Below, in pieces: positions 1 through 64,000 of a stretch of 64,000 nt of DNA. The DNA lies in NCBI GenBank assembly GCA_001940855.1, contig MSGS01000062.1:46670-110669 (forward strand), given 5' to 3'. Below the pieces are notes generated by a model that had not been told where the DNA came from, searched no databases, and saw only the letters and a list, made by a program, of their open reading frames with translations. How positions within the stretch are numbered: position 1 is the stretch's first letter; each line of letters begins with the position of its first letter. Origin of the DNA: Christensenellaceae bacterium Phil1 (GTDB taxonomy: Bacteria > Bacillota > Clostridia > Christensenellales > CAG-138). A program made the position numbers and the translations under genes.

Positions 1-631
1 GCAGCCTTATCCAGAAATCCACATTGGCTTCGTTCATTATTTCCGCGCGTTCGCTGTTGCTTATGGAAACATCCGCATCGGTACGGCTCATTATAACATT
101 TGCGCCGCTAAGACGCAGAAGCCCTGCAAGCTTATTGGCTATTATCAAATTTATGGTGTGTTCGCCGATGCCGCTCTTTACGCCGACGGAACCGGAGGAT
201 TGCTTTACCTTTGAAAGGAGAGAGCCGGGCGCGATGGGTTCAAGTTCATCGTCCGCAATAAGCTGATGACCGGGGTCTATTCCTATTGTAAGGCCGCTTA
301 AATCATCGGAAGAAAAATCGTATTCTTCCATGGCCTCGTCCATATCAAAGCGTATACCTACGCCATATTCGCTGCTTACGGAAGCGGAGAGCATGTCCTT
401 AAGTTTGGTGGTCATGTCGGAGCCTATGCCGTTGAAATACGCATTATCTGCATGGCCATAGTAATCCACGCCTACGCCGGCAGCGTACTCGGTTTCGCTT
501 TCCGCATCGGGAACGGAGGGAAGCGTATCATCGCTTTTATCGTTAGGCGCGGCAAGGCATAATGCGCTTGTAAACATGAACGCAAGCGAAAGCCCGGCAG
601 CCACCAGCTGCTTTACCATACGGCTTAACAT
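1..631 (-). CDS. N-acetylmuramoyl-L-alanine amidase (Amidase_3), C-terminus cut by window edge
   Basis: Reading leftwards from the ATG at 631 gives a signal peptide (VKQLVAAGLSLAFMFTSALC), an acidic linker, then the Amidase_3 fold: IGIDPGHQ carries the first zinc histidine and GIGEHTINLIIANKL the zinc glutamate, followed by GANVIMSRTDAD. The open frame runs off the window at FWIRL, just before the usual second histidine; the next base is C, which would fit His. Such enzymes cut the bond between MurNAc and L-Ala in peptidoglycan outside the membrane. An in-frame GTG at 640 is closer to the AAAGGAGA ribosome site and is an alternative start. It has its own promoter between it and clpC. Confidence 0.85.
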   Translation of the reverse strand, partial: MLSRMVKQLVAAGLSLAFMFTSALCLAAPNDKSDDTLPSVPDAESETEYAAGVGVDYYGHADNAYFNGIGSDMTTKLKDMLSASVSSEYGVGIRFDMDEAMEEYDFSSDDLSGLTIGIDPGHQLIADDELEPIAPGSLLSKVKQSSGSVGVKSGIGEHTINLIIANKLAGLLRLSGANVIMSRTDADVSISNSERAEIMNEANVDFWIRL

Positions 632-662
632 AAACGGCACACATCTCCTTTCCCTAACATCA

Positions 663-689
663 ATATGGGCAGCACACAACTGCCCATAT
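663..689 (-). other. 10-bp inverted repeat at the 5' end of the amidase transcript
   Basis: ATATGGGCAG and CTGCCCATAT pair perfectly across a 7-base loop. On the minus strand the dyad begins at about the predicted transcription start of the amidase gene (about 687) and has no T-run after it, so it is more likely an operator or a 5'-end mRNA hairpin than a terminator. Confidence 0.6.
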
Positions 690-693
690 ATGA

Positions 694-721
694 ATTTTAC
701 CATTTTGTCGGCATTTTGCAA
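694..721 (-). promoter_or_regulatory. Sigma-A promoter of the amidase gene
   Basis: On the minus strand TTGCAA (716-721) and TAAAAT (694-699) are 16 bases apart, and TGG directly precedes the -10 box, giving an extended -10 element. It lies between clpC and the amidase, so the amidase need not depend on clpC transcription. Confidence 0.6.
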
Positions 722-743
722 TATTTTTGTAATGCTCTAAATG

Positions 744-3176
744 TTAATTTTGTATGTCCACGCGCGTGAAGGTAAGTTTATCATCGATAACTTCCATCTT
801 CACCGTGTCGCCTATTGTTATTTTGCCTGAAAGTATCTCCTCGCTCAGCGCATCCTCCACCCGCTGCTGTATCGCGCGGCGCAGCGGGCGTGCGCCGTAT
901 TCGGGATCGAACCCTTCGCTGCTTATAAGCCGCGCCGCGTCGTCGGTAACTATCAGCTCAATATTTCGCTCCTTCAGCCGCGCCGCAACGCTCTTCAGCA
1001 TCAGCTTGGCTATGGCAAGCGTCTGCTCCTGCTCAAGCGGGGCAAACAAAACGATTTCATCCACCCTGTTCAAAAACTCCGGCTTGAATGTGCGCTTCAG
1101 CTCGTTCATCATGGTTTCGCGCGTGCGTTCGGCCTGCATGGCCTTTCTATCCGCACCGAAGCCGAGCACGCTTGCCTTGGCTGCGCTTTGCGCGCCGGCG
1201 TTGCTGGTCATTATTATTACCGTGTTTCTGAAATCTACGCTCCTGCCGCCTGAATCGGTCAGCCTGCCGTCCTCAAGCACCTGAAGCAGTATGTTGAAAA
1301 CATCAGCATGCGCCTTTTCGATTTCGTCAAAAAGTATTACGCAGTACGGCTTACGCCTTACGCGCTCGGTAAGCTGACCGCCTTCGCCGTATCCAACGTA
1401 GCCCGGAGGGGAACCGATAAGCTTGCTTACGCTGTGCGGTTCCATATATTCGCTCATGTCCAGCCGTATTATTGCGGATTCGTCGCTGAACAGTGCCGAT
1501 GAAAGCGCGCGTGCCAGCTCCGTTTTGCCAACGCCCGTAGGCCCTAAGAATATGAAGGAACCTATCGGGCGGGAGGGGTCTTTGAGTCCTGCCCTTGCGC
1601 GGCGTATGGCGCGGGAGACTGCGCTTACCGCCTCGTCCTGGCCTATTATGCGCTCGTGCAGGCGCTGCTCAAGGTGCAGCAGCTTGTCCGTTTCGCTCTG
1701 GCTCAGTTCGCTTACCGGTATGCCGGTCCATGCGTTAACAACTTCTGCAATATCTTCCGCCGTAACGGTGCAGCGGTTATCCTCGCGCTCCTTTTCCCAG
1801 TCAGCTTTTATCGATTCCATGCTCGCACGCAGTTCCATCTCCTCGTCGCGCACGGCGGCGGCCGTTTCGTAATCCTGCCGGCTTACGGCTTCCTCTTTTT
1901 GCTTCAGCAGCGTTTCAAGCTTTGCCCTCAGCTTTTTCATGTCCGGCGGGGCGTTATATACCCTAAGCCTTACGCGGCTTGCGGCCTCGTCCATCAGATC
2001 TATCGCTTTATCGGGCAGAAATCTGTCGGATATATAACGCCAGCTAAGCTCCACCGCCGCATGCACGGCTTCGTCCGTTATGTGCGCCTTGTGATGCGCT
2101 TCATAGCGTTCCCTAAGCCCAAGCAGTATCTCCTCAGCTTCCTCTTTGGAAGGTTCGCCAACGGTTACGGGCTGGAATCGCCGCGCAAGCGCCGCGTCCT
2201 TTTCAATATGCTTGCGGTATTCGTCCAGGCTTGTTGCGCCTATTATCTGTATCTCACCGCGGGCAAGCGCTGGCTTTAATATGTTCGCCGCATCCACGCT
2301 GCCTTCGCTTGCACCCGCACCTACTATCGTGTGCAGTTCGTCTATGAACAGTATCGTATGCGCGTCCGCACGGAGTTCGGCTATGGCGTTGTTTATGCGT
2401 TCCTCAAATTCGCCGCGGTATTTTGTGCCGGCTATCATGCTGGCAAGGTCAAGCGTAACTATGCGCTTGTCCCTGAGCAGCTCCGGTATTTTGCCGGAGG
2501 CTATCTTTTGCGCAAGGCCTTCTATTATGGCGCTTTTACCTACGCCCGGGTCGCCTATCAGCACGGGGTTATTCTTCGTGCGGCGGGAAAGTATTTGTAT
2601 AACGCGCTCTATTTCCTTTTCGCGCCCTATGAGCGGGTCAAGCTCTCCGTCCCGCGCAAGGCCGGTAAGGTCGCGCCCGTATTGATCCAGCACCGGCGTG
2701 CCGCTGCTTTCGTTGGTAACGCCAGCGCCTTGCGCGCCCTGTTCGCTTTGGCCGGAAAGGAAAGCCCTAAGCGTTGCTATATCCGCGCCAAGGTCTTCAA
2801 GTATCCTTACGGCGACGGAATCGCGCTCACGGAGTATTGCAAGCAATATATGCTCGGTTGAAATATAGCTTGCTTTCATTGCCTTAGCCTCGTACAGGCT
2901 TAGCTCAAGTATCTTTTTTGTGCGCGGGGTATAGCCGAAACTATCGGTAAAATGATAGTCTCCCGGGCCGACAAGCTGCTCGCTGCGTTCAAGCACGCCG
3001 TCCGCCGTGATATTGAACGCCGCAAGCGCGCGTGCTGCCGCGCCTTCGCCTTCGTTTATAAGTCCCAGCAGGAGATGCTCGCTGCCAACATAGTTATGTC
3101 CCATGCTGCGCGCCGCATCCTGCGCCAATGCCAGCGCCTTTTTTGCGCCTTCGCTGCATCTATCGGAAAAAGCCAT
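744..3176 (-). CDS. clpC: ATP-dependent Clp protease ATPase subunit ClpC
   Basis: This is a full-length (810 aa) HSP100 unfoldase that feeds proteins to ClpP. Two Clp N-terminal repeats occupy roughly residues 1-145, the first AAA+ domain has Walker A GDPGVGKS at 208-215, a UVR-type coiled middle segment follows ([20 protein letters not shown]), and the second AAA+ domain has GPTGVGKT and the DRVDEIV-like LNRVDEIV sensor region. Start: TAAAGGAG lies ten bases before the ATG. The usual Bacillus partners ctsR, mcsA and mcsB are not beside it, and no CtsR or CIRCE operator was seen in its promoter region, so its heat-shock control may differ from the Bacillus model. Confidence 0.97.
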
Positions 3177-3230
3177 TATATCAGCTCCTTTATGCCTTAA
3201 ATGTGCCGGATATTATTCCGACCCAAGCTT

Positions 3231-3259
3231 ATTTTAGACTAAAACGCCATCTCTATCAA
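3231..3259 (-). promoter_or_regulatory. Sigma-A promoter of clpC
   Basis: On the minus strand TTGATA (3254-3259) and TAAAAT (3231-3236) are separated by exactly 17 bases, about 55 bases upstream of the clpC start. No GGTCAAA direct repeats (CtsR) or CIRCE inverted repeat were found next to it. Confidence 0.75.
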
Positions 3260-3297
3260 TCATATAATATTAAATTGTGGTGAAAGTTGTATGTCTG

Positions 3298-3306
3298 TGG
3301 TATTAT
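3298..3306 (+). promoter_or_regulatory. Extended -10 promoter of the cysteine desulfurase operon
   Basis: TGG-TATTAT forms an extended -10 element with no good -35 box. The same TGG-TATNAT element precedes rsmD and hslV. A GGGCGC-ATAA-GCGCCC hairpin (3364-3379) lies in the leader before the start codon. Confidence 0.45.
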
Positions 3307-3407
3307 TTATATATATGCGCTTTGTCCATGCGCGCGCATATGACATATTATGTATGTAAGGAGGGGCGCATAAGCGCCCGCCTATACTACGAAACGGAAG
3401 TGAAACC

Positions 3408-4547
3408 ATGATATATTTAGACAACAGCGCAACAACGCGCACGCTGGACATAGCTGCGGATACCGCGGCACAATATATGAAGGCGGACTTTTTCAACCCC
3501 GCGGCTGCATATTCGGCAGCGGTAGAGGTGGAAAGGAACATTAATTCTGCCAGGGCAAGGCTGGCTAATGCCATACATGCCCAAAGCGATGAGATAATAT
3601 ACACCTCCGGCGGAACGGAGAGCAATAATACTGCCATATTCGGCGCCCTTAGGGCGCGGCGCGGCGGCGGGCGGATAATAGTCGGCGCTACCGAGCATCC
3701 GTCCGTATACGAGGCGGCGATGAGCATGAAGGGGCCGTATGTTATAAACGAAGCCCGCGTGGATAAAACCGGCGCATACGACGTGAACATGCTTGCGCAG
3801 AGCATAGCCAACGACGTTGCGTTCGTATCCGTTATGCAGGTGAATAACGAAACCGGCGCGATAAACGACATACCCGCGATATATAAGGCAGTTAAGCAGC
3901 GCGCGCCAATGGCGATAATGCACGTTGACGGAGTGCAGGGATTTTTGAAAGTGCCGTTTGACGCGCGGTATTGCGACATGTATTCTATAAGCGGGCATAA
4001 ATTCCATGCTCCAAAGGGCGTGGGTGCGCTTTACGTTAAGCGCGGCACGCGCTTCGCGGGCGGCCAAATAGGCGGCGGGCAGGAGCGCAATCTGCGTTCC
4101 GGCACAACGAACACCCCGGGCATAATGGGCATGGACGCGGCGATAGGATACTATGCCGAAAACATAGACAATATCCGCCAAAGGCTGATGAACATGAAGC
4201 TTAGGCTGGCAAGCAACCTGACGAGCATAAGCGATACGTTTATAAACGGCCCTGCGCCCGAGCTTGGCGCGCCGCACATATTGAACGTATCTTTCCTTGG
4301 CGTAAGGGGAGAGGTGCTGCTGCACGCGCTGGAGGAAAAGGGAATATATGTTTCCACGGGCTCCGCCTGCTCCGCGCACAAAAAGGGCAAAAACCGCATA
4401 CTCAACGCCATGGGCGTGGTTGGGGACAGGCAGGAAGGTGCGATACGCTTCAGCCTGAGCATGTTCAACACCATTGAGGAAATGGACATTGCGGCCGAAG
4501 AAATAGCCGCGCAGCTCGCTTTCCTAAGAAGGTTCAAAAGAAGATAA
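3408..4547 (+). CDS. nifS: Cysteine desulfurase (NifS/IscS type) partnered with ThiI
   Basis: A 379-aa PLP-dependent class V aminotransferase-fold enzyme that releases sulfur from cysteine as an enzyme-bound persulfide. Visible residues: YTSGGTESNN near 65-74, His97 in TEHPS, PLP lysine Lys198 in SISGHKFH, and the persulfide cysteine Cys321 in STGSACSAHK. The gene lies 83 bases upstream of thiI; in Bacillus a dedicated desulfurase (NifZ) is paired with ThiI in the same way, so sulfur donation to tRNA 4-thiouridine is the likely job. No iscU/sufU scaffold is adjacent, so general Fe-S assembly is less likely. The upstream GGAAGTGA is a weak ribosome site. Confidence 0.93.
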   Translation: MIYLDNSATTRTLDIAADTAAQYMKADFFNPAAAYSAAVEVERNINSARARLANAIHAQSDEIIYTSGGTESNNTAIFGALRARRGGGRIIVGATEHPSVYEAAMSMKGPYVINEARVDKTGAYDVNMLAQSIANDVAFVSVMQVNNETGAINDIPAIYKAVKQRAPMAIMHVDGVQGFLKVPFDARYCDMYSISGHKFHAPKGVGALYVKRGTRFAGGQIGGGQERNLRSGTTNTPGIMGMDAAIGYYAENIDNIRQRLMNMKLRLASNLTSISDTFINGPAPELGAPHILNVSFLGVRGEVLLHALEEKGIYVSTGSACSAHKKGKNRILNAMGVVGDRQEGAIRFSLSMFNTIEEMDIAAEEIAAQLAFLRRFKRR

Positions 4548-4563
4548 AACCGACGCAATGCAT

Positions 4564-4586
4564 CCGGCGGGAGCATATCCCGCCGG
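4564..4586 (+). other. Intercistronic hairpin between desulfurase gene and thiI
   Basis: CCGGCGGGA (4564-4572) pairs perfectly with TCCCGCCGG (4578-4586) over a 5-base loop. No T-run follows, so it is probably an mRNA processing or stability element, or a weak partial terminator, not a full stop. Confidence 0.55.
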
Positions 4587-4630
4587 GATATATAAGCGAA
4601 ACAACTTACTTGATATACGGAGGATGAAAA

Positions 4631-5797
4631 TTGGAACAGGTATTGCTTATTCGTTACGACGAAATTCACCTTAAGGGGCTGAACAGGCCGTTTTTTGAGC
4701 GCAAGCTGATAGAAGGCATAAAGCATTCGCTCAGCGGACTTAATGCGACTGTACATAAGGAACAAGGCCGGATATTCGTTTACGGCATAGCGGCGGAGGA
4801 CAGGGACGAGGCAGTAGACAGGCTGACCCGCGTGTTCGGCGTGCATTCGATAAGCCCCGCCGTTGGCGTTGAAAAGGACTGGAACACGATAGTTGCCGCC
4901 GCGCGGGACATAACCGAAAAGGCGATCGGCAGCCGCGAAAGGGCAACGTTCAAATGCTTCTGCCGCCGTTCGGATAAGGGCTTTTTCATGAATTCGGAAG
5001 AGATAAACCGCGAACTGGGCCACGAAATGCTTGAAGCTTTCCCAAACCTCAGCGTTGATATCAGAGAACCGGAAATAAAGCTTTGCGTGGAAATACGGGA
5101 AATGGCGTTCATATATGCTCAGGAGATAATGGGCGCTGGCGGAATGCCGACAGGTACGGCCGGACTTGCTACGCTGCTCATATCCGGCGGTATAGACAGC
5201 CCCGTTGCGGGATATATGATGGCGAGGCGCGGGCTGGAGCTTACAGCCGTGCATTTTTACAGCTATCCTTACACCAGCGAACGCGCGCGGGACAAGGTTG
5301 TTGACCTTGCCAAGATAGTTTCACGTTACAGCGGGCCGATAAAGCTGCACCTTGTGCCGTTTACCGAAATACAGCTTGCCATATACGAAAAATGCCCGCC
5401 CAAGGAGACAACGGTGCTCATGCGCAGGCTTATGATGAAAATAGCCCAGCTTTGGGCGGAAAAGGACGGCGCCCGCGCCCTTATAACCGGCGAAGCGCTG
5501 GGCCAGGTGGCAAGTCAAACGCTCGAAAGCCTGTGCGTAACGGATGACGCGGTGACAATGCCTGTATTCCGCCCGCTGATAGGCTTCGATAAAAATGACA
5601 TAGTCGCCATCGCAAAGAAGATAGATACTTTCAATACGTCCATACTTCCGTATGAGGATTGCTGCACGGTGTTTGTACCCCAGCATCCGGTAACCAAGCC
5701 GGAGGTGCAGAAGATGCGCGAAAGCGAGGCGCTTGTTGATTTCAGCGAAATGATACAGCGCGCGATAGAAAATACGGAAACCGTAACGGCGATATAA
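4631..5797 (+). CDS. thiI: tRNA 4-thiouridine synthase ThiI (rhodanese-less form)
   Basis: The protein has an N-terminal ferredoxin-like and THUMP RNA-binding region (about 1-170) and an adenylating PP-loop domain with SGGIDS at residues 185-190. It ends at 388 aa without the C-terminal rhodanese domain of the E. coli enzyme, as in most Firmicutes, which makes the neighbouring desulfurase the plausible direct sulfur donor. It thiolates U8 of tRNA; a thiamin-thiazole role is less likely without the rhodanese domain. The start codon is TTG at 4631, set by CGGAGG eight bases upstream; no ATG sits at a better place. Confidence 0.95.
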   Translation: MEQVLLIRYDEIHLKGLNRPFFERKLIEGIKHSLSGLNATVHKEQGRIFVYGIAAEDRDEAVDRLTRVFGVHSISPAVGVEKDWNTIVAAARDITEKAIGSRERATFKCFCRRSDKGFFMNSEEINRELGHEMLEAFPNLSVDIREPEIKLCVEIREMAFIYAQEIMGAGGMPTGTAGLATLLISGGIDSPVAGYMMARRGLELTAVHFYSYPYTSERARDKVVDLAKIVSRYSGPIKLHLVPFTEIQLAIYEKCPPKETTVLMRRLMMKIAQLWAEKDGARALITGEALGQVASQTLESLCVTDDAVTMPVFRPLIGFDKNDIVAIAKKIDTFNTSILPYEDCCTVFVPQHPVTKPEVQKMRESEALVDFSEMIQRAIENTETVTAI

Positions 5798-6606
5798 TGG
5801 CTCCGCGCGGCATAAAAACGGCAGCGCTGGCGCTGATTGCGGCGATGGTGATAACGCTATTCTGTGCATGCACGGCTGACGACCCAGCGTGGGATGCGGC
5901 AACGCCGGACGAAACTCCGGCGGCGACCGCCGCGTCGGCGAACCCCAATGAAGAAAGGATGTATGACCGGCTGGAGCTGATGCGGCATGAGGAGCTGGTG
6001 GACGAGCAAAGCGTTATGATATGCCCTGCCGTTGCGGATGATGAATACGGCTATTTATCAACGCTTATCGCCATCCGTGTGCGCTCAAGAATAAGGAGCT
6101 ATGACTATGCCGTATCTACGGCGTTCAGAATAAAGTGCAATTCCAACGGCGTGCTTTCAATGCTGATAGGCTTTTACGATATGGAAACGGACGAGCTTAT
6201 CGATAAGCTGCCGATAACCTATGACCTGGCGCTCGGAAGGGAGATACAGATACAGGATTGCTTTGAAGAAGGGGACGGCGCATGGCGGAGTGTACTCAGT
6301 GCCCGCGTGCAATCCGCAGCGGAAGGGCAGAATATGACCCTTTTGAGCGATATTTTGCCCATAGAGGACGGCAGACCGTTTTATTTAACCGGAGCGGGCA
6401 TAACAGTAATGTATCGCCCGTATGAAATAACAACGGGGCTTGACCCGTGGCCGGAGCTTTCAATATCGTTGCCTGATTTGAAACGATGGCTAAAGGATGG
6501 CGGAGCGGCGGACAGACTGCTTAATACGGAGGATACGGAAACGGAAGTGCCGTGGGATGAATACGGCGCGGATACCGAAGAAATGAACGGAGATTTATCG
6601 GCGTAA
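5797..6606 (+). CDS. Predicted lipoprotein with DUF3298/RsiV-like C-terminal domain
   Basis: The 269-aa protein begins with a hydrophobic leader and a lipobox-like TLFCAC at about residues 21-26, then an acidic Ala/Pro-rich linker. The C-terminal part (FYLTGAGITVMYRPYEI and the following SISLPDLKRWL) resembles the DUF3298 domain of RsiV-type extracytoplasmic proteins. It has no cytoplasmic anti-sigma segment, so it is not itself an anti-sigma factor. The ATG shares its first base with the last base of the thiI stop codon, which implies translational coupling. A role at the cell surface is inferred; the precise function is unknown. Confidence 0.75.
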   Translation: MAPRGIKTAALALIAAMVITLFCACTADDPAWDAATPDETPAATAASANPNEERMYDRLELMRHEELVDEQSVMICPAVADDEYGYLSTLIAIRVRSRIRSYDYAVSTAFRIKCNSNGVLSMLIGFYDMETDELIDKLPITYDLALGREIQIQDCFEEGDGAWRSVLSARVQSAAEGQNMTLLSDILPIEDGRPFYLTGAGITVMYRPYEITTGLDPWPELSISLPDLKRWLKDGGAADRLLNTEDTETEVPWDEYGADTEEMNGDLSA

Positions 6607-6639
6607 AACATACGCAGCTTATACGGAGGTGGAATAAAA

Positions 6640-6882
6640 ATGCGATGTTCATGCAGGGTATGCGGAACATATATGGTGCAGGTGGAGCACGGGCTGCAAA
6701 GTGGCTGCAAATGCCCGGATTGCGGCAACGAATGCCACGACTGCATGGGAAGCGCACAGCCGCCGATGAGCGTTGAACAGCTGAGAGAAAGGCTGGAGTT
6801 CATGGCGCTTACGGGGCAGCTTGAAGGCGACGGAGAGGAAGAATACGGCCGCAGCTATGCGGACGGTAAATACGATCAATAG
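6640..6882 (+). CDS. Small cysteine-rich (zinc-ribbon-like) protein
   Basis: An 80-aa protein with eight cysteines in its first 35 residues (3, 5, 8, 23, 25, 28, 32, 35), arranged as two CxCxxC motifs and a terminal CxxxCxxC. The rest is acidic and probably helical (MSVEQLRERLEFMALTG). The ACGGAGGTGG ribosome site is strong and well spaced, and the gene sits between the sulfur-transfer genes and cysS, so it is very probably real. I do not recognise a named family; the cysteines could bind zinc or take part in sulfur or metal handling. Confidence 0.75.
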   Translation: MRCSCRVCGTYMVQVEHGLQSGCKCPDCGNECHDCMGSAQPPMSVEQLRERLEFMALTGQLEGDGEEEYGRSYADGKYDQ

Positions 6883-6902
6883 ATATGCAAAAGGAGAAGA
6901 GC

Positions 6903-8357
6903 ATGTATTTATATAATTCGGCAACGCACAAAAAAGAAGAGTTCATACCCAACGATCCAAGCCTGGTAAAGATGTATACCTGCGGGCCTACGGTGTATCA
7001 TTATGCGCACATAGGCAACCTGCGCAGCTATATAATGGAGGATGTGCTTGAAAAGTATCTGCGCTATATCGGATATCCCGTAAAGCGTGTTATGAACATA
7101 ACGGACGTTGGTCACCTTACAAGCGACGCTGACGAAGGCGATGATAAGATGCTCAAGGGCGCAAAGCGCGAGCATAAAACGGTTATGGAAATAGCCAAGT
7201 TCTACACGGACGCATTTTTTGATGACTGCAGAAAGCTGAACATAAAAAGGCCGGATGTTGTTCAGCCCGCCACGGGATGCATAGATGAATATATAAAGAT
7301 AATAACCAAGCTTATCGATACGGGCTATGCGTATTTCAGCAACGGCAACGTGTATTTCGATACTTCAAAGCTGGATAAATACTATGTATTCAATGAGCAT
7401 AAGGAAGAGGATCTTGCCGTTGGTGTGCGCGAAGGCGTGGAGGAGGACACCAACAAGCGCAATAAGAATGACTTTGTGCTGTGGTTTACCAAATCCAAGT
7501 TTGAGGATCAGGCGCTCAAGTGGGATTCCCCGTGGGGAACGGGCTACCCCGGCTGGCATATAGAATGCACTGGTATATCGCTCAAATACCTTGGCGAAAA
7601 CCTTGACATACATTGCGGCGGTATAGACAATGCTTTCCCGCACCATACCAACGAAATAGCGCAATCTGAAAGCTACATTGGTCATCCTTGGTGCAAATAC
7701 TGGATGCACGTTATGCATCTGAATACCGCAAGCGGAAAAATGTCCAAATCAAAGGGAGAGTTCCTTACCGTATCCCTGCTTGAGGAAAAGGGTTACGATC
7801 CGCTGTGCTATCGCTTGTTCTGCCTGCAGAGCCATTACAGGCGCAATCTTGTGTTTACATGGGAAAACCTTGATAACGCTGCGGGAACATACCAAAAGCT
7901 TATTGCAAAGGTAGCGGCGCTGAAGAACGACGGCGGCGAAATAGATAACGAGGCCGTTGCGGCGCTGAGGGAAAGGTTCAACGCGGCCCTTGGCAACGAC
8001 CTTAATACGTCCCTTGCCGTTACCGCGCTTTACGATGTGCTTAAATATAAGACCAACGATGCCACGAAGCTGTTCATGCTGGGTGATTTTGACAAGGTGC
8101 TGAGCCTTGACCTTATAAAGAAGGCTGATGAGGTACGCAAGCGCGCCGCGGCGGCTGCAAAGCCCACGGCCGGCGTATACAGCATTTTGGCTGAGGAAGG
8201 CAGCGAGGACGCCGAAGTGACGGCGAAGATACAGGCGCGTTACGAAGCGAAGAAGGCGAAGAACTTTGCCGAGGCCGACCGCATACGCGATGAGCTTAAA
8301 GCGCAGGGCATAGAGATAACGGATATACCCGGCGGCGCAAGATGGAAGCGCATATGA
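6903..8357 (+). CDS. cysS: Cysteinyl-tRNA synthetase
   Basis: A class I aminoacyl-tRNA synthetase of 484 aa. Zinc-site Cys27 is in YTCGPT, the HIGH motif appears as HIGN at 36-39, and KMSKS is at 279-283; the C-terminal anticodon-binding domain ends in [10 protein letters not shown]. The chosen ATG at 6903 follows AAAAGGAG by seven bases; an in-frame ATG at 6885 has no ribosome site. It closes a run of genes that handle cysteine sulfur and is followed by a clear hairpin. Confidence 0.97.
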
Positions 8358-8368
8358 AATGAATTGAA

Positions 8369-8407
8369 ATATCCCCCGTGCCGATAGTGGCTCGGGGGAT
8401 ATCTTTT
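8369..8407 (+). terminator. Terminator after cysS, perhaps bidirectional
   Basis: ATATCCCCCG (8369-8378) and CGGGGGATAT (8393-8402) form a 10-bp stem followed by CTTTTG. It also lies immediately downstream of the minus-strand coat genes, where the follow-up sequence is TTTCAATTCATTT, so it may end both transcripts. Confidence 0.75.
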
Positions 8408-8435
8408 GCCGCGCAAGGCGGCGCTGATCCTAATT

Positions 8436-8729
8436 TCAGAAACCGGTCTGCTGCCTGAGCGTATCCATATCCTGCTTGGCGGTTGTGATGTCGCTTTGCG
8501 GGGCCTGCTTGGTTTTGTAGAAGCCGCGCTGATTCATCTGCTCGAATATGGCAAGCTGATCCGCGGAGCATTCAACAAGGTTGTTCGCAAGCAAACCCCT
8601 CAAATTTGCGCAGGAGGATTCGCTTATGTCGCTGGCGTATTCTTTTACCAGCTGTTTTTCGCTTGAAAGGAGATCACTCAAAATCTCCTGTTCGCTCATG
8701 TTGGGGCGGGAATTAAACGTGCTGTTCAT
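8436..8729 (-). CDS. CotF-like spore coat protein
   Basis: A 97-aa protein of the CotF family: MSEQEILSDLLSSEKQLVKEYASDISESSC is the usual helical ferritin-like repeat, and the tail is rich in Gln and Thr, as in many small coat proteins. AAGGAGG precedes the ATG by eight bases. It lies 16 bases downstream of a second small coat-like gene, forming a two-gene operon. Expression during late sporulation is expected from the family; no sigma-E, -G or -K promoter could be assigned with confidence. Confidence 0.8.
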   Translation of the reverse strand: MNSTFNSRPNMSEQEILSDLLSSEKQLVKEYASDISESSCANLRGLLANNLVECSADQLAIFEQMNQRGFYKTKQAPQSDITTAKQDMDTLRQQTGF

Positions 8730-8745
8730 GCGTGGTTCCTCCTTC

Positions 8746-8976
8746 TTAGCTATGGCTGCGCAGATAGTTGTCCAGCGAGTCGAAATGCTGCTTGTGGTGC
8801 TGCGCTGCGCGGTTGGCTATGTCTTTAAGCGTTTGATCGCTGAGCCATTCGGAGCATACGCGGCACTTTTTATAAGCAAGCGCTTCGTGGTGCATCTGGT
8901 CCTGGATTATGCCCAGGTTTTTCGTGTCCATCCCCGCGCCCTGTGCCTGGGGATTGCCGTTTTGGTCAAGGGTCAT
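8746..8976 (-). CDS. Small coat-like/ferritin-like protein
   Basis: A 76-aa protein starting MTLDQNGNPQ. The helix pair NLGIIQDQMHHEALAYKKCRVCSEWL resembles the N-terminal half of CotF-type proteins, in which His, Glu and Tyr residues line a helical bundle. The start at 8976 follows AGGAGG by seven bases; a longer frame to 9024 has no ribosome site. Together with the downstream gene it looks like a split or paralogous coat pair. Confidence 0.7.
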   Translation of the reverse strand: MTLDQNGNPQAQGAGMDTKNLGIIQDQMHHEALAYKKCRVCSEWLSDQTLKDIANRAAQHHKQHFDSLDNYLRSHS

Positions 8977-9061
8977 GTTTTTTCCTCCTGAATCAAGATC
9001 TTTTTTGCCGAATGACGGCGGCAATTTTTACTGTGCCGCGAATCATTGGGCAAGTTTAGTA

Positions 9062-9090
9062 TTGCTAAAATGCCGTTTGCTTATTATGAT
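9062..9090 (+). promoter_or_regulatory. Sigma-A promoter of recX-nnrD
   Basis: TTGCTA (9062-9067) and TATGAT (9085-9090) are 17 bases apart, 46 bases upstream of the recX start codon. No LexA box was noticed beside it. Confidence 0.65.
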
Positions 9091-9135
9091 TAAAGGTAGC
9101 AATACGGCCACGATAAGGCGGCGGAGGAATTTTTT

Positions 9136-9651
9136 ATGAAGAAAAACAGGCTTGCAAGCTCGCCGATGGATGCGGCGCTTGATTACCTTTCAGACAGGGC
9201 GCGCACCGTGCGCGAGGTTGAGGAAAAGCTTGATTCACTAAACTATGGCGAATACGAAGTGAATCAGGTTATAAGCAGGCTGATAGAGCTTAAATATCTT
9301 GACGATGAAAAATATGCGGCGGATTTCATCGCGACCCGCCTTGCTACAAAGCCAATAAGCAGAAAAAAGCTTTGGACGCAGCTATATGCACATAAGCTTT
9401 CAAAGGATGTTATAAACGCCGCGCTTGAGGCTGTAACGCCCGAAACGGAGCAGGAAAATGCACTTGCCGTGGCGAAAAAGTTTGACGCTCAGTTCGCTTC
9501 GCTTGAAGAACACGAGCGTAAGCAGCGCGTTACGCGCCGGCTTATGGGCCGCGGCTTTGGATACGACGCGGCAAAGTGCGCGCTGGAAACGATATTCGAC
9601 AATGCCGATGATGTGGATTTCTCCTGCGCGGATGATGAGGACGGCGAATAA
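9136..9651 (+). CDS. recX: RecX family regulator of RecA
   Basis: A 171-aa helical protein built of three-helix repeats: MDAALDYLSDRARTVREVEEKL and VNQVISRLIELKYLDDEKYAADFI are the typical RecX signatures. RecX binds the RecA filament and modulates it. The N-terminal region is short and the last ten residues are strongly acidic. GGCGGAGG precedes the ATG. recA is not in the window; the gene leads a unit with nnrD six bases downstream. Confidence 0.9.
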   Translation: MKKNRLASSPMDAALDYLSDRARTVREVEEKLDSLNYGEYEVNQVISRLIELKYLDDEKYAADFIATRLATKPISRKKLWTQLYAHKLSKDVINAALEAVTPETEQENALAVAKKFDAQFASLEEHERKQRVTRRLMGRGFGYDAAKCALETIFDNADDVDFSCADDEDGE

Positions 9652-9657
9652 CAAAAA

Positions 9658-10515
9658 ATGGAACAGCTAACGTTTGAAAAGATAAAGGCGCTGATTGGCG
9701 AAAGAAAGCCGACCGCTAATAAGGGAGATAACGGCCGCGCGCTTATAATCGCGGGCAGCGAACTGATGAGCGGGGCTGCGCTCATGTGCGCGGCGGCAGC
9801 GCTGCGCGCGGGCGTAGGCACGCTGAAGGCCGTTGTGCCAAACGGGGCGCGGCAGGCGTTTTACAGCGTGCCTGAATGCATGTGCATTGCGTTCGGCGGC
9901 GAGAAATGGAATGAGCTTGACGAAAACTTCATAGCGCCGTATATTGCCGAAGCGAGCGCCATATGCGTAGGCCCCGGCATGGGTAAGGACAGCGGGGTTG
10001 AAAACACGGTGCGGCTTGCGCTTGCGGCAAAAAAGCCGATTGTGATAGATGCGGATGGGCTGAATGCGCTTTCCCACATAGAGAATATTGCAAATATGCT
10101 GCACGATAAGGCCGTGCTTACGCCGCACATAGGCGAAATGGCGCGGCTTACGGGGCTTAGCACGGCATACATAAAAGAAAATCAGGCGGAAGTGGCCGCA
10201 AAGTATGCCAAACAATGGGGCTGCACCGTGCTGCTCAAATCATTCCGAAGCGTTATAGCCTGCCACGATGGGCGAATCGCGCTGAACACAAACGGCAACA
10301 GCGGCCTTGCAAAGGGCGGCAGCGGGGATGTGCTCAGCGGCATAACGCTTGCCATGCTGAGCCAAGGGCTGGATACGTTCGGCGCGGCGTGTGCGGGGGC
10401 GTATACGCTTGGCGCGAGCGCGGACAAGGCAATGGCGCTGCTGAAGGAGCGCATGCTTATGGCGCGGGATGTTACGGACGCGGTTGAACAAACGGTAAAC
10501 AAATTGTTTGAATAA
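9658..10515 (+). CDS. nnrD: ADP/ATP-dependent NAD(P)H-hydrate dehydratase (YjeF C-terminal domain)
   Basis: A 285-aa ribokinase-fold protein that repairs hydrated NAD(P)H. Landmarks are NKGDNGRALIIAGS near the N-terminus, IVIDADGLNAL, LTPHIGEMARL and the nucleotide/catalytic loop LAKGGSGDVLSG. Many bacterial versions are fused to an NnrE epimerase domain; this one is the dehydratase alone, so the epimerase, if present, is elsewhere. It starts six bases after recX and is followed by the amidohydrolase gene 28 bases on. Confidence 0.92.
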   Translation: MEQLTFEKIKALIGERKPTANKGDNGRALIIAGSELMSGAALMCAAAALRAGVGTLKAVVPNGARQAFYSVPECMCIAFGGEKWNELDENFIAPYIAEASAICVGPGMGKDSGVENTVRLALAAKKPIVIDADGLNALSHIENIANMLHDKAVLTPHIGEMARLTGLSTAYIKENQAEVAAKYAKQWGCTVLLKSFRSVIACHDGRIALNTNGNSGLAKGGSGDVLSGITLAMLSQGLDTFGAACAGAYTLGASADKAMALLKERMLMARDVTDAVEQTVNKLFE

Positions 10516-10543
10516 ACAAACAAATTCAAGGAGGAAAAGAAAA

Positions 10544-11710
10544 ATGCTCTTATTGAAAAACGGAAACGTGATGACAATGGCAGGCCCGGCGTTCGTGGGC
10601 GACGTGGCTATAGAAAACGGCAAAATAGTCGCCGTGGGCCAGAGCCTTTCGTACAGCGATGCGGAAGTGCGTGACGTTACCGGCATGACCGTTATGCCCG
10701 GCATAGTTGATCCGCATTGCCACATAGGCATGTGGGAGGACGCGATGGGCTTTGAAGGCGCGGACGGGAATGAATGCACAAATCCCATAACTCCCGAGCT
10801 TAGGGCGATAGATGCCATAAATCCATACGACCGCTGCTTTGAGGAGGCGGCTGCGGGCGGCGTGACCACCTGCGTGACAGGCCCCGGCAGCGCGAACGTT
10901 ATAGGCGGACAGTTCGTGGCGATAAAGACATATGGCGACAGTGTAGAGGATATGGTACTGCGCTTTCCCGTGGCTGTAAAGGCAGCCTTTGGCGAAAACC
11001 CCAAGCGGGTATATGATGGCAAAAATCAGACCCCTTCTACCAGAATGGCTACAGCCGCCCTTATGCGCAAGGCGCTTGTTGAGGCGCAGGAATACAACGA
11101 AAAGCTTAAAAAGGGCAAGGCCGACCCCGAAAAGATGCCCGAAAGGAATCTTGGCAAGGAGATACTGGCGCGCGTGATACGCCGCGAGCTGCCCATGAAG
11201 ATACATGCGCACCGTGCGGACGATATACTTACCGCCATACGCATATGCCGCGAATTTAAGCTGCGCTACACGCTTGACCATTGCACGGAAGGCTATCTTA
11301 TAACCGATAAGCTTAAAGAGGCGCTCGGCGAGGACTGCGAAGGCATAATAGTTGGGCCGTTGCTTACCGAGCGCAGCAAGATAGAGCTGAAGAACCTTTC
11401 CTTCAAGGCGCCTAAGGTGCTGGAGCAGGCGGGCATAGAATACGCAATGATGACAGATCACCCCGTTACACCGGAGCAGTATCTGCCAATATGCACGGCC
11501 ATTGCCGTGCGCGAAGGTGCAAGTGAGGAAGGCGCACTAAAGGCCATAACCATAAACGCGGCCAAGATAACCGGTATAGCGGACAGGGTTGGCTCCATAG
11601 AAGTAGGCAAGGATGCGGACATAGCCGTGTTCAGCGGCCACCCGTTCGATTTCCGCTCTCGCTGCGTGCTTACGCTGGTAAACGGCAAAGTGGCGCATGA
11701 GGAAGCATAA
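10544..11710 (+). CDS. Metal-dependent amidohydrolase of unknown substrate
   Basis: A 388-aa amidohydrolase-superfamily enzyme. Metal ligands are visible as His58 and His60 (DPHCH), His221 and His223 (IHAHRADD), His246 (LDHC) and Asp305 (MMTDHP). The small N- and C-terminal beta segments (MLLLKNGNVM and DADIAVFSGHPF) are typical of imidazolonepropionase-like and hydantoinase-like enzymes. AAGGAGG precedes the ATG at 10544. No neighbouring pathway indicates the substrate. The chemistry (hydrolysis of an amide, imide or similar bond) is expected from the superfamily. Confidence 0.85.
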   Translation: MLLLKNGNVMTMAGPAFVGDVAIENGKIVAVGQSLSYSDAEVRDVTGMTVMPGIVDPHCHIGMWEDAMGFEGADGNECTNPITPELRAIDAINPYDRCFEEAAAGGVTTCVTGPGSANVIGGQFVAIKTYGDSVEDMVLRFPVAVKAAFGENPKRVYDGKNQTPSTRMATAALMRKALVEAQEYNEKLKKGKADPEKMPERNLGKEILARVIRRELPMKIHAHRADDILTAIRICREFKLRYTLDHCTEGYLITDKLKEALGEDCEGIIVGPLLTERSKIELKNLSFKAPKVLEQAGIEYAMMTDHPVTPEQYLPICTAIAVREGASEEGALKAITINAAKITGIADRVGSIEVGKDADIAVFSGHPFDFRSRCVLTLVNGKVAHEEA

Positions 11711-11736
11711 AACCGCATAAAAAGTACATAACAAAA

Positions 11737-11768
11737 GGCATCTGTCAAACAAACGACGGATGCCTTTT
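11737..11768 (+). terminator. Rho-independent terminator after the amidohydrolase
   Basis: AGGCATCTGTC pairs with GACGGATGCCT (one G-T pair) around an 8-base A-rich loop and runs directly into TTTTT. Confidence 0.85.
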
Positions 11769-12044
11769 TATTGTTAAATAATCACATGCGGTTTGAATAT
11801 TGCTTGCACTTTTCGCTGAGTTCTTCCATAAAGGATAAATCTGCATACTCTTAAATATAGAAAATTTTACAACAAATAGGCGGCTTTTGCAATAGTTCAG
11901 CGTTACGTTTTGCCATTTTTTCGCGTCGTAATCACTTATGCATATTGACTTATGGTGCCAAAACTCATAATTAACGGTAAAAATGCGAACTGCTGCGCAG
12001 TCGGATGAGCAGTCCGCAAAAGCGTTGTTAGGAGGAATCCAAGT
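11769..12044 (+). other. AT-rich stretch with no recognisable gene
   Basis: About 275 bases between the amidohydrolase terminator and the integrase fragment. No convincing frame was found; the long minus-strand frame across it is antisense to the integrase remnant and passes back through the terminator. AGGAGG at 12030-12035 is the orphan ribosome site of the dead integrase. The stretch probably belongs to the decayed island. Confidence 0.5.
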
Positions 12045-12197
12045 ACGGCTAAAGGTGAAAACATATTCAAACGGAAGGATGGACGCTGGGAGGCGCGTTA
12101 CGGCAAAGAGCACAACGCGGCAGGCAAGCTGAAATACGGCTTTTGCTACGGCAAAACATATGATAGACCAGCCTATGGCAGTTGGGTGCAACGCTGA
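12045..12197 (+). pseudogene. Tyrosine-recombinase (integrase) N-terminal fragment
   Basis: The frame reads AKGENIFKRKDGRWEARYGK and then GKLKYGFCYGKTY, the arm-type DNA-binding domain found at the start of Clostridial phage and transposon integrases. After about 37 residues homology ends and the frame reaches TGA at 12195. The codon in the start position is ACG (12045-12047), nine bases after AGGAGG, where family members have ATG, so both the start codon and the catalytic domain are gone. It marks the left part of an old mobile element. Confidence 0.75.
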
Positions 12198-12342
12198 CCC
12201 TGATGACATGAAAAGCTTGATTGAAATGGGATATTTTACGGTTGAGGGGGCTTGCACCATTTCAGTTCCCGGTGAAGGCCCAATCAAAGGTTGGGACACG
12301 ACTTGCTACCACAGCAACGTCCAGACGGCGTTCACGTCCTGA
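12160..12342 (+). CDS. Small ORF of uncertain status upstream of the kinase remnant
   Basis: A 60-codon frame with cysteines at 10, 32 and 49 and a Gly/Thr/Ser-rich C-terminal half. It overlaps the end of the integrase fragment and has no ribosome site, so its first residues are probably not native. Its position just before a HprK-like kinase and a radical-SAM remnant is where a modified-peptide precursor would lie, but no precursor family is recognised. It may be noise or a truncated gene. Confidence 0.2.
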   Translation: MIDQPMAVGCNADPDDMKSLIEMGYFTVEGACTISVPGEGPIKGWDTTCYHSNVQTAFTS

Positions 12343-12371
12343 CAGTGGAGCGAAGAGATTACAGGTATAAC

Positions 12372-13043
12372 ATGACGATAGGGGGCCTGGTGCTTGAGAT
12401 CAGGTCTCCTATATCGCTGAACTTGCCGGAGAGCTTCCGGCCGCTCATGGCGGCGCAATCCGGCGGGAGGAAAGATTGCACAATAACGGTTCATGTGAGC
12501 GGCATGAACGATTACGCGGTAAACGAGGGGGACATAACGCGGCGCTTTCGCCTGAGTGAAGGCGAATGTGTTGTGCGCACGGAGGCAGGCGGCAATGCGG
12601 ACGATGTTCATATTGCAATACCCGCTTCCTTTGCGACAAGCTTTGCGCGTAATGCTAATTGGCTGCTGTATTTGGCCATGGAAAGGCCGCTGCTGAAGTA
12701 TGGGCGCATAGTGGTGCATGCATCGGCGGTGATATACGGCGGCGAAGCGTATTTGTTTTCTGCACCTTCGGGTGGCGGGAAATCCACGCAGGCAGACATA
12801 TGGCACGATAAGCGCGGTGCAGAAATACTAAACGGCGACAAGGTGATATTGCGGCCAACGCATGGCGGAGTCATAGCATACGGCAGTCCAATTGCGGGCA
12901 GTTCCGGCATTTATGTAAATAAGAGTGCGCCGGTTCGCGCTATATGCATGATAGATAAGGCATATGCTACCATGCGGAATGCTGCCGCATTTGGGCACAT
13001 CGCTAAGAAAAGCAAACTTTACACAGATTTGGACAGATTTTGA
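12372..13043 (+). pseudogene. HprK-like kinase remnant, C-terminally truncated
   Basis: The frame from ATG 12372 (MTIGGLVLEIRSPISL) encodes a HPr-kinase-related protein: an N-terminal beta-rich region, then VVHASAVIYGGEAYLFSAPS with the Walker A-like SGGGKST at about residues 138-144 and GSPIAGSSGI further on. Such orphan kinases accompany PqqD-like and radical-SAM genes in peptide-modification cassettes, not sugar control. The homologous part stops near GHIA and the protein ends after 223 aa, about 60 residues short of the family from memory. The overlapping reading frame immediately downstream belongs to a different enzyme, so a deletion joined two genes. Confidence 0.65.
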
Positions 13044-13218
13044 GCAAACAATAAAAGCACAGATGCTTCCTGAAAAGTGCTCTTCATGTGCTAAGAAGAT
13101 ACTTTGTCCGGTTTGCATTGCAGTAACGCAATCGCAAAATGTTGTTCCCGATGCGCTGTGTCAGTATTGCGATAGTTATATGGCTGAATTTAACACTATA
13201 ATTAAAAACAAAATATGA
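13010..13218 (+). pseudogene. Radical SAM enzyme C-terminus (SPASM domain) remnant
   Basis: In the +1 frame relative to the kinase, IWTDFEQTIKAQMLPEKCSS continues with CAKKILCPVCIAV, then VVPDALCQYCDSYMAEF and a stop at 13216. LPEKCxxCxxxxxCPVC is the usual end of a SPASM domain that binds auxiliary Fe-S clusters in peptide-modifying radical SAM enzymes. The whole catalytic CxxxCxxC half is missing. The kinase-to-SPASM switch occurs at roughly 12995-13015, which looks like a deletion scar with a frame change. Confidence 0.65.
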
Positions 13219-14110
13219 TGAGTACAAAGAACAGCTTGTATAATCGCTGCATTGCCGAAGGTAAGCAAGGTCTGCTGGCGCCGAGAAGAACGCGCCTCTG
13301 ACGGCGGAAAATGTGGCGGCTGGCAGTCATAAGCGCGTATGGTGGCGCTGTGCCGAGGGACACTCATGGCAAAGTGAGGTGCGCGTAAGGTTCGGCGGGG
13401 CAAAATGCCCGTTTTGTGCACAGCGATCCTTATGCAGCGGAAACAACGACCTTGCCACATTAATGCCCGATATAGCGGCGCAATGGGATAATGATAAAAA
13501 TGGAAGTTTACGCCCGAGCAACGTGCTGCCGGGGAGCAGCCGCTATGTATGGTGGAGCTGCGAAAATGGACATTCATGGCGGGCAAGGATAATAAGCCGC
13601 ACCAATGGGAATGGATGCCCAATTTGTGCAGGGAAAAGCGTGCAAAGCGGCATAAATGATTTAAGTACAATGTATCCGAAAATAGCGGAGGAATGGAACA
13701 CGCAGCGAAACGGCAACCTTATGCCAAACATGGTAACAGCATATAGCAACAAAAAAGTATGATGGCGATGCAAAGCGGGGCATGAATGGCAGGCTGTAAT
13801 AGCGGCGCGGACAACTCAGAATTCAGCATGCCCATATTGCGCCGGGAAACGCGTATTGAGCGGGTTTAATGATCTTGCAACGGTATATCCGAATATTGCC
13901 GCGCAGTGGGACGGAGAACTTAACGGGAACCTTACACCAAATATGGTGTTGCCTGGAAGTCATAAGCGTGTGTGGTGGAAATGCGGCGATGGGCATGTAT
14001 GGAAGGCGGCGGTGTTTTCCCGCACAGGCAAAGCCAAGTGCGGCTGCCCGGTATGCGCAGGAAGAATAAACAACCATATAAAAAACGGAAATACATTCAT
14101 TCCAATTTGA
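13218..14110 (+). pseudogene. Zinc-ribbon repeat protein (DUF4379-like), frameshift plus nonsense codon
   Basis: Four tandem repeats of about 65 residues share VWWxCxxGHxWxxxxxxR and CPxCAGxxxxSGxNDLxT, the treble-clef/zinc-ribbon pattern of DUF4379-type proteins often seen in mobile islands. The start region MSTKNSLYNRCIAEGKQGLL is in one frame, but continuation at AEKNAPLTAENV needs a shift near 13278. At 13760 a TGA replaces the first Trp codon of the conserved VWW in repeat 3 (KKV-stop-WRC). After it the frame runs on intact to 14110. The protein is therefore dead in this strain unless TGA is read through. Confidence 0.8.
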
Positions 14111-14214
14111 TATAAGTAGTCGATATGGGCAAACAACGCTTGATTTTTTGGCCCCAATAGCGTATTATTTGTAAAAAATTGGCCTCGGAGAGGATTTATG
14201 CTTGTAACTTGGTA

Positions 14215-14223
14215 TGGTATAAT
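14215..14223 (+). promoter_or_regulatory. Extended -10 promoter of rsmD-coaD
   Basis: TGG-TATAAT, a perfect extended -10 element, lies 39 bases before the rsmD start. No good -35 box stands at 17 bases. Confidence 0.55.
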
Positions 14224-14261
14224 GCTAAAATACTAAGGATAAGTCCTTATTGGAGGTTTAT

Positions 14262-14813
14262 GTGCGCATAATCGCAGGCTCCTGCAAGGGGAGGTCTATA
14301 CTCGCGCCGAAGGGAATGGATACCCGTCCTACACTAGATAGGGTGAAGGAATCGCTTTTCGGCATAATACAGTTTCAGCTTTACGGTAAAACCGTGCTTG
14401 ACCTTTTTGCAGGATCCGGCAATCTGGGGCTTGAGGCGCTCAGCCGCGGGGCAAGCTTTGCGGCGTTCAACGATATGTCCCGCGATGCGGTAAAGGTGAT
14501 ACGTGCAAACATTGAAAAGCTTGGCTTTGAGCAGAAGTCGGTCGTCATGAACGTAGACTTTGCCCAGGCCATACGCTCGCTCTCGGCAAGGAGGTTTGAT
14601 ATCGTGTTCCTTGACCCGCCGTACAGGGCCGGGCTTATGGAAAAGGCGCTGAAGGAGCTTAGTACAGCGGGCATATTGAACGAGGACGCAATGGTAATAG
14701 CCGAGCATGATGCGCATATTGCGCCGGTGGATACGGGGGCGCTTGTGCTTTATGACAGGCGAATATACCGCGACACCGCGCTGTCCTTTTACAGGCTGGA
14801 AGGAGAAGAATGA
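14262..14813 (+). CDS. rsmD: 16S rRNA (guanine966-N2)-methyltransferase
   Basis: A Rossmann-fold methyltransferase of 183 aa: VLDLFAGSGNLGLEALSRGA is the SAM-binding motif and FLDPPYRAG is the catalytic DPPY motif IV of the N2-methylating family. The enzyme modifies 16S rRNA in the small subunit. GGAGG five bases before the GTG at 14262 sets the start (RIIAGSCKGR); an in-frame TTG at 14250 overlaps the ribosome site and is unlikely. It overlaps coaD by four bases (ATGA), the common rsmD-coaD pairing. Confidence 0.93.
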   Translation: MRIIAGSCKGRSILAPKGMDTRPTLDRVKESLFGIIQFQLYGKTVLDLFAGSGNLGLEALSRGASFAAFNDMSRDAVKVIRANIEKLGFEQKSVVMNVDFAQAIRSLSARRFDIVFLDPPYRAGLMEKALKELSTAGILNEDAMVIAEHDAHIAPVDTGALVLYDRRIYRDTALSFYRLEGEE

Positions 14814-15304
14814 AAAACGCTGTTTTCCCGGGAAGCTTCGATCCGTTTACGGTTGGGCATCTTGATATACTCAAGCGGGCATGCGAAATATTCGATCATG
14901 TTACCGTGTGCGTTATACCAAATCCCGCCAAGCATTATCTGTTCGGCGATGAGGAACGGGTCATGCTGATAAACCGCGTGATAGAGGCGGAGGGGATAAA
15001 GAACGCGGCGGCGGACAGCTTCAGCGGGCTTACCGTTGAATGCGCGCGTAAGCACGACGCGGGGTTTATAGTGCGCGGGCTTCGCTCATATGACGATTAT
15101 GAGTTCGAGACCAATATGGAGTACTTTAATAAGCGCCTTGCGCCGGAGGTGCAAACGGTGTATCTTGCGTGCGATGCGGCGCATGTGCACATAAGCTCAA
15201 GCGCGGTGCGCGAATTGATGAAATACGGTGCGGATATCGGCGCGCTGGTGCCGAATGAAATATCTGAATACATCCTTGGAAAGGTTGAGAAAAATGAGCA
15301 ATAA
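14810..15304 (+). CDS. coaD: Pantetheine-phosphate adenylyltransferase
   Basis: A 164-aa nucleotidyltransferase of coenzyme A synthesis, forming dephospho-CoA from 4'-phosphopantetheine and ATP. The GSFDPFTVGHLDI motif holds the HxGH-type catalytic site (here TVGH), RGLRSYDDYEFE binds phosphopantetheine, and HISSSAVREL is the second nucleotide motif. Length is normal. It overlaps rsmD upstream and its last eleven bases contain the start of the next gene. Confidence 0.96.
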   Translation: MKNAVFPGSFDPFTVGHLDILKRACEIFDHVTVCVIPNPAKHYLFGDEERVMLINRVIEAEGIKNAAADSFSGLTVECARKHDAGFIVRGLRSYDDYEFETNMEYFNKRLAPEVQTVYLACDAAHVHISSSAVRELMKYGADIGALVPNEISEYILGKVEKNEQ

Positions 15305-16106
15305 TATCCAGAATATGCAGATTTTTACCATTATAGGCCAGATAGAAGACATGGTTGAAAACAGCCCCCGTCCAAAAATAGGCGGAGCGAACAAGCGCGT
15401 GATAGACGTTGAAGAAATGATGGATCTGCTGGGCGATCTTAAGGTCACAATACCGGAGGATATCCGCAGGGCCAACAGCGTTATAGTCGATGCGCAGTCC
15501 ATGATAGACAATGCTGACGAGCACGCAAGGGACGTTGTGAGCCAGGCTGAGACCGACGGCGAAAAGATAGTGGCCGACGCTAAGCAGAAGGCGGCGGATA
15601 TAATAGAAAAGGCGCGCAGCGAATACGAAAGGCTTGTATCAGAGGACGAGATATATCAAGAAGCGCAGCGCAGAGCGAAGCTGCTTGCGCAGAAGGCGGA
15701 AGCAAACGCCGGCCTTGTATTTGAAAATGCTAAGTGCTATGCGGACGATGTTCTTAAGGATCTTGAAAACTTCCTTAATGAGTACCGTCAGCTTGTTGCT
15801 ATAAATCGAAAGGACCTTGACGCAAGGAATACTGCAAACGCCAATAATCAGCCCTCTGCCGAGCCTGCAGCCGAAAACGAAAACGGCAATGCGAACGCGG
15901 CAGAGGAAGAAACCGTAGCCGAAGAGCCCAAGAAGCATACCCATACGGCCAAGATGAAGTCCAAGCCCATTGATGACGAGGAAGAGGACGAATACGAGGA
16001 CGAGGAAGACGACGAAGAAGAAAAGGGCGGATTCTTTGGCAAACTGTTTGGAAAGAAAAAGAAGAATATCGACTTCGACGACGATGATTTCGACGACGAA
16101 GAATAA
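15294..16106 (+). CDS. Coiled-coil protein resembling ATPase subunit b, with acidic tail
   Basis: The 270-aa product starts MSNNIQNMQIFTIIGQIEDM, then has a long Ala/Glu/Lys-rich helix (about 85-190: HARDVVSQAETDGEKIVADA and onward) like those of F0 subunit b and DivIVA-type proteins, a Asn/Ala/Glu linker, a highly acidic stretch, a basic GKLFGKKKKN block and an Asp-rich end. No membrane segment is visible. Homologues follow coaD in many Clostridia, and a scaffold or cell-division-related role is often guessed but unproven. The ATG at 15294 overlaps coaD by 11 bases; the longer frame upstream lies inside coaD. Confidence 0.75.
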   Translation: MSNNIQNMQIFTIIGQIEDMVENSPRPKIGGANKRVIDVEEMMDLLGDLKVTIPEDIRRANSVIVDAQSMIDNADEHARDVVSQAETDGEKIVADAKQKAADIIEKARSEYERLVSEDEIYQEAQRRAKLLAQKAEANAGLVFENAKCYADDVLKDLENFLNEYRQLVAINRKDLDARNTANANNQPSAEPAAENENGNANAAEEETVAEEPKKHTHTAKMKSKPIDDEEEDEYEDEEDDEEEKGGFFGKLFGKKKKNIDFDDDDFDDEE

Positions 16107-16128
16107 TTCGCATAAACGATGATAAACC

Positions 16129-16157
16129 GCGGCGCGAATAGCGCCGCTTATTTTTTT
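16129..16157 (+). terminator. Rho-independent terminator before asnA
   Basis: GCGGCGC (16129-16135) pairs with GCGCCGC (16141-16147) over GAATA, followed by TTATTTTTTTATA. It closes the rsmD-coaD unit. Confidence 0.85.
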
Positions 16158-16175
16158 ATAAGGAGATAAAGTACC

Positions 16176-17189
16176 ATGGCAATGCTGCAAACGACCATAC
16201 CCGAAGGGTACAAAACCAAGTTGAACCTTTATGACACGCAAAATGCTATTGCGCTGATAAAGGCCACGTTTCAGGAAGCGCTTTCGGGCGTGTTGAACCT
16301 CAAGCGCGTATCCGCACCGCTGTTCGTATATCCGGATACGGGTCTGAACGATAACCTTAACGGCGTGGAACGCCCTGTACGCTTTGATGCGCCCGCAACA
16401 GGGAGGGATGCAGAGGTTGTGCATTCGCTGGCAAAATGGAAGCGTTATGCGCTGAAGCGTTATGATTTTCATGAGGGACGCGGCCTTTACACGGACATGA
16501 ACGCTATCCGCAGGGATGAAAGGCTGGATAATCTGCATTCAATATACGTTGACCAGTGGGACTGGGAAAAGGTGATAACCAGACAGGATAGGAACAGGGC
16601 GTATCTTGAGCGCACGGTACGTTCAATAGTGGAAGCAGTTGGCTATACGCTGGCCGTTGTGCAGGCGAAGTATCCTGTGCTTAATGCGCAGATGAACCGC
16701 GAAGTAGCGTTCGTGACCAGCCAGGAGCTGCTGGATATGTATCCGGACAAGACTGCCAAGGAGCGAGAATACCTTTTTGCCAAGGAACACGGCACCATAT
16801 TCGTTGAAAAAATAGGCGGTGTGCTTTCAAACGGCGAACCGCACGACGGCCGCGCACCCGACTACGACGATTGGGAACTCAACGGCGACATAATACTTTA
16901 TAACAGCGTGCTGGACAGCGAATTTGAAATATCCAGCATGGGCATAAGAGTTGATGAGGAATCAATGAAAAAACAACTTGCTGCGGCGCATTGCGAGGAA
17001 CGTGCGGAGCTGCCGTTCCATAAGGCGCTGCTCAACGGCGAACTGCCGCTTACTATAGGCGGAGGTATAGGCCAGTCCCGCCTTTGCATGTTCATGCTTG
17101 AAAAGGCGCACATCGGCGAAGTGCAGTCCTCCATATGGGATAAGCATACCATGGAAGAAGCGGAGAAAGCAGGAGTAATACTGCTCTAA
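16176..17189 (+). CDS. asnA: Aspartate-ammonia ligase
   Basis: The ammonia-using asparagine synthetase (337 aa), homologous to class II aspartyl-tRNA synthetase catalytic domains. Typical segments are IPEGYKTKLNLYDTQ near the start, DTGLNDNLNGVERPV, the MNAIRRDE loop, HSIYVDQWDWEKVI, and the ATP-binding end GGGIGQSRLCMFML. AAGGAG precedes the ATG. No T-box or riboswitch is visible in the short leader. Its 3' end overlaps the convergent ylbJ gene by four bases, leaving no room for a separate terminator. Confidence 0.96.
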   Translation: MAMLQTTIPEGYKTKLNLYDTQNAIALIKATFQEALSGVLNLKRVSAPLFVYPDTGLNDNLNGVERPVRFDAPATGRDAEVVHSLAKWKRYALKRYDFHEGRGLYTDMNAIRRDERLDNLHSIYVDQWDWEKVITRQDRNRAYLERTVRSIVEAVGYTLAVVQAKYPVLNAQMNREVAFVTSQELLDMYPDKTAKEREYLFAKEHGTIFVEKIGGVLSNGEPHDGRAPDYDDWELNGDIILYNSVLDSEFEISSMGIRVDEESMKKQLAAAHCEERAELPFHKALLNGELPLTIGGGIGQSRLCMFMLEKAHIGEVQSSIWDKHTMEEAEKAGVILL

Positions 17190-18262
17190 TCCCGCTCAAT
17201 ACCGGCGTTTTTCAGCCTTTCCAACCTTGCTTTTGCGGCGCAGATAAGCATTACCGCTCCCATTGCCGCCATCGAGCAGGCAAGTATAGCAAGGGCGGAA
17301 AGGCTGTTTTGCCCTAATGTCTCCATTATTTCCGGCTCCGCGGTAACGCTTTGCGCACCATTGCAGCAGAGAGGGAACAACAGATACGCTATCAGCGCGG
17401 CAAGCATGCCCTGCGCCAGCTTGCATATCAGATACTTCTTTATATCTATACGCATGAATATCATGCTCTGCGCCATTATGCAAAGCCCGCCGAAAGAGAA
17501 CGCGAACGCGGCAAGCGCCGTGGCTTCCCGTAAGCTGAGCGCAGCATCAGCTATGCGGTTAGCGCCGGTCGCGGCTTCAACCACGGCGCATATCATCACT
17601 TCGGCTGCATGGCCGGGGCCATTGAGCAGCAGTATAAGCTGCTTGAGAGGCCAAGCAATTATGCTCAGAAGGCCGGTTATTTCCATCATACGCATCAAAA
17701 CGGAAAAGAATACTATCATGCCGCATATTGATATGAGCGAGGCTGCGGCTTCCGTAACGCTGGCGGCGAATAGCACGCCGGCATTTGCTTTTTCCTCACG
17801 CGCTTCAATGTGCGCGGGCATGGGCGTTGCTTTTAAGGCTGCTATAAAGAAAACAAGCATGGCTATAAGCTGTGCCGAAACTATCGGTATAGCGGCCTGA
17901 GGGCAGTGCAGCATGGATGAAGCAAACGCGCCTGTAATGAACATGGGACTGAGTGCATTGAGGGATGCGGCCATTACTGTATTATCCTGAGTGCTGTCGC
18001 CGTATAATCCGGCGCAAAGCCTTGCCCCGCCCGGCGCGCCTGATATGAAGGACAGCGCCATAAGCGCCGCCGGATTGCCAAGACTTATAAGCCCAAGCTT
18101 GCGCATAAGCCCCGTGCATACAAAAAACGGCAGCAACGCAGGCATAACGCTGTTTTGCCACAGGGCGAAGCCGCTGCGTGCAGCCTCGGCCGCTTCGCCA
18201 TTCAATGCTATAAGCGCGCCGCAAAGCAGCACGCATAATGAAAAGATTATTTTTCTGCTCAT
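17186..18262 (-). CDS. ylbJ: Sporulation integral membrane protein YlbJ
   Basis: A 358-aa polytopic membrane protein with about eight hydrophobic segments and the conserved loop LSFISGAPGGARLCAGLYGD of nucleoside-recognition (Gate) domain proteins. In Bacillus ylbJ is transcribed in the mother cell and needed for normal spore resistance. FGGLCIMAQSMIF in the second half is another conserved Gate element. It is the second gene of a minus-strand unit with tmcAL, 32 bases downstream of it. Its presence supports a spore-forming host. Confidence 0.88.
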   Translation of the reverse strand: MSRKIIFSLCVLLCGALIALNGEAAEAARSGFALWQNSVMPALLPFFVCTGLMRKLGLISLGNPAALMALSFISGAPGGARLCAGLYGDSTQDNTVMAASLNALSPMFITGAFASSMLHCPQAAIPIVSAQLIAMLVFFIAALKATPMPAHIEAREEKANAGVLFAASVTEAAASLISICGMIVFFSVLMRMMEITGLLSIIAWPLKQLILLLNGPGHAAEVMICAVVEAATGANRIADAALSLREATALAAFAFSFGGLCIMAQSMIFMRIDIKKYLICKLAQGMLAALIAYLLFPLCCNGAQSVTAEPEIMETLGQNSLSALAILACSMAAMGAVMLICAAKARLERLKNAGIERD

Positions 18263-18294
18263 GCTATAATGTATGAACAGATGGATGGGAGTAT

Positions 18295-19482
18295 TTAGAC
18301 TATTATAAACTTTCTTTTGAATTCGCTTATCGCTTTGCCGTTTAGCTGCGCGGCTTCTGCTGCAAAAATATCCTTTTCAAAGGCGGCTTTGGCACTTTCG
18401 CTGAGCTTATCATAATCCGCGCGGCAGGCAACGAGGGGGAGCGAGGCCTTTTTTGCCATTTCACCTATCAGCGGCAATGCTTCGCGGCGCGCGCCGAGCA
18501 CGCGGATATATTCAGGCAGCGGATGGCGTGCATAGTCGCTTTTTGTTATGCCAAGCAGCGCGTTTATGCATATTCTGCGTATGCGGGAAAGCGTGTATCG
18601 CTTGCTCTTTATATTCATGGTAAGCCCGGCAAAGCCGCTGTTTTCGCGGCATGCGGCGTATATTGCGTTCTCAAGCCCTTCGGCAACGTCAGGCAGGGCG
18701 GCAATGCAGCTTGGGCTTAGCCTGCGCAACACGTATATAACGGCCTGAGACAGCGATTCAATGTTCATCATATTCAAATTAGCGACTGCGCCATATACGC
18801 TTTGGGGAACGGCATGGCGTATAGCGCAGGTTTTGTTGCCCGAAAGCGCTGTACGGATGGCGGACGCGCTCATGCTGCCGCTTTCGGTTTTGGCAGAATC
18901 GTGCTGCGCACCCGTGCGCATTACGGCCATGGGAACAATGGGTGCATTCAGCTTGGCTATGGCGTTTATGTATTCAATGCCAAGTATGTTGTTCGCGCAG
19001 GAGAGAAGGCGGGCGTTCTCCGCGCCGAGCGTTGCGCACAGCGCCGCGGAGCGCGCGGCAGGGAAGCTTTTTCCGGAGGACAGGGTGGATGTAAGTGCGG
19101 CTTTATATTCGGTGGATTCGGCTTTTAATGATTCGGCCATGCGGCTGAGAATTGTCGCGTCTCCGCATTCCGCACCGAAGGAGAGCGAATCGACTATTCC
19201 TGTGGAGTTGAGCAGGCCTACTCCGCCAGCAGCAAACCTTTCCGCCTGAGCCATGGAGAACATGACCGGCAGCATCAGCACCATGTCAGCCCCATTTTCA
19301 AGCGCCCATTTGGCGCGGATATACGGATCGTATGCCGCAACATCGCCGCGCTGCACAAACCAGCCGCTCATGGCAACTATAACGGGTCGGCCGCCGTTTT
19401 GCGCCTTTGTACGCTCAATATGAAAGCGGTGGCCGTTATGGAATGGATTGTATTCGGCAATTATGCCCGTGCAGCGCGTCAT
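18295..19482 (-). CDS. tmcAL: tRNA(Met) cytidine acetate ligase
   Basis: A 395-aa nucleotidyltransferase-fold protein (YlbM). GIIAEYNPFHNGHRFHI carries the HxGH-like ATP site, followed by MSGWFVQRGDVA and LPVMFSMAQAERFAAGGV, all typical. It acetylates C34 of elongator tRNA-Met using acetate and ATP. The pairing with ylbJ is conserved in Firmicutes. The gene has a consensus promoter upstream and is divergent from pta-ackA, whose acetyl-phosphate/acetate chemistry is a suggestive but probably accidental neighbour. Confidence 0.93.
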   Translation of the reverse strand: MTRCTGIIAEYNPFHNGHRFHIERTKAQNGGRPVIVAMSGWFVQRGDVAAYDPYIRAKWALENGADMVLMLPVMFSMAQAERFAAGGVGLLNSTGIVDSLSFGAECGDATILSRMAESLKAESTEYKAALTSTLSSGKSFPAARSAALCATLGAENARLLSCANNILGIEYINAIAKLNAPIVPMAVMRTGAQHDSAKTESGSMSASAIRTALSGNKTCAIRHAVPQSVYGAVANLNMMNIESLSQAVIYVLRRLSPSCIAALPDVAEGLENAIYAACRENSGFAGLTMNIKSKRYTLSRIRRICINALLGITKSDYARHPLPEYIRVLGARREALPLIGEMAKKASLPLVACRADYDKLSESAKAAFEKDIFAAEAAQLNGKAISEFKRKFIIV

Positions 19483-19514
19483 AACACATTGACTCCCAAA
19501 CGGTTTATAACCAG

Positions 19515-19543
19515 ATTATATCATGCAATGTATGCTTTTTGAA
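19515..19543 (-). promoter_or_regulatory. Promoter of tmcAL-ylbJ
   Basis: On the minus strand TTCAAA (19538-19543) and TATAAT (19515-19520) are 17 bases apart, with TGA in front of the -10 box (extended -10). Confidence 0.65.
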
Positions 19544-19592
19544 TAAAAAACGCCACAAATCCCAATAATGGCTATGATATAAGCAAAAAAGG

Positions 19593-19623
19593 TGCTATAA
19601 TACATAGTTGTGGCCTGAGGCCA
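19593..19623 (+). promoter_or_regulatory. Extended -10 promoter of pta-ackA and 5'-end hairpin
   Basis: TGC-TATAAT (19593-19601) is a perfect extended -10 element. A TGGCC-TGA-GGCCA dyad at 19611-19623 lies within the first 20 transcribed bases, similar in position to the dyad before the amidase gene; it could stabilise the mRNA or be an operator. Confidence 0.6.
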
Positions 19624-19659
19624 GAAGTTATACGCTTTTTTTGAAAGGAGCAAACTAAA

Positions 19660-20661
19660 ATGTCAGTGTTGGACAGCATTAAAGAGAAGGCTAAAGCGGA
19701 CGTGAAGCACATTCTGCTTCCTGAAGGCAGCGAGGAGCGCACCGTTCAGGCCGCAAGGATAATTACCGATGAGAAGATCGCAAAGGTCACGCTGCTCGGC
19801 GATGAGGAAGAGATAAAGAAGGTTGCGGAGAAATTCAACGTATGCCTCTGCGGTATAGATATAATCAATCCTCTTACCGATCCCGATTTTGAACATTATG
19901 CCAACGGCTTTTACGAGCTGCGCAAGGCCAAGGGCATGACCCCCGAAAAGGCCCGCGAAACCATAAAGAACACGCTGTTCTATGCCTGCATGATGATAAA
20001 AGAAGGCAAAGCGGACGGCATGGTCTCCGGCGCAATAAACACCACCGGCAACACCCTTAGGCCGGGCCTTCAGATAATAAAGATGGCCAAGGGCATCAAC
20101 ACCATTTCCAGCTGCTTCATAATGGAAATACCCAATAAGGAATACGGCGATAACGGCCTTATGCTGTTCGGCGACTGCGCCATAAACATCAACCCCAATC
20201 CCGATGAGCTGGCCTCCATAGCCATTGCCACCGCCAACACCGCAAAGACTCTGCTCGGCATGGACCCGAAGGTAGCTATGCTTTCCTTCTCCACCAAGGG
20301 CAGCGCAAAGCACGAGAACGTAGACAAGGTCACCGCAGCGCTTGCCAAGGTAAAGGAACTTGCGCCCGAGCTGGATGTTGACGGCGAACTTCAGGCGGAT
20401 GCCGCCATGGTTCCCAAGGTTGCCGCGCTCAAGGCTCCCGGCAGCAAGGTTGCCGGCCATGCCAACGTGCTTATATTCCCCGACCTGCAGGCGGGTAACA
20501 TCGGCTATAAGCTGGTGCAGCGCCTTGCCGGTGCCGAGGCTGTAGGCCCCGTGTCCCAAGGCTTCGCAAAGCCCATCAACGATCTGTCCCGCGGATGCAG
20601 CATTGCGGACATAGTTTCCGTGGTCGCTATAACCGCTGTTCAGGCGCAGGCTATTAAATAA
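19660..20661 (+). CDS. pta: Phosphate acetyltransferase
   Basis: The 333-aa short form of Pta, interconverting acetyl-CoA and acetyl phosphate. Characteristic stretches are [18 protein letters not shown] at the N-terminus, [20 protein letters not shown], and [20 protein letters not shown] near the C-terminus. It lacks the N-terminal DRTGG extension of the enterobacterial enzyme. GAAAGGAG precedes the ATG. Together with ackA 19 bases downstream it makes ATP from acetyl-CoA during fermentation. Codon use (more ATC, CTT and CCC) suggests high expression. Confidence 0.96.
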
Positions 20662-20680
20662 TATAAGGATGGAGATAAAA

Positions 20681-21883
20681 ATGAAAGTTCTTGTTATAAA
20701 TGCGGGAAGCTCTTCACTCAAATATCAGCTTATCAACGTTGACAACGGCGAAGTTATCGCTAAGGGCCTTTGCGAGCGCATCGGCATAGAAGGCTCCATG
20801 CTTACCTATAAGCCCGAAGGCAAGGGTAAGTTCGAGTTCAAGCAGGACATGAAGGATCATACCGACGCCATCCGCATGGTGCTGGATGCGCTGGTCGATC
20901 CAGAAATCGGCGTAGTGAAGAGCATGGACGAGATAGACGCCGTTGGCCATCGCCTTGTACACGGCGGCGAAAAGTTCAATAAGTCCGTCATAATCACTGA
21001 TGAACTTATAAAGGAAATGGAAGTTCTCACCCCGCTGGCCCCGCTGCACAACCCCGCCAATTTGATGGGCGTGCGCGCCTGCCAGGCTATAATGCCCAAC
21101 ACTCCCATGGTTGGCGTGTTCGATACCGCTTTCCATCAGACAATGCCCCCCAAGGCATTCCTTTACGGCCTGCCCTATGAAGCATACAAGGAGCACATGG
21201 TCCGCCGTTACGGTTTCCACGGCACTTCCCATATGTATGTTTCCCAGCGCGCACTGACTAAGCTGGACATGCCCAAGGAAGACACCCGCATAATCACCTG
21301 CCATCTGGGCAACGGTTCCAGTATTTCCGCCATAAAGGGCGGCAAGTGCGTGGATACCTCCATGGGCCTTACTCCCCTTGAAGGCGTACCCATGGGCACC
21401 CGTTGCGGCGATATGGACCCCGCTATTGTTACTTACCTGATGGAAAGGCTGAACCTTGACAAGAAGGGTATAGACAACTACCTGAACAAGAAGAGCGGTA
21501 TGCTCGGCATTTCCGGCGTATCCAGCGACTTCCGCGATTTGGAAGAAGCGGCCAACAACGGTAACGAGCGCGCCCAGCTTGCGCTTGACACCTTCTGCTA
21601 CAAGGTAAAGAAGTACATCGGCGCATACGCTGCCGCCCTTGGCGGAGTTGACGCGATAGTATTCACCGCAGGCGTTGGCGAAAACGACCGCGGCGTGCGC
21701 GAAAAGGTTCTCAGCGGCCTTGAATATCTGGGCGTTGACGTTGATTTCGACTTCAACAATTCCTGCCCCCGCGGCGAGGAAGCGGAGATTTCCAAGCCCA
21801 CCAGCCGCGTGAAGGTTTTCGTCATCCCGACCGACGAAGAGATGATGATTGCCCGCGATACGGCTGCCCTTACCGCCAAATAA
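20681..21883 (+). CDS. ackA: Acetate kinase
   Basis: A 400-aa ASKHA-fold kinase. [17 protein letters not shown] is the phosphate-1 motif, [10 protein letters not shown] and HNPANLMGV line the acetate site, [10 protein letters not shown] and [13 protein letters not shown] hold catalytic residues, and [11 protein letters not shown] and [14 protein letters not shown] are nucleotide motifs. The ATG at 20681 follows GGATGGAG by nine bases; the in-frame ATG at 20669 overlaps that ribosome site. It produces ATP and acetate from acetyl phosphate. Confidence 0.97.
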
Positions 21884-21926
21884 GCAAAATACCCGCAAAA
21901 AACGGTGCTTTTGATACAAGATATTG

Positions 21927-21955
21927 TTGACAAACGATATCGCAACGGATAAAAT
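21927..21955 (+). promoter_or_regulatory. Consensus sigma-A promoter of DUF177-rpmF
   Basis: TTGACA (21927-21932) and TAAAAT (21950-21955) are separated by 17 bases, 18 bases before the DUF177 start codon, so the leader is very short. Confidence 0.8.
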
Positions 21956-21973
21956 AGACGAGGTTGACTTTTT

Positions 21974-22483
21974 ATGAAGTTGAACGTGGCAACGGAGCTT
22001 AAGCTTCCCGGGCGCGAAGGGCACGCGGTTCTTTGCGAAAGGATAGAGGATATTGAGTATCCCGGCCGGTGGATTCGCTTTGCGGATGATGTAACGGTTG
22101 AGATAAACTATGTTTTCGACGGGAGCGGCTTTGAAACCTCAGGCAGCGTCAAAACGGCGCTGAAGGGCGAATGCGCCCGCTGTGCGAAAGAACTTACGGT
22201 TCCGTTTGCGCATGAGTTTGAGGAGCGGTTTGAAAAAAACGCGCCGGAAGACGGCGACGCCTATCCGTTCAGCGGAGAAGAACTTGACCTAAGCGACCTT
22301 GTACGCGACACCATATTGCTGAACATGGAAAACTATGTTCTGTGCAAAGATGATTGCCGCGGACTGTGCCCGGTATGCGGGTGCGATTTGAATACAGTAC
22401 AGTGTTCCTGTGAGCAGGAAGCGGAGGACGATAACCCATTCGCTAAGCTCAAGGCGCTGTTTAACGAGGATAAGGAGGTGTGA
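21974..22483 (+). CDS. YceD/DUF177 family protein
   Basis: A 169-aa protein of the DUF177 family, which almost always stands directly before rpmF and is linked to 23S rRNA accumulation or processing. Two paired-cysteine sites are seen: GECARCAKELTVP near 70 and CKDDCRGLCPVCGCDLN near 120, the second suggesting zinc binding as usual in Firmicutes. The gene lies three bases before rpmF, whose ribosome site AAGGAGGTG covers its stop codon, so translation is coupled. Confidence 0.88.
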   Translation: MKLNVATELKLPGREGHAVLCERIEDIEYPGRWIRFADDVTVEINYVFDGSGFETSGSVKTALKGECARCAKELTVPFAHEFEERFEKNAPEDGDAYPFSGEELDLSDLVRDTILLNMENYVLCKDDCRGLCPVCGCDLNTVQCSCEQEAEDDNPFAKLKALFNEDKEV

Positions 22484-22486
22484 CAA

Positions 22487-22675
22487 ATGGCGGTCCCCAA
22501 GAGAAAAACATCCAAGGCGAGGCGTGATTCACGCAGGAGCAGCAACTGGAAGCTTTCCATCCCCGGCATCGTGGCTTGCCCGCAGTGCCATGAGCCCAAG
22601 CTGGCCCACAGGGTTTGCAAGAATTGCGGCTATTACGACGGCAAGCAGGTCGTCAAGGTTGAAGAAGCCAAATAA
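22487..22675 (+). CDS. rpmF: 50S ribosomal protein L32 (zinc-binding form)
   Basis: A 62-aa protein starting [18 protein letters not shown]. The four zinc cysteines are in CPQC and CKNC ([12 protein letters not shown] and [12 protein letters not shown]), so it is the C+ paralogue that depends on zinc. It is followed by a strong terminator. Confidence 0.97.
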
Positions 22676-22697
22676 TTTATTTGACCTTTAAGTAAAT

Positions 22698-22726
22698 AGA
22701 GGATGCGTTTCGCGTATCCTCTTTTT
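22698..22726 (+). terminator. Terminator after rpmF
   Basis: AGAGGATGCG pairs with CGTATCCTCT (one G-T pair) across TTTCG and runs into TTTTT. The last two T bases form the start of the plsX -35 box. Confidence 0.85.
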
Positions 22727-22753
22727 GCGTTATTCAGAAATATGTGATAGAAT
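22725..22753 (+). promoter_or_regulatory. Promoter of plsX
   Basis: TTGCGT (22725-22730) and TAGAAT (22748-22753) are 17 bases apart, with TGA before the -10 box. No FapR-like 17-bp inverted repeat (TTAGTACCTAGTCTTAA type) is seen, and no fapR lies in front of plsX as it does in Bacillus. Confidence 0.6.
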
Positions 22754-22791
22754 AGCATATATTTTTTATACGGAAGGATATTTGCAATTAT

Positions 22792-23799
22792 ATGATACGC
22801 ATAGCGTTAGACGTTATGGGCGGGGATAATTGCCCCGGCGCGGCGGTGGAGGGCGCGGTAAGGGCCGCGGCAGCCAATCAAGATATAGCCATAACACTTG
22901 TGGGCAAAGAGCAGGCGATAAAGGATGAACTTGCAAAGCTGAATGTAAACAGCGGCAGGATAACAATACTTGACGCGGCGGAGGAGATAGACTGCCATGA
23001 GCAGCCGACCGCCGCAATAAGAAAAAAAGAAGCATCCATGGTAAAGGCGCTGAACCTTGCAGCAAAAGGCGAGGTGGATGCGGTCGTGTCCGCCGGCAGC
23101 ACGGGCGCGCTGCTTGCGGGTGCAACGCTTATAGTCAAGCGCATAAAGGGCGTTAAGCGTCCGGCGCTTTCTCCGCTGCTGCCAACGGTTAAGGGCGGAT
23201 GGATAATGCTGATAGACTGCGGCGCGAATACGGACTGCAAGCCGCAGTATTTGCAGCAGTTCGGCGTGATGGCAAGCGCATATATGCAAAGCGTTATGGG
23301 AGTGGAGAACCCGCGTATATCGCTGCTGAACAATGGTGAGGAGGCCGAAAAGGGCTGCGAGCTGACCAAAGCGGCATATAAGCTGCTGAGTGCGGCGCCT
23401 ATAAACTTTACCGGAAATTGCGAGGCAAGGGAAGTACTTTCAGGCGAATTCGATGCGCTGGTTTGCGACGGATTCGTCGGCAACGTGGTGCTTAAATATA
23501 CCGAAGGGCTTGCAAGCTCAATGATGGCAATGCTCAAAACGGAGCTTACGGCCGACTTTAAGTCTAAAATCGGTGCGGCGCTTTCAATGGGTGCATTCCG
23601 CCGCTTCAAAAAGAAGATGGATTATAAAGAAGTTGGCGGCGCGCCGCTGCTTGGCATAAACGGCTGCGTAATAAAGGCGCACGGCAGTTCCGATGCAAAG
23701 GCGTTCGCTTCGGCCATAAGGCAGGCGGAACTGTTTGTGAAAGGTAATGTGAATCCCAAGATAGCCGAGGCCATTGCATCACTTCCGGATGAGGAATAA
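22792..23799 (+). CDS. plsX: Acyl-ACP:phosphate acyltransferase PlsX
   Basis: A 335-aa peripheral membrane enzyme that makes acyl phosphate for phospholipid synthesis. IALDVMGGDNCPGAAVEGA is the N-terminal signature, followed by SAGSTGALLAGA, GNCEAREVLSGEFDALVCDG and FVGNVVLKYTEG. GGAAGGAT lies eleven bases before the ATG. It precedes acpP with about 100 bases and an own promoter between them; no fab genes follow, so the usual fatty-acid cluster is broken up. Confidence 0.96.
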   Translation: MIRIALDVMGGDNCPGAAVEGAVRAAAANQDIAITLVGKEQAIKDELAKLNVNSGRITILDAAEEIDCHEQPTAAIRKKEASMVKALNLAAKGEVDAVVSAGSTGALLAGATLIVKRIKGVKRPALSPLLPTVKGGWIMLIDCGANTDCKPQYLQQFGVMASAYMQSVMGVENPRISLLNNGEEAEKGCELTKAAYKLLSAAPINFTGNCEAREVLSGEFDALVCDGFVGNVVLKYTEGLASSMMAMLKTELTADFKSKIGAALSMGAFRRFKKKMDYKEVGGAPLLGINGCVIKAHGSSDAKAFASAIRQAELFVKGNVNPKIAEAIASLPDEE

Positions 23800-23834
23800 A
23801 CGCATAATGCGGCGCAGTATAGCATTTTGAAGGA

Positions 23835-23863
23835 TTGACATATTATGCCGCTGGGGCTAAACT
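23835..23863 (+). promoter_or_regulatory. Promoter of acpP
   Basis: TTGACA (23835-23840), 17 bases, then TAAACT (23858-23863), ending 37 bases before the acpP start codon. Confidence 0.55.
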
Positions 23864-23900
23864 TAGATAATATAGCAGAGCATGAAAGGGGACGCTTAAA

Positions 23901-24125
23901 ATGGAGTTTGAAAATGTACGCAAGAATATAGCAAGGCAGCTTGACATTCCCGAGGAGTCCATAACCATGGAATCCAGGCTTATTGAGGATCTCAAGGCCG
24001 ACTCACTGGACGTTGTTGAGCTTATAATGGATCTGGAGCAGCAGTACGGTATTGAAATACCCGATGACGATCTGCCCAACATCCATACCGTTGGCGACAT
24101 AGTGAACTACATCAACAAGAAATAA
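23901..24125 (+). CDS. acpP: Acyl carrier protein
   Basis: A 74-aa acidic four-helix carrier with the phosphopantetheine serine in [11 protein letters not shown] at about residue 35. GAAAGGGGA precedes the ATG. The gene carries acyl chains to PlsX, encoded just upstream, and is followed by a terminator-like hairpin before rnc. Confidence 0.97.
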
Positions 24126-24143
24126 ACCCATCTGGAAAGCATA

Positions 24144-24178
24144 GGGGCCGCCTGAACAATGCGGGCAGCCCCATTTTT
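24144..24178 (+). terminator. Terminator between acpP and rnc
   Basis: GGGGCCGCC (24144-24152) pairs with GGCAGCCCC (24164-24172) with one mismatch and is followed by ATTTTT. It lies in the 69-base gap before rnc and may be partial, allowing read-through to rnc-smc. Confidence 0.65.
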
Positions 24179-24194
24179 CCGCACAGGAGGAAAA

Positions 24195-24923
24195 ATGGAC
24201 GCGGATAGGCGAAAAAAGCTTGAATCGCTGGAAAGGCGCGTTGGATACAGCTTTAATGATAAAAGGCTGCTTGATATGGCGCTTACGCATACGTCCTACG
24301 TTAAAGGGGACGGCAGGGCAAGCGCGCATAACGAAAGGCTGGAGTTTTTGGGCGATGCGGTGCTGGAGCTTTGCGTAAGCGAGTATCTATACAACCGCTT
24401 TGCCGAATATAACGAGGGCGATATGACGCGGCTTAGGGCGCAGACGGTGTGCGAAGGCGCGCTTTATGACGTTGCAAAAAAGCTGGAACTCGGCAAATCG
24501 CTTCTGCTTGGGCGCGGGGAGGATCATTCCGGCGGCAGGGAGAAGCCGAGCATATTGAGCGACGCTGTGGAGGCGCTGATAGGCGCTTTGTACATTGACG
24601 GCGGCATGGATACGGCAAAGGGCTTTATAATGGGCTTTATCGGCACGGCGGTGCAGAGCGCCGTAAGCGGCGGGCCGCATAAGGATTACAAGACCATGCT
24701 TCAGGAATATGTACAAAAGCGGCATATGGGTCAGATAGCATATGTGCTTACGGGCAGCAGCGGGCCGGACCATAATAAGGTTTTCAATATGGACGTTACG
24801 GTTGCGGGCGCGGTGGTAGGCAGCGGCGATGGCAAAACCAAGCAGGAAGCCGGCCAGCATGCGGCAAAGGCCGCGCTTGAGGAAATGGGCATTATTCCCC
24901 AGCCCGAAAGGAACGAAGATTGA
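24195..24923 (+). CDS. rnc: Ribonuclease III
   Basis: A 242-aa double-strand-specific endonuclease. HNERLEFLGDAVLELCVSEYL is the signature with the catalytic acidic residues, and DAVEALIGALYIDGG is the second acidic motif. The C-terminal dsRNA-binding domain begins at KDYKTMLQEYVQ and ends KTKQEAGQHAAKAALE. AGGAGG five bases before ATG 24195 sets the start; a longer frame upstream runs through the terminator hairpin. It overlaps smc by four bases. Confidence 0.96.
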   Translation: MDADRRKKLESLERRVGYSFNDKRLLDMALTHTSYVKGDGRASAHNERLEFLGDAVLELCVSEYLYNRFAEYNEGDMTRLRAQTVCEGALYDVAKKLELGKSLLLGRGEDHSGGREKPSILSDAVEALIGALYIDGGMDTAKGFIMGFIGTAVQSAVSGGPHKDYKTMLQEYVQKRHMGQIAYVLTGSSGPDHNKVFNMDVTVAGAVVGSGDGKTKQEAGQHAAKAALEEMGIIPQPERNED

Positions 24924-27900
24924 GGCTGACCAAACTGGAAATGTACGGGTTCAAATCATTTGCCCGTAAAACAGAAATTGTATTTGACGACGGTATAACG
25001 GCCATTATAGGTCCCAACGGCAGCGGGAAAAGCAACATTGCGGACGCCGTGCGCTGGGTGCTGGGCGAACAGAGCGCAAAGGCGCTGCGCGGCGAAAAGA
25101 TGGAGGACGTTATATTCAACGGGACAGAGGCGAAAAAGCCACTTTCTTACGGCGAAGTATCGCTCACGTTTGATAATTACGACCATGAATTGGCAACCGA
25201 TTTTAACGAAGTATGCGTTACGCGCCGCATATATAGGAGCGGAGAAAGCGAATACTTTATTAACCGTTCCTCCTGCCGAAGGAAGGATATAGCGGAGCTT
25301 TTCCGGGACACGGGCGTTGGCCGCGAGGGCTATTCCATAATAGGTCAGGGCCGCGTGGAGCAGATACTTTCCGCAAAATCGGCGGACAGGCGCAGCGCGT
25401 TTGAGGAAGCGGCGGGCGTTATGAAGTTCCGCGTGCGCAAGGAGGAAGCCGCGCGGAAGCTTGAAAGCACCAAGGTCAACATGGATAGGCTCAGCGATAT
25501 TATAAAAGAGCTTGAGGACCGCGTAGGCCCGCTGGAAGAACAAAGCGCCGCTGCGAGAGAATATCTTAAGCTGCGTGATGAGCTGAAAGAAATAGAGATA
25601 AACGTATTCCTTTATCAATACGATAGGCTCAACGAACGCATAAACACTCTGAATGAAGCAATAGAATCCATCGGGGAAGAGCAAAAGCAAAAAGAGGAAA
25701 TAGAGGCCGCCATTGCGGCGAACTGTGCGCAGGAAGAAGAACTTGAGCGCGCGCTGAACACGTCCATAAGTCAGGTACAGGCTGAATTGCTTAAAATGAC
25801 TACGGGCGTTGAAGGCCACGCGGGCGAATCAAAGGTGCTCAGCGAGCGTATGGAGGCGTTCATGCGCGAAAAGGAGCAGCGGCAGAACCAGCTTGATAAT
25901 AACGAAAAAAGATACGATGAGCTGGCCGGACAAATAGATGAAAGCCGAAGGAAAGCTGAAGAAAGCGAAGCCGAGCTTTCCGCAAAGCGTACAGAGGCCG
26001 CCCAAGCGGCGGAAGAGCTGAATCAACTGAGCGCACAGGCGGAGAAGAAGGAAGAAAGCTTGGAAGAACAAAAGGCCGCGCTGATAGATGCGATGAACCG
26101 CATTGCCGATGCGAGGATACTTATATCTCGCTTTGAAACCATGCGCCAAGGCCTTGTGGCTCAGGCGGAAAACATGGCGCGCAACAGGGCGCGGGCCGAA
26201 GAAAAGCGAACCGAGCTGAAGGAAGAATACGCCCGGGCGGAAGCGGAGCACAATAAGCTGCTCAGCGAAAAAGAAGAGCGCAAAAGGCAGCGCGAGGCCG
26301 CGATACAAAGGCTGAACAACATAAACCAAAGCCTTAAACAGGCGCGCGAGGACGCACGCAGGGCGGAACAGCAGAGCGAAGCGGGCAAATCCAGACTGAA
26401 AGTGCTGGAGGAAATGAAACGCGCGCATGAAGGCTATTATGCAAGCGTAAAAAACCTGTTGCGGGACAGCGAACGCGATACGGCATTAAAGCACAGGATA
26501 GAAGGCGTTGTTGCGGAGCTGATAAGCGTACCCGGCGAATATGAAACGGCAATAGAAATGAGCCTTGGCCCGGCGCTGCAAAACATAGTAACGCCGGATG
26601 AAAACGACGCCAAGGCCGTTATTGAGCACCTCAGGCGCAAGGGCTACGGCAGGGCAACGTTTTTGCCGATATCCGCAATGCGCGCGAGAATGCTTGACCA
26701 GCGGGAACTGAACTGCTGCCGCGTGAATGGGTTCATAGGCGTTGCAAGCGAGCTTGTAAGCTTTGATGAAAAATACAGGGGTATAATAGAAAACCTGCTG
26801 GGGAGAACCGTAATAGTAAGCGACCTTGACGCGGCAATTGCGATTAACCGCCAGGCGAGGGCTTCGTTCAGAATTGCCACGCTAAAGGGCGATATTGTCA
26901 ACCCCGGCGGATCGATGACCGGCGGAAGCGTGCAGAAGCGCGAATTCAGCATAATAGGCCGCGAGCGCGAGATAGAGGAACTTACAAGGCGAACCGCCGC
27001 ACTGGATAGGGAGAAGGCGCAGCGGGAGGAAGAATACGCCCGGCTTGAAGCTTCGCTCTCAGGTGCGCAGGAGGCGCTTGAGGAAGCGGGGGACGCGCTG
27101 CATGAAAAGGAGCTTGAAATAGCCACCCATGCCGAGAAGCTGGACATAACAGAAAAATATCTTTCGGAAGCTGAAGAAGCGCTTTCCGCCGCAGAGGAAG
27201 GCGAAAGCCAGATAAACGACGACATTGCCGGCATAGACGCGCGCTATAAGGCGGCGACGGAGGATAGATCCACGCTTGAGCAGAGCAATACCGCAACGCA
27301 GGCGGATATACGCGCCGCGCAGCAGGAGCTTTCGTCGCTTAAAGCAGAGCTGACAGAATGTACGGAGCGTGAGGCGCAGTGCCGCATAGCGCTGGCAAGG
27401 AGCGAAAAGGAGGCCGCCGCGCTGAAAAACGAGCACGACAGGCTTGCAAAGGAAGAAAAAGCACTTGCGGCGGCGATAGAGGAAGACAGGCGCGTGATTT
27501 CGGGCTTTGCGGGAAGGTTCATGGAACTGAGCGGCAAGCTGAAGGAGATAGAAGGCAGCATAAGCGAAGAACGCCAAGAGGTAGACAAGCTGACGGACAG
27601 GCTGCATACAATGGAAGAAGAACGCGCGAACAGGCTGAACACAATAGACGAACTGCGCCAGCGGCGCGAAAACGTTGCGGAAGAAGCCAAAGAGCTTGGC
27701 GACAGGCTGCATAAAAACGAACTGGGCCTGAACAGGGCAGAGATGGAGCTGAAATCCTCGCAGGATAAAATGTGGGAAGATTATGAGCTTACATATGACA
27801 ATGCCCTGCCGTACAGGCGGCAGATAGCCGTTACGGCTTCGCACATACGCATAGACGAACTGAAAAAGGCCATACGTGCTCTGGGCGATGTTAACATTGC

Positions 27901-28477
27901 CGCGATAGATGATTATAAGAGCGTTAAGGAGCGCTACGATGAAATGAGTGCGCAGTATGCTGACCTTACCGCGGCAAAGGCCGATCTAAGCCAGCTTATA
28001 GATGAACTGACGCGGACGATGGAAAACGAATTCCGCAGGCAGTTTGAAAAAATACAGCAGAACTTTTCTGCAACGTTTGCTGAGCTTTTCGGCGGCGGCA
28101 AGGCGGAGCTTGTGCTTAGCGACAAGAACGACATTCTCAACTGCAATATAGATATTATTGCCCAGCCGCCTGGAAAGAAACTGCAGCTACTGAGCCTACT
28201 TTCGGGCGGGGAAAGGGCATTGACGGCTATCGCGCTGCTGTTTGCCATATTGAAGCTGAAGCCCACGGCGTTCTGCATACTGGACGAAATAGAGTCCGCG
28301 TTGGACGAAGTGAACGTAAGCACAGTGGCGCAGTATGTGCAGCGGTATTCAAAGGATACTCAGTTTATTATGATAACCCACCGCAAAGGCAGTATGGAAG
28401 TCTGCAACGCGCTTTACGGCGTGGCGATGGAAGAAAGGGGCATCTCCAAGGTGGTGTCCGCCAGATTCAACGGATAA
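24920..28477 (+). CDS. smc: Chromosome segregation protein SMC
   Basis: A full-length condensin ATPase (1185 aa). Walker A GPNGSGKS is at residues 31-38, QGRVEQILSAKS follows the head, two long coiled coils flank a hinge at about 505-660 (ending around GRTVIVSDLDAAI), and the C-terminal head has the ABC signature LLSGGERALTAIALLFAI with Walker B FCILDEIESALDEVN. The start codon is TTG at 24920, overlapping the rnc stop; the first residues RLTKLEMYGFKSF match family N-termini, so no earlier start is needed. scpA and scpB are not here. Confidence 0.97.
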   Translation: MRLTKLEMYGFKSFARKTEIVFDDGITAIIGPNGSGKSNIADAVRWVLGEQSAKALRGEKMEDVIFNGTEAKKPLSYGEVSLTFDNYDHELATDFNEVCVTRRIYRSGESEYFINRSSCRRKDIAELFRDTGVGREGYSIIGQGRVEQILSAKSADRRSAFEEAAGVMKFRVRKEEAARKLESTKVNMDRLSDIIKELEDRVGPLEEQSAAAREYLKLRDELKEIEINVFLYQYDRLNERINTLNEAIESIGEEQKQKEEIEAAIAANCAQEEELERALNTSISQVQAELLKMTTGVEGHAGESKVLSERMEAFMREKEQRQNQLDNNEKRYDELAGQIDESRRKAEESEAELSAKRTEAAQAAEELNQLSAQAEKKEESLEEQKAALIDAMNRIADARILISRFETMRQGLVAQAENMARNRARAEEKRTELKEEYARAEAEHNKLLSEKEERKRQREAAIQRLNNINQSLKQAREDARRAEQQSEAGKSRLKVLEEMKRAHEGYYASVKNLLRDSERDTALKHRIEGVVAELISVPGEYETAIEMSLGPALQNIVTPDENDAKAVIEHLRRKGYGRATFLPISAMRARMLDQRELNCCRVNGFIGVASELVSFDEKYRGIIENLLGRTVIVSDLDAAIAINRQARASFRIATLKGDIVNPGGSMTGGSVQKREFSIIGREREIEELTRRTAALDREKAQREEEYARLEASLSGAQEALEEAGDALHEKELEIATHAEKLDITEKYLSEAEEALSAAEEGESQINDDIAGIDARYKAATEDRSTLEQSNTATQADIRAAQQELSSLKAELTECTEREAQCRIALARSEKEAAALKNEHDRLAKEEKALAAAIEEDRRVISGFAGRFMELSGKLKEIEGSISEERQEVDKLTDRLHTMEEERANRLNTIDELRQRRENVAEEAKELGDRLHKNELGLNRAEMELKSSQDKMWEDYELTYDNALPYRRQIAVTASHIRIDELKKAIRALGDVNIAAIDDYKSVKERYDEMSAQYADLTAAKADLSQLIDELTRTMENEFRRQFEKIQQNFSATFAELFGGGKAELVLSDKNDILNCNIDIIAQPPGKKLQLLSLLSGGERALTAIALLFAILKLKPTAFCILDEIESALDEVNVSTVAQYVQRYSKDTQFIMITHRKGSMEVCNALYGVAMEERGISKVVSARFNG

Positions 28478-28486
28478 GGAGGAACT

Positions 28487-29392
28487 ATGGAAAAGAAGAT
28501 GGGCTTTTTTGAAAAGCTGAAAAAGAGCCTGAGCAAGGCCGGAAACGGCATGCTTGGTGCGATATTTGCGGGCGGGGAGCGCGTGAATAACGAATTCTAT
28601 GAAGAACTTGAGGAAGCCATGATAGTCGCCGACATGGGCATGGATACTGCCGAAAGGCTTATAGATGCGCTGAGGGATAGCCTTGACGAAAAGGGCATTA
28701 AGACCCGCACCGAAGCACGGCAGGAACTTAGGCGCATAGTTGCGGACGAAATGCGGGCGGACAGCGAATTTGCCGCGGACAAGGGGCCTGCGGTTCTGCT
28801 GATAGTTGGCGTTAACGGCGTTGGTAAAACCACGTCCATAGGCAAGCTTGCGGCGTACTATATTTCCAAAGGCCGGCAGCCCATGATGGCCGCGGCGGAT
28901 ACGTTCCGCGCGGCGGCGGCGGAGCAGCTCACCGTTTGGGCGGAGCGCAGCGGGGTGCAGATAGTTAAGCACGGCGAAGGCGCGGATCCGGCAGCGGTGG
29001 TGTTCGATGCGGCGGCAAGCTTCAAGGCACGCAAGCGCGACATTTTGCTTTGCGACACGGCGGGCAGGCTGCATAACAAAAAGAACCTTATGAGTGAGCT
29101 TGAAAAGATACGCCGCGTGCTTGACAGGGAACTGCCGGGTGTGCCGGTGGAGGCGCTGCTTGTGCTGGACGCAACAACTGGGCAGAACGCCATAATTCAG
29201 GCGCGCGCATTTGGCGAAAGCACGGGACTTACAGGCGTTATAATAACCAAGCTTGACGGCACGGCAAAGGGCGGCATGGCCGTGGCCATAAAGAACGAGC
29301 TGGGACTGCCGGTACGCTTCATAGGCGTTGGTGAAGGGATAGACGATTTGAGGCCGTTTGATGCGGATGCGTTTGCGGAGGCGCTGATATAA
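28487..29392 (+). CDS. ftsY: Signal recognition particle receptor FtsY
   Basis: A 301-aa SRP GTPase. The short N-terminal basic amphipathic segment [15 protein letters not shown] probably binds the membrane; the long acidic A domain of E. coli is absent, as in most Gram-positives. G1 is GVNGVGKT at 108-115, followed by [17 protein letters not shown] and [17 protein letters not shown] precedes the ATG. It sits after smc, with ffh and ylxM close downstream. Confidence 0.96.
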
Positions 29393-29393
29393 A

Positions 29394-29864
29394 GTGAAAC
29401 TGCTATTCAAACAGCGCTTTTTCTCCTGGTTCGATAGTTATGACATATACTATGAATCGGGCGAAACGGCATACGAGGTAAAGGGGCAGCTTTCGTGGGG
29501 CCATTGCCTGAAGATATTCGACCCAAGCGGCAATGAAGTTGGCACCGTCAAGGAAAGGGTTTTCACATTCCTACCTGCGTTTGAACTGTATGCAGGAAAT
29601 GAATTCCTCGGTAGCATACGCAAGGAGTTTTCGCTCTTTACCCCGCGCTATAATATAGACTTCAACGGCTGGCACGTGGAAGGAAATTTCCTTGAATGGG
29701 ACTATACCATAGTTAACACATATGGCACAACGGTAGCGACGGTATCCAAGGAACTGCTCAACTGGACGGATACATATGTACTGGATGTTGCAAACCCGAA
29801 TGATGCGTTATATGTGCTGATGTTCGTGCTTGCGATAGACGCGGAAAAATGTTCGCGTAACTAA
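29394..29864 (+). CDS. LURP-one-related (DUF567-like) protein
   Basis: A 156-aa beta-rich protein that resembles the LURP-one/tubby-like family: [39 protein letters not shown] and [21 protein letters not shown] are its repeating strands. Biochemical function in bacteria is not established; tubby-like folds can bind membranes or phosphoinositides. The start is GTG at 29394, two bases after ftsY, with GGAGG about 15 bases upstream, which is a long spacing. A hairpin follows the gene. Confidence 0.75.
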
Positions 29865-29880
29865 AAAGGAAATATAATAC

Positions 29881-29912
29881 GGAGATGCAGGCAAAAATTG
29901 CTTGACATCTCC
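29881..29912 (+). terminator. Hairpin after the LURP-one gene, overlapping the next promoter
   Basis: GGAGATG (29881-29887) pairs with CATCTCC (29906-29912), with an inner GCAA-AAA-TTGC stem, then TTATTATTTG. It may terminate the smc-ftsY transcript; its right arm includes part of the following -35 box, so the two activities could interfere. Confidence 0.5.
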
Positions 29913-29929
29913 TTATTATTTGCTATAAT
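29902..29929 (+). promoter_or_regulatory. Strong promoter of the ylxM-ffh operon
   Basis: Consensus TTGACA (29902-29907) and TATAAT (29924-29929) are 16 bases apart, with TGC giving an extended -10. This should be one of the strongest promoters in the window and drives the SRP/ribosome genes. Confidence 0.8.
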
Positions 29930-29972
29930 AGCAAAGGTGTAAAGCTTGAAGCCTTTACAGGAGGTCTGAAGC

Positions 29973-30305
29973 ATGGATAAGCGGCTTAGGCTCGGGCTGC
30001 TGCTGGATTGGTACGGCGCGCTGCTTACGGATAGGCAAAGGGCAACGCTTGAGCAAAGCCTGAACGAGGATTGCTCGCTGGCAGAAATTGCCGAAAGGGA
30101 AGGCGTCTCCCGCCAGGCCGTGCGGGATGCGATACTGCGCGGCGAGGATCAGCTGGAGCAATACGAAGCGAAGCTTGGCTTCCTTGCAAGGGACATTGCG
30201 CTGATAGCAAGCATAAACGAAATGCGGAAGAACAGCGCAGACGAAGATATGCAAAAGGGTTTGGATGCCCTTATTGAAAGGATAGAGGGAAACAATGGCA
30301 TTTGA
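29973..30305 (+). CDS. ylxM: YlxM family DNA-binding protein (SRP operon)
   Basis: A 110-aa helix-turn-helix protein: LTDRQRATLEQSLNEDCSLAEIAEREGVSRQAVRDAI is a sigma-region-4-like HTH. YlxM is encoded ahead of ffh in most Firmicutes and in Streptococcus it affects SRP activity. ACAGGAGG precedes the ATG. It overlaps ffh by 11 bases. Confidence 0.93.
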   Translation: MDKRLRLGLLLDWYGALLTDRQRATLEQSLNEDCSLAEIAEREGVSRQAVRDAILRGEDQLEQYEAKLGFLARDIALIASINEMRKNSADEDMQKGLDALIERIEGNNGI

Positions 30306-31638
30306 AGGGCTTTCCTCAAAACTGCAAAACGTTTTTAAAAAACTTGGCGGCAAGGGCAAGCTGAGCGAAAAAGAAGTGCGCGAGGCCATGCGCGAGGTAA
30401 AGCTTGCGCTGCTTGAGGCGGACGTTAACTTTGCCGTTGTAAAGAACTTTGTTAATAAGGTCACTGAAAGGGCAGTCGGATCGGAGGTACTGGAAAGCCT
30501 TACACCGGCCCAGCAGGTGATAAAAATAGTAAATGAAGAGCTTACCGCGCTTATGGGCGGAACGGGTTCCAAAATAGAGTTCGGTTCCAAAAGCCCCAGC
30601 GTGATACTGCTTGCGGGTCTTCAGGGCGCGGGTAAGACCACTATGGCGGGCAAACTTGCGGGTTATCTTTCCAAGCAATACGGCAAGTCGCCCATGCTTG
30701 TGGCGTGCGATATATACCGCCCCGCGGCAATAGACCAGCTGAAGGTCGTTGGCTCCAAGGTAGGGGTTCCGGTGTTTGAGCGCGGACAGGCGGACCCTGT
30801 GGAGACGGCAAAGCTTGGCGTCGAGGAAGCACGCAGGCAACTGAAGGATCTTGTTATAATCGATACCGCGGGCCGGCTGCATATAGACGAAGGCATGATG
30901 GACGAGATCGCCGCGATAAGGGATGCGGTTCAGCCGGCGGAGATACTGCTTACCATCGATGCGATGACCGGTCAGGATGCGGTGAATGTTGCAAAGGCCT
31001 TCAATGAAAAGCTGGAACTTACGGGCGTTATAGTGACCAAGCTTGACGGCGACACAAGGGGCGGCGCGGCGCTGAGCGTTAAGGCCGTTACGGGCAAGCC
31101 CATCAAGTTCTCCGGTACAGGTGAAAAGCTTACGGATATTGAGCCGTTCCATCCGGACAGGATGGCAAGCCGCATTTTGGGAATGGGCGACATGCTCACC
31201 CTTATCGAAAAGGCACAGAGCGCCTTTGACGAAAAGAAGGCCGTTGAACTTGAAGCCAAGCTGAGAAACGATGAGTTCACGCTGGAGGATTTCCTTGACC
31301 AGTTTGAACAGATGAAGAACATGGGCTCTATGCAGGACATAATGGGCATGATACCCGGCATGGACGCATCAAAGCTTGGCAATATAGAAATAGACGAAAA
31401 GCAGGTTGCGCGCACACAGGCGATAATAAAGAGCATGACGCCTAAGGAGCGCAGGAAGCCGGACATATTGAACGCCAGCCGCAGGCGCAGGATAGCGCGC
31501 GGCAGCGGAACCACCATTCAGGAGGTCAACCGGCTTATAAACCAGTTTGAAGCCACGCGCAAAATGATGCGCCAGTTTACCGGAAAAGGTAAAAAGGGCG
31601 GCAAGAAGGGCAAGCGCCGCTTCCCGTTCGGCTTCTAA
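30295..31638 (+). CDS. ffh: Signal recognition particle protein Ffh
   Basis: A 447-aa SRP GTPase: N domain, G1 GLQGAGKT at residues 108-115, DTAGRLHIDEGMM, TKLDGDTRGGAAL, then a methionine-rich M domain (QMKNMGSMQDIMGMIPGMDA and RKMMRQFTGKGKK) that binds signal sequences and SRP RNA. It targets nascent membrane proteins to FtsY. AAAGGAT-like GAAAGGATAGAGGG precedes the ATG inside ylxM. Confidence 0.97.
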   Translation: MAFEGLSSKLQNVFKKLGGKGKLSEKEVREAMREVKLALLEADVNFAVVKNFVNKVTERAVGSEVLESLTPAQQVIKIVNEELTALMGGTGSKIEFGSKSPSVILLAGLQGAGKTTMAGKLAGYLSKQYGKSPMLVACDIYRPAAIDQLKVVGSKVGVPVFERGQADPVETAKLGVEEARRQLKDLVIIDTAGRLHIDEGMMDEIAAIRDAVQPAEILLTIDAMTGQDAVNVAKAFNEKLELTGVIVTKLDGDTRGGAALSVKAVTGKPIKFSGTGEKLTDIEPFHPDRMASRILGMGDMLTLIEKAQSAFDEKKAVELEAKLRNDEFTLEDFLDQFEQMKNMGSMQDIMGMIPGMDASKLGNIEIDEKQVARTQAIIKSMTPKERRKPDILNASRRRRIARGSGTTIQEVNRLINQFEATRKMMRQFTGKGKKGGKKGKRRFPFGF

Positions 31639-31712
31639 AGAATGAACGATTACGGTAAAGCCGTTTTCGATATAAAAAGTGTAAACAACATATATTTCAG
31701 GAGGACACAACA

Positions 31713-31955
31713 ATGCTTAAAATCAGACTTCGCCGCATGGGCGCCAAGAAGGCTCCTTTCTACCGTATAGTGGTTGCGGACAGCCGCGCTCCCCGCGACG
31801 GCGCTTTCGTTGAGGAAATCGGTTACTACAATCCCCTGACCGACCCCGCCGAAATAAAGGTTGACAACGAAAAGGCTCAGCAGTGGATAAAGAACGGCGC
31901 ACAGCCCACCGATACCGTACGCGGCCTGCTCAAGAAGAGCGGAGCGATACAGTGA
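31713..31955 (+). CDS. rpsP: 30S ribosomal protein S16
   Basis: An 80-aa protein beginning [20 protein letters not shown] with the family sequence [29 protein letters not shown] precedes the ATG. Codon use is biased towards ATC-poor but frequent CGC, CGT and CTG codons as in other ribosomal genes here. It is followed by khpA 26 bases on, the standard order. Confidence 0.97.
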
Positions 31956-31981
31956 CGGAGGAAGCGAACGGGAGGCAGTCC

Positions 31982-32209
31982 ATGTCAGAACTGGTAAAGT
32001 TTATAGCGATGAGCTTAGTGGACAAGCCTGACGAGGTCAAGGTTGAAGAAAAAGAAGGCGACAAGGCTACCGTAATAGAGCTTAGCGTCGCCGCAGAGGA
32101 TATGGGCAAGGTGATAGGCAAACAGGGCCGCATAGCCCAGGCTATCCGCTGCGTGGTCAAGGCCGCCTCTGTCAAGGAAAACAAAAAATACATCGTAGAG
32201 ATAGTCTAA
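31982..32209 (+). CDS. khpA: KH-domain RNA-binding protein KhpA
   Basis: A 75-aa single KH domain (YlqC family): SELVKFIAMSLVDKPDEVKV and the GxxG loop in GKVIGKQGRIAQAIR. KhpA binds RNA, often with KhpB, and affects cell length in related Firmicutes. GGGAGG nine bases before ATG 31982 sets the start; a longer frame overlapping rpsP is not needed. Confidence 0.92.
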   Translation: MSELVKFIAMSLVDKPDEVKVEEKEGDKATVIELSVAAEDMGKVIGKQGRIAQAIRCVVKAASVKENKKYIVEIV

Positions 32210-32210
32210 T

Positions 32211-32738
32211 ATGGCTGCGCTGTGCGAATTTTTCAGAATAGGCCGCATTGTGCGGCCTCACGGCGTTCATGGGGCGGTAAAGCTTGAACCCATGTCTGAT
32301 TCGCTGATGCGCTATAAAAGGCTTAGGGAAGCCTATATAGAGCGCAACGGTGTAAGGGAGCCTATAACCGTATCGGACGTTGGCGTGAAGGAAGACGCGG
32401 TATATATGAGCATATCATGCAGCGCTTCGCGTGATGATGCGGAGGCGCTTCGCGGAGCGTATATATGCGTGGACAGGGCGCATGCAATGAAGCTTCCCAA
32501 GGATACCTACTTTGTGGAGGATCTTATAGGCTGCAGAGTGAGTGACGATACCGGGCGCGAGCTTGGCACGCTTACGGACGTGTTTGAAACTGGCGCAAAT
32601 GATGTATATGAAATATCGGGCGAAAAGAAGCTGCTTTTGCCTGCACTTAAGCGCGCGATAATTTCGACCGATGTTGAAAACCGGTGCATGGTGCTGGATT
32701 CTAAGGTGCTTGAGGAGGTTGGCCTGTTTGAGGATTGA
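32211..32738 (+). CDS. rimM: 16S rRNA maturation factor RimM
   Basis: A 175-aa two-domain protein with FRIGRIVRPHGVHGAVKLEP at the N-terminus and the PRC-barrel region TYFVEDLIGCRVSDDTGREL and onward. It assists 30S head assembly and binds S19. It starts one base after the khpA stop and overlaps trmD by eleven bases. Confidence 0.94.
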   Translation: MAALCEFFRIGRIVRPHGVHGAVKLEPMSDSLMRYKRLREAYIERNGVREPITVSDVGVKEDAVYMSISCSASRDDAEALRGAYICVDRAHAMKLPKDTYFVEDLIGCRVSDDTGRELGTLTDVFETGANDVYEISGEKKLLLPALKRAIISTDVENRCMVLDSKVLEEVGLFED

Positions 32739-33462
32739 CATACTTACAACCTTTACCGAGATGTTCCCGCCCGTATTGGGCGCAAGCATACTCGGCAGGG
32801 CTGCACAGAAGGGCATACTCGAATTCAACCTTTGCGATATACGGCAGTATTCCGAAAATAAGCACCATAATACGGACGATTATCCGTTCGGCGGCGGTGC
32901 GGGCATGGTAATGCTCGCCCAGCCCATCTATTCATGTCTGGACGCGGTAGATCCCGAGCATAAAGCAAGGAGGATACTGCTTTCCCCGCGCGGCAGAACG
33001 CTTTCGCCGGAGGTGGCGCGGGAATTGGCTAAGGAGGAACATCTGCTTTTCCTCTGCGGGCATTACGAGGGCATAGACGAGCGCGTGAGCTGCGCCATGG
33101 ATGAAGAACTTTCCATAGGGGACTATGTGCTTACGGGCGGCGAGCTTGCCGCAATGGTGGCAATAGACTGCATCGCCCGCTTTATACCCGGCGTATTGGG
33201 CAGCAGCGAATCGGCGGAGACGGAATCATTTTCAGACGGGCTGCTTGAATATCCGCAGTATACCCGCCCGGCTGAGTTTCGCGGCATGAAGGTGCCGGAA
33301 GTTTTGCTGAACGGTAACCATGCGCTGATAGAGCGCTGGCGGCGGGACAGGGCTATTGAACTTACGCTATCGCGCCGTCCGGAGCTGATGGAACACGTTG
33401 AACTCAACAAAAAGGACATAGCATTCATCCAGTCCATAAAAAAGGATGAAAAAGCAAGATAA
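32728..33462 (+). CDS. trmD: tRNA (guanine37-N1)-methyltransferase
   Basis: A SPOUT-class knotted methyltransferase of 244 aa. RIDILTTFTEMFPPVLGASI opens the protein, DDYPFGGGAGMVM, LCGHYEGIDERV and SIGDYVLTGGELAAMV are the SAM/tRNA motifs. The start is TTG at 32728, ten bases after GGAGG at 32713-32717 and inside the end of rimM; the next upstream candidates read rimM out of frame. It protects against frameshifting by m1G37. Confidence 0.95.
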   Translation: MRIDILTTFTEMFPPVLGASILGRAAQKGILEFNLCDIRQYSENKHHNTDDYPFGGGAGMVMLAQPIYSCLDAVDPEHKARRILLSPRGRTLSPEVARELAKEEHLLFLCGHYEGIDERVSCAMDEELSIGDYVLTGGELAAMVAIDCIARFIPGVLGSSESAETESFSDGLLEYPQYTRPAEFRGMKVPEVLLNGNHALIERWRRDRAIELTLSRRPELMEHVELNKKDIAFIQSIKKDEKAR

Positions 33463-33478
33463 ACGGGCAAAAAATGGC

Positions 33479-33507
33479 TTGCATTGCAAGTGCGGCTGTG
33501 TTATAAT
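33479..33507 (+). promoter_or_regulatory. Internal promoter of rplS
   Basis: TTGCAT (33479-33484), 17 bases, TATAAT (33502-33507). A leader of about 65 bases precedes the rplS start codon and could hold an L19-type autoregulatory structure, which I cannot verify by eye. Confidence 0.75.
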
Positions 33508-33581
33508 GCCCTTTGTGACAAACGGGCGGTCCAATGTGGGTGTAATGGCCTATACGAACGTCTAAGGAAGGAGAAATAAAA

Positions 33582-33935
33582 ATGGCAGACATCATCAGGG
33601 AACTTGAAAAGGAGCAGCTTCGTACAGACCTGCCCAAGCTGGAAGTGGGCGATACCGTCCGCGTATTCGTAAAGGTCATAGAAGGCTCCCGCGAGAGGCT
33701 TCAGAACTTCGAAGGCGTCGTTATTAAGATTCAGGGCGGCGGCATTCGCAAGTCCTTCACCGTCCGCAGGATATCCTACGGTATCGGCGTAGAGAGGACC
33801 TTCCCCTACAACAGCCCCCGCATCGGCCGCATCGAAGTGCTGCGCCATGGTCAGGTTCGCCGCGCCAAGCTGTTCTATCTGCGCAATCGCGTAGGTAAGG
33901 CTGCCAAGGTCGTCGAGCGTATAGACGAGAAATAA
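33582..33935 (+). CDS. rplS: 50S ribosomal protein L19
   Basis: A 117-aa protein with [35 protein letters not shown] and [13 protein letters not shown], the family signatures. AAGGAAGGAG precedes the ATG. It ends the rpsP-khpA-rimM-trmD-rplS block and is followed by a strong terminator. Confidence 0.97.
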
Positions 33936-33956
33936 GTTTACCTAAACGATCAAACC

Positions 33957-33995
33957 AAGCCCCCAAGGCTTTATGCCCCTGGGGGCTTAATTATA
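33957..33995 (+). terminator. Terminator after rplS
   Basis: AAGCCCCCA pairs with TGGGGGCTT, with a further AGG/CCC extension inside, followed by AATTATA. The stem is strong but the T-tract weak. Confidence 0.75.
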
Positions 33996-34011
33996 GCAGG
34001 AGATACTTTTT

Positions 34012-34863
34012 ATGCAGATACAATGGTACCCCGGGCATATGGCCAAGGCGCGGCGTATGCTGGAAGAAAACCTGAAGCTGATAGACGTTGTTGTGGAACT
34101 GGTTGACGCACGCGCGCCGCTGGCCACGCGCAATCCGGATTTCGATGCGCTGTTTTCCCAGAAAAGCAGGGTTATATTGCTGAACAAAAGCGACCTTGCC
34201 TCTGCCGAGCAGACAAAAAAGTGGATAGAATACTACAAGGCTCAGAATATAAATGCCATTGCTTTTGTTTCCACATCAAGCGCAAAGCGTAAGGCAGCAG
34301 TATCGCTGATAGAGGCTGCGGCTGCCGATAAAGTGGCAAAGATGAAGGAAAAGGGCGTTATAAAGACCGTGCGTGCAATGGTGGTGGGTATACCAAACGT
34401 TGGCAAATCCACGTTTATAAACCGCATTGCGGGCGAAACCAAGGCTAAGGTTGGCGATAAGCCGGGCGTTACAAAAGGCAAGCAGTGGGTAAAGGTATCG
34501 CCGTACCTTGAATTGATGGATACGCCGGGTCTGCTTTGGCCAAAACTTGAAAACGAAGCGCTGGCGAAGCACCTTGCCTATATCGGCTCTATAAATGATG
34601 ATATCATGGACGCAGAAAGGCTCGCGGCGGATCTGCTTGGCGAGCTTATTGCAATATGCCCGAACGAATTGAAGGAGCGCTATAAGAAGATAGAGGAAGG
34701 CATGGCGCCGCATGAACTGCTTGAAGCCGTTGCACGTTCGCGTGGATTTATATTGCAGGGCGGCGTGATGGATACGGAACGCTCGGCACGCATTGTGCTG
34801 GACGAATTCCGGGCGGGCAAGGTTGCCAAAATAACGCTTGAATCGCCCGATATAGAGTATTGA
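34012..34863 (+). CDS. rbgA: Ribosome biogenesis GTPase RbgA (YlqF)
   Basis: A 283-aa circularly permuted GTPase: G4 NKSD (58-61) comes before G1 GIPNVGKS (126-133) and G3 DTPG (170-173). The N-terminal MQIQWYPGHMAKARRML is diagnostic. RbgA acts late in 50S assembly. GCAGGAG precedes the ATG. It leads a small unit with rnhB and yraN. Confidence 0.96.
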   Translation: MQIQWYPGHMAKARRMLEENLKLIDVVVELVDARAPLATRNPDFDALFSQKSRVILLNKSDLASAEQTKKWIEYYKAQNINAIAFVSTSSAKRKAAVSLIEAAAADKVAKMKEKGVIKTVRAMVVGIPNVGKSTFINRIAGETKAKVGDKPGVTKGKQWVKVSPYLELMDTPGLLWPKLENEALAKHLAYIGSINDDIMDAERLAADLLGELIAICPNELKERYKKIEEGMAPHELLEAVARSRGFILQGGVMDTERSARIVLDEFRAGKVAKITLESPDIEY

Positions 34864-34876
34864 TAGGGAGATAAAC

Positions 34877-35512
34877 ATGGCGCGCATAAACGAGAAGGAA
34901 AGGCTGCATGAGCTTACAAAACGCGAAAGAGAATTCTGGAACGCGGGCATATATCCGGCCGGCATGGATGAGGTCGGCCGCGGTCCGCTTGCGGGGCCCG
35001 TTGTAACGTGCTGTGTAATACTGCCGAGTGAGCCGCTTATTGAACACATAAACGATTCCAAAAAGGTAACGGAGCTCAGGCGGACTAAGCTTGCACCCAT
35101 AATAGAAGCGCAGGCGCTTGCAATAGGCTACGGCTGGTGCACAAACGGGGAGATAGACGAACGGAATATACTCAATGCCACAAAAAAGGCGTTTAGGCAG
35201 GCTTATTTTGCCATGGAGCATGATTGCAGCCATGTGCTTATAGATGCCGTGAAGGGGCTTGATATACCGGCTGAACAGCATTCCATAATCCATGGCGATG
35301 CGCTGAGCTACCTTATCGGCGCAGCAAGCATAGCGGCAAAGGTTAAGAGGGATACGTATATGTGCCAAATGGCCGAAAAGTATCCCGAATATGGTTTTGA
35401 GCGGAACAAGGGCTATGGTACGGCGGAGCATATTGCCGCACTGAAAAAATACGGCCCATGCCCAATACACCGCATGAGCTTTATTGGCAAGATTTTGGGA
35501 GAAAAACAATGA
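34877..35512 (+). CDS. rnhB: Ribonuclease HII
   Basis: A 211-aa type 2 RNase H with the first catalytic residues in GMDEVGRGPLAGPVV (DEVGRG at 31-36), and later SYLIGAASIAAKVKRDTYMC and NKGYGTAEHIAAL. It removes ribonucleotides from DNA. GGGAG precedes the ATG. Its stop overlaps the start of yraN. Confidence 0.96.
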   Translation: MARINEKERLHELTKREREFWNAGIYPAGMDEVGRGPLAGPVVTCCVILPSEPLIEHINDSKKVTELRRTKLAPIIEAQALAIGYGWCTNGEIDERNILNATKKAFRQAYFAMEHDCSHVLIDAVKGLDIPAEQHSIIHGDALSYLIGAASIAAKVKRDTYMCQMAEKYPEYGFERNKGYGTAEHIAALKKYGPCPIHRMSFIGKILGEKQ

Positions 35513-35862
35513 ATAATATTGAGCGCGGCAAGCGGGGCGAATATGCCGCGCTTGAATACTTGCTTAAACAAGGATATGTTTATCGTGACCGCAACTTCCG
35601 CGCGGCAAAGTGCGAAATAGACCTTATAGTTATGGATGGGGACACACTCGTGTTTGTGGAGGTAAAGGCGCGCCATGGAAGCGAATACGGCACGGGGCGC
35701 GAGGCTGTTACCGCGGCAAAGCAGCGAAACATTATTAAGGCCGCACAAATATACGCCGTGAATACGGGCTTGATAGATAATTTTATTCGCTTTGACGTGA
35801 TTGAGGTTGATCTTGACACGCTGCAGGTGGAGCACATCATAGACGCATTTCGTTTGAACTAA
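35509..35862 (+). CDS. yraN: UPF0102 (YraN) family nuclease-like protein
   Basis: A 117-aa protein of the UPF0102 family, which has an endonuclease-like fold: GKRGEYAALEYL, CEIDLIVMDGDTLVFVEVKAR gives the D-EVK active-site pattern of PD-(D/E)XK nucleases. It normally follows rnhB. The ATG at 35509 overlaps the rnhB stop; the longer frame upstream is inside rnhB. Its physiological role is unclear. Confidence 0.92.
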   Translation: MNNIERGKRGEYAALEYLLKQGYVYRDRNFRAAKCEIDLIVMDGDTLVFVEVKARHGSEYGTGREAVTAAKQRNIIKAAQIYAVNTGLIDNFIRFDVIEVDLDTLQVEHIIDAFRLN

Positions 35863-35973
35863 GTTAATATATTATGAATTTTTGATATTGTATGTCTGTA
35901 TAAGCCAAAATGTGGTATCCTATATGTATATATTGGAGCAGTATGCCTGCTTAAAGCTTATGCGGAGTACTAT

Positions 35974-38900
35974 ATGAAAAAGAGATTTTTTGCATTTATT
36001 CTGGCACTTTTGGCGCTTGCGCTGCCTGCGCTTTGCTTTGCGGACGGGGAAAATATGCTGTCCGGCGGCTTTGGAGCGGAGGGGCAATGGCACAAGCAGG
36101 CCTGGTATGAAGGCGATGCTTACGGAAGCATCGAAAACCGGGACGGCGTTGTGCATATAAGCGCAGCGGGGGATGAAGGCAACGATATTCGCCTTTGCCG
36201 CACAATGAATGTGGACAAGAACAGCTATTACAGGATAAGCTGTGCCGTTAAAACGGCGGATGTTTACGGCGGCGCGGGCGCGAACATATCGATAGACGGT
36301 TCACTTGCCGCAAGCGATGGCGTATATGGCCAAACGGATTGGCAAACGGTAGAGCTTATCGGCAAAACCGGCAAAGATCAAACCGAACTCACCGTATGCG
36401 TGCGCGTGGGCGGCTACGGTGCGCTTTCAAACGGCGAAGCATGGTTTAAGGACATAAGCATGGAAAAGCTTGCGTCCCATTCGGGCCATGCTGTCGATTT
36501 TTCGCTTGCTACGGTTGGCGCGGCGGATAATGCCGCGGATGAGGACGAATCAACGGAAGGTGATTTCCCTGAAAGCGGCCGCGTTATGCTGGCCGTGCTT
36601 GCAACGGTTTTCTTCGGGGCGATAATATACGGCAGGTTTATTGAAACCGAACAGCTTACGCTTGAAGCGGAGCAAAAGGGGGACGGCGCGAAGCTTGCCG
36701 CAATATTGGTACTTGCGTTTATTGTGCGCGTAGTATGCTCGCTTGTGTTTTATGGGCATCCGACTGATATAAACTGCTTCATGTCGTGGGGCTATCATCT
36801 GAATGAGGATGGCCTTGCAGCGTTCTATAATTCCGGCATGTTTGCGGACTATCCGCCGGGATATATGTACGTGTTGTATATAACGTCCGGCATAGCAAAG
36901 CTGCTTGGGCTTAGCTATGCTTCGGCCGCATATGCGCTCATTACCAAAATGCCTGGCATACTGGCGGATATCGTCTCGGCCTATGTTGTGTACAGGTTGG
37001 CAAAAAAGCTTGCGAAGAGCGGCTGTAGGGATGCTGCGCGCTGGGGCAGGCTTCCGTTGGTGCTGGCGGCTGTTGTGGCCATAAGCCCGCTGTTCGCTTT
37101 CCTCAGCGGCGGCTGGGGGCAGATAGATCAGGTGTTGGCGCTGATGCTGCTTTTGACCATATGGCTGTTTGACGAAAAGAAGGAAATACTTGCCGGCGTG
37201 GTTTACGGCGCGGCGATAATGACAAAACCACAGGCGCTTATGGTAGGGCCTCTGCTGGCGGCGGCATATTTCTGCCGCATATATGATGAAAGGGAGCATA
37301 GGGCAAAGCAGGCCGCAAAGACCGTTGCCGCGGTTATAGGCGCGGTAGCAATGCTTTTCATAATAGCGTGGCCGTTCAAAGGGGAGCAGCAGCCACTGTG
37401 GTTTCTGGATAAGCTTATAGGTACGGCCACAAGCTATAATTACGGCAGCGTGGAGGCTTTCAACCTTATGGCCCTGCTTGGCGGCAACTGGAAGAATGCT
37501 GACAGCGTACTGTTCATATTCACCTATGCCCAGCTTGGCACGGTGCTTATAGCGCTGAGCGTTGCGGCAAGCATATTGATGTATATAAAGGGGCGCGGCA
37601 AGAAACGCGGCTGTTTGGCGCTTAGCGCGGGTTATCTTATAATCGCGCTGTTTGAACTGGGACACTATATGCACGAAAGGTATCTTGTTCCGGCGCTTCT
37701 GCTTATTCTTGTAGCATTCGTTTATTATAGGGACAGGCGGCTGTTTGTTTCGTTCCTATGGCTTACGGCTGCGGCGCTTTACAATGCGTGCTATGCCTTT
37801 ATAATTGTCAGCAACCAAAGCTGGCGCACGGATTATTATACGGCGCTTATGATCGCGGGCTGCATAATAAATTTGGCGGGGTTTGTATATTTGAGCATTG
37901 CGTGCTTTGATATCATATTCCGCGGCAGGATACGCCCTGCGTTTGCCGAAAAGAAACCGGAAAGGGAAGAAATAACCGCATTGCCGGAACCGGTGAACAC
38001 AAAGCTGAATTATACCAAGCGGGATAGGATATTCGTTATAGCGCTCACGGTGATATATGGCATTATAGCGCTTATAAACCTTGGCACCACAGTTGCGCCG
38101 GAGAATTATTGGACTGGTAAAAGCGGGGACACAGTTGAAATAACGATAGATGCCGATGCCGGCGTTGACGATATATGGGTATACGGCGGGCTGTATACCG
38201 GCAGCATAACATTAACGGACGATGAGGGCAACTGCGTTACCTATGACGAGATAAACGGCGATATGTTCCGCTGGAAGAGCATAGGCGGCGGCTTGAAGGG
38301 CAGCCATATCACGCTGAGCGTGACGAGCGGCTCCGTTTGGTTCAATGAAATTGCCATGCTTGATGCGGACAGGAACGTAATAGCCGCGCATGCGGAAGGC
38401 GAAGCGCAGGCGTTGTTTGATGAAGCGGACGCTGTGCCGGAAAACAGAACGTATATGTACGGCATGTACTTTGACGAACTGTACCATGCACGCACGGCAT
38501 ACGAGCATCTGCATGGCATAAAGCCGTACGAAAATTCCCATCCGCCGCTCGGCAAGATATTCATAATGATAGGCATAGCGGTGTTCGGTATGAATGCGTT
38601 CGGTTGGCGCGTTGTGGGCGCATTATTTGGAATAGGCATGGTACCCATAATGTATGCGTTTGCAAAGCGGCTGTTTAAGAAAAGCGAATATGCGCTGCTT
38701 GCGGCCGGATTGTTTGCATTCGATTTTATGCATTATACGCAGACGCGCATAGCTACCATAGACGTTTACGGCGTGTTCTTTATAATATTGATGTATTACT
38801 ATATGTATCAGTATTACTGCATGAATTTTTATAGCGACGGCTTAAAGAAAACGCTTAAACCGCTGTTCCTTGCGGGCTTGTTCTTCGGCCTTGGCGCGGC

Positions 38901-39708
38901 GAGCAAATGGATAGATATCTATGCGGGCGTTGGCCTTGCGGTGCTGCTTTTCATGTCGCTGATAAGGCGGTATAAAGAGTATATGGCGCTTAGAAACAAC
39001 GAAGATGAAGCTGTCCGCGCGGCGGTTGCGCCGTTTTGGAAGAACACTATAAAAACGCTCCTTTGGTGCTGCGTATTCTATATAGCCATACCGGTCACAA
39101 TATATCTTGCTTCCTATATACCGTATGTACTCAGCGAATCGCATTACGACCTTGAGGGCATATGGGGAGTGCAGAAGTTCATGCTCAGCTATCATGGCGG
39201 GCTGAAGGCCACGCATCCGTATCAGTCGCCGTGGTGGCAATGGCCGCTTATAATAAGGCCGATGTGGTATTATGTCACATATGATGTAAGCGAAGGCTAT
39301 GTGGGCACAATATCCGCAATGGGCAATCCGGCCGTGTGGTGGACATGCCTTGTTGTGAGCGTTGTTATTATCGGCCGACTGATACGCGGCAGGATGAAAA
39401 CGGACAGGATATGGATGGTTCTGCTTATCGGCCTTGCGGCTGAATATATACCGTGGGTATTGGTGCCGCGCTGTACGTTTATTTATCATTACTTTGCGTC
39501 CGTACCGTTCATAATACTCATATCGGTGCGTGCACTGATGCAGAAGGAGCAGCTTGACGGGCGGTATAAATGCGTAAAATGGATATGGCTCGGCGCGGCG
39601 GTGGCGCTGTTTGCGCTGTTTTATCCGGTCATAACGGGCGTTGTATGCTCACGTGGGTATATAAAAATGCTTGAATGGCTGCCAAGCTGGACATTTTTGG
39701 GATATTAA
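35974..39708 (+). CDS. Two-module GT-C membrane glycosyltransferase (PMT family at C-terminus)
   Basis: A 1244-aa exported/polytopic protein. A signal peptide (1-23) is followed by a beta-rich carbohydrate-binding-like domain (about 24-160). Module 1 (about 185-650) is a multi-span GT-C enzyme with the acidic loop GHPTDINCFMSWGYHL near residue 260. A second beta domain (about 700-800, VWVYGGLYTGSITL-like) leads to module 2 (about 825-1244), a protein O-mannosyltransferase (PMT/GT39) with FDELYHARTAYEHLHG and ENSHPPLGK near 831-850 and the C-terminal four-span PMT region. It probably glycosylates secreted proteins or wall polymers using polyprenyl-linked sugar. GtrA follows at once, in keeping with lipid-sugar supply. 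Confidence 0.88.
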   Translation: MKKRFFAFILALLALALPALCFADGENMLSGGFGAEGQWHKQAWYEGDAYGSIENRDGVVHISAAGDEGNDIRLCRTMNVDKNSYYRISCAVKTADVYGGAGANISIDGSLAASDGVYGQTDWQTVELIGKTGKDQTELTVCVRVGGYGALSNGEAWFKDISMEKLASHSGHAVDFSLATVGAADNAADEDESTEGDFPESGRVMLAVLATVFFGAIIYGRFIETEQLTLEAEQKGDGAKLAAILVLAFIVRVVCSLVFYGHPTDINCFMSWGYHLNEDGLAAFYNSGMFADYPPGYMYVLYITSGIAKLLGLSYASAAYALITKMPGILADIVSAYVVYRLAKKLAKSGCRDAARWGRLPLVLAAVVAISPLFAFLSGGWGQIDQVLALMLLLTIWLFDEKKEILAGVVYGAAIMTKPQALMVGPLLAAAYFCRIYDEREHRAKQAAKTVAAVIGAVAMLFIIAWPFKGEQQPLWFLDKLIGTATSYNYGSVEAFNLMALLGGNWKNADSVLFIFTYAQLGTVLIALSVAASILMYIKGRGKKRGCLALSAGYLIIALFELGHYMHERYLVPALLLILVAFVYYRDRRLFVSFLWLTAAALYNACYAFIIVSNQSWRTDYYTALMIAGCIINLAGFVYLSIACFDIIFRGRIRPAFAEKKPEREEITALPEPVNTKLNYTKRDRIFVIALTVIYGIIALINLGTTVAPENYWTGKSGDTVEITIDADAGVDDIWVYGGLYTGSITLTDDEGNCVTYDEINGDMFRWKSIGGGLKGSHITLSVTSGSVWFNEIAMLDADRNVIAAHAEGEAQALFDEADAVPENRTYMYGMYFDELYHARTAYEHLHGIKPYENSHPPLGKIFIMIGIAVFGMNAFGWRVVGALFGIGMVPIMYAFAKRLFKKSEYALLAAGLFAFDFMHYTQTRIATIDVYGVFFIILMYYYMYQYYCMNFYSDGLKKTLKPLFLAGLFFGLGAASKWIDIYAGVGLAVLLFMSLIRRYKEYMALRNNEDEAVRAAVAPFWKNTIKTLLWCCVFYIAIPVTIYLASYIPYVLSESHYDLEGIWGVQKFMLSYHGGLKATHPYQSPWWQWPLIIRPMWYYVTYDVSEGYVGTISAMGNPAVWWTCLVVSVVIIGRLIRGRMKTDRIWMVLLIGLAAEYIPWVLVPRCTFIYHYFASVPFIILISVRALMQKEQLDGRYKCVKWIWLGAAVALFALFYPVITGVVCSRGYIKMLEWLPSWTFLGY

Positions 39709-39731
39709 GGCATAATAAAAGAGGTGGATAG

Positions 39732-40211
39732 ATGCAAAACGCAAAAAACGAGACTAAAAAGACCGTTTGGCAGTTTATAAAGTTCAGCGCGGTTGGCGTT
39801 ACCAACACGCTGGTGGATTTCATAGTATTCTGGCTGCTGACCCATGCGGGTATGAACTATATGCTTTCGCAGGTGTTTTCATACAGTGCGGGTATACTGA
39901 ACAGCTATATATGGAACTCCAAATGGACGTTCAAAAAAGAGCGCAGCCATAGCCTTAAAACGGTGCTCATGTTCATATTGGTAAACGTATTGTCGCTTGG
40001 CGTGTCGCTTGGGGTGCTGTGGGTCTGCAAAAACCCAATAGGCATAAATCAGGACGTTGCCGTGAATATATTCGGCAAGGCCATAAGCATATCCAGCGAC
40101 CTTATCTGCAAAATACCGGCTTCGGTATTTTCGGCTGTGGCAAACTTCGTACTTACAAAACTGTTTGTATTCAACAAGGAAACGCATCCGGAGGAAAACG
40201 GAGGCAACTGA
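39732..40211 (+). CDS. GtrA family membrane protein
   Basis: A 159-aa four-span protein starting near FIKFSAVGVTNTLVDFIVFW with NSYIWNSKWTF and VANFVLTKLFVF, typical GtrA/DPMS3-like features. These proteins help flip or stabilise polyprenyl-phosphate sugars. It lies 23 bases downstream of the glycosyltransferase gene with AGAGGTGG before the ATG, so the two likely work together. Confidence 0.9.
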   Translation: MQNAKNETKKTVWQFIKFSAVGVTNTLVDFIVFWLLTHAGMNYMLSQVFSYSAGILNSYIWNSKWTFKKERSHSLKTVLMFILVNVLSLGVSLGVLWVCKNPIGINQDVAVNIFGKAISISSDLICKIPASVFSAVANFVLTKLFVFNKETHPEENGGN

Positions 40212-40242
40212 TAAATATTACGCGCGGCGGAGGGACCGATCT

Positions 40243-41778
40243 ATGCTTTCACGAATAAAAAGCTATGGACTGATAGGACTTAGCGGTTACGCTGTAACGG
40301 TTGAAATAGACGTATCGGGAGGCATGCCCGCATATGAAACCGTTGGACTGCCGGATGCCGCCGTGCGTGAATCAAAGGAGCGCGTGCGCGCGGCGATAAA
40401 GAACAGCGGCTTTACATACCCGATAGGCCGCATAACCGTAAACCTTGCCCCTGCAGACACGCGAAAGGAAGGCTCCTTTTACGATTTGCCGATAGCGATA
40501 GGCCTGCTAACCGCAACCGGGCAGATAGACCAGCAGCGAGCGGACGAATACATGTTCCTTGGCGAACTGGCGCTGGACGGAACGGTGCGCAGCATACCGG
40601 GCGTGCTGCCGATGGTGATAGGTGCCTATAAGGACGGCATAACAAAAGCGTTCTTGCCTGAAGATAACGCAGCTGAAGCATCATACGTTGAAGGGGTTAA
40701 GATAGCCGCGGCGCACGATTTGAAGGGCGTTGTGGACGCGATAATGGGACGCGAACAGCCCAACATATATGCCCCGCAGCATTGGAACACGGAAAACATA
40801 ACATACGCGCAGGATTTTATGGACATACGCGGGCAGCAGGGCGCCAAGCGTGCGGCGGAAATAGCCGTTGCGGGCGGGCATAATCTGCTGCTTGTGGGCA
40901 CGCCGGGCTCCGGCAAAACAATGCTTGCGAGAAGCATCCCGTCTATACTTCCGGAGCTTACTTTTGAAGAAGCCCTTGAAATAACCAAAATACACTCCGT
41001 TACCGGCGCAATGAAGGGCAAAAACGGAATAGTTAGCGAAAGGCCGTTCCGTGCGCCGCACCATACGGCGTCGTCGGCGTCGCTCATAGGCGGTGGTACG
41101 CGCGCAATGCCCGGAGAGATAAGTCTTGCGCATTACGGCGTGCTGTTCCTTGACGAATTTCCGGAGTTTAGGAAAGATACGCTTGAAGCACTGCGCCAGC
41201 CCATTGAGGACGGATTTGTAACGATAACGCGGGCGTCGGCACGCAGCACGTATCCGGCGCAGTTCATGCTTGTGGCGGCAATGAACCCGTGCCCATGCGG
41301 AAACTACGGTTCGCGGATAACTCCGTGCCGCTGTACCGCGCAGCAGATACAACGTTACCGGAACCGCATAAGTGGGCCGATGCTCGATCGTATTGACATT
41401 CATGTGGAAATGGGCGAGGTTGGCTATAACGACATTGCCGGCCGAAGCTGCGGAGAGCCTTCAAGCGCCATCCGTGCGCGCGTCAATGCCGCACGGGCCA
41501 TACAGACGCGCCGCTACGCAGGTATGGGCATACTTTTCAACGCGCAGCTTACAAACCGCATGATGAACCAATACTGCGTGCTTACAAGCGATGCCGAGTC
41601 GCTTATGAAAAAGGCGTTTGCCGCGCTTAAGCTTAGCGCACGCGCATATACAAGGCTGCTTAAAGTGTCCCGCACGATTGCTGACCTTGCGGGGAGCGAA
41701 CAAATAAAGGCGGAGCATATTGCCGAAGCCATACAATATAGGAGCCTTGAATCCAAATATTGGGGCGAAATAAGATGA
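40243..41778 (+). CDS. comM: YifB/ComM family Mg-chelatase-like ATPase
   Basis: A 511-aa protein: an N-terminal Lon-protease-like domain (LSRIKSYGLIGLSGYAVTVE, VGLPDAAVRESKERVRAAIK), then an AAA+ Mg-chelatase-like ATPase with Walker A VGTPGSGKTMLARSI and Walker B LFLDEFPEF, and a C-terminal Mg-chelatase domain (AYTRLLKVSRTIADL). ComM is a branch-migration helicase in natural transformation. GCGGAGGG precedes ATG 40243; the longer frame starts within gtrA. It overlaps dprA by four bases. Confidence 0.94.
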   Translation: MLSRIKSYGLIGLSGYAVTVEIDVSGGMPAYETVGLPDAAVRESKERVRAAIKNSGFTYPIGRITVNLAPADTRKEGSFYDLPIAIGLLTATGQIDQQRADEYMFLGELALDGTVRSIPGVLPMVIGAYKDGITKAFLPEDNAAEASYVEGVKIAAAHDLKGVVDAIMGREQPNIYAPQHWNTENITYAQDFMDIRGQQGAKRAAEIAVAGGHNLLLVGTPGSGKTMLARSIPSILPELTFEEALEITKIHSVTGAMKGKNGIVSERPFRAPHHTASSASLIGGGTRAMPGEISLAHYGVLFLDEFPEFRKDTLEALRQPIEDGFVTITRASARSTYPAQFMLVAAMNPCPCGNYGSRITPCRCTAQQIQRYRNRISGPMLDRIDIHVEMGEVGYNDIAGRSCGEPSSAIRARVNAARAIQTRRYAGMGILFNAQLTNRMMNQYCVLTSDAESLMKKAFAALKLSARAYTRLLKVSRTIADLAGSEQIKAEHIAEAIQYRSLESKYWGEIR

Positions 41779-42887
41779 AAATAAGGCTGAGCGATGAGGA
41801 CAGGGCCTTATTGTGGCTCAATATAACGCTTGGTTCAAGCACGGCGCGCGTAAGAAAAATGCTGGAGGCATTCGACGGCAGCGCGGCGGAAGCCTTCCGC
41901 GCGGCGGCAAAAAACGAAATACCGCAATTCAAATTTCTTAATGATGAACGCCGCGAGGATATGCATAACCACGCGACACAAAGATACATAGACCGTATAG
42001 AGAAGCGGCTTGAAGAGCTTGACATAAATGTTGCAACGATAAATTCGGACTGTTATCCGGTTTTGCTGAAGAATATATACGATCCGCCGTTTGTGCTGTT
42101 CTATAAGGGAACGCTGTACGCCGAACACAGGCTGCCTATAGCGATAATAGGCGCAAGGGAGCCATCGGACTACGGCAGGCGCATGGCGCGGCAGCTGGCA
42201 GAGGACCTGGCCCGCTCAGGCGCATGCATAGTATCCGGCCTTGCTTACGGGCTGGATAGGGTCGCAGCGGAAGGCGCGCTGGATGCCGAAGGCAACGATT
42301 ATCCGACAATAGCCGTGCTTGGCAACGGGCCGAACGTTGTTTATCCGAGCGTGAACAGGGACGTATATGACCTTATAGCGAAGCGCGGGGCAATAGTGTC
42401 CGAATTTATGCCCGGCATTGCGCCTACGCCAAGCCATTTCCCAATGCGGAACAGGATAATAAGCGGCCTGTCGCGTGGGGTAATAGTTGTTGAAGCGCGG
42501 GAAAAGAGCGGCACATTCATAACCGTTGACTGCGCCCTTGAACAGGGCAGGGATGTTTTTGCAATTCCAGGTAGGGTGAGCGACGAACTGAGCATGGGCA
42601 CAAATAATTTGATACGCGAAGGGCTTGCCAAAATAACGCTCAGCGCGGAGGACGTGCTTGAAGAATACGGCATAAAACCTATGGCAGAGGAACGCAAGGC
42701 GGTGACTCCTGCGGAGCTTTCGTTTGAGCAGGAATTGATACACAGGCTGCTTATGGCAGGGGAAAGAACATATGACGAATTGGCGGAACTTACGGGTTTT
42801 GATGCAGGTATGCTAAATTCAACCTTGACAGCGATGGAATTTTCGGGAATAATTAAGCAATCTGTGGGCAGGCTTTTTAGCCTGTAA
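41775..42887 (+). CDS. dprA: DNA processing protein DprA
   Basis: A 370-aa Rossmann-like protein that loads RecA on incoming single-stranded DNA. IAIIGAREPSDYGRRMARQLAE, SGLAYGLDRVAAEGAL, TIAVLGNGPNVVYPSVNR, FPMRNRIISGLSRGVIVVEA and FAIPGRV are family motifs; a C-terminal winged helix (YDELAELTGFDAGMLNSTL) is present. The usual R after GS is seen as GAR. The start at 41775 overlaps the comM stop (ATGA). With comM and topA it forms the common competence/topology run. Confidence 0.94.
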   Translation: MKIRLSDEDRALLWLNITLGSSTARVRKMLEAFDGSAAEAFRAAAKNEIPQFKFLNDERREDMHNHATQRYIDRIEKRLEELDINVATINSDCYPVLLKNIYDPPFVLFYKGTLYAEHRLPIAIIGAREPSDYGRRMARQLAEDLARSGACIVSGLAYGLDRVAAEGALDAEGNDYPTIAVLGNGPNVVYPSVNRDVYDLIAKRGAIVSEFMPGIAPTPSHFPMRNRIISGLSRGVIVVEAREKSGTFITVDCALEQGRDVFAIPGRVSDELSMGTNNLIREGLAKITLSAEDVLEEYGIKPMAEERKAVTPAELSFEQELIHRLLMAGERTYDELAELTGFDAGMLNSTLTAMEFSGIIKQSVGRLFSL

Positions 42888-42926
42888 TGAAAACGAAGTA
42901 AACTGATCCCAGGAGGGGGTATATAA

Positions 42927-45035
42927 ATGGCAGATAATCTGGTTATAGTCGAGTCTCCGGCCAAGGCTAAGACGATCGGCAAATTTTTGGGCAGCAAGTA
43001 TAAGGTGGTCGCATCGAACGGCCATGTAAGGGATTTGCCTAAAAGTCAGCTTGGTGTGGACGAGGCGAATGACTTTGAGCCCAAGTACATAACGCTCAGA
43101 GGACGAGGAGAGGTACTGGACCGCATAAGGCGCGAAGCCAAGGGAGCTAAGCACGTCCTGCTTGCGACCGACCCTGATATGGAAGGCGAAGCCATAAGCT
43201 GGCACCTTGCGCATATACTCAAGCTCGATCCAAAGTCAAACTGCCGCATAGTCTTTAATGAAATAACCGCGAACACGGTCAAAAATTCCGTGAAGCATCC
43301 AAGGTGCATAGATATGAACCTTGTTGACGCGCAGCAGGCAAGGCGCGTGCTGGACAGACTGGTGGGTTATAAAATAAGCCCCATACTTTGGGCAAAGGTA
43401 AGGAAGGGACTTAGCGCAGGTCGCGTGCAGTCCGTAGCCACGCGCATAATTTGCGACCGCGAGCAGGAGATAAACGACTTTGTTCCGGAAGAATACTGGA
43501 CGGTGAGTGCAAACCTGAAGGCTAAGGGAATAAAGAAGGCGGTCGATGCAAAGTTCTATGGCTACGGCGATAAAAAGACGGAGCTTAAATGCGAAGCGGA
43601 TGCAAAAAAAGTGGTAGATGCGGCAACAGGCGCAAACTTTAACGTGACGGATGTTAAAAACGCCGTAAAAACGCGCCATGCGCCCGCGCCGTTTACAACA
43701 AGCAGTCTGCAGCAGGAAGCTTCACGAAAGCTTGGCTTCACGGCAAAGCTTACAATGCTCGTTGCCCAGCAGCTTTATGAAGGTATAGAGCTTCAGGGCA
43801 GGGGTGTGACGGGACTTATAACTTACATGAGGACGGATTCCGTGCGCGTATCGGAAGAGGCGCAGAAGGCGGCGCTGGGGCTGATAGGCAGCAAATACGG
43901 CGCGGATTACGTTCCCGCAAAGCCGAATATATACAAGGGCCGCAAGGGCGCGCAGGACGCGCATGAAGCCGTGCGCCCGTCATATGTTGAGCTTACCCCG
44001 GCGGAGGTAAAGGATTCGCTGAGCAATCAGCAGTTTAAGCTTTATAAGCTGATATACGAGCGCTTTATGGCCAGCCAGATGACGGAAATGGTATACGAAA
44101 CCAATACCGTTTCGTTTGATGCAAACGGCTGCACATTCCGCGCAAGCGGCCAGCGCACCATGTTCGACGGATATACCGTGGTTTATATAGAAGGCCGCGA
44201 TGACGTGCAGGAAAAGGACGTTACGCTGCCGGAAATACACCAAGGCGATGTTTTTACCGCGCATAAAATAGAAAGCGAGCAGCGCTTTACCCAGCCGCCA
44301 CCGCGCTATACCGAGGCTACGCTCGTCAAGACCCTTGAAGAAAAGGGCATAGGCAGGCCGAGCACATATTCGCCCACAATTTCGACCATAATCGAGCGCG
44401 GCTATGTTAAACGCGAAAAGAAAACGCTTTACCCAACCGAACTTGGCTTTATCGTTACCCAAATAATGAAGGATAACTTTAAGGACATAGTGGACGTTAA
44501 GTTTACGGCGGATATGGAAAGCGAGCTTGACCATATCAAAGACGGTGAATGCGAGTGGAAGAGCGTTGTGCGGGAGTTCTACGGCCCGTTCATGCAGGAT
44601 GTTGAAAAGGCGTCCGAAACGATAGAGAAAGTCAACGTGCCCGATGAAGTATCGGATGTTGTATGCGATAAATGCGGCGCGATGATGGTATATAAAATGG
44701 GCCGCTTCGGCAAGTTCCTTGCCTGCCCCAATTTCCCCGAATGCCGCAATACAAAGGCGATAGTGGAAAAGATAAACGTTCCCTGCCCCAAGTGCGGCGC
44801 GGCACTGATAAAGCGCAAAACAAAGCGCGGCAAGGTATTCTACGGCTGCGAAAAATATCCTGAGTGCGACTTTGTATCATGGGATATGCCAAGCGGCGAA
44901 AACTGCCCCAAATGCGGCGCAATAATGGTAAACAAGGTTGGCCCGCGCGGCAAATATGTGGCCTGCTCCAATAAGGATTGCGGCTATATTGAAAGAAGCG
45001 TCAAGAAGGGAACGGAAAACGATGTCGAAAAATAA
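42927..45035 (+). CDS. topA: DNA topoisomerase I
   Basis: A 702-aa type IA topoisomerase. The Toprim domain starts LVIVESPAKAKTIGKFLG and includes ATDPDMEGEAISWH; the nicking tyrosine is in GLITYMRTDS at about residue 299. Three four-cysteine zinc ribbons form the C-terminus (CDKCGAMM, CPKCGAAL, CPKCGAIM). It relaxes negative supercoils. CAGGAGGGGG precedes the ATG. Its last 14 bases contain the start of trmFO. Confidence 0.97.
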   Translation: MADNLVIVESPAKAKTIGKFLGSKYKVVASNGHVRDLPKSQLGVDEANDFEPKYITLRGRGEVLDRIRREAKGAKHVLLATDPDMEGEAISWHLAHILKLDPKSNCRIVFNEITANTVKNSVKHPRCIDMNLVDAQQARRVLDRLVGYKISPILWAKVRKGLSAGRVQSVATRIICDREQEINDFVPEEYWTVSANLKAKGIKKAVDAKFYGYGDKKTELKCEADAKKVVDAATGANFNVTDVKNAVKTRHAPAPFTTSSLQQEASRKLGFTAKLTMLVAQQLYEGIELQGRGVTGLITYMRTDSVRVSEEAQKAALGLIGSKYGADYVPAKPNIYKGRKGAQDAHEAVRPSYVELTPAEVKDSLSNQQFKLYKLIYERFMASQMTEMVYETNTVSFDANGCTFRASGQRTMFDGYTVVYIEGRDDVQEKDVTLPEIHQGDVFTAHKIESEQRFTQPPPRYTEATLVKTLEEKGIGRPSTYSPTISTIIERGYVKREKKTLYPTELGFIVTQIMKDNFKDIVDVKFTADMESELDHIKDGECEWKSVVREFYGPFMQDVEKASETIEKVNVPDEVSDVVCDKCGAMMVYKMGRFGKFLACPNFPECRNTKAIVEKINVPCPKCGAALIKRKTKRGKVFYGCEKYPECDFVSWDMPSGENCPKCGAIMVNKVGPRGKYVACSNKDCGYIERSVKKGTENDVEK

Positions 45036-46365
45036 ACCGAAGGTCTCTGTTATAGGCGCAGGACTTGCGGGATGCGAAGCCGCGTATCAGCTTGCTGAAC
45101 GCGGCATTGCCGTATCATTATACGAAATGAAACCGGAAAAATTCTCTCCGGCGCATAAGCTGAACGGGTTCTGCGAACTGGTATGCTCAAATTCACTTCG
45201 TTCGGACAGGCTGCAAAACGGAGCCGGTCTTTTGAAGGAAGAAATGCGAAGGCTTGGGTCAATAGTAATGCAGTGCGCGGAGGAAAGCCGCGTGCCCGCG
45301 GGCGGCGCATTGGCCGTTGACAGGGACATATTCTCGGAACTGGTTACCAAGCGCCTGAGCGAACACGAGAACATAACCATTGAACACGGCGAGGTCACGT
45401 CCATTCCCGATGCGCCCGCAATAGTTGCCACGGGCCCGCTTACGGACGGCGCAATGCTTGAAGCGATAGAGGCTTTCTTTGGCGAAGGGCTGCACTTTTA
45501 TGACGCAGTTGCGCCGGTCATAAGCGCGGAATCGCTCGATATGAGCAAGATATTCGAAGGCTCGCGCTACGAACGCGGCAACGATTATCTGAATTGCCCC
45601 ATGGACGAAGAGGAGTACTTCACGTTCATAAATAACATTATTACTGCCGAAACCGCGCCGCTGCACGAGTTTGAAACACCGCGCGTGTTTGAAGGCTGCA
45701 TGCCCGTTGAGGTGATGGCAAAGCGCGGACCGATGACGCTTGCCTACGGCCCGCTGAAGCCAGTAGGCATAGTTGATCCGCGCACGGGCAAGCGCCCGTA
45801 TGCCGTGGTGCAGCTCAGAAAGGAAAACAACGAAGCTACGCTTTATAACATAGTTGGGTTCCAGACTAATCTTAAATTCGGTGAACAGAAGCGCGTGTTC
45901 GGCATGATACCCGGGCTTGAAAATGCGGAATTCGTGCGCTATGGCGTGATGCACAGGAATACGTTTATAAACTCCCCGGGCAAGCTTACGCCATGGTTTG
46001 AATGCATAGCTAAGCCGGGGCTGTATTTCGCAGGGCAGATGACGGGCGTTGAGGGCTATATTGAAAGCGCTGCAAGCGGGATGCTTGCGGGCATAGATCT
46101 GGCACTCAAGCTTAATGGCGAACAAAGCGTAGATTTCGGCTCAAAAACGGCGATAGGTGCGTTGGGACGCTATGTCTCCTGCTATAACGGTTCGGATTTC
46201 CAGCCGATGAACATAAGCTTCGGCATAATAGAAGGGCTTTCCAACGCCCCAAGGAATAAGCAGGAGCGATATACGCTCATAGCCGAGCGCTCACTTGGAA
46301 TAATTGATTCGATTGCGGAAAGAACTGGCCTGAATGGCGCAAAAACGGCAACCGAATGCGAATAA
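45022..46365 (+). CDS. trmFO: Methylenetetrahydrofolate-tRNA-(uracil54-C5)-methyltransferase
   Basis: A 447-aa FAD enzyme making T54 of tRNA with folate. FAD-binding VSVIGAGLAGCEAAYQLAER is at the N-terminus, ELVCSNSLRSDRL holds the conserved cysteine, and GQMTGVEGYIESAASGMLAG is the C-terminal FAD motif. The ATG at 45022 lies within the end of topA after AAGGGAACGG; a longer frame to 44938 is inside topA. topA-trmFO-(xerC)-hslVU is the standard order; xerC/codV is missing here between trmFO and hslV. Confidence 0.95.
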   Translation: MSKNKPKVSVIGAGLAGCEAAYQLAERGIAVSLYEMKPEKFSPAHKLNGFCELVCSNSLRSDRLQNGAGLLKEEMRRLGSIVMQCAEESRVPAGGALAVDRDIFSELVTKRLSEHENITIEHGEVTSIPDAPAIVATGPLTDGAMLEAIEAFFGEGLHFYDAVAPVISAESLDMSKIFEGSRYERGNDYLNCPMDEEEYFTFINNIITAETAPLHEFETPRVFEGCMPVEVMAKRGPMTLAYGPLKPVGIVDPRTGKRPYAVVQLRKENNEATLYNIVGFQTNLKFGEQKRVFGMIPGLENAEFVRYGVMHRNTFINSPGKLTPWFECIAKPGLYFAGQMTGVEGYIESAASGMLAGIDLALKLNGEQSVDFGSKTAIGALGRYVSCYNGSDFQPMNISFGIIEGLSNAPRNKQERYTLIAERSLGIIDSIAERTGLNGAKTATECE

Positions 46366-46408
46366 AATGTAAAGCATTGTGAATTCCGCCCCACTTTGCA
46401 CGGATATA

Positions 46409-46417
46409 TGGTATTAT
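46409..46417 (+). promoter_or_regulatory. Extended -10 promoter of hslVU
   Basis: TGG-TATTAT, 62 bases upstream of the hslV start, matches the elements before the desulfurase and rsmD genes. No good -35 box. Confidence 0.5.
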
Positions 46418-46478
46418 CATAAAAAGCTTTATTCCGCCGCAACGTGAAGGGCGGATATTTGAAAGGCGGTAAATAATT

Positions 46479-47015
46479 ATGCAGCAGATGCTTGGAACCA
46501 CTATAGTGGCCGTTAAAAAGGACGGCAAATGCGCCGTTGCCGGCGACGGACAGGTTACGTTCGGCGAAAATACAATAATGAAGCACACCGCGAAAAAGGT
46601 GCGCAGGATATATCACGACAGCGTTGTTACGGGCTTTGCCGGTACGGTGGCAGATGCGTTTTCACTCCTTGAAAGATTTGAAGCTAAGCTTGAAAAATAC
46701 AGCGGCAGCCTAAAGCGCGCGGCGGTATCGCTGGCGCAGGAATGGCGCACGGATAAAGTTATGCGTCAGCTTAACGCAATGCTTATCGTTGCGGATAAGG
46801 AAGAATTGCTTATAGTTAGCGGTACCGGAGAAGTGATAGATCCGGATGACGGCATAGCCGCAATAGGCTCCGGCGGCATGTTCGCGCTGAGCGCGGCAAA
46901 GGCGCTGAAGGAAAATACGGATCTGAGCGCGGCGGAAATAGCCACCAAGGCAATAAAGATAGCAAGTGATATCTGCATTTATACAAACAGCAATATCACC
47001 ATGGAGGAAATATAA
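46479..47015 (+). CDS. hslV: ATP-dependent protease subunit HslV
   Basis: A 178-aa proteasome-like peptidase. [24 protein letters not shown] places the catalytic threonine after a short leader (MQQMLG), so it is a threonine type, unlike the serine-type CodW of Bacillus. [21 protein letters not shown] is conserved. GAAAGGCGG precedes the ATG. Its stop codon shares its last base with the hslU start. Confidence 0.96.
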
Positions 47016-48406
47016 TGTTTACGCCAAGAGAAACGGTAGAAGCGCTGGATAAATACATTGTAGGTCAGGACGAAGCGAAGCGCGCCGTAGCGATAGCGCT
47101 GAGGAACAGATATCGCCGTTCCCGCCTTTCGACGGAAATGCGGGAGGAGATAACGCCAAAGAACATCATAATGGTCGGTCCCACGGGCGTTGGCAAAACG
47201 GAAATAGCAAGAAGGCTTGCCAAGCTTGTCGATGCGCCGCTGGTAAAGGTGGAAGCCACAAAGTTTACCGAAGTGGGCTATGTTGGGCGCGACGTGGACT
47301 CGATAGTGAGGGACCTTGTGGAGGCATCCATACGCCTATGTAAGCAAAAACGCTACGAAGCAGTAGAGACCGTTGCAAAGGCGGCCGCGGAGCAAAGGCT
47401 TATTGAACTGCTTATGCCCACGGCTGGCAAAAAGGTGCAGAAGCCGTTTAACCCGATACAGCTTCTGCTCGGCTCAGGCGGCGCGCCGGAAGCAGACGCG
47501 GATAAGGAGCTGAGCGAAGAAGAAAAGACCGAGCACCTTAATAAGCGGCAGCAAATAGCGCAGCAGCTTTCAAACGGACTGCTTGAAAACGAGCTTGTAG
47601 AGATTGAGGTGGAGCAGCAGAACACCGGCAGCGACGCCATGCTTGCCATGGGCATAGACATAAACCTTAACGAAATGATGGGCGGACTTATACCCAAGAA
47701 TAAGAAAAAGCGCCGCGTTAAGGTGAGCGAGGCCCGGCGCATACTTACGCAGGAGGAATCCGAAAAGCTTATAGACATGGACGAGGTCATACGCGAGGCC
47801 ATAGAGAAGGCCGAGCAGGACGGCATAGTGTTTATAGACGAGATCGACAAAATAGCCGGAAACGACCGCGCTAGCGGGCCGGATGTTTCGCGCGAAGGCG
47901 TGCAGAGGGATATTCTGCCGATAGTTGAAGGCTGCACGGTGAACACGAAATACGGCCCAGTAAAAACGGACTTTATGCTCTTCATTGCGGCGGGCGCGTT
48001 CCATGTATCCAAAATATCCGATCTTATTCCGGAACTTCAGGGCAGGTTCCCGATTAAGGTGAACCTTAACCCGCTTACTGTGGAGGACTATAAGCGCATA
48101 CTGCACCAGCCGGAGCATGCCATAACCAAGCAATACGAAGCGCTGCTTGCCACGGACGATGTTCAGCTTGAGTTTACGGACGATGCGCTGGACGCAATAG
48201 CGCGCTACGCATATAATGCGAACGAAACGAGCGAGAATATAGGTGCGAGGCGGCTTCATACCATCGTTGAAAATCTGCTGGAGGATATCTCATTCAATGC
48301 CGGCGGCGATCATCCCATGGTTAAGGTAGTGGTCGATGCAAGCTATGTAAAGGAACATATGCCTTCCGAGCTTAATGGCGAGGATCTTGGCAGGTTCATT
48401 CTATGA
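47015..48406 (+). CDS. hslU: ATP-dependent protease ATPase subunit HslU
   Basis: A 463-aa AAA+ unfoldase. [20 protein letters not shown] opens the protein, Walker A GPTGVGKT is at 55-62, [16 protein letters not shown] is the pore loop region, the I domain spans about 110-240, IVFIDEIDK is Walker B, and the C-terminus ends GRFIL as needed to dock in HslV. It feeds HslV. Confidence 0.97.
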
Positions 48407-49482
48407 TAAGGCATGCGGCGGGCATATTTATATTGGTAGCCATACTGGCGTTTGCGGGCTGCATGGCGGTGTCACAAACGGGTAACTTCAGCGCGGATGT
48501 GCAAATGATAGATACGATGGAGATACCTGATGATACAGCGGCGCCTGGTACGCCTACGCCCACGGTGCAGCCTTCTGCCGCGCCGACATATACGCCGGCC
48601 TTTACGGCGGAACCTACCGATGAGCCTACACCTGCGCCGACAGCCGAGCCGACTGCGGAGCCTACGCCTGCGCCGACAGTTGAACCGACTGCGGAGGCAA
48701 CGCCGAAACCGACAAAATCGCCGAAGCCTACCAAATTGCCTACCCCTACGCCGAAATACGAAGTTACGGATTTGGAGAAAAAGGCAGCGTATCTAAACGT
48801 TGGCTCTGCTAATTTCAGAAAAGGCCCCGGGCTTGACTATAAGATAATAGATGAACTGAAAGAGAACGCCGTATTCACGGTTGTTGGCAAATCCGGGGAT
48901 TGGCTCAAGGTGAAGTACGACGGCACATATGGCTTTATATTGGCCGAATTTGTGGAATACGGCGCACCGCCCACGCCCACGCCCAAGCAGACCATGAAGC
49001 CTACGGAAACGCCAAAGTCCACAAGGTCACCCTCGCCGACTGCCGAGCCTACAAAGCAGCCGGGAAGCAACGCGAACGGAGGCGTTAACAGCAGCGATTA
49101 TTTTTCCTCCGGCGGCGGGTACAGCGCGGACGAGCTTCTGCTCATTGCACAGGTGGTGCAGGAGGAAGCGAAGGGAAGCGGCGTTGAAGCCCGTGCGGCG
49201 GTTGCCAACGTAATATATAACCGAATCGCAAGCTCACGCTTTCCCGATAGCGTAAGCGGCGTAATATTCCAAAAGAATCAGTTCACAGTTGCAAGAGATG
49301 AGGATAAGCTGCGCGCGGTTGTGCCGGTAAGCAAAACCATTGAGGCCGTGAACCAGATATTCGTAAACGGAGACCGCTTTATGCCGGAAGATGTGCTGTA
49401 CTTCCGCTCCTCAAAAAAAGGCACATCGTGGGATAAAAGGGTATATTATGCAACATACGGCGGAAATTCCTTTTTCTACTAA
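48403..49482 (+). CDS. Lipoprotein with SH3b and SleB-type cell wall hydrolase domains
   Basis: The 359-aa product has a lipobox (AFAGC near residues 16-20), a long Pro/Thr-rich wall-spanning linker (about 45-120) with repeated [10 protein letters not shown] units, one bacterial SH3 domain ([20 protein letters not shown] to [12 protein letters not shown]), a second Pro/Thr linker, and a C-terminal Hydrolase_2 domain ([20 protein letters not shown] and VANVIYNRI). The catalytic family is that of the spore cortex-lytic enzyme SleB. It overlaps hslU by four bases. A role in wall or cortex turnover is likely; the anchor suggests action outside the membrane. Confidence 0.88.
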
Positions 49483-49521
49483 GTGCGAATATGCTTAAAT
49501 AAACATAAAATACGCCACACT

Positions 49522-49565
49522 AATACCGTATTTTCATTCCTAAGGAAAGGCGGTATTTTTTATTT
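49522..49565 (+). terminator. Terminator after the SleB-type gene
   Basis: AATACCG (49522-49528) pairs with CGGTATT (49551-49557), with an inner TTCC/GGAA stem, followed by TTTTTATTT. The ribosome site of the next gene lies inside the right half (AAGGAAAGG), so folding could also affect its translation. Confidence 0.7.
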
Positions 49566-51971
49566 ATGAAAGCCGTTATTATGGCGGGCGGGGACGGGAA
49601 ACGCCTGCGTCCGCTCAGCTGCACCATGCCAAAACCCATGGTGCCGTTGCTGAACAAGCCCGTGCTTGGATATTGCATGGAGCTTATTAAGAAGCATGGC
49701 TTTGACGAGGCCATACTTACCCTGAGGTACCTGCCAAACGTTATACGCCGCTATATAGGCGACGGCAGCGCGTTCGGCATAAAGGCGGAGTGTGCCGTTG
49801 AGGATAAGCCGATGGGTACTGCGGGCGGGGTAAAGAATGCCCTGAGGCAGGCCGATGACAGCGTGCTTATAATGAGCGGGGACGCAATGTGCGACTTTGA
49901 TTTGACCGACGCCATGCGCGAACACAGGCGCAGCGGCGCGGCGGCGACCATATTGCTGAAAAAAGTGAAAGTTCCAATGGAATACGGCGTTGTGCTGAAA
50001 GACAAAGACGGCTTCATAAGCCGCTTTATAGAAAAGCCATCTGCTGCGGAAGTTTTCAGCGATCTTGTGAATACGGGCATATACATAATAGAACCAAGCG
50101 TGCTGGACATGATACCGGAAGGCGCGGAATACGATTTTTCAAAGGACCTGTTCCCGCGTATGCTGCGCACAGGCATGAAGATATTCGGTTACGAGGCGGA
50201 TGGCTACTGGAGCGACATAGGCGACCTTACTCAGTATGCGCTCACACAGGCGGACATGCTAAGCGGAAAGTGTATGTTCAAAACGGCGGCCAGACGAACC
50301 AGAGAAGGCGTATATATAGAGGACGGTGCAAAGATATCAGAAAGGGCTGTGCTTGCAGCGCCGTGCTATGTTGGCAGCGATGCGGAGATTGGCGCAAAGG
50401 CATACTTCGGAGCGAACAGCGTTGCATGTACGGGCGCAAGGATAGGCGAAAGGTGCAGCGTAAAGCGCAGCATATTGCTGCCGAATGTGCGGCTTAGGGA
50501 AGGCGCGGAGCTGCGCGGGGCAATACTTTGCGAAAACGTGCAGGCCGGGCATGACAGCGTGATATACGAAGGCGCGGTCGCAGGCGCCGGGTGCGACATA
50601 GGCGCGCGTTCGATAGTTGGCGAAGGGGTAAAGCTTTGGCCGTATAAGCGGCTGGAGGCGGACGGCGAATATAGGGAAAATGTTATATGGCGAAATGAGT
50701 GCGCGTCATGTGCGGAGGAAAAGCCGGAAGCGGGCTATGCGGACAGGGAACTGAGCGCAGAAAAGGCGGCGCGCATAGGCGCGGCGTTTGCGTCCACGAC
50801 TAAACTGCCGGCAGAGTTTGCAATAGCAACGGACGGCGCGCAGCAATGCGTTATGCTTAAATACGCGGTTATGGCAGGCATGGCCTCTCAGGGCGTTGAC
50901 GTATGGGATGCGGGCGTATGCTCGCGTTCTGCATTGGGCCACGCTATACGCGGCTATGCGTTCGACGGCGGCATATTTATAGCTCATCAGGAGGGCGAAC
51001 GCCATATGGTAAGCATGGAACTTATGGACGGGTTCGGCCTTGGCATTACAAACGACCTAAGGCGAAAATTCGTGAATGGATTCCGCGAAGGGGACCGGCA
51101 GAGCGTTACGCGCAGCCGCCTTGGCATAATACAAAGGCTGAACGGCGTATCAAGGGCATACGAAGCTTCGCTCAGATCAAAACTCAGTCACGGCGCGGTA
51201 AATGAGGATAATGAGACGTGCGTATTGATAGCGCACGACAGGCCGCTTTTTGACGCGGTGGCAAACGTGTTGATACGCGCGGGTATAGACGTGCGCTTCA
51301 GCGAGGACGTTGAGGATACAAAGCTGCCCGCGCTTATGACGCGGCTTAAAGCGGGACTTTGCATAGGCCGCGGAGAGAACGGAATATGGGCGATAGCTAA
51401 CGACAGGCGGCTGAATGAGGACGAGGTGCAGAGTATATTGATAATTGCTGCGGCACGCTCGGGCCAGCGGGCGGCGGTTGTTGCGGCGGATATGCCGCAG
51501 GAATTGTGTACGCTTATATCCACGGAAGGCGTTGAATTGATAAAAGCGCCGCGCGTAGGTCACGGCATGGAGCACACGGCAATGGAACGCGGGCTTTGGC
51601 AGGATGAATTATACGAGGCCGAGGCGGCGGCAATAAAGCTGTGCGCACTTAAACGCGAAGGCAAGCTGGATGAAATAATGGCGCTGCTGCCGGAAATAGC
51701 TAAAGAGCATGGCGAGGTAAAATGCAGCTGGAGGGAGATAGGCCGCGTGTTGCGGAGCCTTGTTGAAAGCGGACGGGATGAGGACATGGAATTGATTGAA
51801 GGCGTAAGGATAGCATCGGACGACGGCTGGGTGCTTGTGCGGCCGAACAAGGGGCTGAAAGGATGCAGCATACGTGCGGAGAGCTTCCGAGAGGAATACG
51901 CCAGGGAACTTTGCGATATTTACAGCGACAAAATAAAGGCCATATTGGCAAACGCGGACGATAAAGCTTGA
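49566..51971 (+). CDS. Sugar-nucleotidyltransferase / degenerate phosphomannomutase fusion
   Basis: An 801-aa protein: an N-terminal NTP-transferase (KAVIMAGGDGKRLRPLS, then MPKPMVPLLNKP) to about 235, a left-handed beta-helix of hexapeptide repeats (about 240-370), and a C-terminal phosphohexomutase-like region (about 400-800). The mutase phosphoserine motif TASHNP is replaced by IAHQEGERHMV, and the sugar-binding GEMSGH-type loop is not seen, so the mutase half is probably inactive, as in several fusions of this family. The front end may make a GDP- or UDP-activated sugar for wall polymers. GGAAAGGCGG is far (14 bases) from the ATG. Confidence 0.8.
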   Translation: MKAVIMAGGDGKRLRPLSCTMPKPMVPLLNKPVLGYCMELIKKHGFDEAILTLRYLPNVIRRYIGDGSAFGIKAECAVEDKPMGTAGGVKNALRQADDSVLIMSGDAMCDFDLTDAMREHRRSGAAATILLKKVKVPMEYGVVLKDKDGFISRFIEKPSAAEVFSDLVNTGIYIIEPSVLDMIPEGAEYDFSKDLFPRMLRTGMKIFGYEADGYWSDIGDLTQYALTQADMLSGKCMFKTAARRTREGVYIEDGAKISERAVLAAPCYVGSDAEIGAKAYFGANSVACTGARIGERCSVKRSILLPNVRLREGAELRGAILCENVQAGHDSVIYEGAVAGAGCDIGARSIVGEGVKLWPYKRLEADGEYRENVIWRNECASCAEEKPEAGYADRELSAEKAARIGAAFASTTKLPAEFAIATDGAQQCVMLKYAVMAGMASQGVDVWDAGVCSRSALGHAIRGYAFDGGIFIAHQEGERHMVSMELMDGFGLGITNDLRRKFVNGFREGDRQSVTRSRLGIIQRLNGVSRAYEASLRSKLSHGAVNEDNETCVLIAHDRPLFDAVANVLIRAGIDVRFSEDVEDTKLPALMTRLKAGLCIGRGENGIWAIANDRRLNEDEVQSILIIAAARSGQRAAVVAADMPQELCTLISTEGVELIKAPRVGHGMEHTAMERGLWQDELYEAEAAAIKLCALKREGKLDEIMALLPEIAKEHGEVKCSWREIGRVLRSLVESGRDEDMELIEGVRIASDDGWVLVRPNKGLKGCSIRAESFREEYARELCDIYSDKIKAILANADDKA

Positions 51972-52031
51972 CCTATACGGCACGGCGGGCTAAAATAGCA
52001 AAGTATCATTTGCTTTTGAGGAGGGCGCCAA

Positions 52032-52493
52032 GTGCTCAATATCGTATTGGTGGAACCTGAAATACCGGAAAACACCGGCAATATATCAAGGACATGCTCT
52101 GTCACGGGTGCGCGGCTGCACCTTGTTAAGCCGCTTGGCTTTAGCGTGGATGATAAGCACCTGAAAAGGGCCGGGCTTGATTACTGGCAGTATCTTGACA
52201 TAACGTATTACGATTCATTTGAGGAGGTGGAGGAGAAAAATCCCGATGCGCGGTTTTTCCTCCTTTCCACCCATGCGACCCGTTCATATGCGGATGCGGA
52301 GTACCGCGACGGCGACTTTCTTGTGTTCGGCAAGGAGACCGCGGGCCTTGGGCCGGGGTTGCTCGGGCGGCGCAGCGCGGATGCCGTGCGGATACCAATG
52401 CTCAGCGACCGCCGCTCGCTCAACCTTTCAAACTCTGTTGCGATAGTGCTTTACGAGGCGCTAAGGCAGATAAGCTTCCCCAATATGCGTTAG
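52032..52493 (+). CDS. trmL: tRNA (cytidine34/uridine34-2'-O)-methyltransferase TrmL
   Basis: A 153-aa SPOUT methyltransferase: LNIVLVEPEIPENTGNISRT at the start, LVFGKETAGLG and IPMLSDRRSLNLSNSVAIVLYEALR at the SAM knot. It methylates the wobble ribose of tRNA-Leu species. The start is GTG at 52032 with GAGGAGGG ten bases upstream. Confidence 0.93.
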   Translation: MLNIVLVEPEIPENTGNISRTCSVTGARLHLVKPLGFSVDDKHLKRAGLDYWQYLDITYYDSFEEVEEKNPDARFFLLSTHATRSYADAEYRDGDFLVFGKETAGLGPGLLGRRSADAVRIPMLSDRRSLNLSNSVAIVLYEALRQISFPNMR

Positions 52494-52560
52494 GTACGGC
52501 CCGAAATGACGGTTTTGAGAGAAAAAACTGAAAAAAGCTTAAAAATAAGAGAAATACCGC

Positions 52561-52589
52561 TTGACACAGAGGGAATGATTGGGTACAAT
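52561..52589 (+). promoter_or_regulatory. Promoter of rplM-rpsI
   Basis: TTGACA (52561-52566), 17 bases, TACAAT (52584-52589). Confidence 0.8.
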
Positions 52590-52596
52590 TAACCCT

Positions 52597-52694
52597 GCGT
52601 GTTCGTTAGGATCGGTGTTTTGCGGCCACAGCCCCGGAAGCTTAACTGCAATCTCAATGCGACGCGAACATTAAACTACCATAGGAGGAACGCC
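52597..52694 (+). ncRNA. Candidate L13 leader RNA
   Basis: A leader of about 98 bases between the promoter and rplM can close on itself through GTTCGT (52601-52606) and GCGAAC (52664-52669) and contains a GC-rich inner hairpin (GCGGCCACAGCCCCGGAAGC). Firmicutes commonly have an L13 leader here that is bound by L13 for autoregulation. The assignment rests on position and shape, not on a covariance search. Confidence 0.5.
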
Positions 52695-53126
52695 ATGAAA
52701 ACCTATATGGCAAAGGGCGAAACCCTCGAGCGGAAGTGGTACGTTGTAGACGCAGACGGAATGGTGCTCGGCCGTCTTGCTTCTCAGGTAGCCGCTATCC
52801 TTCGCGGAAAGCATAAGCCCATATATACTCCCCACGTTGATACCGGGGATCACGTAATTATCGTTAACGCCGCCAAGGTCACCTTGACCGGCCGCAAACT
52901 CGACGGCAAAAAGTATGTCCATCATACCGGTTATCCCGGAGGACTGAAGGAAGTCAGCTATCGTGAGCTTCTCGATAAGAAGCCCGAATTTGCTGTTTAT
53001 GAAGCTATTCGCCGCATGATGCCCAAGGGCCCCCTCGGCCGCCAGATGCTCACTAAGGTTCGCATATACGCGGGTCCGGAGCATAACAACGCCGCCCAGA
53101 AGCCCGAAGTCCTCGTGCTTAAATAA
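52695..53126 (+). CDS. rplM: 50S ribosomal protein L13
   Basis: A 143-aa protein starting [20 protein letters not shown] with [19 protein letters not shown] and [27 protein letters not shown] lies seven bases before ATG 52695; the longer upstream frame would run through the leader. Partner of rpsI. Confidence 0.97.
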
Positions 53127-53145
53127 GCGGGAAGGAGATTGAATT

Positions 53146-53541
53146 ATGGCTATTATCACCCAGTATATCGGAACTGGCAGGCGTAAAAAGTCTGTTGCCC
53201 GGGTTCGTCTGCTCCCCGGTACCGGTAATATCACCGTTAACAAGAGAGATCTTGAAGATTTCTTCGGCCTTGAAACGCTCAAGATGATCGTTCGCGCTCC
53301 CCTTGAGCTGACCAACACCGCCGCAAAGTTTGACGTAGTGGTCAACGTACACGGCGGCGGCACCACCGGCCAGGCCGGCGCTATCAGGCACGGTATATCC
53401 CGCGCGCTGATCGTTGCCGATCCCGAACTCCGTGGCGCTCTCAAGAAGGCCGGTTTCCTCACGCGCGATCCGCGCATGAAGGAAAGGAAGAAGTACGGCC
53501 TCAAAGCCGCCCGCCGCGCTCCGCAGTTCAGCAAGCGCTGA
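53146..53541 (+). CDS. rpsI: 30S ribosomal protein S9
   Basis: A 131-aa protein ending RRAPQFSKR, the conserved tail that reaches the P site, with [19 protein letters not shown] near the start and [19 protein letters not shown]. It is intact although the adjoining DNA is foreign; ribosomal genes such as this are known insertion sites for conjugative elements in Firmicutes. Confidence 0.97.
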
Positions 53542-53571
53542 TCGGACGCAATTTCACAGCTCAAAAGCTCA

Positions 53572-53609
53572 AAAACCCCGGAAAATTGCCATTTTCCGGG
53601 GTTTTCTTA
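53572..53609 (+). terminator. Strong terminator after rpsI
   Basis: AAAACCCCGGAAAAT (53572-53586) and ATTTTCCGGGGTTTT (53591-53605) form a perfect 15-bp stem over a 4-base loop, followed by CTTAT. An outer pair ATCGGACG (53541-53548) and CGTCCGAT (53619-53626) surrounds it. Confidence 0.92.
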
Positions 53610-53667
53610 TACCCTTTTCGTCCGATTGCTTTTGAAGTTTTTCGCTGTTTTTGACCGTATAAGACCT

Positions 53668-53747
53668 CGGTTAACCCATTTTATAAGGGCTAAAAATGGG
53701 TTAACCGGGACAAATGGGTGAGTAAATGGGTGAGTAAATGGGTTAAC
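53668..53747 (+). repeat. 15-bp inverted repeat and tandem 12-mers (AATGGGT cluster)
   Basis: CGGTTAACCCATTTT (53668-53682) and AAAATGGGTTAACCG (53693-53707) are a perfect inverted pair. Then AAATGGGTGAGT occurs at 53712-53723 and 53724-53735, followed by AAATGGGTTAAC at 53736-53747. The core AATGGGT thus appears five times in 80 bases. It could be an element end, arm-type recombinase sites, iterons, or an operator. The remaining bases up to 53900 carry no recognised gene. Confidence 0.75.
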
Positions 53748-53900
53748 TGAAGGGTCAACACAAGGTGAATTTGCGGAGTTTTTTCATGAACACCCCTAAG
53801 TAAAAATGAACTGCATTGACGCTGATGCGGTTTGTACTAATTTCATAAAATATGACTATGGGAAAATGATTTTAAATTCTTTGTCAGGAGGTAAGCCCAC

Positions 53901-54113
53901 ATGAAAAAAGGAATGCTTATATATGACTCCTCCACAAATCGCTTTGACGTTTTGTATGAGGAAGGAAACAGTTATGGCGGCCTGCACTGCGGAACTGCAA
54001 TGGAGGTCTTGATAAATGACGAATGGATACCCACTCGCATAGAGTACGGAAACGACTGGTATCTCGTAGGAGTGCAGAAGGAATCGTTACCCGGACTTCA
54101 AGTAAGAATATAG
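53901..54113 (+). CDS. DUF5348-type small protein of conjugative elements
   Basis: A 70-aa protein: MKKGMLIYDSSTNRFDVLYE, then GGLHCGTAMEVLINDEWIPT and WYLVGVQ. It matches from memory the DUF5348 proteins encoded near the left end of many Clostridial conjugative transposons, whose function is unknown. CAGGAGG precedes the ATG. First gene of the foreign segment. Confidence 0.75.
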   Translation: MKKGMLIYDSSTNRFDVLYEEGNSYGGLHCGTAMEVLINDEWIPTRIEYGNDWYLVGVQKESLPGLQVRI

Positions 54114-54195
54114 TAACCACATGCTGCAAGGGCAGTCTCTTGATTAAAGGGGCTGCCTTGTTTTTATATCCAATCGCAGAAAGGAGGATCCCGTC

Positions 54196-55261
54196 ATGCC
54201 GAAATGCCTGTTCAGATACCAATGGGTCAAGCTGCCCAGGGCTCATTTGCCGGTCGGCAAGGGAATCATGGGTTATTGGGCGAAGCTGGCCTCGCGGGCG
54301 GCATTTCGCAAGGGTCGGGCAAAATACTGCGGATACACAAACGATGTAATGCCAGGGATGTGGTCCGGTGGCGTGGTCGGCTTAAAGAGCATTCTGGGCG
54401 TCAAAAGCCGCACGGAGGCTCTGGAAATCATGAATACGCTCAGCCGGTTCGGGTATATCCGTTACACGCTTGATGAGAAAAAAAAAGCTGGAATATGTCG
54501 TCACCGATTGGGTTGTAAAATGCTCCGGCGCCGAATGCATGAGCGGAACAGTCTATGCAACAGACGGCTATGGCTTTCTCTGCCTTCCCCGCAACATCAC
54601 ACAGCGCCTTGCGGATCAGCATTATATATTCGGCGAATCAGATGCATGGCTGGACCTCTGGTGCCACACGGTTTGGCAGGAGACCGGCAATGCGTTTTCT
54701 TATTTGGCGCCTGCTGTTCAATTCGGGAGACTTGGCGCCGCTTTGACATTGGAAGCCTTGGGACGGCGCTGGGGCTGGGAAAAGACAAAGGTGTGGAGAT
54801 TTTTTCAGAAGAATGGGGATTCCTTCGCTTTGCACCGTCTGCCGGGCTCCTACGGCTGCCTCATTTTCAATAGACTGTATCCGCTGGATACAGAGGCTTC
54901 GCTGCCCACCGGCGCAGAAATTGAACGCATTATTGAGAAAATGCGTATTTGCGCCGGAAATGCGCATATTGGAGGCTCGGACAATGCACGCCTGAACAAG
55001 ATGATCTTTTGGTATAGCCGCAGGATCATTATCATGAGAACCACTGATTATGCCGAACAGGCATCAGAAAATCGCGTTGCACTTTCGTCCCCTATAATAC
55101 GCGCGTATATTTCTCTGTGTTGGAATTGTCAGAACTGTATCTATGACTGCAGAGGTGTAAGTAGTAGACTACGCCGCATAGATGCGAACCACATCCGCGG
55201 GCCATGTGCTTACGCGGATTTTTTCTTGCACTCACGAAACCGGAAAGGAGAATCGACATGA
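54196..55261 (+). pseudogene. Conjugative-element accessory protein, split by a frameshift in an A9 run
   Basis: The front frame (MPKCLFRYQWVKLPRAHLPV, TEALEIMNTLSRFGYIRYTL) leads into nine A bases at 54478-54486; the back frame continues LEYVVTDWVVKCSGAECMSG and, after VYATDGYGFLCLPRNITQRL, ends at 55261. Both halves together make the usual about 354-aa protein found before the transfer genes of these elements, possibly a replication or helix-turn-helix protein. One A fewer would restore the frame. Transcriptional slippage on A9 or a sequencing error could also explain it. AAGGAGG precedes the ATG at 54196. Confidence 0.75.
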
Positions 55262-55896
55262 GCAAAATCGAAAGCAGTGCCGGAAAGGCGCTTTATGAAC
55301 AGCAGGAAACCAAGCTGTCGCAGCAGTCCGCCGCATTTATTGAACTCTTAACAAAGCGCGGCATTCTGGGAGATTCGTCTATCGATGATGACAGAGTCCG
55401 CCAAGCCAAAAAGGAGAAAAAGAAAAGCATGTATCATAACACGCTTCTCCTGCTGCAGCACTACCGAACCATTCTCTGGACGCTGGAATGCTTCCCGTCC
55501 AGCGTAGCAGAGGAGTTGGATCGCCCGCTGAAGGATCTGGATACGCTGCTGGATCGGATCGACCTGGAACTTGGGATGAACAATCGAAAGCTGGAAGGCC
55601 GGATGGAGAGTGTACGCCGCTCCCGCCTGCTGATTGACCGGCTCAACGATGCGGTCAGCATATTGAAATCCAAACCGGTCAACGGGCACAAGATGTACGA
55701 CATCATCTACATGACCTTTCTCGGACCGGACAAGCTGATGCACGAAGAGCTTCTGTACCGTCTGGACATCTCTGCCCGGCACTATTACCGGCTCCGCACG
55801 CAGGCAATCAATATCATCGCCCTGCGCCTATGGTCTGCCCCTGCCGGCGAGGTGGATTCCTGGCTGGAGGTTCTTTCTATTTTGGAAAACTGGTAA
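55258..55896 (+). CDS. Conjugative-element protein, ArpU/sigma-like C-terminus
   Basis: A 212-aa helical protein starting MSKIESSAGKALYEQQETKL, with basic stretch QAKKEKKKSMYHN and C-terminal LLYRLDISARHYYRLRTQAI and LRLWSAPAGEVDSW, which resembles the DNA-binding end of ArpU-type transcription regulators. The ATG overlaps the previous stop (ATGA) and has CGGAAAGGAG upstream. It occurs at the same place in related elements. Function unknown. Confidence 0.7.
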   Translation: MSKIESSAGKALYEQQETKLSQQSAAFIELLTKRGILGDSSIDDDRVRQAKKEKKKSMYHNTLLLLQHYRTILWTLECFPSSVAEELDRPLKDLDTLLDRIDLELGMNNRKLEGRMESVRRSRLLIDRLNDAVSILKSKPVNGHKMYDIIYMTFLGPDKLMHEELLYRLDISARHYYRLRTQAINIIALRLWSAPAGEVDSWLEVLSILENW

Positions 55897-55961
55897 GTGC
55901 GCCTGATCTGGCATAGTGGATGGCACAGAAAAAGGCGAAGAAAATGGCACGGTTCGCGCCG

Positions 55962-55990
55962 ATGACATGTAAATGCAAACATGCTATACT
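55962..55990 (+). promoter_or_regulatory. Promoter of the transfer operon remnant
   Basis: ATGACA (55962-55967), 17 bases, TATACT (55985-55990), with TGC making an extended -10. It lies upstream of a terminator-like leader and the pilin gene. Confidence 0.65.
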
Positions 55991-56019
55991 GTTAGCGTCC
56001 GATAGTAGGAGCACACCAT

Positions 56020-56070
56020 AAAGGCACCGTTTCTGCGAGGCAATTCAGCCTCCGAGAGCGGTGCCTTTTT
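56020..56070 (+). terminator. Leader terminator (attenuator) before the pilin gene
   Basis: AAAGGCACCG (56020-56029) pairs with CGGTGCCTTTTT (56059-56070), with an inner GAGGC/GCCTC stem. It stands between the promoter at 55962-55990 and the start codon at 56103, so transcription of the transfer genes must pass it. This suggests anti-termination control. Confidence 0.8.
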
Positions 56071-56102
56071 ATGTGCCGAATTGAAAAACAGGAGGTAAAA
56101 GC

Positions 56103-56462
56103 ATGTCAAAGCAACTTGTATCAGGTAAGCATCGGCTCAGAAATACCTACTGGTCGTTAGTGGGCGCCGCGTCGGCAACGATCCTCTCCGTCCAGCCCGT
56201 AATGGCTGAAACAATCTGGGATCGCTTTTCCACGATCATGCGGGATATCTACGGACAACTGGTCGGGATCAGTACCATTGTCGCCGTGACCGTGGCAGCC
56301 ATTGCGTTGTTGGTGCGGATGGTCAGCCGGAACCAGCGCGCGGTGGACGAGGCTACCAGCTGGCTCAAACGAGTCGTTGTGACCTGGATTATTCTTAACA
56401 CACTCGGCTTTATCGTAGCATACCTGCAGCCGTTGATCGCCGGCGGGCAGTATACTGGGTGA
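56103..56462 (+). CDS. VirB2/TrbC-type conjugal pilin-like protein
   Basis: A 119-aa protein with a leader ending near VQPVMAE, a segment TIWDRFSTIMRDIYGQLVGI, and two hydrophobic helices (STIVAVTVAAIALLV and VTWIILNTLGFIVAYL) around a polar turn, the layout of VirB2-like pilins of Gram-positive transfer systems. CAGGAGG precedes the ATG. Intact, unlike its neighbours. Confidence 0.7.
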   Translation: MSKQLVSGKHRLRNTYWSLVGAASATILSVQPVMAETIWDRFSTIMRDIYGQLVGISTIVAVTVAAIALLVRMVSRNQRAVDEATSWLKRVVVTWIILNTLGFIVAYLQPLIAGGQYTG

Positions 56463-56494
56463 TGTACAACAGTTCGGGATCAGACAGGAGGTGA

Positions 56495-57526
56495 ATGACT
56501 ATCTTAGACTGGATTTTTGAAGGGATCGTGACATGGATCTCCGGTATTGCCTCGCAGATCATGGACGCGGTTTCCGGCCTCTTTCTCAATGCGTTGGGAA
56601 CAGACATGGTGACCATGGAGGAGTATTTCCCCTTCATCACCAAGGCCTTTGACGTCATGCAGTACACAGCCTGGGCAGTCCTTTTTCTCATTGTGGTCTG
56701 GCAGCTGTTCCGTGCGTTCGGAGGACCCATTACCGAAGCCGAAAACCCATGGCAATTAGTTGTGCGTGGCGCGATTTTCGCGCTGCTGATCGGATACGCA
56801 AAACCAATTTTCATGCTGGCGCTCGACATTGCCAGAGCGCCGTATACGGCACTGATGGATGTAAGCATGTCGGCGGAGGAATTTACCTTTGCCGGTGTGG
56901 AGCAGGTACTGAGCAACGGACTGCTGACAATCGTTTCAACCGTGACGGTTGTCGGGCCCATACTGGTTCTGATCCTGCTGATCGCGCTCGGATGGAATTA
57001 CTTCAAGCTGCTGCTGGAGGCGGTCGAACGGTATATCGTGGTCGGTGTGCTGTGCTATACCTCCCCGCTGGCATTCTGCATGGGCGGCTCCAAGGCGACC
57101 AATCAGGTCTTTAAAAGCTGGTGCAGGATGGTAGGCTCGCAGCTTCTCCTGCTGGTCATGAACGTGTGGTTTATCCGGGGCTTCGGCGGAGCGGCCATTT
57201 CCGCAACGCAGGATCTGTCGGATTTCTTCGGTCTGGAGGACGGCAAGTACGGCAGGGCGATCATCAACAACTCCAAGAACAAGATTATTCTGAACCTGGA
57301 GCCGGACGAGGCCCGGTATGTACAGGAAACGCTGAAGCTCACCCGCACGGAGATCCGTGCCATCACCCGCTTCGAGCGCGGCGAGGCGCTCATCAGCTCC
57401 AACAACAACAAAGTGACTGTGGTAGTGAAGGCCTCCAAGCTGGAAAAGGAAATGATCACCACGGATCGCGCCGAGCTGGAGGCAATCCTCAAAGAACGTC
57501 AGAGGGAGAAAACGCATTCAGCGTAG
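56495..57526 (+). CDS. TrbL/VirB6-like protein fused by deletion to a VirB4 C-terminus
   Basis: Residues 1 to about 235 form a polytopic TrbL/VirB6-type channel protein (ILDWIFEGIVTWISGIASQI; LLVMNVWFIRGFGGA). From about 237 the sequence is soluble and reads ATQDLSDFF, KYGRAIINNSKNKIILNLEP, TRFERGEALISSNNNKVTVV and EMITTDRAELEAI, which is the end of the VirB4/TraE conjugation ATPase. In intact elements these belong to separate genes with prgI between. The join is in frame; the TrbL tail, PrgI and the Walker motifs of VirB4 are missing. The protein cannot energise transfer. Confidence 0.8.
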   Translation: MTILDWIFEGIVTWISGIASQIMDAVSGLFLNALGTDMVTMEEYFPFITKAFDVMQYTAWAVLFLIVVWQLFRAFGGPITEAENPWQLVVRGAIFALLIGYAKPIFMLALDIARAPYTALMDVSMSAEEFTFAGVEQVLSNGLLTIVSTVTVVGPILVLILLIALGWNYFKLLLEAVERYIVVGVLCYTSPLAFCMGGSKATNQVFKSWCRMVGSQLLLLVMNVWFIRGFGGAAISATQDLSDFFGLEDGKYGRAIINNSKNKIILNLEPDEARYVQETLKLTRTEIRAITRFERGEALISSNNNKVTVVVKASKLEKEMITTDRAELEAILKERQREKTHSA

Positions 57527-57574
57527 AATACGCATTTCGCAAAGAATACGCACACGCAGAAGGAGGTGAACAAC

Positions 57575-58117
57575 ATGCTGCTTGATGATGAGCGCCATGT
57601 GATCAAATGGCTGTCGCAGTACGGCGCACTGACAAAAACACAGGTGATCCGACTGCTGCGGGACAAAACCCCGGAGACGGCGGAGAAGATTCTTCGCAAT
57701 CTGAAAAGGGAGCATCAAATCTCGGATGTGGCCGGTGGCTACTATCTGGCTTTGGATGGACTATGCAAGCCGGATCAGCGGACGATCCTTGCCGTATGGG
57801 TGCTGCTGCGGTTTATCGACTATGTGGATCCCATGGCGCATTATCCTGCGGTATACCCGTCCCAAATCTTTTTTCTGAAGGAAAACACCGGCTATGAGAT
57901 CGTTGTGCTGTATGACGGCGAGCAGCACCTTACCGTTCGGCCGGGAAGTCATGTGCATCGGCTTATCACAGTGCTTGGGCTCGCCGGCGAATACCCCGTC
58001 CGTTCGCTTGGCGTGCTGGGAAACGAGCGTACTCTCAGAGCGCTGGTGAGTAAACTTTCCACAACACAGGAGCTTCGTAACCCGGATACCGATGAGCGGA
58101 TGAGGGTATCAAGGTAA
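57575..58117 (+). CDS. DUF5697-type conjugative-element protein
   Basis: A 180-aa protein with an N-terminal winged-helix-like part (HVIKWLSQYGALTKTQVIRL to LRNLKREHQISDVAGGYYL) and a C-terminal alpha/beta part (FFLKENTGYEIVVLYDGEQH). It resembles DUF5697 proteins carried by these elements. AGGAGG eight bases before ATG 57575 sets the start; GTG 57566 overlaps the ribosome site. It may be cut at its C-terminus by the next deletion junction. Confidence 0.65.
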   Translation: MLLDDERHVIKWLSQYGALTKTQVIRLLRDKTPETAEKILRNLKREHQISDVAGGYYLALDGLCKPDQRTILAVWVLLRFIDYVDPMAHYPAVYPSQIFFLKENTGYEIVVLYDGEQHLTVRPGSHVHRLITVLGLAGEYPVRSLGVLGNERTLRALVSKLSTTQELRNPDTDERMRVSR

Positions 58118-58137
58118 TTATTCCTGCGGAGGAGGCG

Positions 58138-58809
58138 GTGGAGCCGCCGGAGGATTTCCGCGGCAGGCTTCCGGAGGATGTGCTGCACTATATGGTCACC
58201 AAGCGCCTGGGGGCGGAGGTGGATTACATCATCAAGGGCATCGACGCCAAGGCGGGCGTTGCAGTCGGCAGCCGTCTTGAGGCTATGTCCGCTAAGCGCC
58301 GCGCGTACTATTTCGGTACAGACCGGGATGGAAACAATCTGCTCTACGAAGGTATCTGTGCGGAAGCTCGCGTCGTATCCGTCATTCGTACCGGCATCTT
58401 CGTGGATCTGTTTGGCCTGGAGGTCTACATCCCGCTTCGCGAGCTGAGCTACCAGCGTAAAGGCGGATGCTTCTCTACGTATGCATACAGGCTAATCTGG
58501 AACGAGATATGCACGGCGTTGATCTATGCCAACCGTCGGGCGGCAAAGGAGTGCGAACTGATCCCGGAGGTGCTCGGGAAAGAAGATAGTTTAGACGAGT
58601 ATCACGAACTGAGTATGATACTCGACCGACTGGAGGCCAACGCTTCCGAGGCGATGGCGAAAGGCATCCGAGCGATCCGTCTCAGCGCCGAAGGCTATTC
58701 CCACGCGGAAATCGGCAGCATACTCGGGGAAAGCGACAAATGTGTCGCCGCCCGAATCTCCCGCACCAGGAAATATCTCAGGTCGCATCCGGACCTTGCG
58801 GCATTCTGA
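58138..58809 (+). CDS. S1-like RNA-binding domain fused to a sigma-region-4-like tail
   Basis: The front (PEDVLHYMVTKRLGAEVDYI, EARVVSVIRTGIFVDLFGLE, VYIPLRELSYQR) is an S1/KOW-like domain seen in a large protein of conjugative elements. From about residue 115 (YAYRLIWNEICTALIYANRR) to the end (GYSHAEIGSILGESDKCVAA) it is the C-terminus of a sigma-70-like factor with a region 4 helix-turn-helix. Family proteins have several S1 repeats, so most have been lost. The frame is already open upstream of GTG 58138 (EGIKVIIPAEEA), suggesting a missing N-terminus. A second deletion fusion in the same element. Confidence 0.65.
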   Translation: MEPPEDFRGRLPEDVLHYMVTKRLGAEVDYIIKGIDAKAGVAVGSRLEAMSAKRRAYYFGTDRDGNNLLYEGICAEARVVSVIRTGIFVDLFGLEVYIPLRELSYQRKGGCFSTYAYRLIWNEICTALIYANRRAAKECELIPEVLGKEDSLDEYHELSMILDRLEANASEAMAKGIRAIRLSAEGYSHAEIGSILGESDKCVAARISRTRKYLRSHPDLAAF

Positions 58810-58836
58810 TTTATGCACAATTGAAAACGATACAGC

Positions 58837-58880
58837 AAACCCGCCCTCCCCAGTATAAACACTGCGGAGGGCGGGTTTTG
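58837..58880 (+). terminator. Strong terminator before the signal peptidase gene
   Basis: AAACCCGCCCTCC (58837-58849) and GGAGGGCGGGTTT (58866-58878) form a perfect 13-bp stem followed by TG; the T-run is short but the stem is very stable. Confidence 0.8.
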
Positions 58881-58896
58881 CATTTTGGAGGAAGTT

Positions 58897-59289
58897 ATGA
58901 AACTCTTCAAGAATACCCGCTGGCTGCTTATCCCGATCCTGGCCTCGCTCCTGCTGCTTGTCCTTATGAAAACAGTGCTCTTTCTCGGGTATGTCCCGAC
59001 TGAGTCTATGGAACCGACACTGAAGAAAGACTCATTTATTCTGGGGACACGGCTGTACGGAGATCTGACCGATGGGGATATTATCATCTTTGAGCGGGAT
59101 GGGAGGCTGCTTGTAAAGCGAATTACGGCATCCGGCGGCGAAGCTGTCGTTCGGAATGGCATTACGCTGATTGTGCCGGAAAACTGTTATTACGTTCAGG
59201 GCGACAATGTCACCCATTCCTATGATTCCCGCTTCTGGTCGGACCCGTTTGTAAAGGAGAGCAGCATAAAGGCAAAGCTGCTGGGCTGA
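58897..59289 (+). CDS. Small signal peptidase I
   Basis: A 130-aa S26 peptidase with one N-terminal membrane span (WLLIPILASLLLLVLMKTVL), the serine in PTESMEPTLK, and the general-base lysine in RLLVKRITASGG; QGDNVTHSYDSR is the third conserved box. Such short peptidases travel with conjugative elements and may process the pilin-like protein encoded upstream. TTTGGAGG precedes ATG 58897. It is intact and separated from the rest by a strong terminator. Confidence 0.85.
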   Translation: MKLFKNTRWLLIPILASLLLLVLMKTVLFLGYVPTESMEPTLKKDSFILGTRLYGDLTDGDIIIFERDGRLLVKRITASGGEAVVRNGITLIVPENCYYVQGDNVTHSYDSRFWSDPFVKESSIKAKLLG

Positions 59290-59533
59290 TTCTTTATTCA
59301 GCTGTTAGGGCTTTTGCAAGAGGAATTATTCATGCGGTTCTATCAAATTCGACTGAATAATCCTTTATGTTATAGCTCTGCATTTTTACAACTCCCTACA
59401 TAGTAGTTTTTCAAAACTTGCTGGCGGCGGACGGTTCTCAAAACCGTCTCTGCGGACGGCAAGTCCACAAGGAATAACCGCATAAGCGGTGCAAGGGGGG
59501 TGTAGCCACCTTGACGGAACGAAGTGACGAAAC
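59290..59533 (+). other. Hairpin-rich intergenic region, no gene
   Basis: No open frame of quality is present. GACGGTT-CTCAA-AACCGTC (59430-59448) sits inside an outer CTTGC (59417-59421)/GCAAG (59459-59463) pair; ACCGC-ATAA-GCGGT (59477-59490) and GGTG-TAGC-CACC (59499-59510) follow. Such serial hairpins could be a structured RNA, an origin of transfer remnant, or the element's right end. I cannot decide. Confidence 0.5.
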
Positions 59534-59571
59534 ATTCTCGGTCATGCAGTTTTCTTCTGCTGACGGAGAAT
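59534..59571 (-). terminator. Long interrupted hairpin after nrdB, probable terminator
   Basis: ATTCTC-G-GTCA-T-GCAG pairs with CTGC-TGAC-G-GAGAAT around TTTTCTT. It lies 26 bases downstream of the nrdB stop codon on the minus strand, where only a short GTTTCG follows, so termination may be inefficient. Confidence 0.5.
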
Positions 59572-59596
59572 ATTGTACATTATCTTTCCTTACCCC

Positions 59597-60640
59597 TTAT
59601 AGATCGTCCACCAGTGCGGTGCTCTTGGCGTAGGCGGTACTGCGCGCCTCAAAGAAATCCGTCTTGACCATGTTGGCGTCGGCGTACTGGCTGACCCATG
59701 CCATGCTCTCAGGCTCACTCTCATAGCCGGGATACAGCGCCGGATACCCGAGGCTTGTCCAGCGGAGATTGCCGAGGTAGCGGATGTAATCTGTGACCAT
59801 CTGGCGGTTCAGCCCCGGCACCTCGTCCCCGATGACATAATGCCCCCACGCGATCTCCTGCTCCACGCCCTCCAGCATCATTTCTCGAAGCCTCTGCACG
59901 TTTTCCGCCGTGAACAGCTCCGGTCGCTCCTTCTGTAGCTCCAAAATAATGTTGCGAAACAGCCACAGGTGGGTGTTCTCGTCCCGGTTAATGTAGCGGA
60001 TCTCCTGTGCCGAGCCGGGCATCTTGCCATTGCGGGAAAGGTTGTAGAAGAACATGAAGCCACTGTAAAAATAGATGCCCTCCAAAATGAAGTTGGCCAT
60101 CATCACGCGCAGCAGCGTGAAGGAATCCCTCTTCACTTGAAACTCATTGTAGCAGTTCCCGATAAAGGTGTTGCGGCGCAGCAGATGCTCGTCCGTTCGC
60201 CACTGGTAGAGGATGTCGTTGCGCTCCACGGGGGAGCAGATGGTGTCCAGCATATAGCTATAGCTCTGGGAGTGGACGCACTCTTGAAACGCCTGAATGG
60301 ACAGGCAGAGATTGACCTCGTTGGCGGTGACATACGCGCCGATGTTGGGCAGATTCGCCGTCTGGATGGAGTCCAGAAAGACGAGAAAACTCAGAATTTT
60401 GTCGTAGGCCATGCGCTCGGCGGGCAGCAGGCGGGGATAGTCCTTCACATCCTGCGAGAGATTGATCTCCTCCGGAATCCAGAAATTGTTCATGGCCTGC
60501 CGGTACCAGTCGCTGACCCACGGATACTTCATGTTGTTGAAATCGTTGAGGTTTGTTGTGTTGCCGCCGATCATACGCCGCAGGCGCACGTCGATGTCGC
60601 CCTCCGGATTGAAAAGTGGCTTCTTCTTCAGTTCTGCCAT
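59597..60640 (-). CDS. nrdB: Class I ribonucleotide reductase beta subunit
   Basis: A 347-aa ferritin-like radical subunit. The dimetal ligands are visible: Asp90 (FLDSIQ), Glu120 and His123 (QECVHSQSY), Glu187 (ILEGIYFYSG), Glu221 and His224 (RDENTH). The radical tyrosine Tyr127 is present in HSQSYSYML at the canonical +4 from His123, so this is a tyrosyl-radical enzyme rather than a tyrosine-less subclass. GGGAGGAG precedes the ATG. It is translated 14 bases after nrdA. It needs oxygen or a radical activator, notable in an otherwise fermentative-looking genome. Confidence 0.95.
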   Translation of the reverse strand: MAELKKKPLFNPEGDIDVRLRRMIGGNTTNLNDFNNMKYPWVSDWYRQAMNNFWIPEEINLSQDVKDYPRLLPAERMAYDKILSFLVFLDSIQTANLPNIGAYVTANEVNLCLSIQAFQECVHSQSYSYMLDTICSPVERNDILYQWRTDEHLLRRNTFIGNCYNEFQVKRDSFTLLRVMMANFILEGIYFYSGFMFFYNLSRNGKMPGSAQEIRYINRDENTHLWLFRNIILELQKERPELFTAENVQRLREMMLEGVEQEIAWGHYVIGDEVPGLNRQMVTDYIRYLGNLRWTSLGYPALYPGYESEPESMAWVSQYADANMVKTDFFEARSTAYAKSTALVDDL

Positions 60641-60654
60641 GGTACTGCTCCTCC

Positions 60655-63171
60655 CTATGACGCGCAGCTTTCGCAGTCCTCCACCTCAAGGGACTTGCTG
60701 CGGATGTAGTAGATCGTCTTGACGCCGCTGCGCCACGCATCCAGATACAGTGCCAGTACCTGCCGCATGGTGTAGTCGTTGGTGATATACAGGTTCATGC
60801 TCTGCGCCTGATCGATGTGCCGCTGGCGCACACCTGCGGCCCGTACCGACCAGCTTTGGTCGATGAGGTGAGCCGCCTTATAGTACCACCATGTATCCAG
60901 CGACAGCTCCGGGGCCACGCGGGGCAGGATGCTGCCCTTCTTTTCCTCTAAAAAGAAGCGCCTCATGACCGGGTCGATCCCAGCCGTAGTGCCGGAGAGG
61001 ATGGAGGTGCTGGAGGTGGGAGCGACGGCCAGCAGGTAGGCGTTGCGCATTCCCTGCGCCGCCACCGTGTCCGCCAGCGCCCGCCACTTGTCGGAGGTGT
61101 AGCCCCTCTTCTCAAAATACGCGCCGGTCTGCCAGTCGCTGCCCTCAAACAGCGCATAGCAGCCCTTTTCCCGTGCCAATGCCGTGTCCGCCCGGATGGC
61201 GGCATAATTGATGCGCTCAAACACCGCGTCGGCGAAGGCGAGATGCTCCTCGCTCTCCCAGCGGATGCCGCGCTTTGCCAGCATGTGGTGATAGCCGCTG
61301 ACACCAAGGCCAATGCTGCGGTATTTGTGGTTCGTGAGCCGGGCGTATTCCAGTGGGTAGAAGTTGAGGTCGATTACATTGTCCAGTGCCCGCACCGCCG
61401 TCTCCACCGTGCGCTCCATGTAGGTATCGTCCTCCACGGGAAGATTTCCGAGGGAGAGGCTGGCCAAATTGCAGACCACGAACTCGCCGGGGCGGGTGGC
61501 CGTCACCACCACCGTATCGCCGTTCTCCGTCTGCACCGAGGTGCTGATATGCTCGATGGGCGCCATGTTCTGCGCGATCTCCGTGCAGAGATTGGAGCAA
61601 TAGATCATGCCCGCGTGGCCGTTGGGGTTCATGCGGTTGACGGCGTCGCGGTTAAAGGCGAAGGGCGTGCCGGTCTCTACCGCCGAGCGCAGCACCAGCC
61701 GCACGATGTCCTTGACGGTGACGGTACGCTTTTCGATGCGGGGGTCACTGACGCAGTCCAGATACCGTTTCTCCCACTCCTCGCCCCAATAGTCCTCCAG
61801 CGCGTAGCCCTTGACAGTGAGGATATCGTGGGGACACATGAGATGCCACGGCGCGTCAAGATTTTTCTCCGCCAATTTCCAGAACAGATCGGGATAGCAC
61901 ACGGCAGGAAACACGTCATGCGCCTTCATGCGGTCGTCGCCGTTGTTGGTGCGCAGCTGCAAAAACTCAGGGAGATCCTTGTGCCACGCATCTAAGTAGA
62001 CCGCCACTGCGCCCTGCCGCATGCCCAGCTGATCCACGGCAACGGCAGTGTCGTTCACCAGCCGGATCCAGCGGATGACGCCGCCCGCCGCCCCTTGAAA
62101 GCCCCGAATGGCGCTGCCAGTGGCCCGTACCTTGCCGAAGTACATCCCCATGCCTCCACCGAACTTGGACACCTCGGCAAAATTGTCAACGGAGCGGTAG
62201 ATGCCGTCCAGACTGTCCGGCACCGTGTCGATAAAGCAGCTGGAAAGCTGGTGATGGGGCTTTCGCGCGTTGGACATGGTGGGGGTGGCCATGGTGACCT
62301 CCATGCGGCTGACCATATCGTAAAACCGCCTGACCCAGCCCATGCGGTCGGAGGCCTCGTTCATGGCAAGGTGGAGCGCGATGCCCAGGAACATCTCCTG
62401 CGGCGTTTCCAACGGCTCACGGCTGCGGGACTGGATGACGTATCGCTTGAGCAGCAGGTCAAGGCCGGAATAGGTGAACAGCGTGTCCCGCTCCGGGCAT
62501 AGAAAGCCCTCCGCCGCATCGATCTCCTCGCGGGAATAGCGGGCAAGGATATAGTCCCCGTACAGCCCCTTATCCGTCAGATAGCGGAGCTTTTCATACA
62601 GGCCTTTCACACCGCGCTCTGTCCACCGCGAGGCATTGCGCTTGGAAAAGGTGTGATTCAAAAGCCGTGCCGCGATGAACTCCCATTTGGGCGCCTCCAC
62701 CGTGGTCAGCTCCACCGCCGCCTTGGTAAGGGCTTCCATTTTCGCTTCTATAGTCATGGCGGGCTTGCAGAAGCTCTCAAATTTCAGCTGCAAGGCGCTG
62801 AGGGGATAAACCTCTTCCTCGAAATCCCTCTGGATCTGCCGTAGGACGTCCTCAAGGGCATCATCCTCCGCCTCGCGGGCGAGGTCTGCGCGGACGCGGC
62901 GCAGGGCGGCGCGCTTTTCACGGTACAAAATATATGCCTTTGCTACCGCATAATGCCCATGCTCCATGAGCGTCCGCTCCACCTCATCCTGTACGCGCTC
63001 CACGGTCAGCCCACCGTTTTCCGGCAGGCGCTTGAGCACGACAGACAGCATTTCATCGAGCGCTCGGTCGTCTATCTCCTGCGCTTGGCCGGAAAATGCC
63101 TTTTTCATGGCGTTCAGGATCTTTTCTTCTTGGAACGGGACAACTTCGCCCGTTCGTTTTCTGATATTCAT
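60655..63171 (-). CDS. nrdA: Class I ribonucleotide reductase alpha subunit
   Basis: An 838-aa catalytic subunit. An ATP-cone (NIRKRTGEVVPFQEEKILNA and the next 80 residues) is followed by the ten-stranded barrel with SSCFIDTVPDSLDGIY, the active-site NLCTEI (Asn, Cys, Glu), FVVCNLASLSLGN and PTSSTSILSGTTAGIDP; the C-terminal CESCAS is the swinging redox cysteine pair. It reduces NDPs to dNDPs. It lies between a Crp/Fnr gene and nrdB, all minus strand. Codon use is ATC- and GCC-rich, unlike the core genes to the left. Confidence 0.96.
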   Translation of the reverse strand: MNIRKRTGEVVPFQEEKILNAMKKAFSGQAQEIDDRALDEMLSVVLKRLPENGGLTVERVQDEVERTLMEHGHYAVAKAYILYREKRAALRRVRADLAREAEDDALEDVLRQIQRDFEEEVYPLSALQLKFESFCKPAMTIEAKMEALTKAAVELTTVEAPKWEFIAARLLNHTFSKRNASRWTERGVKGLYEKLRYLTDKGLYGDYILARYSREEIDAAEGFLCPERDTLFTYSGLDLLLKRYVIQSRSREPLETPQEMFLGIALHLAMNEASDRMGWVRRFYDMVSRMEVTMATPTMSNARKPHHQLSSCFIDTVPDSLDGIYRSVDNFAEVSKFGGGMGMYFGKVRATGSAIRGFQGAAGGVIRWIRLVNDTAVAVDQLGMRQGAVAVYLDAWHKDLPEFLQLRTNNGDDRMKAHDVFPAVCYPDLFWKLAEKNLDAPWHLMCPHDILTVKGYALEDYWGEEWEKRYLDCVSDPRIEKRTVTVKDIVRLVLRSAVETGTPFAFNRDAVNRMNPNGHAGMIYCSNLCTEIAQNMAPIEHISTSVQTENGDTVVVTATRPGEFVVCNLASLSLGNLPVEDDTYMERTVETAVRALDNVIDLNFYPLEYARLTNHKYRSIGLGVSGYHHMLAKRGIRWESEEHLAFADAVFERINYAAIRADTALAREKGCYALFEGSDWQTGAYFEKRGYTSDKWRALADTVAAQGMRNAYLLAVAPTSSTSILSGTTAGIDPVMRRFFLEEKKGSILPRVAPELSLDTWWYYKAAHLIDQSWSVRAAGVRQRHIDQAQSMNLYITNDYTMRQVLALYLDAWRSGVKTIYYIRSKSLEVEDCESCAS

Positions 63172-63188
63172 CGGCGACCTCCTTTACA

Positions 63189-63854
63189 TTAACCATCAAT
63201 TTGCTCCATAACATCAAAATGGTTTTTCTCATACCGGATAAGCCCGTCCCGCTGCATGAGGGACAGCTCGTTGGAAAGCGCGCTGCGCTCTACGCTGAGA
63301 TAATCCGCCAGCTGCTGGCGGTTGTAGGGAATATCAAAGGAATAGCTGCCGGTGCGCTTGATGCACTCCGAGAAGTAGGACAGCAGCCGCTTTCGAATGG
63401 ACTTGGGGCCGGTGTGCAGCACCCGGCGGGAGAGCTGCAAATTTTTCTCCGAGCAAAGCGTCAGCAGGTTCCGCACAAGCCGTACATGGCGCGGGCAGAC
63501 ATTGGCGCAGGGTTCCAGTACGCGCCTGATATTCAGCAGCAGCGCTCGCGTATCCTCGGCGGCGGTCACGTTGACCATCAGCGGCTCGCCCGGCACGCAG
63601 GCGTACGCCTCCGCAAAGACGCCGCCGGGGCCGATGCTGCTCAGGACGCTGTTATTGCCCCACACGTCTCCCATTTCAATGATGACCCGGCCGGAGAGCA
63701 CCACGCCGATCTGCTCCGTGGCAACCCCCTCCGGGAAAATAATCTTGCCCTTTTGAAAGGCGTGCTCCTTCGCGCGCAGGCAACCGAGCATTTCCTCAAT
63801 GTCCGACGGCTCCATTCCGCGAAAAAGCCGTGTGTTTGCTAAATTGATCTGCAT
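63189..63854 (-). CDS. Crp/Fnr family transcriptional regulator
   Basis: A 221-aa regulator: an N-terminal cyclic-nucleotide-like beta-roll (FPEGVATEQIGVVLSGRVII), a dimer helix (VRLVRNLLTLCSEKNLQLSR) and a C-terminal winged helix with recognition helix in NRQQLADYLSVERSALSNEL. No N-terminal FNR-type Fe-S cysteine cluster is present, although Cys115 and Cys119 (EPCANVCPRH, approximate numbering) lie before the dimer helix. It is 17 bases upstream of nrdA in the same direction and divergent from a ferredoxin gene, the layout of regulators linked to hybrid-cluster protein and nitrosative stress in Clostridia. Confidence 0.9.
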   Translation of the reverse strand: MQINLANTRLFRGMEPSDIEEMLGCLRAKEHAFQKGKIIFPEGVATEQIGVVLSGRVIIEMGDVWGNNSVLSSIGPGGVFAEAYACVPGEPLMVNVTAAEDTRALLLNIRRVLEPCANVCPRHVRLVRNLLTLCSEKNLQLSRRVLHTGPKSIRKRLLSYFSECIKRTGSYSFDIPYNRQQLADYLSVERSALSNELSLMQRDGLIRYEKNHFDVMEQIDG

Positions 63855-63870
63855 ATTTTTTTGCCTCCGT

Positions 63871-63884
63871 GTTGGTATGCCAAC
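63871..63884 (+). promoter_or_regulatory. 14-bp dyad GTTGG-TATG-CCAAC, probable Crp/Fnr operator
   Basis: A perfect 5-4-5 inverted repeat lies between the divergent regulator and ferredoxin genes. Its centre is 41.5 bases upstream of the start point predicted from TAGAAT at 63907-63912 (plus strand), the class II activator position, and at about +10 to +23 of the minus-strand transcript, where binding should block the regulator's own operon. Confidence 0.6.
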
Positions 63885-63899
63885 GGACTTTCATAAATT

Positions 63900-63928
63900 A
63901 TGATAGTAGAATAAAATCACAAAGTCAA
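63900..63928 (-). promoter_or_regulatory. Promoter of the regulator-nrdA-nrdB operon
   Basis: On the minus strand TTGACT (63923-63928) and TATCAT (63900-63905) are 17 bases apart. The plus-strand -10 candidate TAGAAT (63907-63912) lies between its two boxes, so the two promoters overlap face to face. Confidence 0.65.
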
Positions 63929-63952
63929 GAGAAACCGCAAGGGGGTATCAAA

Positions 63953-64000
63953 ATGATTCGAAGGATCATCCAGATCGATCAGGAAAAATGCAACGGCTGC
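63953..64000 (+). CDS. 4Fe-4S ferredoxin-type protein, N-terminal fragment at window edge
   Basis: The first 16 codons read MIRRIIQIDQEKCNGC and run off the window; CxxC begins a CxxCxxC cluster motif. Proteins with this start are short ATP-cluster ferredoxins usually coded next to a Crp/Fnr regulator and hcp. CAAGGGGG precedes the ATG by about eight bases. Its full identity needs the next sequence. Confidence 0.7.
   Translation, partial: MIRRIIQIDQEKCNGC

What the first reader, a model, noticed from the sequence alone, without database searches (positions are those of the whole stretch)
12160..13218. Deletion scar of a HprK-like kinase plus radical SAM/SPASM cassette
A kinase with HASAV and SGGGKST motifs runs, within about 15 bases and with a change of frame, into LPEKCSSCAKKILCPVC, the end of a peptide-modifying radical SAM enzyme. 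The order kinase then SPASM enzyme recalls peptide-modification (RiPP-like) cassettes. Intact copies in close relatives could define a little-studied system.
Basis: partly seen in the sequence, partly recalled or inferred. Interest (0 to 1): 0.72.

Follow-up and report, generated by a model that had tools for sequence, protein, structure and literature searches.

The report
Broken kinase–radical-SAM peptide-modification operon
This bacterial DNA holds the broken remains of a small-peptide gene and two enzyme genes that stand intact and side by side in related bacteria, where the enzymes are predicted to crosslink and phosphorylate a cysteine-rich peptide whose gene usually lies directly behind that of a giant, likely secreted, protein - a likely undescribed peptide system that can now be tested.

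Summary
Window 12372-12962 is the front of an HprK-like kinase: 97% identical to an intact 259-aa relative up to residue 197, then the match stops. Almost the next base (12964) begins the SPASM tail of a radical SAM enzyme (to 13218). In relatives both genes stand intact in this order, and this genome keeps one complete set elsewhere. The 60-aa ORF just upstream (12160-12342) is a precursor peptide without its leader: 34 other relatives (58-82% identical) all have a YxxP leader and all end in Ser. An integrase fragment is joined where the leader should be. In relatives the set is precursor, kinase, radical SAM/SPASM enzyme and PqqD-like recognition protein; the precursor gene lies directly behind a giant protein with a shared ~475-aa module in 33 of 40 loci. 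Most likely the PqqD-like protein binds the leader, the radical SAM enzyme crosslinks cysteines and the kinase phosphorylates the C-terminal serine; this chemistry is inferred. It resembles paeninodin and LPP phosphopeptides but has a radical SAM enzyme, a different precursor and a giant-protein neighbour. In the window the system is dead; its value is as a pointer to the intact one.

The parts
12045..12158 (+). N-terminal fragment of a site-specific integrase, joined to the precursor remnant
   Evidence: tblastn: 8 plasmid records at 53-64% identity (3 of the 8 annotated there, as site-specific integrase; 5 records unannotated) and 6 unannotated phage records; match runs to the last residue, 12158. 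No Pfam match.
12160..12342 (+). Precursor peptide without its leader (60 aa, ends in AFTS); homology from 12154
   Evidence: 34 other relatives at 58-82% identity, 34 of 34 with YxxP leader and C-terminal Ser; profile match 12154-12339, model positions 14-74 of 74; 35% identical over 66 columns to the precursor beside the G053 kinase, score 79 against a maximum of 54 in 5000 shuffles.
12372..12962 (+). HprK-like kinase, N-terminal part (residues 1-197); reading frame runs on to 13043
   Evidence: 185 of 191 identical to intact P0099, match ends at residue 197; catalytic His and GGGKST present.
12964..13218 (+). SPASM tail of a radical SAM/SPASM enzyme; radical SAM core absent
   Evidence: Aligns to the last ~80 residues of 374-444-aa enzymes in 14 loci; SPASM cysteines.

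Best explanation
Window 12154-13218 is the remnant of a peptide-modification operon - a precursor-peptide gene without its leader, an HprK-like kinase cut after residue 197, and the SPASM tail of a radical SAM enzyme - whose intact form elsewhere is predicted to crosslink and phosphorylate a cysteine-rich peptide that likely partners a giant, likely secreted protein. Shown: the three remnants and both breakpoints; intact relatives of each; the conserved gene set (precursor, kinase, radical SAM/SPASM, PqqD-like); the YxxP leader; the conserved aromatic-x-Ser end; the hypervariable middle of the window's precursor subfamily; precursor genes directly behind giant proteins with a common module. 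Inferred: the PqqD-like protein binds the YxxP leader and hands the precursor to both enzymes; the radical SAM enzyme makes cysteine crosslinks of thioether type; the kinase phosphorylates the C-terminal serine, as reported for paeninodin-type lasso kinases; the finished peptide acts with the giant protein's module at the cell surface; one enzyme set serves several peptide-protein pairs in some genomes. In the window no step can work: no leader, no radical SAM core, no kinase C-terminus. The genome's other copy (G000:C33) is complete in gene content.
For: Breakpoint and intact kinase. Precursor subfamily: 34 of 34 with YxxP and terminal Ser; column entropy 0.52 / 1.12 / 0.26 bits for residues 1-24 / 25-58 / 59-75. 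Main precursor family: 97 proteins, 90 end in Ser; in 40 unique loci 39 have [Y/W]xxP, 35 end in Ser, 38 have aromatic/Ile-x-Ser within the last 6 residues. Co-occurrence in 103 family genomes: SPASM tail 13, precursor 15, module 13; all 13 SPASM genomes have the precursor, 12 have all three; in 396 genomes of the order the 8 with the module are the 8 whose radical SAM match is below 1e-140. Radical SAM CX3CX2C and SPASM cysteines invariant in 21 sequences. PqqD: Pfam E 1.7e-17, lasso PqqD models below cut-off. A kinase-PqqD fusion next to a radical SAM gene in L110. Literature: RREs bind [Y/W]xxP leaders; earlier lasso kinases act on the C-terminal Ser (passages).
Against: No chemistry shown. 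Two characterised kinases of this type act on Ser3 of the core, not the last residue. The kinases here read NGD where BsfK has Asp-Asp. Serine is not the very last residue in 5 of 40 loci and 7 of 97 proteins. No leader peptidase or dedicated exporter was found constantly. The module is not always paired: in 20 extra stretches, 16 of 23 module ORFs have no precursor-profile hit within 700 nt; G010 has precursor and enzymes but no detected module; G020 (68% complete) and G050 have the precursor but no SPASM match, and G050 keeps only a kinase stub. The precursor model is disordered (pLDDT 57).
Confidence: 0.6

Rival explanations
1. The intact system is an LPP- or paeninodin-type pathway in which the kinase acts on a serine near the leader-core border, and the radical SAM enzyme is an accessory; the giant protein is only a neighbour.
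For: Same kinase type, discrete RRE and YxxP leader; LppK and BsfK act on core Ser3; a NTP_transf_5 gene and ABC transporters, as in LPP clusters, occur in some loci.
Against: The leader-end Ser is far less constant than the end Ser: an L/M-S/N pair was counted in 15 of 40 loci against aromatic-x-Ser near the end in 38 of 40, and the window subfamily has Asp there; the LPP leader motif (YxxPxVLxHQxIxFETxxS) is not that of these precursors; 'radical SAM' does not occur in the LPP paper; the radical SAM gene is constant here.
Confidence: 0.2
2. The kinase does not phosphorylate the peptide but uses ATP to activate it (for example for ring closure or attachment to the giant protein), and the conserved end is the attachment site.
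For: The C-terminal 15 residues are the most conserved part of the window subfamily (mean entropy 0.26 bits over 59-75), and the precursor gene directly follows the giant protein's gene in 33 of 40 loci.
Against: The known kinases of this type transfer phosphate to Ser; no ligase-type domain was recognised in the genes scanned.
Confidence: 0.12
3. The fused reading frames at 12372-13218 are a working, reduced system or an assembly artefact rather than a scar.
For: Both ORFs are open.
Against: The same fused ORF is a cluster of 4 sequences on 20 contigs, the representative with one substitution; the radical SAM core and kinase C-terminus, present in the intact relatives aligned, are gone.
Confidence: 0.03

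Closest known systems
Linear polyphosphorylated peptides, LPP (PMC13381572; abstract and outline, passages and section 6 seen)
   Same: HprK-like kinase, discrete RRE, YxxP leader, sometimes NTP transferase and ABC transporter nearby
   Different: LPP clusters have a SipW-like signal peptidase and no radical SAM enzyme is mentioned; leader motif differs; phosphate on core Ser3; no giant-protein neighbour described in what I read
Paeninodin-type phosphorylated lasso peptides (PMC10368454, passages seen; the paeninodin paper itself not held)
   Same: HprK-like peptide kinase, YxxP leader, PqqD-like RRE; earlier kinases act on the C-terminal Ser
   Different: Lasso cyclase and B2 protease define lasso peptides; here a radical SAM/SPASM enzyme and a cysteine-rich precursor
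SynChlorMet cassette (NCBIfam TIGR04249 ScmC, TIGR04250/04251 ScmE/ScmF); cassette meaning recalled
   Same: HprK-like kinase with radical SAM/SPASM enzymes and PqqD; best-named match of 16 of 20 kinases
   Different: Scores far below cut-off (28.4 against 125 bits for L049); one radical SAM enzyme per set here; precursor identified here
Sactipeptide / ranthipeptide maturases (SkfB, AlbA, PapB models)
   Same: Radical SAM core plus SPASM cysteines, small cysteine-rich precursor
   Different: All below NCBIfam cut-offs; the kinase, YxxP leader and giant-protein neighbour are not part of those systems as recalled

Membership tests
RiPP system with discrete RRE | Small precursor with conserved leader and variable core | tested here: met
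RiPP system with discrete RRE | Discrete PqqD-like RRE gene in the set | tested here: met
   PqqD Pfam E 1.7e-17; beside the enzymes in most loci with kinase and radical SAM
RiPP system with discrete RRE | The precursor is modified | not testable with these tools
   Needs expression and mass spectrometry
Paeninodin-type lasso kinase | His, P-loop GKS and Asp-Asp motif | tested here: inconclusive
   His, GKST invariant; NGD instead of Asp-Asp
Paeninodin-type lasso peptide | Lasso cyclase and B2 leader peptidase in the cluster | tested here: inconclusive
   None among the genes scanned, but not every neighbour gene was scanned
LPP | Leader motif YxxPxVLxHQxIxFETxxS | tested here: not met
   YxxP shared; the rest of the consensus differs
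LPP | SipW-like signal peptidase gene | tested here: inconclusive
   Not seen among scanned genes; not searched for specifically
SynChlorMet ScmC | TIGR04249 score at or above 125 bits | tested here: not met
   18.8 bits for the window kinase, 21.6 for P0099, 28.4 for L049
Radical SAM/SPASM enzyme (intact relatives) | CX3CX2C and SPASM cysteines | tested here: met
   Invariant C61, C65, C68 and C314, C349, C352, C358, C361, C380 (first-sequence numbering) in 21 sequences
Radical SAM/SPASM enzyme (window copy) | CX3CX2C radical SAM core | tested here: not met
   Core absent from 12964-13218; only the SPASM tail remains

The most novel reading that the evidence does not exclude
A new class of peptide-protein pairs: each giant, carbohydrate-binding-like surface protein comes with its own small peptide, and one shared kinase, radical SAM enzyme and RRE mature the whole repertoire, crosslinking the cysteines and phosphorylating the C-terminal serine, so that the hypervariable peptide becomes a dedicated cap or ligand of the protein's module on the cell surface.
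Probability: 0.3. Interest if true: 0.82.

Novelty: new variant of a known kind. Interest (0 to 1): 0.6.

Why it matters
Databases name kinase-plus-SPASM cassettes as likely peptide systems without, as far as I recall, a known precursor. Here the precursor, its leader, its conserved serine end and a probable partner protein are identified from sequence, so a peptide modified by both a radical SAM enzyme and a kinase becomes directly testable. It also raises a new question: why a modified peptide is encoded directly behind a giant carbohydrate-binding-like protein, with 9 module matches and one close radical SAM match in a single genome (G021). The window adds a clear case of loss: the same broken allele on 20 contigs, with an intact 97% identical kinase elsewhere.

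Full report
What is there. The kinase ORF (ATG 12372, stop to 13043) and the SPASM ORF (12964-13218) overlap in different frames. Against the intact relative P0099 (259 aa) the window kinase is identical at 185 of 191 positions, and the match ends at residue 197, codon 12960-12962. Radical SAM homology starts at 12964 with MLPCGML, which in the intact enzymes lies at about residue 281-349. A single deletion removing the kinase C-terminus and the radical SAM core is the simplest reading. The fused 223-aa ORF is a cluster of 4 member sequences on 20 contigs, its representative one residue different from the window, which speaks against an assembly error; P0099 stands for 68 member sequences on 5 contigs.

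The missed precursor. The ORF 12160-12342 ends 29 bases before the kinase start. Thirty-four other proteins of 61-79 aa match it at 58-82% identity. All 34 have YxxP in the first 14 residues and all 34 end in Ser (33 FTS, 1 FMS). Profile homology in the window begins at 12154, model position 14, where the match to integrase N-termini ends (12158). So the leader was lost at a second junction, with DNA of a mobile element. In the 34 relatives the ends are conserved and the middle varies: mean column entropy 0.52 bits for residues 1-24, 1.12 for 25-58, 0.26 for 59-75. In the family only G053 has a near match (E 2.7e-28), directly before its kinase; that kinase is also the closest one in the family to the window's.

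Intact relatives. This genome holds a set at G000:C33: giant protein (GH20 domain), precursor, kinase, radical SAM/SPASM and PqqD-like gene (L048). Of 15 loci fetched from named genomes with the precursor alignment (goat, sheep and deer gut samples among the titles), 7 have precursor, kinase, radical SAM and PqqD together (L115, L117-L121, L127) and L129 has the parts in another order. A gene for a 225-305-aa protein, with a signal-peptide-like start by a simple pattern and no Pfam match in the members scanned, occurs in 14 loci.

Co-occurrence. In 103 family genomes: SPASM tail 13 (E<=0.001), precursor 15 (E<=0.01), module 13 (E<=1e-5). All 13 SPASM genomes have the precursor and 12 have all three; G010 lacks a detected module; G020 (68% complete) and G050 have the precursor but no SPASM match. 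G050 carries precursor, f4 and PqqD-like genes but only a 77-aa kinase stub, so it looks like another decayed set. In 396 genomes of the order: precursor 8 (E<=1e-6), module 8, radical SAM 11 at E<=1e-70 of which 8 below 1e-140; those 8 are the 8 module genomes. In these samples every precursor and module hit lies in the window's own family. The models were built partly from these same genomes.

Giant-protein neighbours. In 40 unique precursor loci (2 duplicates and any ORF over 250 aa dropped; loci L063, L064 and L112-L114 not given to the call) 33 have a module-carrying ORF within 250 nt upstream, 31 of them between -58 and +33 nt; 12 have kinase and radical SAM within 5 kb. L098 is in effect a 34th, missed because its ORF was called from an upstream start. 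The shared region is about 475 aa with no Pfam match above cut-off, followed by a dockerin or an amphipathic-looking tail in many. Its model (pLDDT 65.7) has a domain at 106-330 like carbohydrate-binding modules. Against an obligatory pair: in 20 extra stretches chosen for modules mostly without a partner seen before, 7 of 23 module ORFs have a precursor-profile hit within 700 nt and 16 do not.

Mechanism. The kinase family keeps His, GKST and NGD; no solved structure is closer than E 0.17 by sequence. The nearest NCBIfam names are ScmC (16 of 20 members), HprK_rel_A (13) and HprK_rel_B (7), below cut-off wherever bits were shown. Passages seen state that earlier lasso kinases phosphorylate the C-terminal Ser, that BsfK and LppK phosphorylate core Ser3, and that discrete RREs bind [Y/W]xxP leaders. 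From this I infer leader binding by the PqqD-like protein, phosphorylation of the C-terminal Ser and cysteine crosslinking by the radical SAM enzyme. A kinase-PqqD fusion beside a radical SAM gene (L110), though of a more distant type, fits joint action of RRE and kinase. None of the chemistry is shown here.

Verdict. The scar is real and dead. The intact system is a new variant of RRE-guided kinase peptides, with a radical SAM enzyme, a precursor family without Pfam match and a giant-protein neighbour.

Noticed in passing
window 13313-14110: A DUF4379 treble-clef zinc-finger gene (Pfam E 1e-38 and 2.6e-21 for its two parts) directly after the scar, interrupted by a stop at 13760-13762.
   Followed up: partly
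L110:6543-7691 (-): Kinase and PqqD domains fused in one 382-aa ORF, beside a radical SAM gene.
   Followed up: partly
L112:5235-10907 (-): Two kinase, radical SAM, PqqD sets in tandem, of a more distant type than the window's; similar single sets in L101 and L111.
   Followed up: no
L106 (G050:C28), 6137-7766 (-): Precursor, f4 and PqqD-like genes with only a 77-aa kinase stub and no radical SAM match: perhaps an independent decay of the same system.
   Followed up: partly
G021:C16 4250-12332 and G026:C8 27848-35876: Two module-carrying giant proteins in a row with one precursor gene found, behind the last of them.
   Followed up: partly
L052:1734-5662 (+); the same families before the kinase in L062: Lysine/ornithine aminomutase-like genes (three scanned in L052) directly upstream of kinase and radical SAM, without a precursor close by.
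   Followed up: no
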